A stretch of DNA of 32,909 nt, from contig JABWCN010000048.1 in assembly GCA_013359135.1 (NCBI GenBank), positions 1-32,909 of the forward strand, written 5' to 3'. Below, one piece after another: positions 1-32,909 of this stretch (position 1 is its first letter; every line of letters begins with the position of its first letter). The stretch is from Pseudobdellovibrionaceae bacterium (GTDB lineage: Bacteria > Bdellovibrionota > Bdellovibrionia > Bdellovibrionales > Bdellovibrionaceae). A program made the translations under genes and the position numbers. Below the pieces are notes generated by a model. The model searched no databases and had not been told where the DNA came from. It saw only the letters and a list, made by a program, of their open reading frames with translations.

Positions 1-1
1 G

Positions 2-598
2 GGGCTTTCCATAGGCCTCTTTATCGGTTGTCAGAAAAGTAACACCAATTCTACGGTGGCAGCGCCGATTCTACCGATAAACTCTTTGGTTACTGCGGGA
101 AACTGTGTTCAGTGTAACTTTGCGCAAGTTCAGCTAGTGCAAGCGACTTCTCAGGGAACAAATTCTTTTCCAGTGACTATCAATTGGCAGCTGATTGGCG
201 AGCAAGTTAAAATTCAACAAATCTTAGCCATGGGTTGGAATCCTCAGAAAACATATTCTGGTTTAGTTTATGCTCGAGGAGCTATGACGATTTCTTCATC
301 TCAAGCAAGTTACTACAATGTTAACGGAATTTTAGCTGGACAATGTCAAATCCCTGCCGGTCAGTACACGATCAATCCTTTACAACCTGGTAATATGAGT
401 TATGGATCTTTCGAGTTGCCACAGTTTGAAGCGATTCAAGGAGCCGTCAGAATTATTTTTCAGCTAGGAAATGCAATTATTGAAGACCCAAACGGCGATG
501 GGCAAGTGGATCGTATCGCTGGAATGTTGGTACCAGTGCAAATGATATATAATGGTGCCACAGTGGCATGCGGAGATATTGGAGTGTATATTCAATAA
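2..598 (+). CDS. Putative lipoprotein, 5' end outside the window
   Basis: The reading frame is open from the left edge, so the gene is truncated by the window. A GTG at 56 is a possible start but unlikely, because the upstream in-frame residues GLSIGLFIGCQKSN read as the end of a lipoprotein signal peptide with lipidated Cys at nt 29-31 (lipobox L-F-I-G-C). The mature part is about 190 residues, rich in beta-prone segments, and I recognise no family. Near the C-terminus the sequence DPNGDGQVD (nt 485-511) matches the DxNxDGxxD calcium-binding loop seen in EF-hand and dockerin-like sites; a single loop alone does not prove calcium binding. Likely an envelope-attached protein of unknown role. 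Confidence is high that it is coding and moderate that it is a lipoprotein. Confidence 0.8.
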   Translation, partial: GLSIGLFIGCQKSNTNSTVAAPILPINSLVTAGNCVQCNFAQVQLVQATSQGTNSFPVTINWQLIGEQVKIQQILAMGWNPQKTYSGLVYARGAMTISSSQASYYNVNGILAGQCQIPAGQYTINPLQPGNMSYGSFELPQFEAIQGAVRIIFQLGNAIIEDPNGDGQVDRIAGMLVPVQMIYNGATVACGDIGVYIQ

Positions 599-673
599 TG
601 ATCCTTAGCAAAGAATATGACTCGCTAAGACTCATAGTTTGACTTTCCTAAAAAATAAATTTCTAATGAACCC

Positions 674-1576
674 ATGGAATTAAATCTGTGGGTTGAGTTT
701 TTTGATGAGTTACAAAATGTCAGAGGTAGATCTCTTAATACGGTAATGGCCTATAGAAGAGATTTGGAATTGTGGATCAAGTTTAAAAAAGAACAGCCAA
801 CGGCCCCAGTGTTTGAGTTCTACGAGTTTATGAAAAAAGAGAATCTGTCGCCCCGTTCTCAGGCGCGAGTGATTTCCTCTTTGAGGACGTATTTTCGTTT
901 TTGTGAATCCCGTGGAGTAAAGTCTGATGAACTTAGAGAATTAAAGCCACCAAAGATCAAATTGACTCTCCCAAAATCACTGACTCAAGAAGAATTTCAA
1001 CGTTTGTTCGATGCCTGTATTGTTACCGATCCAAACAAAACTTCTCGTAATAAGTTAACATTACTTTTACTTTACGGATTAGGTTGCCGGGTTACCGAGT
1101 TGATCGGATTAAATATAAACGATTTTAATCCCACGGACCGATGGGTTAAAATTCTTGGTAAGGCTAACAAGGAAAGATTGGTTCCTTTGACAGATACTTT
1201 GAATGAAAGTTTAAATTATTATCTTAAAGAAGTCAGACATCATTTGGTAAAGGAAAACACTCCGGCCATTTTAATTAATGACCGTGGTAATCGTCCTTCA
1301 CGTGTGGATGTTTGGCGTTGGCTTGATAGTTGGTCTCACAAAGCTGGTTTTCCAGAAACTGTGAATCCACATCGTTTTCGTCATGGTTGTGCGACGGCAT
1401 TACTTGAGGGTGGAGCAGATCTGCGTTCGATCCAGATGTTGCTTGGCCATGCTAGTATTCAAACCACTCAAGTTTATACTAATGTGACAACTAAAAATTT
1501 ATCTCAGGTAATTGATGAACATCATCCACTTTCACTAGAGACAGCTTATAAAAAAGAACCTGAGATTGGAACTTAA
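674..1576 (+). CDS. xerD: Tyrosine recombinase, XerD-like
   Basis: A 300-residue site-specific recombinase of the XerC/XerD class, the usual length. It has an N-terminal SAM-like core-binding domain (about 1-90) and a C-terminal catalytic domain. The full catalytic set is visible: R139 (GLGCRVTEL), K163 (LGKANKERLV), H233 and R236 (NPHRFRH), H259 (LLGHA) and nucleophile Y268 (TTQVYT). The stretch GGADLRSIQMLLGH and the ending DEHHPL resemble XerD more than XerC, hence the symbol. The known role of XerC/XerD is resolving chromosome dimers at dif at the division septum. ATG 674 is the only sensible start, though no clear Shine-Dalgarno precedes it. The gene ends 8 bp before a strong terminator, so it seems not to be co-transcribed with the downstream comM-like gene. 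A mobile-element integrase is less likely, given the standard Xer length and complete motifs. Confidence 0.9.
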   Translation: MELNLWVEFFDELQNVRGRSLNTVMAYRRDLELWIKFKKEQPTAPVFEFYEFMKKENLSPRSQARVISSLRTYFRFCESRGVKSDELRELKPPKIKLTLPKSLTQEEFQRLFDACIVTDPNKTSRNKLTLLLLYGLGCRVTELIGLNINDFNPTDRWVKILGKANKERLVPLTDTLNESLNYYLKEVRHHLVKENTPAILINDRGNRPSRVDVWRWLDSWSHKAGFPETVNPHRFRHGCATALLEGGADLRSIQMLLGHASIQTTQVYTNVTTKNLSQVIDEHHPLSLETAYKKEPEIGT

Positions 1577-1583
1577 AGATTAG

Positions 1584-1657
1584 CATTTTGGAAACAGTTC
1601 CTTAGGGGAGGTGTAGACTTTCTTCCTCTTGGGGACAGATTCCAAAATGGTTTTTTT
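1584..1657 (+). terminator. Rho-independent terminator with a long structured stem
   Basis: Arms CATTTTGGAA (1584-1593) and TTCCAAAATG (1640-1649) are perfectly complementary and are followed by seven T residues (1651-1657). The inside can extend the stem imperfectly: GTTCC (1597-1601) faces GGGAC (1632-1636), and GGAGG faces TTCCTC across a short loop. It lies 8 bp after the xerD stop and is read in the same direction. Confidence 0.8.
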
Positions 1658-1744
1658 ACAAATTCGAAATTTGATTTTATTTAAAACTCATAATTGAATA
1701 CGTTACAGCTAAGTGCTGTAGGTGTTTTGCATTTAGTTTTTCTT

Positions 1745-3265
1745 GTGAAAGTAATCAGTTTTTCAAAACAAAAAAAAGAGTTTTTGCCGGTTCAAATCGA
1801 GGTAAGTCTTATTCCAGGACTTCCACAGATTCATATATTGGGATTACCTGATATTAGTATAAAAGAGAGTGTCTTAAAGATTAAGTCGGCGTTGAAACAT
1901 CAGGGTTTTGAGTTTCCAAAAGCTAAACAAATTCTGGTGAATCTACAAGGTGGAGATTTTAAAAAAAGATCTTCTGGTTTAGAATTAGCGATGGCCATTG
2001 CTATTTTATTAGCTACCAAACAGGTGTCTCCTTTACTTGTTGGTAAAGAACGACTTGAGTCTGTATATATTTATGGTGAGCTTGGGTTAAATGGGAGTGT
2101 TTTAACTATCGATGAAGATTCTCTTTTGGGGGTATCTTTGCCTGCAGATGCGATCTTAATTACCGGTGAGTCCAAAGGGAACTTAGGTTTTGATTGGCAT
2201 ATAAAGATCAATTCGCTGAGGGATTTTGTTTTACTAACAACATTAGAGAATCAGTCACGCCATTTTCTTAAGAAGGAAAAAGAAAAAAATGATGATAATT
2301 TTCTGAATCAAAGTAACTCTTATCTAAAAGAAATATTTTCTTTGAGAGGCGTACGAGTAGAGTTAGATTCATCTTCATTTTTTGAAAGTCTTTCTTTCAG
2401 TAAATCTGAAGCTGAGTTATTAAAATTGATTAGTTTTGGTAGGCACTCGTTATTACTTATGGGGCCAAGGGGATTAGGAAAAACAACCTTGGCTGAAGCT
2501 TTGAATTACCTAGCACCTTTTCCCGAATGGTCAGATTATTTACATTACAAAAAATATTTTCCTTTAAAGGAGAAAAAATTTTGGTCGCCTTTTGTGAAAC
2601 CACATCATTCTGTGAGTCACTTAGGTCTGATAGGAGGCGGTGCAAAATGTGCTCCCGGAGAGATAACAAGGGCCCATCGTGGTATTTTATTTTTGGATGA
2701 GTTCTTGGAGCTTAGTACAAAGTGTCAGGAGTCTTTAAGAGAACCTATTATTCAAAAGGAGGTGAACCTAGTGCGTGGTAATGAGTTTCATACATACCCG
2801 TGTGATTTTCAACTGATTGCTACTACGAATTTGTGTCCTTGTGGGCAGTGGTTACCTGAAAATAGCAGAGACTGTGATAAGTCTTTTTCCAAGTGTATTA
2901 AATATCGTGAGCGTCTTTCAGGGCCAATCGTGGATCGTTTTGACGTTTTTTACTTCTTGAGAAAGGCTCCAAAGGCAGAAAAGACGATTTCCTTGATTCA
3001 AATTCGTCGTGAAGTTGAAGCTTTAAGGGACAAGTTTTTTAGTCAGCAAGTAGATTTGAATAAAATTTTATTTCAAATCGAAGACCTTTCTCTGTTAAAT
3101 CAAATGAGATTCAAAGATGAGATTTCTTCTTTAAGGAGACAAAATGCATCAATACGTGTAGCAAAAACAATTGCTGCAATAAATGGCAGAGATAGAGTTT
3201 TAGAGTCGGATTTTGATTTAGCATTGTCGTTTTGCTGGAGTCCTATTATAGAACTCAAAATTTAA
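1745..3265 (+). CDS. comM: YifB/ComM family AAA+ protein (Mg-chelatase-like)
   Basis: About 506 residues, the usual size for YifB/ComM. The N-terminal Lon-protease-like fold is marked by IPGLPQIHILGLPD; the AAA+ core has Walker A GPRGLGKT (about 240-247), Walker B ILFLDE (about 314-319), a sensor region ATTNLCPCG, and the family's CxC...C...C segment followed by YRERLSGPIVDRFD. Known members, such as Haemophilus and Vibrio ComM, are hexameric branch-migration helicases that help integrate DNA taken up by natural transformation. I place the start at GTG 1745 because family members begin a few residues before this point; a longer frame from TTG 1694 adds 17 residues without family support. Neither start has a good Shine-Dalgarno. 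The cysteine cluster is intact, so the gene is probably functional. Confidence 0.88.
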   Translation: MKVISFSKQKKEFLPVQIEVSLIPGLPQIHILGLPDISIKESVLKIKSALKHQGFEFPKAKQILVNLQGGDFKKRSSGLELAMAIAILLATKQVSPLLVGKERLESVYIYGELGLNGSVLTIDEDSLLGVSLPADAILITGESKGNLGFDWHIKINSLRDFVLLTTLENQSRHFLKKEKEKNDDNFLNQSNSYLKEIFSLRGVRVELDSSSFFESLSFSKSEAELLKLISFGRHSLLLMGPRGLGKTTLAEALNYLAPFPEWSDYLHYKKYFPLKEKKFWSPFVKPHHSVSHLGLIGGGAKCAPGEITRAHRGILFLDEFLELSTKCQESLREPIIQKEVNLVRGNEFHTYPCDFQLIATTNLCPCGQWLPENSRDCDKSFSKCIKYRERLSGPIVDRFDVFYFLRKAPKAEKTISLIQIRREVEALRDKFFSQQVDLNKILFQIEDLSLLNQMRFKDEISSLRRQNASIRVAKTIAAINGRDRVLESDFDLALSFCWSPIIELKI

Positions 3266-3269
3266 CACT

Positions 3270-3297
3270 TTGACTAAAGCGAAAAATAAGATATAGT
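3270..3297 (+). promoter_or_regulatory. Promoter of tRNA-Cys
   Basis: TTGACT (3270-3275) and TATAGT (3292-3297) are separated by 16 bp, a near-consensus sigma-70 arrangement. The -10 box ends 21 bp before the mature tRNA 5' end, which leaves a short leader as expected for a tRNA transcript. Confidence 0.7.
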
Positions 3298-3318
3298 ATT
3301 GAAATATTTTCCCAGTAA

Positions 3319-3392
3319 GGTGGGTTGGCCGAGTAGTTAGGCAGCGCTCTGCAAAAGCGTCTACGGGGGTGCGAATCCCTCACTCACCTCCA
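3319..3392 (+). tRNA. tRNA-Cys (anticodon GCA), CCA encoded
   Basis: A full cloverleaf can be drawn: acceptor GGTGGGT pairs with ACTCACC (one G-U), D-arm GCC/GGC, anticodon stem GCGCT/AGCGT around loop CTGCAAA with anticodon GCA, and T-arm GGGGG/CCCTC with loop TGCGAAT. Discriminator T is followed by a genome-encoded CCA (3390-3392). It is a single tRNA, 74 nt including CCA. The 3' end of such genes is a common integration target, which matters for the accessory genes that follow. Confidence 0.95.
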
Positions 3393-3402
3393 TTTCGATT
3401 TT

Positions 3403-3475
3403 AAATGGTTATTAACTGAAGATTCAATAGGTTACGCTAGTCTGATTTTCTAAATATAACCAAAAATAACCATTT
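3403..3475. repeat. Short repeats just downstream of tRNA-Cys
   Basis: AAATGGTTATT (3403-3413) and its exact reverse complement (3465-3475) form 11-bp inverted arms 51 bp apart. Within the right arm the motif ATAACCA occurs twice (3456-3462 and 3466-3472) with a 10-bp period, about one helical turn. This layout resembles arm-type protein-binding sites near an attachment site, but no integrase gene is in the window. Confidence 0.5.
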
Positions 3476-3524
3476 ACAACTTTGTTTGATGTCCCCAGGG
3501 TGTCCCTCAGGTATACCGAGGTTG

Positions 3525-3544
3525 AACTAGGCATGCTAGTTTTT
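3525..3544 (+). terminator. Short hairpin, possible terminator
   Basis: AACTAG (3525-3530) and CTAGTT (3536-3541) flank a 5-nt loop and run into a T tract (3540-3544). It reads in the plus direction, so it could end transcription from tRNA-Cys towards the convergent NTPase gene. The stem is short and the T tract lies inside the last codons of that gene, so this is weak. Confidence 0.35.
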
Positions 3545-5465
3545 ACGCCTTGGTTTCGTCCAATTTTTTTTCAAAAGCGGCCTTATTCTTATTGAGTTGA
3601 GCTATGTAAGGCACTACTACATCTTTTTTGAATTTTTCTATTCTATAAGAAAGTAGACCATTTTCTTTTTTGCTTTTTTTATCTAGTTCCTGTTCCAAGC
3701 TAACGAGCCACAATCTTTCTTTTTCTATATCTGGATTGTAAGCTTCCGTATTGTAACGTTGTTTTAGGATTCCGCTAAAAATTAATAGAGTATCATCGTA
3801 TTTCTTAAATAAAATATCGACCAGAGACTCTGAATTTATAAAGCTAAAAACGGGAGCTTTTCTCAATAGAGACGCGTATTCGGTGTCTTCGATAACTAAA
3901 TTTGTGTAGGTTTTAATGTTACTGTTTATCATCCCTAAAATCGTGTTCGCGCATTCTGGTAATTTACTTATGTTTTTTTTCGACAATTCAAGCGTGAGGT
4001 GTTTTTGAACTTCTTTAAGTTTTGGATTTGTTGGATCTAGGAATCCCAATCCTCCATACTGGTTCTCGACAAACGCTTCTCTTTTCTTTGGGGTTACAAT
4101 TTTTTCAGTTATAACTAATTCCGATATTTTAGATTTTGCCCAGGCGAGAACTTCGTCCTCAGTTTGGGATATCAATCCATTTCTTGCGAAAAACATATAC
4201 ATAGCAACAATATGTTTTATTTCGCCCTCAATTGTTATGCTATTATTTTCGAAACGTTTTTTTACTTCATCAGACAATTCTAAAAACTGCTCATTTGTCA
4301 ATGAATCATAATCCCATAATTTCTCCCAATCTTTTCTCTCGTCAACTGTGAAATATCGTGAATTTCTCAACGAATTTTTTAAAACTTCATCATCAAAAAA
4401 GCCGTCAATTAGGAAACTTTTCCAACAATCAATTGAAGGAGACATCTCTTCGAATTTGAAAAAGCTATATTTACTCTCAAGATCCAAAGAGGCTTCGGAA
4501 TTATTTCGATTTCTTTCGTATATCTTAAAATAACCAGATTTAATTATCAAATCTATATCGGTTAATGGAAGCGCTCCGGACTGAAATTCAAAGTACAAAA
4601 TAAGCATCGACCTAAGCGAGCCCATTAGAAATGATTCGTTGTTTCTAATGTTTTCAGGAAGCTGATTTAGAAAATGGGGCCATTCTGCAATTACCCTTTT
4701 TAAAATCCTAAGATTTGAATAGCCAGATTCGTTAAAGACTGCGCTTATTAAGTTGGTATTTTTTTTCAAGAAAATACGTTGTTTCGGATCGGCAACTCCT
4801 TCAATAAAATTTTGAATGGCTTCATCGAGTTGGCTACTAACTTTAATAGTGCGTCCTACTAACTTTTCTTTAATTAGGAGATAATTGTCTCCATGGCCGT
4901 TTTCAATTTTAGTCTGTTGTTTTAGGAGCTCGGCTTCATTAATGACTAGTATTGCTTTATGTTCTCCGTGTTCTACGAAATAATTTATATAACCCAAAAT
5001 TTGATTGATCGGCAATTGGCAGCGTTCCAAATCGTCAAATACAAATATCCAGTCTTTCGATTTATTAAAAAAAGTAGATAAACCAACATTAGGAACAGAC
5101 GCGTCGATTTTTAAGTCGTTTGACCCGTTATTGTTTAGATCAAAATTCCCTCCCAGCTTCAATGCAGATTTAAATACTTGTCCCAGCAGAAGAGCTGGCT
5201 TACTTCCTAATATTGGATGGGCTGCTTTGAATATTAGGTCATCTATTTCTCCTACTGAAGATATTCCGTATAAAGAAATATATAGATATTTTTCCTCATC
5301 AACCTCTCCCCGCACTTCCTCTTTAGCTTTAATATATGATTTGATAAAATGAGTTTTTCCAGATCCCCAAGCTCCATCGATAAGTATTGCAAAATCGTTC
5401 TTATTTGCTTTTGATAAATAATAGTTTAAATAATTTATAGCATTTTGATTTACGCTGTTTTTCAC
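3543..5465 (-). CDS. KAP-type P-loop NTPase
   Basis: A 640-residue protein with a P-loop ATPase domain at the N-terminus: Walker A GAWGSGKT (31-38) and Walker B WIFVFDDLERC (139-149, D144/D145). The Asp-Asp-Leu-Glu-Arg ending of Walker B is typical of KAP-type and STAND-like NTPases. The remaining 450 or so residues are alpha-helical-looking and unrecognised. KAP NTPases are often found in bacterial accessory regions and in some phage-defence settings, but the activity of this one is unknown. The start is GTG 5465, with AGGA about 11 bases upstream; no ATG precedes it in frame. It lies 95 bp after the antitoxin gene on the same strand and may be co-transcribed with it. No membrane segments are evident. 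Confidence is high for an NTPase, low for any defence role. Confidence 0.8.
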   Translation of the reverse strand: MKNSVNQNAINYLNYYLSKANKNDFAILIDGAWGSGKTHFIKSYIKAKEEVRGEVDEEKYLYISLYGISSVGEIDDLIFKAAHPILGSKPALLLGQVFKSALKLGGNFDLNNNGSNDLKIDASVPNVGLSTFFNKSKDWIFVFDDLERCQLPINQILGYINYFVEHGEHKAILVINEAELLKQQTKIENGHGDNYLLIKEKLVGRTIKVSSQLDEAIQNFIEGVADPKQRIFLKKNTNLISAVFNESGYSNLRILKRVIAEWPHFLNQLPENIRNNESFLMGSLRSMLILYFEFQSGALPLTDIDLIIKSGYFKIYERNRNNSEASLDLESKYSFFKFEEMSPSIDCWKSFLIDGFFDDEVLKNSLRNSRYFTVDERKDWEKLWDYDSLTNEQFLELSDEVKKRFENNSITIEGEIKHIVAMYMFFARNGLISQTEDEVLAWAKSKISELVITEKIVTPKKREAFVENQYGGLGFLDPTNPKLKEVQKHLTLELSKKNISKLPECANTILGMINSNIKTYTNLVIEDTEYASLLRKAPVFSFINSESLVDILFKKYDDTLLIFSGILKQRYNTEAYNPDIEKERLWLVSLEQELDKKSKKENGLLSYRIEKFKKDVVVPYIAQLNKNKAAFEKKLDETKA

Positions 5466-5560
5466 GCTCTGAGCAGTCCTTTACTTACGACAGAAATAAG
5501 TGGTTTTGTTTGTATGAGAAATACATACGTAGTTAATAGGGAGGGCGAGATTTACCCCTT

Positions 5561-5860
5561 TTACGACGCTGATTTTTTCGCCTTAATCGTAATTTCAAGA
5601 CCAATCGCATTCAAAATCTTATTAATATTCTGAAGGGTAGGGTTCCCTTTTTTTGAAGTCATTGCATAAATCGCCTGTCGAGCGATCCCAGTTTCCTCAG
5701 CGAGATCAGCAATGCCGTGAGCTTTTACTACATCACCTAGAGCTTGATTTAAAAAATCAGAATCATTTTCTTCGATAGCCGAAACTATATACTCAGCTGC
5801 AAATTTTGGATCTAAAAGTTTATTAGATAGATATTTTTTAAACTCCGCGCCTTTAGCCAT
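5561..5860 (-). CDS. HigA-like antitoxin (HTH, addiction module antidote)
   Basis: A 99-residue helix-turn-helix protein. The segment around residues 45-75 (LAEETGIARQAIYAMTSKKG) is a Cro/C1-type HTH, followed by PTLQNINKILNAIGLE, the typical tail of the putative addiction-module antidote family (TIGR02684-like). It is expected to bind and neutralise the toxin encoded just upstream and to repress the operon with it. Its ATG (5860) comes one base after the toxin stop codon, and the toxin's last codons contain AGGAGAAG, a good ribosome binding site, so translation is tightly coupled. The toxin-first order is typical for HigBA-type modules. Confidence 0.88.
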   Translation of the reverse strand: MAKGAEFKKYLSNKLLDPKFAAEYIVSAIEENDSDFLNQALGDVVKAHGIADLAEETGIARQAIYAMTSKKGNPTLQNINKILNAIGLEITIKAKKSAS

Positions 5861-5861
5861 T

Positions 5862-6194
5862 TTACTTCTCCTTTTTATGAGATACCCAGAATTTTTGAGC
5901 TTTCTCGATATCTTTTGATTGGGTTGACTTGTCTCCTCCTACCAAAAGCAAAATAATTTTTTGACCCTCGATTGCATAGTAAACGCGATATCCTGGGCCA
6001 AATGAAATTCTTAATTCATAAACGCCGCCACCAACACTTTTGTGATCACCAAAATTTCCATCTTCAGCTCGCGCTATTCGAACGGCAATTCGTGCTTGAA
6101 CGGCATTATCTCGTAAACCATCTAACCAATCTCTAAAAGGCTCCTTTTCTGTGTTCGAGTCTTTATAGAAAAGAGCTTTGAAGGGCTTACTCAT
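5862..6194 (-). CDS. RelE/ParE-superfamily toxin, HigB-like
   Basis: A 110-residue toxin from ATG 6194 (MSKPFKALFYKDSNTEKEPF). Features of the addiction-module killer family (TIGR02683-like) are visible: EPFRDWLDGL near the N-terminus, RIAVRIARAEDGNFGDHKSVG in the middle, then VYELRISFGPGYRVYY and ILLLVGGDKSTQSKDI. Relatives are ribosome-dependent mRNA endonucleases; the specific activity here is inferred. An in-frame extension to 6242 exists, but it would translate the operator repeats; family members begin close to the shorter start, so I use 6194. There is no Shine-Dalgarno before this ATG, and the predicted promoter -10 lies only about 7 bp upstream, so the message may be leaderless. It forms an operon with the antitoxin. 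Confidence 0.85.
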   Translation of the reverse strand: MSKPFKALFYKDSNTEKEPFRDWLDGLRDNAVQARIAVRIARAEDGNFGDHKSVGGGVYELRISFGPGYRVYYAIEGQKIILLLVGGDKSTQSKDIEKAQKFWVSHKKEK

Positions 6195-6201
6195 AAGGCA
6201 A

Positions 6202-6242
6202 TTGTCGTATATAAATGACAATTTGTCAAGTATATATGACAA
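6202..6242 (-). promoter_or_regulatory. Toxin-antitoxin promoter with two tandem palindromic operators
   Basis: Two 20-bp dyads of the form TTGTC-N10-GACAA lie at 6202-6221 and 6223-6242, their centres 21 bp apart (two helical turns). On the minus strand the half-sites create a perfect -35 TTGACA (6229-6224), a 17-bp spacer and a weak -10 GACAAT (6206-6201). The antitoxin, alone or with toxin, is the natural candidate to bind here. Confidence 0.7.
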
Positions 6243-6767
6243 AGATTTTGGTGGCTTTTCGGTGTTCTTAAAGGCGTAACTAGCTGTAATTACACATAAC
6301 TGGACACCACCTCCAAGTATAACCTACTGAAACCAATATGAAATGGTTCGGTTTTCAAAGTATTCTAATAACTCATTTCTTCAACGATGGACATAAATGA
6401 AATTGCTGAAGGGCTTTTAAAGATAGCCGAACAGGCAGAAAGTTCTCGTAAGTAATGTTAAAGCGTGTTCGTAATTATGAACGACCTATAAATCACCATT
6501 TATGCCAATCATTAAAGTTGAAGCAGAATTACCGTCTTGTGTGTGCGGAACAATTGAAAAAGCCCAAGGCGAAATTTTATTGTAACCAAATATATGCCGA
6601 GCCGACAAATCTACAAAAAATGGAAGAGCCGCTTGAATACTTACAACAGACCATCTTTCGCCGCGAATCGACTGCGAAGCTATAGCAGCAACTGCAATAG
6701 TATTCACTAAATGAGATATATAGAAATCTTTCCGTTCGCGTTACAAAGAAGTCTCGTCAATATCAGC
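6243..6767. other. Intergenic stretch, no convincing gene
   Basis: Roughly 525 bp between the toxin operator and the broken gene at 6768. It holds short frames on both strands: 22 codons at 6387-6455 plus, 76 at 6455-6685 plus, and 73 from GTG at 6707-6486 minus. None has a ribosome binding site or a recognisable motif. The minus frame continues open to a stop at 6741-6743 and is the best candidate for a decayed coding remnant. Sequence near 6305-6315 (CACCACCTCCA) resembles the tRNA-Cys 3' end (CACTCACCTCCA). Confidence 0.5.
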
Positions 6768-7127
6768 CTAGGATAGTGGTCCAAGTTTAATTAGTTCTTC
6801 ATCAGAAATCATAGGCGATGAGACCATCGCAAATAATCCATTCAGCATAGCTCCTGCTAAGATCACACCAGCGACGGCTCCGTTTACGTCCTTAAACTGT
6901 TGTCTGTTATAATCTGGGGATTTTTCGACAGGTGCAAAATAAAGGACTGCTCCAAAAGCATTTGAATAGCTTGTAAAAGTCATTATCGGATACGGCGATA
7001 GCTCGTTTGTGGCAACCAATGCTTTTGCATTTGGGTCTTCAGCGCCAAGTGGTCTTTTACTGAGAGCATTTGCGCCAGAAGAGAATCCTGAAATTGCTAT
7101 TAGCAGTCAGGACAAAATACTTTTCAT
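6768..7127 (-). pseudogene. Small secreted protein gene broken by a TGA in its signal peptide
   Basis: From ATG 7127 the frame reads MKSILS, then TGA (7109-7107), then LLIAISGFSSGANALSKRPL and on to a stop at 6768: 119 codons in total. Ignoring the TGA, this is a textbook signal peptide with cleavage after SGANA, followed by a mature part of about 95 residues with a hydrophobic stretch (GAVAGVILAGAMLNGLFAMV). An internal GTG at 7019 would give 83 residues but would lack the export signal. The ATG sits 10 bp after the stop of the lipoprotein gene at 7138-7746, so the two probably formed an operon. I recognise no family. The simplest reading is a nonsense mutation; a base-call error or readthrough are alternatives. 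Confidence 0.65.
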
Positions 7128-7137
7128 GGCTTTGATA

Positions 7138-7746
7138 CTACTGAGCACTCGACGTTTTTATATTTGTTTTTAAGCCTTCATCATAGCGGGTTAAAAATTC
7201 TGTGGGAATGGATTGTCTGTCTTTATCGCCTTTGGCAACAGTGATCCAGTAGGCAACCTGTTTCTGCGTTGGAGATTGAATCAGCCAAGATTCCGTCTCA
7301 AATGCTTGGGAAATAAGTGACGTAACGGCAGCTCCGGCAATGTGTTTGTAGACAATGGCGGTAGCAGTTCCGCCCGGCGTTTTTATAGTTTCTTGGCGTT
7401 CCTGTATGGCACCTGGTATTTGTGCTTTTAGGCGTTTTTTTAAAACTTCAACGCCGTTGCTTTTCTCAGAGCTGAATATATAAACGCTAGCAACAGGAAT
7501 GAAGTCCGCGTTAAAGGCTTTTGAAAATGAAGCTTGTTTGTAAGATGCGGATGCCGCAATTTCACTATCAATCTTATCCCTAGAGCCTTCTAAAAGATTC
7601 CACCCTTGAATTTTTTTTGGATAGCGAGTAGCTGTTGGTTTGTGAACTAATGTATCGCCATCGCTCACGAAAGAGTTTGGCAAAGTTATGCAAGCCCCTA
7701 AAAAAAATGAGATAGTGCCAATCATTACGCTTCTTAAATTTTTCAT
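7138..7746 (-). CDS. Putative lipoprotein
   Basis: A 202-residue protein with a clear lipoprotein signal: basic start MKNLRS, hydrophobic core MIGTISFF and lipobox L-G-A-C, giving lipidated Cys at residue 19. The mature part has no recognised family; it includes IQGWNLLEGSRDKIDSE and an alternating beta-type pattern around TPGGTATAIVYKHIAG. It is probably anchored to the envelope. It precedes the broken secreted-protein gene by 10 bp and may have worked with its product. Confidence is good for coding and lipidation; function is unknown. Confidence 0.75.
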   Translation of the reverse strand: MKNLRSVMIGTISFFLGACITLPNSFVSDGDTLVHKPTATRYPKKIQGWNLLEGSRDKIDSEIAASASYKQASFSKAFNADFIPVASVYIFSSEKSNGVEVLKKRLKAQIPGAIQERQETIKTPGGTATAIVYKHIAGAAVTSLISQAFETESWLIQSPTQKQVAYWITVAKGDKDRQSIPTEFLTRYDEGLKTNIKTSSAQ

Positions 7747-7939
7747 ACAGCCTCTTGCGAAGGTTTTAAGTTAAAATAAGAGTTTAGTCATCAAAAGTTT
7801 TTAGTTAAAAATTAATCTTTTAGTCAGCTATAGATAGCAAGATAAATACACCATAATCCGACTAAAATAGAGAATAACTAAGGAACGATAATGAATGACA
7901 TCAAAATGCTATAGCTAATGATAGCCAATTTTTTATAAG

Positions 7940-8437
7940 CTAAGTTTTTTTATTGAAACCAGCCCATTTTTGATCTGGATTTTCTTCATCTTTCCAGTAG
8001 TCCACAACTTTGACGCCATTTTGATACAATTTTTGTTCTTTACGAACCCATTTTTTATTTGAATCAGGGTACTCGCAAATTTCATTTGGATCCTTATTTG
8101 ATAGAGCAAAGAATTTAAATGGCTCATTGGTATGATTATAAAACTGATGTGCTACGCCTGTCTTAAATATAACTAAATCACCATCAGTAACTTCATAATA
8201 CTGATCATCTTGTCTGACCATAGCTGACCCGCTTAAAACAATAAACAACTCTTCTTCTTGATGATGAAAGTGATATGGACATGAGAATGATTTTGGATTT
8301 AAAATCTCAACATGAAAACCCAGTTTAGTTGTTTCCCAATTTTTTGCAATTTGAGCTGATTGGCTTGAATATTTTCCATGTTCTTCAATCTCAAAATTTA
8401 AATTCGAATCTGAATGTAAATTTACAACACATTTCAT
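7940..8437 (-). CDS. Cupin-domain protein
   Basis: 165 residues from ATG 8437, chosen because AGAGG lies 8 bases upstream; a longer frame to 8482 has no such site. The single-domain cupin motifs are clear: CPYHFHHQEEELFIVLSG (metal ligands H-x-H and E) and, after the usual spacing, GDLVIFKTGVAHQFYN with the final His. The product is expected to be a small metal-binding beta-barrel. Family members range from isomerases and dioxygenases to binding proteins, so the substrate cannot be named. The C-terminal tail (WVRKEQKLYQNGVKVVDYWKD) is outside the core. No signal peptide is seen, so it is probably cytoplasmic. It appears monocistronic. Confidence 0.8.
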   Translation of the reverse strand: MKCVVNLHSDSNLNFEIEEHGKYSSQSAQIAKNWETTKLGFHVEILNPKSFSCPYHFHHQEEELFIVLSGSAMVRQDDQYYEVTDGDLVIFKTGVAHQFYNHTNEPFKFFALSNKDPNEICEYPDSNKKWVRKEQKLYQNGVKVVDYWKDEENPDQKWAGFNKKT

Positions 8438-8443
8438 TGATAC

Positions 8444-8455
8444 CTCTTGCAAGAG
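8444..8455. promoter_or_regulatory. 12-bp perfect palindrome at the cupin ribosome binding site
   Basis: CTCTTGCAAGAG is perfectly self-complementary and overlaps the Shine-Dalgarno region of the cupin gene. It could be a repressor site near the transcript start, but a 12-bp palindrome alone is weak evidence. Confidence 0.3.
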
Positions 8456-8516
8456 TATATCAATGAAAAATTTTACGATCAATATCCTTTGCTGAAACTC
8501 TTTAACGTGAGTATTT

Positions 8517-8897
8517 TTACTTCTTTATCTGCGGATTTAGATTATTACTTAGCCCTGATAATTTTAGAAGTGCCTCGTCTAATTTTGTCGCGATGTGTTT
8601 TATATCGATGGCATAGGTAACCGTTTTTCCAGATACCACTTGGTTATCAGTTGCAGAAAGAATAGCCCCATTTTTTTGTGCGTTCTTCGTTGTCCATAAC
8701 AGCGGGGCTCCAGATACAACATATGCAAACGTATAGGATAAAAGTGGCATTCCTGTAACTACAGATAATATAGTTCCACCACCAATAGTAATGACAGCCA
8801 CAGAAGCATACACTAAGTTTATCCATCGTTTTCTGGAAAGTTTATTTTTTGTATAAAGAGTTTGAATTTGTTCAATTTTGTAATAGGACTCTGCCAT
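8517..8897 (-). CDS. Small membrane protein with two predicted helices
   Basis: 126 residues. Two hydrophobic segments are visible: about 27-50 (LVYASVAVITIGGGTILSVV) and about 52-68 (LLSYTFAYVVSGAPLLW). The N-terminal 25 residues are polar and basic; the C-terminal 45 or so residues are mixed, with an amphipathic helix (KHIATKLDEALLKLSGLS). The likely location is the inner membrane. No family is recognised. The ATG lies downstream of the truncated TIGR02147 regulator fragment on the same strand, so a promoter once driving the regulator could now drive this gene. Coding status is likely but not certain. Confidence 0.6.
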   Translation of the reverse strand: MAESYYKIEQIQTLYTKNKLSRKRWINLVYASVAVITIGGGTILSVVTGMPLLSYTFAYVVSGAPLLWTTKNAQKNGAILSATDNQVVSGKTVTYAIDIKHIATKLDEALLKLSGLSNNLNPQIKK

Positions 8898-8921
8898 CCC
8901 AAGAGAGCGACAAGTGTCGGG

Positions 8922-9089
8922 TTAGCGGTTTTCACAGAACGTATATTTAATGGCTCTTGACGGCGCAAGACCGATATTTTTGGCGAATGCACGTAAACTA
9001 TATTGTGGGTTCTTTGACAATCGCTTTAAAAACTCTTCACGAATGTAGTCACGATAGTCTGGAAAGTCCTGGGTTAAAATTGAATCCAT
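8922..9089 (-). pseudogene. N-terminal fragment of a TIGR02147-type regulator
   Basis: A 55-codon frame from ATG 9089 to TAA 8922 begins MDSILTQDFPDYRDYIREEF and continues through KNPQYSLRAFAKNIGLAPSR. This strongly resembles the N-terminus of TIGR02147 proteins (a Y-R-D-[YF]-[IL]-R-x-E-x start, then N-P-x-[YF]-S-x-R-A-F-A HTH), which are normally about 270 residues. The similarity stops after APSR and the frame ends soon after, so over 200 residues are missing. It is therefore a truncated relic. The family is abundant in Bdellovibrio and Fibrobacter, which supports the taxonomic call. A TTGACT (9120-9125) with TAATTT downstream and a dyad at 9133-9149 may be its old promoter. Confidence 0.65.
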
Positions 9090-9132
9090 ACTGCAGAAAA
9101 TTACAAGATTTTAATACTAAGTCAATATTTCG

Positions 9133-9149
9133 CGAAACAAAGTGTTTCG
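9133..9149. promoter_or_regulatory. Dyad upstream of the regulator fragment
   Basis: CGAAACA (9133-9139) and TGTTTCG (9143-9149) are 7-bp inverted arms around AAG. It lies just upstream of a possible minus-strand -35 (TTGACT, 9125-9120), which is where an operator would sit. Confidence 0.35.
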
Positions 9150-9348
9150 TGAGATTCTGTGGCAGCTAGTGAAAGTAGTGGTCGAAATGTAATTCTAATT
9201 TTTCTTAGACTTGTTTTTGTTTCGAATTAGGTAACAAAAAATTAAAAAAACAGTTAGCAGAGTGTCTTTTATTTCTTCTCTTTTATAGAGTTTAAGCCTA
9301 CTAGTGTTAATTTTCTTTCACACTCCTTGTAATGCGCGTACGAAGGCA

Positions 9349-9384
9349 TTCAGAGGCAAATTATATTAGAAATTTGCCTCTGAA
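9349..9384 (-). terminator. Strong 14-bp hairpin after the small secreted protein gene
   Basis: TTCAGAGGCAAATT (9349-9362) and its exact complement (9371-9384) flank an 8-nt loop. It lies 19 bp after the stop of the minus-strand gene at 9403-9681, the expected place for a terminator, though no long U tract follows on either strand. Confidence 0.5.
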
Positions 9385-9402
9385 GTTCTAAACAAAACAC
9401 CA

Positions 9403-9681
9403 CTACTGATTTTTGATAACAGAATCTATAGTGCAAGTTTTCGAATTTACCTTGATTTTCCAAAAGCTTTGAACTCCCGAGTAACTGAATATAGCAATAT
9501 AGGTATCTAGCTGGCTACTAAGTGAGTACAGCTGCTTTGTGAGTGGTCTTCCATTATTTAGAAGTTCTAAATATAAAGCTGACTGCATGGCATTTTGGGA
9601 AATAACTTTTTGTGAACAAGGTTGTGCTTTGGTTGTTATTGTAAATAGACTTATGAGTGTCATAATGATTTTATGAAACAT
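9403..9681 (-). CDS. Small secreted protein
   Basis: 92 residues with a Sec signal peptide: MFHKIIMTLISLFTITTKA, cleavage predicted before QPCSQ. The mature chain of about 73 residues has two Cys (CSQK near the start, KTC near the end) that could form a disulphide. AAGGAG sits 5-6 bases before the ATG, a strong ribosome binding site. No family is recognised. It is divergent from the Lrp-type regulator gene, with about 130 bp between them, so it is a natural regulatory target. It is probably periplasmic or released. Confidence 0.75.
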   Translation of the reverse strand: MFHKIIMTLISLFTITTKAQPCSQKVISQNAMQSALYLELLNNGRPLTKQLYSLSSQLDTYIAIFSYSGVQSFWKIKVNSKTCTIDSVIKNQ

Positions 9682-9730
9682 ATTTTCTCCTTTTTGTGCA
9701 GTTATAAAATAATCTGAATTTTGTGTAAAT

Positions 9731-9768
9731 ATGATAGGTTTTGTTCGATAACTATCATCAAAATGATA
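9731..9768. promoter_or_regulatory. Dyad half-sites between the secreted protein gene and the Lrp gene
   Basis: ATGATAG (9731-9737) and CTATCAT (9752-9758) are inverted, and TATCAT (9753-9758) pairs again with ATGATA (9763-9768). Three related half-sites therefore lie in the divergent promoter. A consensus TATAAT (9789-9794) follows, about 18 bp before the Lrp ATG. Autoregulation by the Lrp-type protein is the likely use. Confidence 0.5.
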
Positions 9769-9811
9769 TTTTTAGTTGAAAATAATACTATAATGATATT
9801 ATTTGAATCTT

Positions 9812-10276
9812 ATGGAAGAAGAAATATATCAAATTGATGACTTAGATCGTAAAATTATTCGAGAGTTGTTCAAAGATGCACGGGTGTCATTCGTGGATGT
9901 GAGTAAAAAGCTCGTAGTTTCCAATGCGACAATTCATCAACGGGTTCAAAAACTTAAACTTCATGGGATCTTAAAAGGTTTCGAACCAGTTGTGGATGAG
10001 TCGAAGCTGGGAATGACAGTCACTTCTATTATTGGTATTTATTTAAAAAACGCCAAAGACTGCCAAACAGTTCTAGATAAACTGGAAAAAATTCCAGAGG
10101 TTCTTGAGGCCTACTATACTACTGGTTCCTATGCGTTAATGGTTAAAGTTGTAACAAAGGATATTCAAAATTTCCAATTGTTTCTTATGGAAAAACTTCA
10201 ACATATATCAGAAGTGCAATCAACAGAATCTTTCATCTGTTTATCGAAGCCTATCAGTAAGAATATTAAGATATGA
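9812..10276 (+). CDS. Lrp/AsnC family transcriptional regulator
   Basis: 154 residues from ATG 9812 (a TTG at 9803 adds three residues). Family hallmarks: IDDLDRKIIRELFKDARVSF followed by the winged HTH VDVSKKLVVSNATIHQRVQKL and HGILKGFEPVVDESKLG, then a C-terminal RAM (ligand-sensing) domain with LEKIPEVLEAYYTTGSYALM. Such proteins assemble into dimers to octamers and sense amino acids or related metabolites. The ligand is not evident. No Shine-Dalgarno is seen. The gene is divergent from a small secreted protein and followed by a PaiB-like gene about 260 bp downstream; either may be a target. Confidence 0.9.
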   Translation: MEEEIYQIDDLDRKIIRELFKDARVSFVDVSKKLVVSNATIHQRVQKLKLHGILKGFEPVVDESKLGMTVTSIIGIYLKNAKDCQTVLDKLEKIPEVLEAYYTTGSYALMVKVVTKDIQNFQLFLMEKLQHISEVQSTESFICLSKPISKNIKI

Positions 10277-10536
10277 ATTAATAAATATTTTCTTTTGTTG
10301 CAGTAATCCTGTCTCAGATAAATAGATAACAAAAAAAATAAAACTTATGACAAAGAGTTTAAATATTTCTATTTAATTCTACTAAAGATGTATTTTAATG
10401 TAGATTGTCCAAATTGAGGCCATGTAATCAATACGATTAAACTTTCGTCGTCGTAAAGTGGAGTTTCTTAAGTTGCCGCCAGACATTGTGGAACTTCCCG
10501 CAAATTGTACGAATAAAATTAAGGAAAATATGTTTT
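10277..10536. other. Intergenic stretch before the PaiB-like gene
   Basis: AT-rich for the first 160 bp, then a short, visibly more GC-rich patch (about 10440-10510) that contains an open but startless frame (KVEFLKLPPDIVELPAN). This could be a scrap of an older gene. No terminator or promoter is convincing. Confidence 0.35.
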
Positions 10537-11160
10537 ATGTACTTACCATCTCAGTATAAAGAAACCAGAGAAGATCTTGTTCGTGAGGTGATTCGTGATT
10601 TTAGTTTTGCAACAGTCATTAGCAGTTCAAGAGAGGGGCCATTTATAAGTCATTTACCTGTCTTTTTTGATGAAAAAAGAAATGTCTTAATAAGCCATTG
10701 TGCTAGGGCAAATCCACATTGGAAGCTTTTCAAAGAGGGTAGCCCTGTTACCGTGATTTTTGTGGGACCTCATTCCTATGTTTCTCCAGCTTGGTATAAA
10801 CCAGATCCTGATAATGTTCCAACCTGGAATTATTTAGCAGTCCATATTTGTGGTGTTACAACAATAATTGAGGGTGAAAAAAAATCTTGGGATTTAATGA
10901 AGCAGCTGGTAGAGCATTATGAAAATTATTATCAAACTGGTTGGAGCCTGCCATCAGAAGCTAATGAAACTTTAAAGCAAGATATTCAAAAAGGGATCAT
11001 TGTTTTCGAGATATCAATCAATAAAACAGATGCTAAGTTTAAATTAAGTCAGAAACAAAGTTTGCAAGATAGAAATTCTGTAATAGAAAATTTGCCTTCA
11101 TACTCAGGTGAACAAGGTCGGCTTCTTGCTGACTTTATGAAGCGTATTCAAGGAAGTTGA
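10537..11160 (+). CDS. FMN-binding negative transcriptional regulator, PaiB-like
   Basis: 207 residues from ATG 10537, chosen because PaiB proteins start M-Y-[IL]-P, as here (MYLPSQYKETRED), and AAGGA lies about 11 bases upstream; a GTG/TTG-type extension to 10486 has no support. Family marks include FATVISSSREGPFISHLPVF, SHCARANPHWKLF, VIFVGPHSYVSPAWY and VPTWNYLAVHICG. The fold is a split beta-barrel FMN-binding domain. B. subtilis PaiB was described as a negative regulator of sporulation and protease genes; most homologues are uncharacterised. It lies downstream of the Lrp gene on the same strand, but the gap suggests its own promoter. Confidence 0.88.
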   Translation: MYLPSQYKETREDLVREVIRDFSFATVISSSREGPFISHLPVFFDEKRNVLISHCARANPHWKLFKEGSPVTVIFVGPHSYVSPAWYKPDPDNVPTWNYLAVHICGVTTIIEGEKKSWDLMKQLVEHYENYYQTGWSLPSEANETLKQDIQKGIIVFEISINKTDAKFKLSQKQSLQDRNSVIENLPSYSGEQGRLLADFMKRIQGS

Positions 11161-11191
11161 GGTGGTAGTAGTAAAACCTTCATATTAACCA

Positions 11192-14100
11192 TTATTTTCT
11201 GTGTACAAATGTCTGTGATGTAGAGGATATTTCTGCATAACTTTGTGAATAAATATTAAGAAGATCTCCTGGGGCTTGAATGTCAGATAAATCTCGAAAA
11301 TTTATAAGAGCTAAGTTTTTATTTATGCTTAGAAAACCATAAACAGGCTTTGTGCTTTGAATATTCTCTGATAAGATATCGAACTTATGGTTTTGAGAGT
11401 TCCAATACAAAAGTTGAACTTTTTTATCTATCAAGCCTGTACATAAAGTGTAATCAAATTTTCGATATGAAGGAGAACATGAAATTTTTTGATATTGAGG
11501 AAGATCTAAATTATTAGTTTTCATTGTTTTTAAATCGATCCAGGTAAATTGAATTAATTTTTTCCCGGTTGAATCAAAGTTCCTGACTTGGAAAAGTAAT
11601 TCAGTGCCTGATAGATTTATAGTATAAATATCTCTATCAAATTTAATTTCTTTAACATTTTTTTTCTCATTCAGACTCCAAATAGAGTAAATTACTTCAG
11701 TATCTTTCTTGTATATAATTCCAATATAGTCAGAATTTGCCTTATAAAGAAAAGTGTCATAGCCGCTCAAATAACCAGACATAATGATTTTACCTGAGCT
11801 GTCTTTTAGTGGATAAAAATCAAATTTTCCATCAGTATCTTGTCTGAAATCAAGAATCCAAGCAGAAGACACATTCGTACTAGTATCATTAAAAGTTGCA
11901 TAAAACATGTCGCTATTAATCTGATTAATATTTGTTAAAGGTTGAGTGATTTCAAAGTTTTTACCACTAAGTAAGTTCTTAACAGTCCATGTGTTGGTGC
12001 TTTTTCTCATAAGTAAAAGTCTATTTTTTGAGAGAATATAATTTGAAGAATAAGTAGTTAAATCAATCTTTTGAATATCAAATCTGAGCATTAGTTTTTT
12101 ACTTACATCATACTCATAGCGATAAATCGTAATTAAATCTTTTTGATAATCAACTAATCTAAAAAAATTATCTATAAAATAAAAACTTGCTTCTTTTTCA
12201 AGAGAAAACGGATTTTCAAGACATTTGTTTGAATCTACTAAACATAAATATTTACTACTAACAATGCTTCCATCTTTAAGTAGAGTTCCTGTAGTCATCT
12301 CTTTCGGTCTTGAGATAACTTTATAAGTAAAATCAGTTGTGTTAATTACTAAAAAGTAGCTTTGATCCTCCCTATTTAGACTTCCAAGTATTGTAAAAGC
12401 TTGAAAAGTGTTTGTTGTATCAGTTGTATCGAAATAGCTTATGGGAGTTCCGATACTAACATTGATTGCAGGAATGTTAAAACTCTTTTTTGAAATGATA
12501 ACATCTTGTTCATTGTATAAATAAAGAGTAACTGAACTTGAGCTTGTTGTGTCTTGATCTTTTTCTCTGCTGATAATCATGTATTTATCATTAATTAAAG
12601 GTATGAGGTAAGAATTAGGTTGCGACTTGAGTTTAAATTTTTGGTTTAAAAAAGTTATATTTCCATCATTTGACACAATAAAATCAAATAATTTATCATT
12701 TGAAAAAAATTTAAAATTATTATAGTTAAATTTTCCAAGCTCATAAATTTCATTCGAATGGGCTTTATCTGATATATACTTTCCAATTTCTTCTTTTTTA
12801 TCAGTCGATAGGATAGTGTTATTGAATTGATAAATCAGGTTACTATCTTTAAACCCTAAGAGTCTTAAACTATCTGAAATTCCTTTTGGTGATGAAGAAT
12901 CAAGAACCAAATCTATTTTTGAAGTTCGGATGTTGTATTTGTAGAGTTGAGTTGTTTGGGTCAAATAATCAGCTGATAGGTAAATTAAGCCTAAATATAA
13001 GTTAGAACAGGTTTTATCCATCGCAATAGTAGTGGTTGTTGCATGAATATTTTTAGGGAGTCTAACAACGTTAGGAAAGAAGGCATTTAAGTTTGATGAT
13101 GTCTGATTCATATCTAAAATGTGAGCATCTAATGGATAAACCTCTGAGCACATAGAAACTTCTCTTTGGGTGTGAGAATTGATGACTCTAATTTGTATTT
13201 TAAAATCGCTAGCAAGGGGATCAGAGGAAAATAAAACTAAGTTTTGATTTGTTGAAGCATATGAAAAAGTATAATCTGAAATTTGTAAAGGAGCTAAGTT
13301 GTTTGATCTAATAAGATATTTTTGCTGATTAGAATAAACTCCATAAGCATTTTCAAATACATGAAAAATATCGTCAATTTTCCTAAGGTTTGAAAGATAA
13401 AATCCTGTTGGAGCTAAAATTTTTTTGGTTGTTTTAGTGGCAAAATCAAATTCGGTAATTGAGTTATTTTCATGATACAAGACACCTGAAAGATCTTGCT
13501 TAAATATTTTATCGGTGTAGCTAGAAATAGAATTTGAAAATGTTTTTAAAGTGCCATTTTTAATATCTAAACTTAATTTTTGAGATTTTGAAAGCAGAGT
13601 TTCAGAGTTGGCAGGTGTTAGATCATAATAAAAATTTTCACTAAGTTCTTTTGGGAGCAAAGTCAGTTCGCTGATTGCTCTTCCTGAATTATCAAAAGTT
13701 TGATAATACTTTGTCATTTTAGTTTCAGAAATAGGAGAGTAAATAGTTTCTCTAAGTACTAAGAAATTTAAATCAAATGCAGGGCTAGAAAAAAATTGAG
13801 CCTCTAAGAAGTAATAATTCATGATATTTTGAATACGATCAAATTCAGGAATTCTAATTCTTGTCCAGCTCTTATCTTTGATGTTGAATATTCCATATCC
13901 TAAATTGAAGTTATCATCAGAGAAAAAAACCAAGAAGGTAGTCAAATTTTTCTTTACTTGATTTCCACCAAGAGGCATGGCTGCTGAAACTGACTTAATA
14001 AAAAAGACGTCTTTGTCTGGAATTTCAATAATTTCATAGGAATCACTATCAGTATAAAAGCTTATAAATTTCCTTAATGTACTAGAATAACCATAATTTT

Positions 14101-14392
14101 TACTATCAATTATGTCGATATGTGAATAATTTAACTTTTCCATTTGAGAAGGCATTTTGAACTCTAGCATTTTACCAGAGGGTATCGTTGTAAGGTCTGT
14201 GGAGCCATAGTTGTCATTTGGAAGTGTTTGATTTTCAGAATTGGGACTACGAATTAAAGATGGGTCTATATCAAATCCTTTGACGCCACAGTTTTGAAAG
14301 CTGAAAAGTAAAACCACGCCATAAAAACTAAGGATAATAAGAGAAAGTTCCCTTTTTCCAAGGTAATTCAATAGGCCCCCTTTTAGTAGCAT
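11192..14392 (-). CDS. Large lipoprotein, beta-rich
   Basis: 1066 residues. The N-terminus has a hydrophobic core (LIILSFYGVVLLF) followed by SFQNCG, giving a lipidated Cys at residue 35 with the F-Q-N-C lipobox form often seen in Bdellovibrio. The mature protein has almost no Cys and many short beta-strand and turn patterns spread over its whole length (for example TTQLYKYNIRTSKIDLVLDS), consistent with one or more beta-propellers, but no repeat unit is sharp enough to name. ATG 14392 lacks a ribosome binding site; a TTG at 14371 is preceded by AAAGGGGG at good spacing and gives a tidier signal peptide (MNYLGKREL), so it is a real alternative. It is divergent from the exported kinase-like gene. 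It is likely surface or periplasmic; function is unknown. Confidence 0.8.
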   Translation of the reverse strand: MLLKGGLLNYLGKRELSLIILSFYGVVLLFSFQNCGVKGFDIDPSLIRSPNSENQTLPNDNYGSTDLTTIPSGKMLEFKMPSQMEKLNYSHIDIIDSKNYGYSSTLRKFISFYTDSDSYEIIEIPDKDVFFIKSVSAAMPLGGNQVKKNLTTFLVFFSDDNFNLGYGIFNIKDKSWTRIRIPEFDRIQNIMNYYFLEAQFFSSPAFDLNFLVLRETIYSPISETKMTKYYQTFDNSGRAISELTLLPKELSENFYYDLTPANSETLLSKSQKLSLDIKNGTLKTFSNSISSYTDKIFKQDLSGVLYHENNSITEFDFATKTTKKILAPTGFYLSNLRKIDDIFHVFENAYGVYSNQQKYLIRSNNLAPLQISDYTFSYASTNQNLVLFSSDPLASDFKIQIRVINSHTQREVSMCSEVYPLDAHILDMNQTSSNLNAFFPNVVRLPKNIHATTTTIAMDKTCSNLYLGLIYLSADYLTQTTQLYKYNIRTSKIDLVLDSSSPKGISDSLRLLGFKDSNLIYQFNNTILSTDKKEEIGKYISDKAHSNEIYELGKFNYNNFKFFSNDKLFDFIVSNDGNITFLNQKFKLKSQPNSYLIPLINDKYMIISREKDQDTTSSSSVTLYLYNEQDVIISKKSFNIPAINVSIGTPISYFDTTDTTNTFQAFTILGSLNREDQSYFLVINTTDFTYKVISRPKEMTTGTLLKDGSIVSSKYLCLVDSNKCLENPFSLEKEASFYFIDNFFRLVDYQKDLITIYRYEYDVSKKLMLRFDIQKIDLTTYSSNYILSKNRLLLMRKSTNTWTVKNLLSGKNFEITQPLTNINQINSDMFYATFNDTSTNVSSAWILDFRQDTDGKFDFYPLKDSSGKIIMSGYLSGYDTFLYKANSDYIGIIYKKDTEVIYSIWSLNEKKNVKEIKFDRDIYTINLSGTELLFQVRNFDSTGKKLIQFTWIDLKTMKTNNLDLPQYQKISCSPSYRKFDYTLCTGLIDKKVQLLYWNSQNHKFDILSENIQSTKPVYGFLSINKNLALINFRDLSDIQAPGDLLNIYSQSYAEISSTSQTFVHRK

Positions 14393-14854
14393 ATCGTATT
14401 TTTCTCTGGTTAATATAGCGATTGTATCAAAATAGAATGCAAAGACTGAAGAAAATGTTTTATTTTTTTTAATACTTTACTAGTCATATCATATTGAATC
14501 GAGCACTCATTTTTATTTCTTAGAATGAGTAAATATAAATATCTCAAATTGAACCAGGCCACTTTTTTTAACATTTTTAGTTTTTTAATAATAACAGCCT
14601 GAATTTAATGAAATTGGCAAACTAGGTCTTTTTTTGTTCAGTGTCTGACAATTTTTGTCTTAATAATGTTAAAAATTCAAAAGAAGATAAATCATAGTAA
14701 ATAAGCTAAATTTTTTGATTTGAGATCTAACTTAATAGTTTATAAGAATTAATAAAATTTTATTTTGACCTTTTTTTTACACGAGTTGTTGGCGCTTTTT
14801 GCAGAGATGTTAATAAGTGAATTTACTGTCATGAAAAAAGTTTGTGGAGGCAAA
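14393..14854. other. Divergent promoter region
   Basis: About 460 very AT-rich bases between two divergent exported-protein genes. The best promoter on the plus strand is TTGAGA (14719-14724), 16 bp, TATAAG (14741-14746), giving a leader of about 100 nt for the kinase-like gene. I found no clear counterpart on the minus strand and no RNA gene. Confidence 0.45.
14719..14746 (+). promoter_or_regulatory. Candidate promoter of the exported kinase-like gene
   Basis: TTGAGA and TATAAG each match the sigma-70 consensus at five of six positions and are 16 bp apart. Confidence 0.45.
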
Positions 14855-17137
14855 ATGAATTTTGAACAAATTTCTAAAAAATCGTCATTAAAAATACTAT
14901 TATTTTTTTTCATTACGACGGTTCAAATTTCAGTTTCAGCGAATGAAAATAGATTGCCACTTTTGCGCTACTGGATTCAAGATCGTTTTGTGCGGAGTGT
15001 AGCATTGGGAAAAAACGATCAGGAATTACTAGTTTCTCTAGAATCTCTTATTAATAATGTTGATACTTATAAAAAAAAATATCTTTTTGAAAATGAAGTT
15101 ACAACCTCAGTTGAAATAGATAAGTATCGTTATCACTTTCTTCATCCTCAATTTTCATCACAAAATGAAGTGGAAAGATTTATAAAAGGTGATATTCCAC
15201 AGAATTTGAATTTGATTACTTCGGGTGAAAGCAGTGTAACTTATTTAAACGAAATAATTGGTGCTTATAAAAATATTCTGGATCATGAGTTTGAATTTCC
15301 ACCAAAAAGTTTTAAAACAAATTTTTTGAGTTTTTTTGGCGTTATAAAGCAAAGAAATGTAACCGTCTTTGATTTGTTGTTTGAAAACTCGAGAGACTCT
15401 GAGCTTGCAATAAAAGCAATTAAAAAGATGAATGATCAAGAAAAATTAGCCTTATTGCATCAGTTTAAAGGGCAATTAAGCTCTGTTTTTGATAAAGTAA
15501 AAAATAGTGGATCAGAGATATTACGAGAATCAAAGCTTACAATTCCAGATGCTAAAATGAAAAGATTTTTAGAAATTGTTTTATCATTGTATTTTGCATC
15601 TTTGCCAGATGATGCGGTTTGGGATTTAATATTTTTACAGATGGAAAGACCAGAAGTGCAAACTCGACTTGAAAGATTCAAGTTACTAAGTCGAAGCGTT
15701 GGGCCTCATTTTCATAAACTTTTTCAAATAGCAGGCCGAATGGATGGAATCCCTGACTCCTTGAGAAATATTTTTATTACCTTTGAAGAGGGACTTCCTC
15801 CCTCAAATTGGGGAATTATTAATAAACAGATTCAAGAATCTAAATTTGAAGAATTTGATATAATAGCAGTTGATTCTGAGCCCATAAAGGTTGCCTCTAT
15901 GTCTCAGATTCATAAAGCTAAAGTACGTTTTAAAAAAACTAACGAAGAAGCGTATATTGCTTTAAGAATTTTAAAACCAGGAGTTGAAGAGTGGTTAAAA
16001 AGAGATGAGTTCTTTTTTCATAAACTGATTGATGTTATTTCTAAAGATGAGATTTTAGGACCAATAACAGATGGAGTTAACTTTAAGCAGTTATTAAGAC
16101 AAATTATTGTCCTAGCCAACGAGGAAAAGAATTTTCGTGATACTGTTGATAATGAAAATTTGGCCACCAAAGAACTGGTTACCGAAAAAGTAATAAATGA
16201 CGAAGTAAAACTAAAAATCAAAGTCCCAAAGGCTTTTTTAAGTACAAATAATGATACTCTTATGGCCATGAGATGGGCTGAAGGGAAAACCTTAGACAAG
16301 TTGGCTATGGATAACTCAAGCCATGCCAAAGGTATTGCAGAGTCACTTTTTCAACATTGGATGGAAAGTGCACTTTTTGGGAGTGGGTTTATCCATGCCG
16401 ATCTACATACGGGGAATGTTCTTGTAAGGAAAGTTAATGAACTTGAATATGATGTTAATGTAATTGATTTTGGTATGACAGGTAGGTTCTCAGAAGCTAA
16501 TCAACAATTATTTTACCTATTAGCGATGTCGAGTGTTACAAACAATCATACGATAATGGCAAGAGCTATTTGGGAGCAGGCAGTACATAAGCCAGATATT
16601 TCTTTGAATGAATTTACGGAGATGATTGTAGAGAGGTTTCCGCCAACTAACGATCCTAAGTTAGCGGCAAATTTTGAAAAAGCTTTATTTTTTGCTCAGC
16701 AAAATGGTTTTGATTTTGACGATAACTTAATGAAGTTAGTCAGAGGATATGCGGCAGCAAGGGGGCTTCTATATAGTACTAATTCAGAGTTAAAAGTAAA
16801 AGATGTTATTATTAAAATGATGCAAGAAAATCCAAGTAAAGGTTTAAAAGTTTTATCTAGTATTAAATATATAGATAAGAAAGATATTATTGGTATTTTA
16901 AACTCATTTGCAAACAATCTAAGATATAAAGTTGAGAATGTAACAGTTGCTGATGCGGTTAATGCCGTAGCTACTGGAACAGAACTTGTTAAAGGTGTAT
17001 TAGGAGGACTTCTTTCCAGAGGAAAAAAATTTCTTGGTGAGGTAACTAAAGAAAATCCTAAGCCATCACAGGTAAATAAGCCAAAAGAGAAGCAAAACTT
17101 AGAGTCTTTTATTTGTTTAGGACATTATAGTATTTAG
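14855..17137 (+). CDS. Exported ABC1/UbiB-like atypical kinase
   Basis: 760 residues from ATG 14855, set by GGAGG 5 bases upstream; a longer frame from 14765 has no site. The N-terminus is a Sec signal peptide: basic MNFEQISKKSSLK, core ILLFFFITTVQI, cleavage near SVSA-NENR. About 240 unrecognised helical residues follow, then an ABC1/UbiB kinase-like domain: K288-L-F-Q291 (usually KxGQ), A-loop ASMSQIHKA (347-355), IALRILKPG with R371 where the family has Lys, EEKNF (423-427), WAEGKTLDKLA, HADLHTGN (514-521) and DFG (538-540). Catalytic Asp and metal-binding residues are thus kept. Known ABC1 proteins are cytosolic or organellar membrane ATPases/kinases linked to quinone synthesis; an export signal is unusual. 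It converges with the next gene, leaving only 11 bp. Confidence 0.85.
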   Translation: MNFEQISKKSSLKILLFFFITTVQISVSANENRLPLLRYWIQDRFVRSVALGKNDQELLVSLESLINNVDTYKKKYLFENEVTTSVEIDKYRYHFLHPQFSSQNEVERFIKGDIPQNLNLITSGESSVTYLNEIIGAYKNILDHEFEFPPKSFKTNFLSFFGVIKQRNVTVFDLLFENSRDSELAIKAIKKMNDQEKLALLHQFKGQLSSVFDKVKNSGSEILRESKLTIPDAKMKRFLEIVLSLYFASLPDDAVWDLIFLQMERPEVQTRLERFKLLSRSVGPHFHKLFQIAGRMDGIPDSLRNIFITFEEGLPPSNWGIINKQIQESKFEEFDIIAVDSEPIKVASMSQIHKAKVRFKKTNEEAYIALRILKPGVEEWLKRDEFFFHKLIDVISKDEILGPITDGVNFKQLLRQIIVLANEEKNFRDTVDNENLATKELVTEKVINDEVKLKIKVPKAFLSTNNDTLMAMRWAEGKTLDKLAMDNSSHAKGIAESLFQHWMESALFGSGFIHADLHTGNVLVRKVNELEYDVNVIDFGMTGRFSEANQQLFYLLAMSSVTNNHTIMARAIWEQAVHKPDISLNEFTEMIVERFPPTNDPKLAANFEKALFFAQQNGFDFDDNLMKLVRGYAAARGLLYSTNSELKVKDVIIKMMQENPSKGLKVLSSIKYIDKKDIIGILNSFANNLRYKVENVTVADAVNAVATGTELVKGVLGGLLSRGKKFLGEVTKENPKPSQVNKPKEKQNLESFICLGHYSI

Positions 17138-17148
17138 TTTTGCAATAA

Positions 17149-18255
17149 TTACTTATGACCACCAGATAGCTGTGAATCTTTTTTCATAGAAGTATCACTA
17201 ATTTCTGAGCTAGGATTTGGTTCCATTTTCTTAAAAGCTGAAAAAAGAGATTCTATTAATTTACATTCTTCTTGTTGTTGTTTGTCGATATCTTTTTTAC
17301 TTTTAAGTTCTTTGCAATAAGTTAACAAACTAACATTATCTAAATATGAAGCACTTTCCATCTTTTGTGTGCTTTGCAGGTCTTCAATAATAAGACTTAA
17401 ATTGGCCGTAAACTCATTATAATTTGTGCTATTTATACTAATGACTCTAGATTTATTTTGTTTTTGAGATGATTTTTCCAAATACTCTATAAAGATTTTA
17501 GCACATTGTTGTGCTATATTTTTAGCATTTGAATTGACACAAAAATTAGGTGTATTGCTTTCGCCAATTTCAATTACACCGAAAGTGGAACATTTGAATT
17601 GTTCCTTTGTGCAAGGAGCTCCAATAGATGTTATAGGTCGTTCACAAATAGGAAGTTTATCTTTTATTATCAAACGAGATGGGTGGCCACCGAAAAGGCA
17701 GCTAAATGTTTCTTTAGCTGATTTTGGTTCCTCTACTTCAAGTTCTTTGTTGCTTTCTTTATAGACCCAGGAAGCTCCTTCAAACACAGCAATACCACCT
17801 GCGGTTTCCACGACAATTTTAGAAAGTTTACGAGACTTTATATATTGTGCCAGCCGACTAAAAGACTTCATAAGAATTGGGGATAACGCTCGAGCTACCT
17901 TTATCACTACAGCGCCAGCTTCGATAATTATGACCACTGGATTAGCTTGGGCTTGATTTAGGTTTAATGCATAGAAATATGGCCAAGAAGTATTTTTCAG
18001 CTGCTTGGACTTGTTAGAACGAAGGGGGAGAATAGATTCTTTCGGTAAAGTTTGAAGATTTTCAAGTATATAGGCTAAGTGAACCAATGTTAGCAGATAG
18101 ATGGTCCTATCTGCTTCCTTTAGAGATCTAAAACTCTGTTCAGATAAAAAGGGTGAGGCTTTCAGAGGTTGGGGGTATTTTTTAAGATCATGAGCTAAGC
18201 TGTGCTCAGCTAGAACAAAAAAAGCAAGAATTTTCTTTATCCACAGATATTTCAT
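17149..18255 (-). CDS. Secreted Cys-containing protein, unrecognised
   Basis: 368 residues with a signal peptide (MKYLWIKKILAFFVLAEHSLA, cleavage before HDLKK). Two hydrophobic stretches follow, NPVVIIIEAGAVVIKVARAL and IVVETAGGIAVFEGASWVY, which could insert into or lie on a membrane. The central part has a Cys-rich module: ETFSCLFGG, LPICERP, APCTKEQFKCSTFGVIE, NFCVN and QQC; paired Cys of this kind suggest disulphides in the periplasm. The spacing C-x(5)-C-x-x-F-G recalls modules I associate with other Bdellovibrio secreted proteins, but I cannot name a family. It lies 126 bp downstream of the 1016-residue gene on the same strand and may share its transcript. Confidence 0.75.
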   Translation of the reverse strand: MKYLWIKKILAFFVLAEHSLAHDLKKYPQPLKASPFLSEQSFRSLKEADRTIYLLTLVHLAYILENLQTLPKESILPLRSNKSKQLKNTSWPYFYALNLNQAQANPVVIIIEAGAVVIKVARALSPILMKSFSRLAQYIKSRKLSKIVVETAGGIAVFEGASWVYKESNKELEVEEPKSAKETFSCLFGGHPSRLIIKDKLPICERPITSIGAPCTKEQFKCSTFGVIEIGESNTPNFCVNSNAKNIAQQCAKIFIEYLEKSSQKQNKSRVISINSTNYNEFTANLSLIIEDLQSTQKMESASYLDNVSLLTYCKELKSKKDIDKQQQEECKLIESLFSAFKKMEPNPSSEISDTSMKKDSQLSGGHK

Positions 18256-18381
18256 ATTCGTAGTATAAACTTTTTTTTAAAAAGATCTGAGCCATTTTTA
18301 TCGAGAACACCAAAATAAGATCAAACTAGACTATGGTATGAACGATGAAGCGCTTGAAACTTACTTTTTTAAAAAATAACT

Positions 18382-21300
18382 TTATTTTTTATCTACATAC
18401 TCAAATATTTTATAATAAGAAAATGTTTGAACAAGGCCATTGACGCATTCATTTAACAGTTCATTAACTCTAACTACTGTGTCAATTTCATCGGCGTTAA
18501 AAGTTTCTTTTTGTTGAGAAAATTTTAAAAAAAGATCACTGAAAATAACTTGTTTTAAATAGCTATCTATAAATAAATACGCTCTACCATAAGGATCAGA
18601 AGTTGATTCTATAATTTTTTTTAATTTTTCTTCAAAAACTAAATTAAAACTTTTTCCATATGAGATCCAAGAGGTTGGATCCTTTGGGTGACTCACTATA
18701 TAGAGCATAAAAGCCAGTTTCATTTCAGCACTTTTAATGTCAGCAATAAATCTTGGAGATATTTTTTTTAGTATTTCAAGGTAGATCTTAATTTCTTGCT
18801 GATAAGAATTGTAAATTCCTATTTCTAGAAAATTGTCTGGACTTGAGGTTTTAACTTCTTGTTGAAGCGAGTTATAAATTCCTTCAGAGGAATTACTTTC
18901 TGAAAAAAATTTTTCTTTAGAAAACAAAACTGGGTAAAGTTTAGTTACTAAAAGTTTATTGAAGTTACTTTCTTCGGAACGCAGAAAAGTGTTAATTTCT
19001 TTAGTAACTGTATTCTTCCAAAAAGTTTCTAAATTTGCAACCGCATTATCACCTTTAAACTGAGCATTGATATTTTCTTTAATAAAGTAAACTAGGTTTT
19101 CGTAGCGGTTATTATTATAGTAGAATGGTTTTGTATTGTAGTAGTTGATGCCTGAATATTCCTCACAAGGATTAAAAGATCCTGTATCTACAATTCTTGG
19201 AGGGTTGAAACTAGTAGACCAAAATGGAATCTTATCAAAGACTGAGCTACTAAGTATTCCAGTATCAATTTTTTGCCCACTAAATGTATATCTAGGACCG
19301 CATGCTGCACTTATTAAGTACTTTTCAGGAAGGTTTCTGTAGTACACTCCATACAGGCTTTCACTTTTTGAGATAGACTTAAAATTGATTACGTCATCTG
19401 TTTCAAGAGACTTAATGAACATTTCTCCAGCTTTTAAGTTCTCTGAATAATTGAGAATTTTTTTTAATTCTCCTAGGCTTGCGATATTATTATTCTTATC
19501 TGAAAGTTCTGGATTATATATTTTTGCACGATTGAATGTCTCAAAAGCTTTTGCAGAATATGATTCTTTGAATTTTTCTTTAAGTTGTTCTTTTTCTTCT
19601 TTGCTGATCCTAAGTTTATCTATTCTTTCAAACTCATATTTAACAGAAGGAGCTAATGGAGTTTGATTATCAAAAACAGATAAATAATAAAGCATGTTTT
19701 TGTAAAGTTGTATAATTGAAGCTTCAACATTTGAAGAAGACTTTGTGATTTTTGAATTGTTGATCTCTTTTTTTAGTAGAAAATAGACTTTTGCAACAGT
19801 GGAAGCTACAGTAGTAGAGACGTTTTTGTAGTTCAGTTGATCAGTGCCAATTCCATAAAAAGGATAGTTTTCAAAATTATTGCTTTTTGTATTATTGATT
19901 TCAGAAACTAGATAAGCATAAAATTGATTACTAGCTTTATAATGGTTACTAAAACTTTCAAAATAGGAACTCCATGAGCTTAAAGAACTAGTTACATTTT
20001 TAAGCCAAAAGTTTCTCCAGTGGTTTAAATTTTGATGAAACTTTGATAGTGTATTGGGATAGCTAGCTTCGAGATCACAATAAGGTGAATACTGGGAATT
20101 AAGTTCAAAAGTCCTCTTTAACAAATCATATGAGGTTTTATCGAACGCATTTTTATCAAAAGAAGTTGTACTTTTAAGATATTCAATACAGTTTTGAGGA
20201 ATTTGTGGCCTTAATATAAGTTTTTGTACTTTTTCCAGAGAATTTAATGCTTCAACCCCATGAACCATTTTTTCATAAATAGGTTCATAGATATGTAGTA
20301 TAGGATCATTAATCTCTAAAAACATGAATGCATGGGCAGCAGAAGAAAGTAATCTAGACTGAGGGATGTATGATCCCAATTTTTTAATAAATTGAATAGA
20401 CTTTAAAACGAATCGTTTTACGGCAAAACTTTGTTTGGAAATAGCTTTTGAAGTTATTTTACTAATCTCATTTTTTGTTGTTGGAATAACAAACGATTGA
20501 ATTGCGATAGTTGTCCATGAAGAAAGTAAATGAGGAATGTAATCGATAATTTTTCCACGCGTTACCCAACGGTCATAAGCTTTTTGATAAGCGGCTAAAG
20601 GAGTATATCCCTTTTCTGCAATCATTTCATTGATTTCTTCAGGAGTAGAAATGAGTGCTCTTGCATAATAGTTTATATCAGGGTCATTAGATAAGTCTGT
20701 ATATATAGTACTGATTAAAAATCCAAAGGCAAACCCCGAATACATTTTAATTTTATTAAGTTGGACAGAAGTTATTTTTCCATCAGTTAGTGATTCAGCT
20801 TTTCGTCTAATTTTATTCCATTCCTCAATTTTCTTCTTATTTAACTTTGCCGACCCAAAGAGATCAAATTTTGGATCAGAATTTGAGCGTTCGACGGCTA
20901 AAGTTGTCATTAGTTCTTGAATTTTTTTCTCGTTTTTTAACCACCCGTACCTAGTTGAAATATGATCTAAAAATGAATTTGAAATTTTAGATCCAGCTAT
21001 AAAAAAAGAAAAACTAACTTGGGCATTTACACTTAAGATGTTATTTGTAAAAAAATTTTTTAATCGCTCCACATCTGTCTCTGGATTTGTTAGAATTAAT
21101 CTAATCACTTGGAAAAGGCTTCCAATATAGAAACTAGCTGCGGCAGGTGTAAAGTCATTCTTTATAAATTCAACTGATCCATTTACCGTTTTACTTGGAA
21201 TTTCCTTTATCGTATTAAATGAAGATTTTAAGAAACCTTTTTTTTCAATTTCATTTGGACTATCGTTTTTTAGAAGTTCTTGGTTTGACGAATCAATTAC

Positions 21301-21432
21301 AATAACAACATCTTTTTCTGAACTACTAGTTTGAGCAAAGACCATATCAGTAGAGCTTATCAGAACGATGATAATTATTAATTTTAGCTTTTGTAAGAGG
21401 ATACAGGAAAAAATTGTTTTCATTTTACTCAT
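18382..21432 (-). CDS. Large secreted protein, unrecognised
   Basis: 1016 residues with a signal peptide: MSKMKTIFSCILLQKLK, core LIIIIVLISS, cleavage after DMVFA before QTSSS. The start could be either of two ATGs three codons apart (21432 or 21423); neither has a ribosome binding site. The mature chain looks mainly helical, with two weakly hydrophobic stretches (AAASFYIGSLFQVIRLIL and SGFAFGFLISTIYTDL). A short motif GIYNS-QQE-K occurs twice 21 residues apart near the C-terminus (nt about 18788-18882). No catalytic motif is recognised. It is divergent from the coiled-coil and AAA+ pair, across a 250-bp promoter region, which suggests shared control. Likely envelope or released; function unknown. 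Confidence 0.78.
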   Translation of the reverse strand: MSKMKTIFSCILLQKLKLIIIIVLISSTDMVFAQTSSSEKDVVIVIDSSNQELLKNDSPNEIEKKGFLKSSFNTIKEIPSKTVNGSVEFIKNDFTPAAASFYIGSLFQVIRLILTNPETDVERLKNFFTNNILSVNAQVSFSFFIAGSKISNSFLDHISTRYGWLKNEKKIQELMTTLAVERSNSDPKFDLFGSAKLNKKKIEEWNKIRRKAESLTDGKITSVQLNKIKMYSGFAFGFLISTIYTDLSNDPDINYYARALISTPEEINEMIAEKGYTPLAAYQKAYDRWVTRGKIIDYIPHLLSSWTTIAIQSFVIPTTKNEISKITSKAISKQSFAVKRFVLKSIQFIKKLGSYIPQSRLLSSAAHAFMFLEINDPILHIYEPIYEKMVHGVEALNSLEKVQKLILRPQIPQNCIEYLKSTTSFDKNAFDKTSYDLLKRTFELNSQYSPYCDLEASYPNTLSKFHQNLNHWRNFWLKNVTSSLSSWSSYFESFSNHYKASNQFYAYLVSEINNTKSNNFENYPFYGIGTDQLNYKNVSTTVASTVAKVYFLLKKEINNSKITKSSSNVEASIIQLYKNMLYYLSVFDNQTPLAPSVKYEFERIDKLRISKEEKEQLKEKFKESYSAKAFETFNRAKIYNPELSDKNNNIASLGELKKILNYSENLKAGEMFIKSLETDDVINFKSISKSESLYGVYYRNLPEKYLISAACGPRYTFSGQKIDTGILSSSVFDKIPFWSTSFNPPRIVDTGSFNPCEEYSGINYYNTKPFYYNNNRYENLVYFIKENINAQFKGDNAVANLETFWKNTVTKEINTFLRSEESNFNKLLVTKLYPVLFSKEKFFSESNSSEGIYNSLQQEVKTSSPDNFLEIGIYNSYQQEIKIYLEILKKISPRFIADIKSAEMKLAFMLYIVSHPKDPTSWISYGKSFNLVFEEKLKKIIESTSDPYGRAYLFIDSYLKQVIFSDLFLKFSQQKETFNADEIDTVVRVNELLNECVNGLVQTFSYYKIFEYVDKK

Positions 21433-21680
21433 ACTAAAATTAACAGCAAAGTACGGACCATAAGTTTAATTTAATGTTTTCTTGGAAAAAGTTATTATAA
21501 ATCAAAGAGTTAAATAATTTTGAAAAAAATACTGTATTGAATTAAGACAAGGACTACAAAATGGGTTATTCAAATGTGTAATAGATTATTAGAAGGCTTT
21601 TATATTTGATTATGAATGGCTTGCTATTTGCTCCTAGGCTAAATGTTAGTAAAAATATAGAAAAACATAAGGAGAATATT
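21433..21680. other. Divergent promoter region of the 1016-residue and coiled-coil genes
   Basis: An AT-rich 248-bp region. A good Shine-Dalgarno (AAGGAG, 21669-21674) marks the right-hand gene. I see no promoter with both boxes near consensus and correct spacing and no RNA gene. Confidence 0.4.
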
Positions 21681-23543
21681 ATGTCATTAGTTTCCAGAAG
21701 AGTGTCATTATTAATAACAGTTGTAGTGCTAACTACGAATTCCTACTCACAGGTTGTTAGAACTGTCGATGCTGGATCAAAGACTACAATTTCCGCAAGG
21801 GAGCAAATAGCACAAAGATACGAGCAACAATTTTCTACAAGTCAGATTTTTAGAAATTTAACAGCAGCCCAAAAAGAAGTTCTAAAGCAAACCTTAGCTT
21901 CAGATGGAAATAAGACATTGAGCTCAGTTTATAAATCAGTTATGGAAGCTGAGAAATTTTCTAAAGAAAGAGATGTTATTGAAATTTCACGATTAAGAAT
22001 GGAGATTATGACCAAGTTTGCGAATGTAGATATATTTGATCCATCAACAGTTCGTGAGTTGGGGCAAAGTGATGCTTATACAATAATCCGTTTGGTTTAT
22101 GAAATGGATCCTTTAAAGTTACCATCAGCACAGTCTAAGGATTTAGCAAAATCATTTCTTGAACAATTAAATACAGAATTAGCAATATCTGAAAATCCTG
22201 ATTATTCAAGAGTTGTAACTGATGTTCTGATGTACATGGAAATGGGAGCAAATCAAAAAATTACTATCGAACGAAGCGATTTGTATGAAGCTATTAGTGG
22301 AAAGAAAAAAGATGCTGTTATTGATTTATTTAAAGGTAATAACGATGTTAGGACTATTACCTTAGGTGAGACAGGACTTGAAGTTAACTTATCAAAGAAT
22401 GTTGCAGCTGAATTACAAAAACAAGCTGAATTAGAAGTTATAAGACTAACTCATTTGGCGGAAGGAACTCCGACCGAAATTCTTAAGAATCTAGAGAGTA
22501 CATCTCGTAAGGGGTTGGATAATACCTTAGAAAGAATGAAGGCTTTTGAAAAAGGAAATCACTTATTAGATAGAAAAGATACAAGTTCAAGGGCAAAAGA
22601 AACTAACTTAGAAACAATAAAGACATATGATCAGTTATTAGCTGTAATGAAGCAATATAATGCAGCTATTAATAGTAAATCACTTTCTGGCAAGATATCT
22701 AGATTTTTTTCTGACAGTAAAGTTGGAAAAATGATCCCAGGTAGTGAAACTATGGCTAAGAAGTTTGACAAAATGGATGATGCTAATATGAAAAATAGAA
22801 CCATTCGTGAAAAAATCGAGATGGTAAAAATGTCATTGGAAACATCTATTGCAACTGTACGAGCTGATAATGAGCAATTAAATAAGATGATGGATGAAGC
22901 TTATAAGTTAATTAGAGATCTACAGCCAGAGCTAGCTTATTACAAATATGTAAATGACCTATTAGCCATTAAACTGGAGCAGTTGAAATCTTCAGAGCAT
23001 CCTCATGATAAGCAATTAGCTGAAAATCTTGAAATTCACGTTGCTAGAACTATGATGACTAAGTTCAATGCAGTTATTAACCAAGTGGTAACAATGCGAA
23101 AAGGAATCAAGAGCTTTGAGTTAGACATAGGTCTTGGAATTGCGACTATTACTCAAGTTCAAATTTTACTTGAGTCTATTTTGCCTGATATGTACATAAC
23201 TGAGACTTCAAGACAAGCTAACTTAATGACTCAAAGATTAGGTAAATCAGCAGAGGCAGCTAGAAAGTTTCATGAAGAACTAAAAGAACAGCAGCATAAA
23301 CTTCAAATTCAGTCTATGGAAAAGCAAGTTGAGCTGGCTAAGCAGGTTTTTACAGACCCTGTCGCTTTTGAAAGAAGAATGACAGAAATGGCGACGGCCT
23401 TCGAGAACTACAAAAAAGGAATGTCTGAAGCTTTCAAAATTCAAACAGAGCATGCAGCTAAAATGACAGCATTGCACAATCGTGAAAAAGGCCAAACTAG
23501 TGGTTTTCAAATTGGACGTGAAATTAATAACGGTGGGAATTAG
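21681..23543 (+). CDS. Secreted coiled-coil protein
   Basis: 620 residues from ATG 21681, chosen because AAGGAG lies 6 bases upstream and a signal peptide begins there (MSLVSRRVSLLITVVVLTTNSYS, cleavage before QVVRT). A frame back to 21606 has no such support. The mature protein is almost entirely helical and highly charged, with long heptad-like stretches in the second half (for example EELKEQQHKLQIQSMEKQVE and FERRMTEMATAFENYKKG). Such helical proteins often act as scaffolds or adaptors. It lies 26 bp before the AAA+ gene, which has its own ribosome binding site, so the two are very probably one operon and the proteins may be partners. No family is recognised. Confidence 0.82.
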   Translation: MSLVSRRVSLLITVVVLTTNSYSQVVRTVDAGSKTTISAREQIAQRYEQQFSTSQIFRNLTAAQKEVLKQTLASDGNKTLSSVYKSVMEAEKFSKERDVIEISRLRMEIMTKFANVDIFDPSTVRELGQSDAYTIIRLVYEMDPLKLPSAQSKDLAKSFLEQLNTELAISENPDYSRVVTDVLMYMEMGANQKITIERSDLYEAISGKKKDAVIDLFKGNNDVRTITLGETGLEVNLSKNVAAELQKQAELEVIRLTHLAEGTPTEILKNLESTSRKGLDNTLERMKAFEKGNHLLDRKDTSSRAKETNLETIKTYDQLLAVMKQYNAAINSKSLSGKISRFFSDSKVGKMIPGSETMAKKFDKMDDANMKNRTIREKIEMVKMSLETSIATVRADNEQLNKMMDEAYKLIRDLQPELAYYKYVNDLLAIKLEQLKSSEHPHDKQLAENLEIHVARTMMTKFNAVINQVVTMRKGIKSFELDIGLGIATITQVQILLESILPDMYITETSRQANLMTQRLGKSAEAARKFHEELKEQQHKLQIQSMEKQVELAKQVFTDPVAFERRMTEMATAFENYKKGMSEAFKIQTEHAAKMTALHNREKGQTSGFQIGREINNGGN

Positions 23544-23569
23544 AAAGTTCAAGAATCTTTGGAGATCTT

Positions 23570-26527
23570 ATGAGAAAGTTAGTATTATTTTTACATACTC
23601 TTATATTGGTAGTAGTTTTTAACTCAAATATAGCGCTTTCTCAACCCTCACAAAAAGAAGAGGAAAGGGTGTTCTTTTCCTCTTCTTTATTCCTTTATTT
23701 TTTAAGAGAAAATTCAAAAATTTCAGTTTCTCTTGTTAATAGCAAAGAAAATAAGAGTCATAAAATATTTGGACCAGGAGAAGTCAAAAGTATAACCCAT
23801 TTCGCAAATCAAGGAGCGGGAATTGAATCGATTAAACGAATTGTAGTTAAAGATTCCAAATTACCCTATGCTCAGTCTATTTCAACATGGTTTTCTATAG
23901 ACACAGTTGATGGAGTTTTATTTTTATTTAAAAAAGGAGAGTATGTATATACTTATACTTTCCCAGACATTAAAGATCTTGAGCTTATTTCAGCGGGAAG
24001 TTTTTTTCAGAGATCAGAACGCAAATATAGCATCGTTGTGTCATTAAAAGAAAAAAATGGAAAAAGTGTAACTTATATTGTGGATAGCGACTCAGGCTCA
24101 GTAAAGTTAGTTGATAATAAGTTTCGTTATTTAAGTGAGAGTGAAAGTTCAGGCTCTTTTCGCCAGACTTTTTCATACAATGAAGAAAAGCAAGAAATTG
24201 ATTTTGGTCATGGTGATAGAGTTAGATTGTCTCAGTTAGAAGTAAAATCCAAACTTAAGGTCGAGGAATACTCTTTTTCTAAAGAGAGTCAAGTAAATCA
24301 ATTTAGAAATGAGGTCCTTGGATCAGGTCAATTATCAATAAAACAAGTAGATGGGTCAGAACTTAGTATTCCTAAGCCTAGGGAGCTTACCACTGAAGAG
24401 TCGATTAATATACATGGTAAGGTTTCTTTCCCTATTGAGATAACTCACAACAATAATTCATTCAAAATAACTTTAGAGAAAGAAGGAATTTTCGTCACTA
24501 GGCAATCTGACAAAGTAAGAGTAAAAGTTTCAATTTTACAACAGCTACCATCTGTAGAAGGACATAAAGCTGGAGGTTTTGTTGTTGAAGATGGAATTCT
24601 GAAACATCCTAATCTATTAAGGCAAGTTGATTTAGGCAGAGGAAAAGATAGTTATGATGTTTTTAAGGTGGAGGCAAATTATGTTCCTACTGAAGAAAAT
24701 AAGGAAGCATTGGAATGGGTTTTAGAAAGTTTCAAAGACTTTCGTAAAAGGACTTCAAGAAGTATGTCACCCATTTCAGCAAGAAAATTGTATGTAGACA
24801 AAGTTCTTTCCCAGATGACCGGCCCAGAGAGTAGCTCTTCGGTTTTGGTCAGTGAGTCTAGTGATCGTGATCTTATTCTTTCAGAGGTATCAAGAAGGCT
24901 TCCAAGAACTTGGAAGGTATTAACCTTTGATCCTTCTGGATTTGGGGATCTTAGCATGTCTGGACAGAAAGGTGAAAAAGCAGGAAAAGTTTCTACTGCT
25001 ATTAAGTCAGTACCCATAGTCCTAGCTGCTCCCAAAGTAACAAATCTTGCTGGAGTTGGATCCGCACAAGGCTCATCCAGTGATGTTATGAACTTATTGA
25101 CACCTGACATAACTGATGAGTCTTCAGGCTGGAGACTTATGGGAACTGTCGCAGATAGTAATATACTAAGAGAAAAATTTACAGATCCAGATTTAAGAAA
25201 TAATCTTTCAACTACAATTTTGCCTGACTTATCTTTGGTTGAGGTCAAAGAACATTTGAAACAGTTTTTAGGCCATACTTTAACGAAATTTACAATCAGT
25301 GAGGAAGTTCTTGATTATCTGATAGCTAAAGCAAATCAAGCAAGGAGAACGGAATCAGAGCCAGGTCGCAGTCAGAATTTTTTAACAACTATTGCTAGGA
25401 AAATTGAGTCTGGGGCAATCACAAAAGAAGAAGTAAATAAAGCTTTAAACTATCATTTTAATATTAGTCCTCAACTTATTTCACCTGAAGGTCAAAATGC
25501 AATGCTAGATAAATTTGTTTTTAAAGCTAAAAAGAATTTATCTGGTCATGGACATTTAATTTCGAATTTTTTAGAGGGTCTTGAAATTGGTTTTGCAGGG
25601 TTACATTCAGAAAAAGGTGCTATGCAGACACTTTGGATTGAGGGTCCCCCGGGAGTGGGAAAAACTGAGTTTGCTAAACAAATGGCTAAAGCTATGAATG
25701 TTCCTCTCGGATATATTGATATGAATCAATATTCATCAGCAAGCCGTCAATCATCTGGAGACTTATTAGCGGCGATAGCAAAAAAACTAGAAAAAAATCC
25801 TAACTCTGTCATTTTGTTGGATGAGGTTGAAAAAGCTGATTTTACAGTTCTACAAGGGCTATTAATGATCTTTTCTAATGAGTATTTTGAATATCCCGTA
25901 GATGATGGTACCGGAAAAAAAGAAATGAGAAAAATGGATTGTAATGGAGCCAGTTTTGTTCTTACTTCTAATGGTATTGGCGATATGGTTTTACGTTGGT
26001 TAATGAAAAAAATTGAAAATGATCCTAAATTTGATCATATTAGCAGTGAGGAATTGAACAAAGAGTTTTTCAAAGAATTTTCAAGAGAATCATTGATAGA
26101 AATGTTAACAACAGCTGGAATGCTACCTAAAATTCCCAATGGACTACCAAGTCCATTGATAGATAGGGTTGATCTGATGGTTGCATTTCCACCTAATTTT
26201 GACGGTATGGTTGGGCTCTTAAAGATTAAATTACGAGAAATGAAAAAAAGAGCCTATGACAGCATGGGAGTTAAAATTAAACTGTCATCGGACCAGTTAA
26301 ATGAGGAGCAAATCATTAAAGAAATGGTAATGGAGGGACGAGCTTCCCAACAATCTGTTAGGACTCAAATTCGTGAGTTTGAAAAGAGAGTACAAGGTTC
26401 AATTGCACTTATTAGAAGAAGCGAACCCGAGCAGATGTCACGAGTTAAATTTTATCTAATTGATCCAAAAAGAAAACAGTTCCAAAGATTTTCTAACAAA
26501 TGTCTAGCAGGATATGTGTTTAATTAA
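23570..26527 (+). CDS. Exported ClpA/ClpB-related AAA+ ATPase
   Basis: 985 residues; GGAG lies about 6 bases before ATG 23570. Signal peptide MRKLVLFLHTLILVVVFNSN with cleavage near IALS-QP. Residues 30-370 are beta-rich and unrecognised. Residues about 376-590 follow the ClpB first ATPase domain in outline (LVSESSDRDL at the Walker A position, VPIVLAAP at Walker B, then GVGSAQGSSSDVMNLL and MGTVADSNILREKF), so both motifs are lost. Residues 640-945 are a second domain with Walker A GPPGVGKT (692-699), Walker B VILLDEVEKA (747-756), sensor LTSN (798-801), arginine finger R866 (PLIDRVD) and a possible sensor-2 R931. The GYVG pore loop of Clp proteins is missing between MNQYSSASR and DLLAAI. 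Clp proteins are normally cytosolic; this one appears exported, so how it would obtain ATP is unclear. Confidence 0.87.
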   Translation: MRKLVLFLHTLILVVVFNSNIALSQPSQKEEERVFFSSSLFLYFLRENSKISVSLVNSKENKSHKIFGPGEVKSITHFANQGAGIESIKRIVVKDSKLPYAQSISTWFSIDTVDGVLFLFKKGEYVYTYTFPDIKDLELISAGSFFQRSERKYSIVVSLKEKNGKSVTYIVDSDSGSVKLVDNKFRYLSESESSGSFRQTFSYNEEKQEIDFGHGDRVRLSQLEVKSKLKVEEYSFSKESQVNQFRNEVLGSGQLSIKQVDGSELSIPKPRELTTEESINIHGKVSFPIEITHNNNSFKITLEKEGIFVTRQSDKVRVKVSILQQLPSVEGHKAGGFVVEDGILKHPNLLRQVDLGRGKDSYDVFKVEANYVPTEENKEALEWVLESFKDFRKRTSRSMSPISARKLYVDKVLSQMTGPESSSSVLVSESSDRDLILSEVSRRLPRTWKVLTFDPSGFGDLSMSGQKGEKAGKVSTAIKSVPIVLAAPKVTNLAGVGSAQGSSSDVMNLLTPDITDESSGWRLMGTVADSNILREKFTDPDLRNNLSTTILPDLSLVEVKEHLKQFLGHTLTKFTISEEVLDYLIAKANQARRTESEPGRSQNFLTTIARKIESGAITKEEVNKALNYHFNISPQLISPEGQNAMLDKFVFKAKKNLSGHGHLISNFLEGLEIGFAGLHSEKGAMQTLWIEGPPGVGKTEFAKQMAKAMNVPLGYIDMNQYSSASRQSSGDLLAAIAKKLEKNPNSVILLDEVEKADFTVLQGLLMIFSNEYFEYPVDDGTGKKEMRKMDCNGASFVLTSNGIGDMVLRWLMKKIENDPKFDHISSEELNKEFFKEFSRESLIEMLTTAGMLPKIPNGLPSPLIDRVDLMVAFPPNFDGMVGLLKIKLREMKKRAYDSMGVKIKLSSDQLNEEQIIKEMVMEGRASQQSVRTQIREFEKRVQGSIALIRRSEPEQMSRVKFYLIDPKRKQFQRFSNKCLAGYVFN

Positions 26528-26569
26528 TAATTATCTTTAAAATATAAACGAGTAGGTATGAATTTTTTG

Positions 26570-27214
26570 TTAAGATTTTATACCTCTACCCAGCAATGTT
26601 TTTTGAAGTTTTAGTTGATAGAGTTTCATCAGATAGTTGCCCACTTCATGAGAGTCAATTATCTCAAAGGCTCTTGCAATAGCTTCAAGAGTTGACATTC
26701 CACAAGGGTTAGTTTCTTTTCTAAGATGATACTCTGCTTTGTTCTCATGAGCAATCATCACTTTTGGCAATGAGGCGAGCTCCTTGTGTCTAGATGCTAC
26801 TTTGCTTGCTTGACGCCAATTTCCATCTGGAACAATGAGTTGAATAGGTTTTGAAAATTGTGAAATAAAATCGGTAGTCAGCTCATGAGACTCACTTGAT
26901 GGAAAAAATAAAAGAGATTCATATTTTTTTTCACTACTGGAATCAAGATGTGAGGTTAAGTCTAGTGGCTTATCGATAAGGCCTCGAATCAATAGTTCGC
27001 TATTTTCTAAGGCAGCAACAGCAAGTTTACCTGAGTTTGTAGTTCTTTTTAGTTCCTTATAATGAATGATTAGAAGAAGTTTTGTTTGTGAATTTTTCTT
27101 TTTAATTTCATGGCAAAGACATAAAATAGCTGAGGAATCATTTTCTGCAAATCCTTTAGAAAATCCGCAAATATGACAAGGGTTTTTAGTTTTCCTTTTT
27201 CTATTTATTAGCAT
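26570..27214 (-). CDS. DTW-domain protein, probable tRNA-uridine aminocarboxypropyltransferase
   Basis: 214 residues of the DTW/TapT family, which adds a 3-amino-3-carboxypropyl group from S-adenosylmethionine to uridine in tRNA. Visible marks: an N-terminal zinc-type cluster CHICGFSK...CLCH, KRTTNSGKLA, LLFFPSSES, the signature region LIVPDGNWRQASKVASRH (D-G-N-W here, a common variant of DxTW) and STLEAIARAFEI near the C-terminus. It starts 9 bp after the EI stop, with AGGAAG before its ATG, so it is the last gene of the phosphotransferase transcript; a functional link to sugar uptake is not obvious. It converges with the AAA+ gene. Confidence 0.88.
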   Translation of the reverse strand: MLINRKRKTKNPCHICGFSKGFAENDSSAILCLCHEIKKKNSQTKLLLIIHYKELKRTTNSGKLAVAALENSELLIRGLIDKPLDLTSHLDSSSEKKYESLLFFPSSESHELTTDFISQFSKPIQLIVPDGNWRQASKVASRHKELASLPKVMIAHENKAEYHLRKETNPCGMSTLEAIARAFEIIDSHEVGNYLMKLYQLKLQKTLLGRGIKS

Positions 27215-27223
27215 GATACTTCC

Positions 27224-28882
27224 TTATAAATCGGCGATTTGTGCACGAACTGTAAGAATATTTTGCGCTGTCATGCTGAGCTCATCGACGCCAATAGATA
27301 TTAAATAGGGCATGATTTCTGGGTGGTGAGCAATCGATCCACACACACCAACGTGTAGTTGATTTTTCTTTGCTTCCTGAACTATGAATTTTAAAAATCT
27401 CTGAAAGCCTTCATGAGTTGGAGATGAAATTGTTTGCAATTGATTGTTCATTCGATCACAGGCATTTGAATATTGAAATAAATCGTTGGTGCCAATGCTG
27501 ATAAATGTAACTTCATCAGACACTTCTTTTAATATCCATGCTAACGAGGGAACTTCCATCATCACACCAATATTTATTTTTTTTCCGATCTGAATTTTAC
27601 TTTGCTCTAGTTCTGTCTTTACTGTGTTAAAAATTTTCTTTGCTTCTTTGATTTCTGAAATTGTGGAGACCATTGGAAACATAATTCCTAAGTCATTACA
27701 GAAATTTGAAGCTCTTAAAATAGCTCTTAATTGAGTCTTAAAAAGTTCAATTTCCTTTAAACAAAGTCTAATTCCGCGGACACCAAGAAATGGGTTTTCC
27801 TCTTTCTGAATGCGTATGTAGGGTGCTTCTTTATCCCCTCCAATATCCAAGGTTCTAATAATAATTCTTTTATGGCCTAAGTATTGAAATACAGTACGAT
27901 AAGTTTCATACTGTTCTTCTTCTGAGGGAGGAGTAATACGATCAAGAAATAAAAATTCAGTCCGATAAAGGCCAATAAATTCAGCATCGTTTTTTATTAC
28001 AGAGTCTATATCCAAAGGGCCAGAAATGTTAGCTCCAAGAGGAACTAATTTTCCCATTTTAGTTTCAGTTTTTTTTCCTTTGAAACTAAAAAGTTGTTTT
28101 TGTTTAAATTTGAAGAGAGATACTTTTTCTTCAAAACTTTTCACCTCATTTATATTAGGATTTAGAATGACCTCTGAGTTTTCTGTATCAAGAATTAAAT
28201 CTGTATACTTTGAAAGATCCAGTGTTTCTAGTTCGTGTGCTCCGACTAGACATGGAATTTCCATAGACCTTGCTAAAATAGAAGAATGTGATTGAGGACT
28301 TCCCTTTGATAGTACAAAACCAAGTACTTTAGTTTTTTCAAAACCTAAAATATCTGATGGGGTAAGATCTTCAGAAATAATAATAGAGGGGCGAGAGTCA
28401 TTTAGTTGAGAATAACTAAAATATGAAAAATTCAATTCGGGATTAATAATATAAAATAAAACCCGATTAGAAATATCTTCAAGATCCAAGACCCGTTGCT
28501 TCAGATAAGAGTCTTCAATTTCAGAAAACATATTTTTAAATAAAGAAATGACTTCCTCATAAGCTACATATGCAAATTTATTCTCATGATTAATTTTAGC
28601 AAGCGTTTGTTCTTTAACTTCTGGGTCATCTATAAGGGATTGATGAACTTCTATGATGTCTATTTTTTCTTTATCTATAGAAGTAAATTTGTTTTTTAAA
28701 TTTTCAAGATCTTGTAAAGATTTATAGAGGGCTTTTTCAAATAAAAGAGTTTCCTTTGACGGATCAAAATCAGAAAACAAGTGATGACTTCTGTTAATTT
28801 CTGAATTGCCTTTTTTGAATATGAAAATAGGTCCATGAACCATGCCAGGTGCTGCTTTTTGTCCTATTATTTTTAATGACAT
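27224..28882 (-). CDS. ptsI: PTS enzyme I (phosphoenolpyruvate-protein phosphotransferase)
   Basis: 552 residues, slightly short for EI (about 570). It takes phosphate from phosphoenolpyruvate and passes it to HPr. The phosphorylated His is H199 in GSPQSHSSILARSMEIPCLVG. The PEP-binding barrel is marked by LYRTEFLFLDR, RTLDIGGDKEAPY, NPFLGVRGIRLCL, MMEVPSL and FISIGTNDLFQYS; the catalytic Cys is in HVGVCGSIA. All key residues are present. It lies 11 bp after ptsH in the order EIICBA-HPr-EI-DTW. The active-site context (KGSPQSHS) differs a little from the usual GGxTSHS. Confidence 0.95.
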   Translation of the reverse strand: MSLKIIGQKAAPGMVHGPIFIFKKGNSEINRSHHLFSDFDPSKETLLFEKALYKSLQDLENLKNKFTSIDKEKIDIIEVHQSLIDDPEVKEQTLAKINHENKFAYVAYEEVISLFKNMFSEIEDSYLKQRVLDLEDISNRVLFYIINPELNFSYFSYSQLNDSRPSIIISEDLTPSDILGFEKTKVLGFVLSKGSPQSHSSILARSMEIPCLVGAHELETLDLSKYTDLILDTENSEVILNPNINEVKSFEEKVSLFKFKQKQLFSFKGKKTETKMGKLVPLGANISGPLDIDSVIKNDAEFIGLYRTEFLFLDRITPPSEEEQYETYRTVFQYLGHKRIIIRTLDIGGDKEAPYIRIQKEENPFLGVRGIRLCLKEIELFKTQLRAILRASNFCNDLGIMFPMVSTISEIKEAKKIFNTVKTELEQSKIQIGKKINIGVMMEVPSLAWILKEVSDEVTFISIGTNDLFQYSNACDRMNNQLQTISSPTHEGFQRFLKFIVQEAKKNQLHVGVCGSIAHHPEIMPYLISIGVDELSMTAQNILTVRAQIADL

Positions 28883-28893
28883 AGTAGAGCCAG

Positions 28894-29154
28894 CTAAACC
28901 GAAAAATGGTTGTCGATAAGAGTTGCAATTTTTTGAATAGCTTCTTCTGCGTCTGGACCATCAGCTTTAATAATGACCTCAGAACTTTGGATAATTCCTA
29001 AAGTCATTAAGCTCATGGCAGACTTAGCATTTACTGTTTTTTGATTAAAAATAACTTCAATTTTACTTTTAAAAGAAGTAGCAACTTTGGCTAATTGACC
29101 AGCTGGTCTTGCATGTAAGCCTTCAGGATTTAAGATAGTTTTTTTCATTTCCAT
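28894..29154 (-). CDS. ptsH: Phosphocarrier protein HPr
   Basis: 86 residues from ATG 29154 (AGGAG 8 bases upstream; a TTG one codon earlier is less likely). HPr carries phosphate from EI to the sugar-specific EIIA domain. The active-site H14 is in GLHARPAG, and S45 lies in NAKSAMSLMTLG, the position phosphorylated by HPr kinase in many bacteria; no hprK is in the window. Size and sequence are typical. It sits between the EIICBA and EI genes with very short gaps, a classic operon. Confidence 0.95.
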   Translation of the reverse strand: MEMKKTILNPEGLHARPAGQLAKVATSFKSKIEVIFNQKTVNAKSAMSLMTLGIIQSSEVIIKADGPDAEEAIQKIATLIDNHFSV

Positions 29155-29165
29155 CAAGTAGACTC

Positions 29166-31136
29166 CTATTTCAAATGAGTATTATTTGAGATATCTATTT
29201 TATAAAATTCATTCGGTAAATGCACCACTAGCTCAGGATTTGTAAAAACGATAGGGGTTAAGTGAGACTTAGCTTTCTGTTTTACTAATGCTAAATCAAA
29301 CTCTATGAGTTTTTGACCCTTATGAACTGCGTCTCCTATAGAGACAAAGGGGGTAAAACCTTCACCTTTCATTTTAACAGTATCAATCCCTATATGTATA
29401 AGAGCTTCCATTCCATCAGTTCTTTTTAAGATAATAGCATGGTTAGTTGGAAACAAGTGCATGACTTCTCCATCAAAAGGAGCTTGAATCAAACCAACAG
29501 AGGGGTCAATCAAAAAACCTTCTCCCAAAACTTTTTCAGCAAAAGTTTCGTCAGGAGTTTGGTTAATATGTAAAATATCTCCTTGAATTGGAATAAGAAA
29601 ACCATTGTATTCATTGGTTGAAAGACTTTTATCTGGTTCAATTTCTTTTGAGTCTTTTAAATTACTTTTCGATAAATCTACAGTAGATGAGTCTAATCGT
29701 ATAATAGATTTGATTTCTTCTTTTATTTTATCTGACTGTACACCAAAGACAATTTGAAAATTATTCCCCGTATTCATTGTTCCGGCAGCACCCAGGCTTT
29801 TGAAGTTATCTTTTTTTACAAGGCTTGCCTGCTTTACTGTTACCCGTAACCTAGTGATGCAGGCATCAATGCTGTCTATATTCTCTTTTCCACCAAGAGC
29901 TAACAGAATCTGTCTTGCTTTTTCATTCTGTGAATTACTTTCTCTTTTTTCAGGTGGCTGTGTGATATTTTCGACGATTTCTCGTCCGATAGTCTTGAGG
30001 TTGAAAAGACCGATAAGAAAATAAAAAGTTCCAAAATAAGTTAAACCTATCAAAGGGCCAACAATGAGCCACAAAGATAAACTATTCTTTTGATTAAAAA
30101 AACCAACGATAAAATCAATTAATGAAGCAGAAAAAGTATAGCCCAAATGAATATCAAATTGGGAGGTTAAAATGCCAGATAAAAATGCTAATATCACATG
30201 AACTACAAAAAGAATTGGGGCTACAAAAATAAAAGCAAATTCAATAGGTTCAGTAATTCCAGTAATAATAGAGGTAAGTGCTGCCGAAAGCATAACTCCT
30301 CCGACAAGTTTCCTTTTTTCTGAGGGGGCTCTTAAGACCATAGCTAGTGCTGCCATAGGGAGACCAAACAGCATAATAGGAAATTCAGAAGCCATAAATT
30401 TTCCAGCGGCTGGATCTCCACCGAAGTATCTGGCAGATTCACCTCTTAAAATTTGTCCTGCAGAATTGGTGTATTCACCAAATTCAAATAAAAAAGGTGG
30501 ATAATAGACGTGGTGTAGGCCTAGTGGTATCAAAAGTCGTTTTCCTGCAGCATATAGTCCTGGTCCCCAATCTGAGGTCATTACTTCATGTCCAAAATGT
30601 TGAATTCCATGTTGTATTGGAGGCCATGTGACTCCTAGTGCTAATCCTAGAATTAAACAAGAGCCTGCACTTAGAATAGGAATAAGTCTTTTTCCAGAAA
30701 AAAATCCAAAGATGGGATTCAATTGGGTTTCGTGAAAACGATTATATAAATAAGCAGCCAAAGAACCTGTGGCAATACCACCAAAAACCCCCGTGTTGAT
30801 GGCTAATTCCCCAGGAGAAAATCCAGAAATAACTTTTAAAACATTGAATAAAGTAAAGTAACCTACAGCAGCAGAGAGCGCTGCAACTCCAGCACCTTGA
30901 GAAAAACCAACTGCCACACCCATGGCAAATATAACTGGTAGTTGTTCAAAAATAGAAATACCACCACTGAATAAAATTTCACCCAGGTTTTTAATAATGG
31001 AAATTTCAATAAAATTATCTTTTAGAATTCTTCCCATAGCCACTAGTAGACCAGCGGCAGGTAATACGGAGACAGGAATCATTAATGACTGTCCGACTTT
31101 TTGTAGTAAGGTAAATATTTTATCTAAAAATTTCAT
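29166..31136 (-). CDS. PTS transporter EIICBA, glucose/N-acetylglucosamine family
   Basis: 656 residues with domains in the order C-B-A. The membrane EIIC part spans about 1-385 (GLHHVYYPPFLFEFGEYTNS, DPAAGKFMASEFPIMLFGLP, ITGITEPIEF). EIIB is about 405-480 with phosphorylated C426 in DACITRLRV. EIIA is about 510-650 with IQAPFDGEV and phosphorylated H581 in EALIHIGIDTVK; H566 (TNHA) is the supporting His. It imports and phosphorylates a hexose. NagE and Gram-positive PtsG share this domain order, so I cannot choose between glucose and N-acetylglucosamine; the latter would fit a bacterium degrading peptidoglycan or chitin. GGAG precedes the ATG by about 6 bases. First gene of the operon. Confidence 0.92.
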   Translation of the reverse strand: MKFLDKIFTLLQKVGQSLMIPVSVLPAAGLLVAMGRILKDNFIEISIIKNLGEILFSGGISIFEQLPVIFAMGVAVGFSQGAGVAALSAAVGYFTLFNVLKVISGFSPGELAINTGVFGGIATGSLAAYLYNRFHETQLNPIFGFFSGKRLIPILSAGSCLILGLALGVTWPPIQHGIQHFGHEVMTSDWGPGLYAAGKRLLIPLGLHHVYYPPFLFEFGEYTNSAGQILRGESARYFGGDPAAGKFMASEFPIMLFGLPMAALAMVLRAPSEKRKLVGGVMLSAALTSIITGITEPIEFAFIFVAPILFVVHVILAFLSGILTSQFDIHLGYTFSASLIDFIVGFFNQKNSLSLWLIVGPLIGLTYFGTFYFLIGLFNLKTIGREIVENITQPPEKRESNSQNEKARQILLALGGKENIDSIDACITRLRVTVKQASLVKKDNFKSLGAAGTMNTGNNFQIVFGVQSDKIKEEIKSIIRLDSSTVDLSKSNLKDSKEIEPDKSLSTNEYNGFLIPIQGDILHINQTPDETFAEKVLGEGFLIDPSVGLIQAPFDGEVMHLFPTNHAIILKRTDGMEALIHIGIDTVKMKGEGFTPFVSIGDAVHKGQKLIEFDLALVKQKAKSHLTPIVFTNPELVVHLPNEFYKIDISNNTHLK

Positions 31137-31377
31137 GGTAGCTCCAAACTTATGTTGTTATAATTCACTATTTTTCTGAGGAATGCATCTTGAATTTTAT
31201 CTTCAGTTTGAGACGGTAATTTTTCTGTAAAATTAAATAGTTATGAGGAATTAAAATTAATTAATATAGTTTTCATGGGACTTTAAAGGCTATGCTGTAG
31301 GCTGATGTTATAGCCAAGATTAACTTGAGCTTATAAAAAATTGGGCACAAATCATGCCTCAAACTAAAGGAGAATTT

Positions 31378-31710
31378 ATGAAAAAAATAACTCTGAAAAT
31401 AGCGCTAGTTTTATTTACTGCCTCTACTATGGTTTTTGCTGAAGAAAAATCAAATATTTCAGAAAACAGGGAAGAGTTGATTAAGCAAAGAGAGCAAAAT
31501 CAGCAAAAAAGAATTGATGAGGGCGTAAAAAGTGGAGCGATTAATGCGGAAGAAAGTCAAAAACTACAAAAACAACAGGAGAAAATAAAAAAGGTAGAAC
31601 AAAAAGCCACAGAAGATGGTAGAGTTTCCAAAAAAGAATTTAATAAAATCGAGAAAATGCAAAAAGCTGCTAGTCATTCAATTAAGCATAAAAAAACAAA
31701 TAAACATTAA
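31378..31710 (+). CDS. Small secreted charged helical protein
   Basis: 110 residues from ATG 31378, with AAAGGAG 5 bases upstream; a frame from 31354 is an artefact of an earlier ATG. Signal peptide MKKITLKIALVLFTASTMVFA, cleavage before EEKSN. The mature chain is helical: QQKRIDEGVKSGAINAEESQ, then KVEQKATEDGRVSKKEFNKI and MQKAASHSIKHKKTNKH. The pattern R-I-x-x-G-x-x-S-G-x-[IL]-[NT]-x-x-E followed by A-x-x-D-G-x-[VL]-[ST]-x-x-E and a final [SxxI]-x-x-x-K-H is one I know from small exported proteins in many Proteobacteria. Their function is unknown. It is divergent from the PTS operon and ends at a strong terminator. Confidence 0.82.
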   Translation: MKKITLKIALVLFTASTMVFAEEKSNISENREELIKQREQNQQKRIDEGVKSGAINAEESQKLQKQQEKIKKVEQKATEDGRVSKKEFNKIEKMQKAASHSIKHKKTNKH

Positions 31711-31726
31711 AAAATTATTTTTATTA

Positions 31727-31760
31727 CCAAAAATAGGAAGGATTTACCTTCCTATTTTGG
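31727..31760. terminator. Bidirectional terminator between convergent genes
   Basis: CCAAAAATAGGAAGG (31727-31741) and CCTTCCTATTTTGG (31747-31760) pair with one bulged A around a 5-nt loop. It lies 16 bp after the small secreted protein gene and 50 bp after the minus-strand zinc-ribbon gene, with A/T-rich flanks on both sides. Confidence 0.7.
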
Positions 31761-31809
31761 ATCATTATAAAAAATACTTTTCTTGGGTCTACAGTTATAA
31801 TGAAATAAA

Positions 31810-32169
31810 TCAATTTTTGGTGATAAACTCTCCTTCTTCATTTTTTAAGTCAGAAAGTTGTTTTTGAAGTTCTTCGTAATAAGAATTATCTCTTTCACTC
31901 CAAGTTGTTTGTCTTTCGATCATCTGTGCAATTTCTATAGATAGAGCTTTTTGAAGACTTTTATTAGCCTGTAGTCCAAGGTTAAAGTTAAGATCGTTGT
32001 TCTGCGCCAAGCTAGCCTTAAAAAAATGGGTGGCACCACATTGAGGGCAGTTGACTAATTCTCTATGAGAATCATTTTGAAAAACAAAATAATCTACAAT
32101 AAGGTTGGCTCCACAATAACATACTATTCTCTTTTGTTCTTTTCTATAAGCACTGGTTGTTGTATTCAT
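31810..32169 (-). CDS. Zinc-ribbon-like small protein
   Basis: 119 residues from ATG 32169, set by GAGG 6 bases upstream; the longer frame to 32181 starts with TTG. Two Cys pairs, CYCG (CxC) and CPQCGATHFF (CxxC), separated by about 22 residues, would make a zinc-ribbon. The C-terminal half is helical and charged (RDNSYYEELQKQLSDLKNEE). No signal peptide; probably cytoplasmic. A nucleic-acid or protein contact role is possible but unproven. No family name is recognised. Confidence 0.7.
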   Translation of the reverse strand: MNTTTSAYRKEQKRIVCYCGANLIVDYFVFQNDSHRELVNCPQCGATHFFKASLAQNNDLNFNLGLQANKSLQKALSIEIAQMIERQTTWSERDNSYYEELQKQLSDLKNEEGEFITKN

Positions 32170-32276
32170 CTTAAACCTCAAAAATAATAGATTTAAACTG
32201 ACTACCGCACGTACAAAGCTTCAGAGCAAAACAAAATATTTTAATGTCTATTGTGAATTTATTACGAAATTTTTGA

Positions 32277-32816
32277 TTAAATTTTGCTATGCTGTAGGTA
32301 AGGGCTAGCATAAATCTTTAGACATAAGTGAGTCTTGAAAAGATTTGGATATTTATTTTTAAAAAAAGAAATAAAATCACCGTAGTTTCCTATTAAAACT
32401 AGTGGATTGTTAGCACTTCGTTCTGTAATCGAAATTTGGACTTTTTCAGATAAAACTCCAAGAGAATTCAAATAATTTAAAGCATTAAAAAAATGTATTT
32501 CATTAGGAATATAGTGTCCGCTAGAGTTATCAATACTTATAATTTTACCAGCTCTAAATTTAACATTACCAGCAAAAATAACATCTTCACCGGCAACAGG
32601 TGAAGAGTGATGTAGACTAAACATTCTTATTGAAGATAAATGATAGATTTTCATATCAGCAGATATAACAAAAATTCTTTTAATCAACGAATACATTTTA
32701 TACTGGTTACCATTAACTAGGCGGCCATTGACTGGAAGTATTTCAAGTTTAATTCTTTCACTAGGGTTATAATAGGGTGTAGTTTTTAAATCTTTTTCGA
32801 TATAGATTTTTTGCAT
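32277..32816 (-). CDS. Probable exported protein, start uncertain at window edge
   Basis: 179 residues from ATG 32816. The frame stays open upstream of this ATG to a TAA at 32909-32907, and the extra 30 codons read like a signal peptide (KIFIYFISVLTIIWIKPLKA, then NEPSL). No ATG, GTG or TTG exists in that extension, so either the gene truly starts at ATG 32816 without an export signal, it uses a rare ATT/ATA start, or a frameshift separates it from a start beyond the edge. ATG 32816 has no ribosome binding site. The body is beta-rich in the middle (AGEDVIFAGNVKFRAGKIIS, then SGHYIPNEIHFFNALNYLNS) and contains no motif that I can name. Confidence 0.6.
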   Translation of the reverse strand: MQKIYIEKDLKTTPYYNPSERIKLEILPVNGRLVNGNQYKMYSLIKRIFVISADMKIYHLSSIRMFSLHHSSPVAGEDVIFAGNVKFRAGKIISIDNSSGHYIPNEIHFFNALNYLNSLGVLSEKVQISITERSANNPLVLIGNYGDFISFFKNKYPNLFKTHLCLKIYASPYLQHSKI

Positions 32817-32909
32817 AGGGATTAACGAGGGTTCGTTAGCAGCTTTAAGTGGTTTAATCCAAATAATTGTTAAAACTGAGATGAAGTATATAAAAATTTT
32901 TGTTATTTA

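What the first reader, a model, noticed from the sequence alone, without database searches (positions are those of the whole stretch)
23570..26527. A Clp-type AAA+ ATPase with a secretion signal, a dead first domain and no pore loop
Seen in the sequence: a Sec-type signal peptide, a C-terminal ClpA/B-like domain with intact Walker A (692-699), Walker B (747-752) and arginine finger (R866), and upstream a stretch that follows the ClpB first domain in outline but has lost Walker A and B. The GYVG pore loop, which grips the substrate in Clp unfoldases, is missing. Known: Clp proteins work in the cytosol, where ATP is present; eukaryotic torsins are exported ClpB relatives without an aromatic pore loop. 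Inference: this may be a bacterial exported remodelling ATPase of torsin-like character, or an effector that acts where foreign ATP is available, such as in a prey or host cell.
Basis: partly seen in the sequence, partly recalled or inferred. Interest (0 to 1): 0.85.

Follow-up and report, generated by a model that had tools for sequence, protein, structure and literature searches.

The report
Exported Clp-type ATPase with Cys tag
Bacteria related to the predator Bdellovibrio make a family of ring-forming, ATP-driven Clp-type machines that carry a secretion signal and a conserved cysteine tag at their end, which is surprising because there should be no ATP outside the cell; the one in this window is a member whose first motor is dead.

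Summary
ORF 23570-26527 (985 aa) has a Sec-type signal peptide, a degenerate ClpA/B first AAA+ domain and a second domain with intact Walker A, Walker B, sensor 1 and arginine finger. The AF2 model aligns over residues 381-969 with ClpB, ClpA and HSP101 (Z 23-26). It is not an oddity of one genome: 20 of 369 phylum genomes encode exported Clp-like double-AAA+ proteins. The 19 placed in a tree separate from ClpA/B/C (100/100); all 19 lack the D2 GYVG segment. A strict signal-peptide rule finds 12 of 17 and 0 of 59 ClpA/B/C ORFs. Most relatives have an intact D1; it is fully dead only in the window and its same-genus homologue. The same tag ends 26 of 26 examined exported ABC1/UbiB-like kinases of Bdellovibrionaceae, one encoded in this window, and follows the signal peptide of exported MoxR ATPases. 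Torsin membership fails on three defining features; threading by the window protein is unlikely. Best reading: an extracytoplasmic ATP-driven remodelling ring routed by a new terminal tag. Location, ATP source and activity are untested.

The parts
23570..26527 (+). Exported Clp-like AAA+ ATPase, 985 aa
23570..23641 (+). Sec-type signal peptide, residues 1-24 (predicted cleavage ALS|QPS)
   Evidence: strict rule; signal-like N-termini also in homologues
23642..24679 (+). Mature N-terminal beta-rich region, residues 25-370, no Clp_N domain and no known family found
   Evidence: no Pfam hit; secondary structure of low- to medium-confidence model
24710..25402 (+). Degenerate D1 AAA+ module, residues 381-611
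   Evidence: AF2 model aligns with ClpB/ClpA/HSP101 D1; alignment
24851..24871 (+). Lost D1 Walker A, residues 428-434 (SESSDRD)
   Evidence: aligned with GDPGTGKT of G022 homologue
25016..25036 (+). Lost D1 Walker B, residues 483-489 (IVLAAPK)
   Evidence: aligned with IIWFADE of G022 homologue
25484..26422 (+). Intact D2 AAA+ module, residues 639-951
   Evidence: Pfam AAA_2 1.4e-10; ClpB NBD2 crystal structures Z 22.7-24.6
25643..25666 (+). D2 Walker A, residues 692-699 (GPPGVGKT)
25730..25765 (+). Place of the D2 pore loop, residues 721-732: GYVG-bearing segment deleted
   Evidence: deleted in 19/19 exported members, present in 9/9 ClpA/B/C rows
25808..25825 (+). D2 Walker B, residues 747-752 (VILLDE)
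26165..26167 (+). D2 arginine finger R866
   Evidence: invariant in the 12-row alignment
26360..26362 (+). D2 sensor-2 arginine R931
   Evidence: nearly invariant
26501..26524 (+). C-terminal Cys tag, residues 978-985 (CLAGYVFN)
   Evidence: Cys in 16/18 complete exported AAA, 26/26 exported kinases, 0/42 ClpA/B/C
21606..23543 (+). Exported coiled-coil-like protein, 645 aa as listed (signal peptide from MSLVSRRVSLL); 26 bp upstream, conserved with the AAA
   Evidence: orthologue adjacent in G001; only these 2 of 141 order genomes
14765..17137 (+). Exported ABC1/UbiB-like kinase with C-terminal tag CLGHYSI (true start likely an internal Met before the signal peptide)
   Evidence: Pfam ABC1 2.6e-25
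17149..18255 (-). 368-aa exported Cys-rich protein, conserved in the same cluster
   Evidence: 27% identical orthologue in G001 cluster
18382..21432 (-). 1016-aa protein with N-terminal signal and hydrophobic segments, conserved in the same cluster
   Evidence: 27% identical orthologue in G001; weak partial relatives in 14 further order genomes

Best explanation
The protein is an extracytoplasmic, ring-forming Clp-type ATPase. It is made with a Sec signal peptide, exported and cleaved. A terminal Cys tag (C-x-x-hydrophobic-[F/Y/L]) then directs it to a shared site or partner, probably through its exposed thiol. D2 binds and hydrolyses ATP with an arginine finger supplied by its neighbour in the ring. 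D1 keeps the ClpA/B fold but is catalytically dead and serves as a structural or binding tier. With both aromatic pore loops gone, the ring is unlikely to thread polypeptides hand over hand; it more likely uses ATP-driven ring opening and closing to remodel or disassemble an envelope partner, the co-encoded coiled-coil protein being the first candidate. Shown by computation: signal, fold, motif states, family, tag. Inferred: oligomer, ATP use outside the cytoplasm, tag function, substrate. Unknown: where the ATP comes from; prey or lysate ATP is a guess.
For: Signal peptide in the family (12/17 by a strict rule, the rest signal-like; 0/59 ClpA/B/C ORFs). n-regions are mostly positive, which predicts N-in/C-out. 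D2 catalytic and ring residues conserved: G692, G695, K698, E752, K755, N801 and R866 invariant in 12 rows, R931 nearly so. D1-D2 fold by AF2 and VIA, Z 23-26, including PTEX HSP101 6e10 at 25.5. Single branch 100/100. GYVG segment deleted in 19/19. C-terminal Cys in 16/18 complete members, the only mature Cys in 7 of these, and in 26/26 exported ABC1 kinases, the only mature Cys in 18 of 26; strict-motif background 4/294 and 5/207 ORFs. Coiled-coil gene adjacent in both genomes.
Against: No ATP is expected in a bacterial periplasm, and no TLC-type ATP/ADP carrier was found in 27 of 28 genomes tested. The AAA and the exported kinase do not co-occur beyond chance across the phylum (3 genomes of 20, about 3.6 expected). 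No biochemistry. Identity to relatives outside the genus is 17-22%. The window's own tag (CLAGY) is a loose fit and its mature protein has a second Cys.
Confidence: 0.5

Rival explanations
1. HSP101/PTEX-like translocon motor: the exported Clp ring threads other proteins across a membrane outside the producing cell, for instance into prey, as Plasmodium HSP101 does at the parasitophorous vacuole.
For: HSP101 is a precedent for a ClpB-type motor acting outside the parasite cytosol at the vacuole membrane (PMC7355975) and its structure is the second best VIA match, Z 25.5. Several bacterial relatives keep D1 Walker motifs and the D1 pore aromatic, e.g. GTKFRG, GTKYVG.
Against: HSP101 threads with NBD2 pore-loop tyrosines and two active NBDs (PMC7355975); all 19 bacterial members lack the D2 GYVG segment, and the window also lacks an active D1 and the D1 aromatic. 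No M-domain. No pore protein identified.
Confidence: 0.15
2. Secreted effector: the tagged exported enzymes (Clp-like, UbiB-like kinase, MoxR) are released into a prey or host cell and use its ATP.
For: Three unrelated ATP-dependent enzyme families in this lineage carry signal peptides and a shared terminal tag while keeping ATP-site residues. The family contains predatory Bdellovibrio (G010 contig length equals the Tiberius genome). It solves the ATP problem.
Against: Lifestyle of the window organism unknown; most genomes of the phylum lack the AAA (20/369); no secretion machinery or delivery shown.
Confidence: 0.2
3. The N-terminal hydrophobic stretch is an uncleaved anchor and the ATPase works in the cytosol.
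For: ATP is there. No experiment excludes it.
Against: Positive n-regions predict N-in/C-out; AxA-type sites follow; Cys tags in sister proteins sit a few residues after the predicted cleavage site, which only makes sense after cleavage; neighbours are exported too.
Confidence: 0.12

Closest known systems
ClpA (HSP100 class I AAA+ unfoldase of ClpAP)
   Same: D1-D2 architecture without M-domain, D2 Walker/sensor/Arg-finger set; best NCBIfam hit (2.4e-16) and similar D1 lid length
   Different: Signal peptide, no Clp_N domain found, GYVG segment deleted, no IGL/IGF loop in the window protein, C-terminal Cys tag, dead D1 in this member
Plasmodium HSP101 (PTEX)
   Same: ClpB-type motor outside the parasite cytosol; fold match Z 25.5
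   Different: HSP101 has two active NBDs, Tyr pore loops and an M-domain (PMC7355975)
Torsins
   Same: Exported compartment, no aromatic pore loop (own knowledge)
   Different: Torsins have one AAA+ module, no arginine finger of their own and a GCK sensor 2 (own knowledge); this protein has two modules, R866 and R931
Bacterial UbiB / ABC1 kinases (for the neighbour 14765-17137)
   Same: HxD..N and DFG-type motifs kept
   Different: Signal peptide, Gly of KxGQ replaced, usual ATP-site Lys mostly Arg, C-terminal Cys tag

Membership tests
Clp/HSP100 class I (D1-D2) AAA+ | Two tandem AAA+ modules of ClpA/B fold | tested here: met
   VIA Z 23-26 over residues 381-969
Clp/HSP100 class I (D1-D2) AAA+ | Both nucleotide sites intact | tested here: not met
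   D1 Walker A and B lost in window and G001; intact in most relatives
Clp/HSP100 class I (D1-D2) AAA+ | D2 GYVG pore loop | tested here: not met
   Segment deleted in 19/19
ClpA | Clp_N domain and ClpP-binding IGL/IGF loop | tested here: not met
   No Clp_N hit; no IGF/L in window; some relatives have an IGF string
ClpA | Falls within the ClpA clade | tested here: not met
   Exported set is separated from ClpA/B/C by a 100/100 branch
ClpB / HSP101 | Middle domain in D1 lid | tested here: not met
   D1 lid + linker 119-126 residues versus 248 in ClpB
Torsin | Single AAA+ module | tested here: not met
   Two modules
Torsin | Own arginine finger absent, supplied by LAP1/LULL1-type partner | tested here: not met
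   R866 invariant
Torsin | GCK sensor 2 | tested here: not met
   R931 in S-V-R context
Torsin | No aromatic pore loop | tested here: met
Exported Clp-like clade described here | Sec signal peptide | tested here: met
Exported Clp-like clade described here | Actual location outside the cytosol | not testable with these tools
   needs fractionation or fusion reporters

The most novel reading that the evidence does not exclude
Bdellovibrionota have an extracytoplasmic, ATP-driven enzyme set (Clp-like rings, MoxR rings, UbiB-like kinases) sorted by a previously undescribed terminal Cys tag, C-x-x-hydrophobic-[F/Y], that works at the mature N-terminus or the extreme C-terminus; a compartment with usable ATP (own envelope or prey) must therefore exist.
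Probability: 0.35. Interest if true: 0.93.

Novelty: new variant of a known kind. Interest (0 to 1): 0.8.

Why it matters
Clp-type rings are taken to be cytosolic because they need ATP. A conserved bacterial clade of them with signal peptides and selected ATP sites, alongside exported UbiB-like kinases found in most Bdellovibrio-like genomes examined, implies ATP-dependent work outside the cytoplasm. The shared terminal tag makes the question testable: one can tag a reporter, follow where it goes during predation, and ask what reads the cysteine. The window protein also shows a natural series from two live motors to one.

Tried and rejected
A first AF2 job with a 3-row alignment gave pLDDT 41 and was discarded. 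The genome-contig scan returned only an ordinary Sphingobacterium Clp. Plasmid search gave only ClpA-type partial matches. The idea that the exported kinase and AAA form an obligate pair was tested and not supported across the phylum. An ATP/ADP carrier as ATP source was sought and not found. Defence-system models match only generic AAA+ stretches. The C-terminal SCIKIFNFA of the truncated MoxR gene in contig C12 was first read as a tag, then rejected because a transposase gene follows directly. Torsin chains did not appear among the listed fold matches; that is no evidence either way. Literature searches found no report of these proteins or the tag, within an open-access library only.

Full report
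What is there. The ORF at 23570-26527 encodes 985 residues. Its start MRKLVLFLHTLILVVVFNSNIALS|QPS is a textbook Sec signal by a strict rule. Pfam sees only D2 (AAA_2 1.4e-10, residues 689-837), and the best NCBIfam model is ClpA (2.4e-16, far under its cut-off).

Homologues. Among 60 relatives only two full-length homologues stood out: one in the same genus (35% identical) and one in another genus of the family (26%). The second has an intact D1 (GDPGTGKT, WFADE), which shows that the window's D1 is a decayed true AAA+ module and not a look-alike. A profile of the three found eight further exported double-AAA+ proteins in the phylum, and L018, fetched, proved to be a ninth. A 12-row profile found 20 genomes of 369. 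The weakest of the 20 scores 346 bits and the best ordinary ClpA 333, so the border is narrow there, but signal peptides and absence of GYVG agree with it where the ends are present.

Family features. The 19 exported sequences in the tree are separated from ClpA/B/C by a 100/100 branch. In all 19 a segment of about 12 residues holding GYVG is missing from D2, and in about half of them the D1 pore motif K-[YFW]-x-G is kept. D1 is fully dead only in the window and G001; G132 is partly degraded; G037 and G050 have an altered D2 Walker A (GQAKT). The strict signal rule is passed by 12 of 17 and by none of 59 ClpA/B/C ORFs; the other five look signal-like by eye. The rule is home-made, not SignalP.

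Structure. With 28 rows AF2 reaches pLDDT 73.5 overall and mostly above 80 over residues 371-950. The ClpA rows in the alignment help the model towards that fold, so the match (Z 23-26) confirms consistency more than it discovers it; the sequence profile of exported members alone reaches ClpC at 1e-95.

The tag. Sixteen of 18 complete members end in a Cys 5-19 residues from the C-terminus, mostly C-x-x-hydrophobic-[F/Y/L], against 0 of 42 distinct ClpA/B/C with a Cys in the last 15; in seven of them it is the only Cys of the mature protein. The exported ABC1/UbiB-like kinases of the family, one of them at 14765-17137, show it in 26 of 26 (RCEMVFN, SCQRIF, CLSFY and so on), although the preceding C-terminal part is poorly conserved; it is the only mature Cys in 18. 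Background for the strict motif is 4 of 294 and 5 of 207 ORFs. Kinases of other families in the phylum also have a signal and, in most, a C-terminal Cys, though with a looser motif. In G001's cluster eight exported proteins carry C-x-x-F-Y just after the signal peptide, and exported tandem-MoxR ATPases of the family carry RCEDLF, NCSEIF, KCEALF at the same place. A motif that sits a few residues inside either mature end is best explained as a linear ligand or attachment site read after signal cleavage; this is inference.

Neighbourhood. Five exported proteins are shared between the window and G001: coiled-coil-like, AAA, kinase, 368 aa and 1016 aa. The coiled-coil gene lies directly upstream of the AAA in both (gap 26 bp in each) and was found in no other of 141 order genomes. 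The G022 copy is solitary. Across the phylum the AAA and the kinase occur independently.

Who carries it. One family member, G010, has a contig of 3,988,594 bp, the published size of B. bacteriovorus Tiberius (PMC3539863), so the family is Bdellovibrionaceae; the window's genus itself is unnamed and its lifestyle unknown.

How it works. D2 has what is needed for ATP turnover in a ring. Loss of both aromatic loops argues against processive threading in the window protein. I favour an ATP-driven conformational remodeller outside the cytoplasm (0.5), with an effector role (0.2), a translocon motor (0.15) and a cytosolic misreading (0.12) as rivals. ATP supply is the main unsolved point; a TLC carrier is absent in 27 of 28 genomes.

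Known or new. The fold is known; a secreted bacterial clade with these features was not found in the open-access literature searched. HSP101 is the functional precedent for a ClpB motor outside the cell (PMC7355975).

Noticed in passing
window 14765-17137; L106, L117-L133, L205-L222: Exported ABC1/UbiB-like kinases (signal peptide, C-terminal Cys tag) match in 66 of 369 phylum genomes at E<=1e-50, including most of the Bdellovibrio-like genus. KxGQ is altered and the usual ATP-site Lys is mostly Arg.
   Followed up: partly
L033 and L055 (G001 contig C115): A run of exported 490-660 aa proteins without a clear Pfam family, several apparently paralogous, each with C-x-x-F-Y within a few residues after the signal peptide.
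   Followed up: partly
L067:2937-5180 (own genome, contig C12): Exported tandem-MoxR AAA+ ATPase with RCEDFY after the signal peptide; the second MoxR domain is cut off and a DDE transposase gene follows. A relative in another genus is 82% identical, which suggests recent horizontal transfer.
   Followed up: partly
L208, L209, L211-L213: Some exported kinases of family f12 look like lipoproteins (LISCSE, VSCGH, SSCSM) and still keep a C-terminal Cys.
   Followed up: no
L162, L163 (G037, G050): Two exported Clp-like members have a changed D2 Walker A (GQAKT) but an intact D1 Walker A, the reverse of the window protein.
   Followed up: no
window 27224-31136: PTS enzyme I and a glucose/GlcNAc-type IIABC transporter side by side, perhaps unexpected for a strict predator lifestyle.
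   Followed up: no
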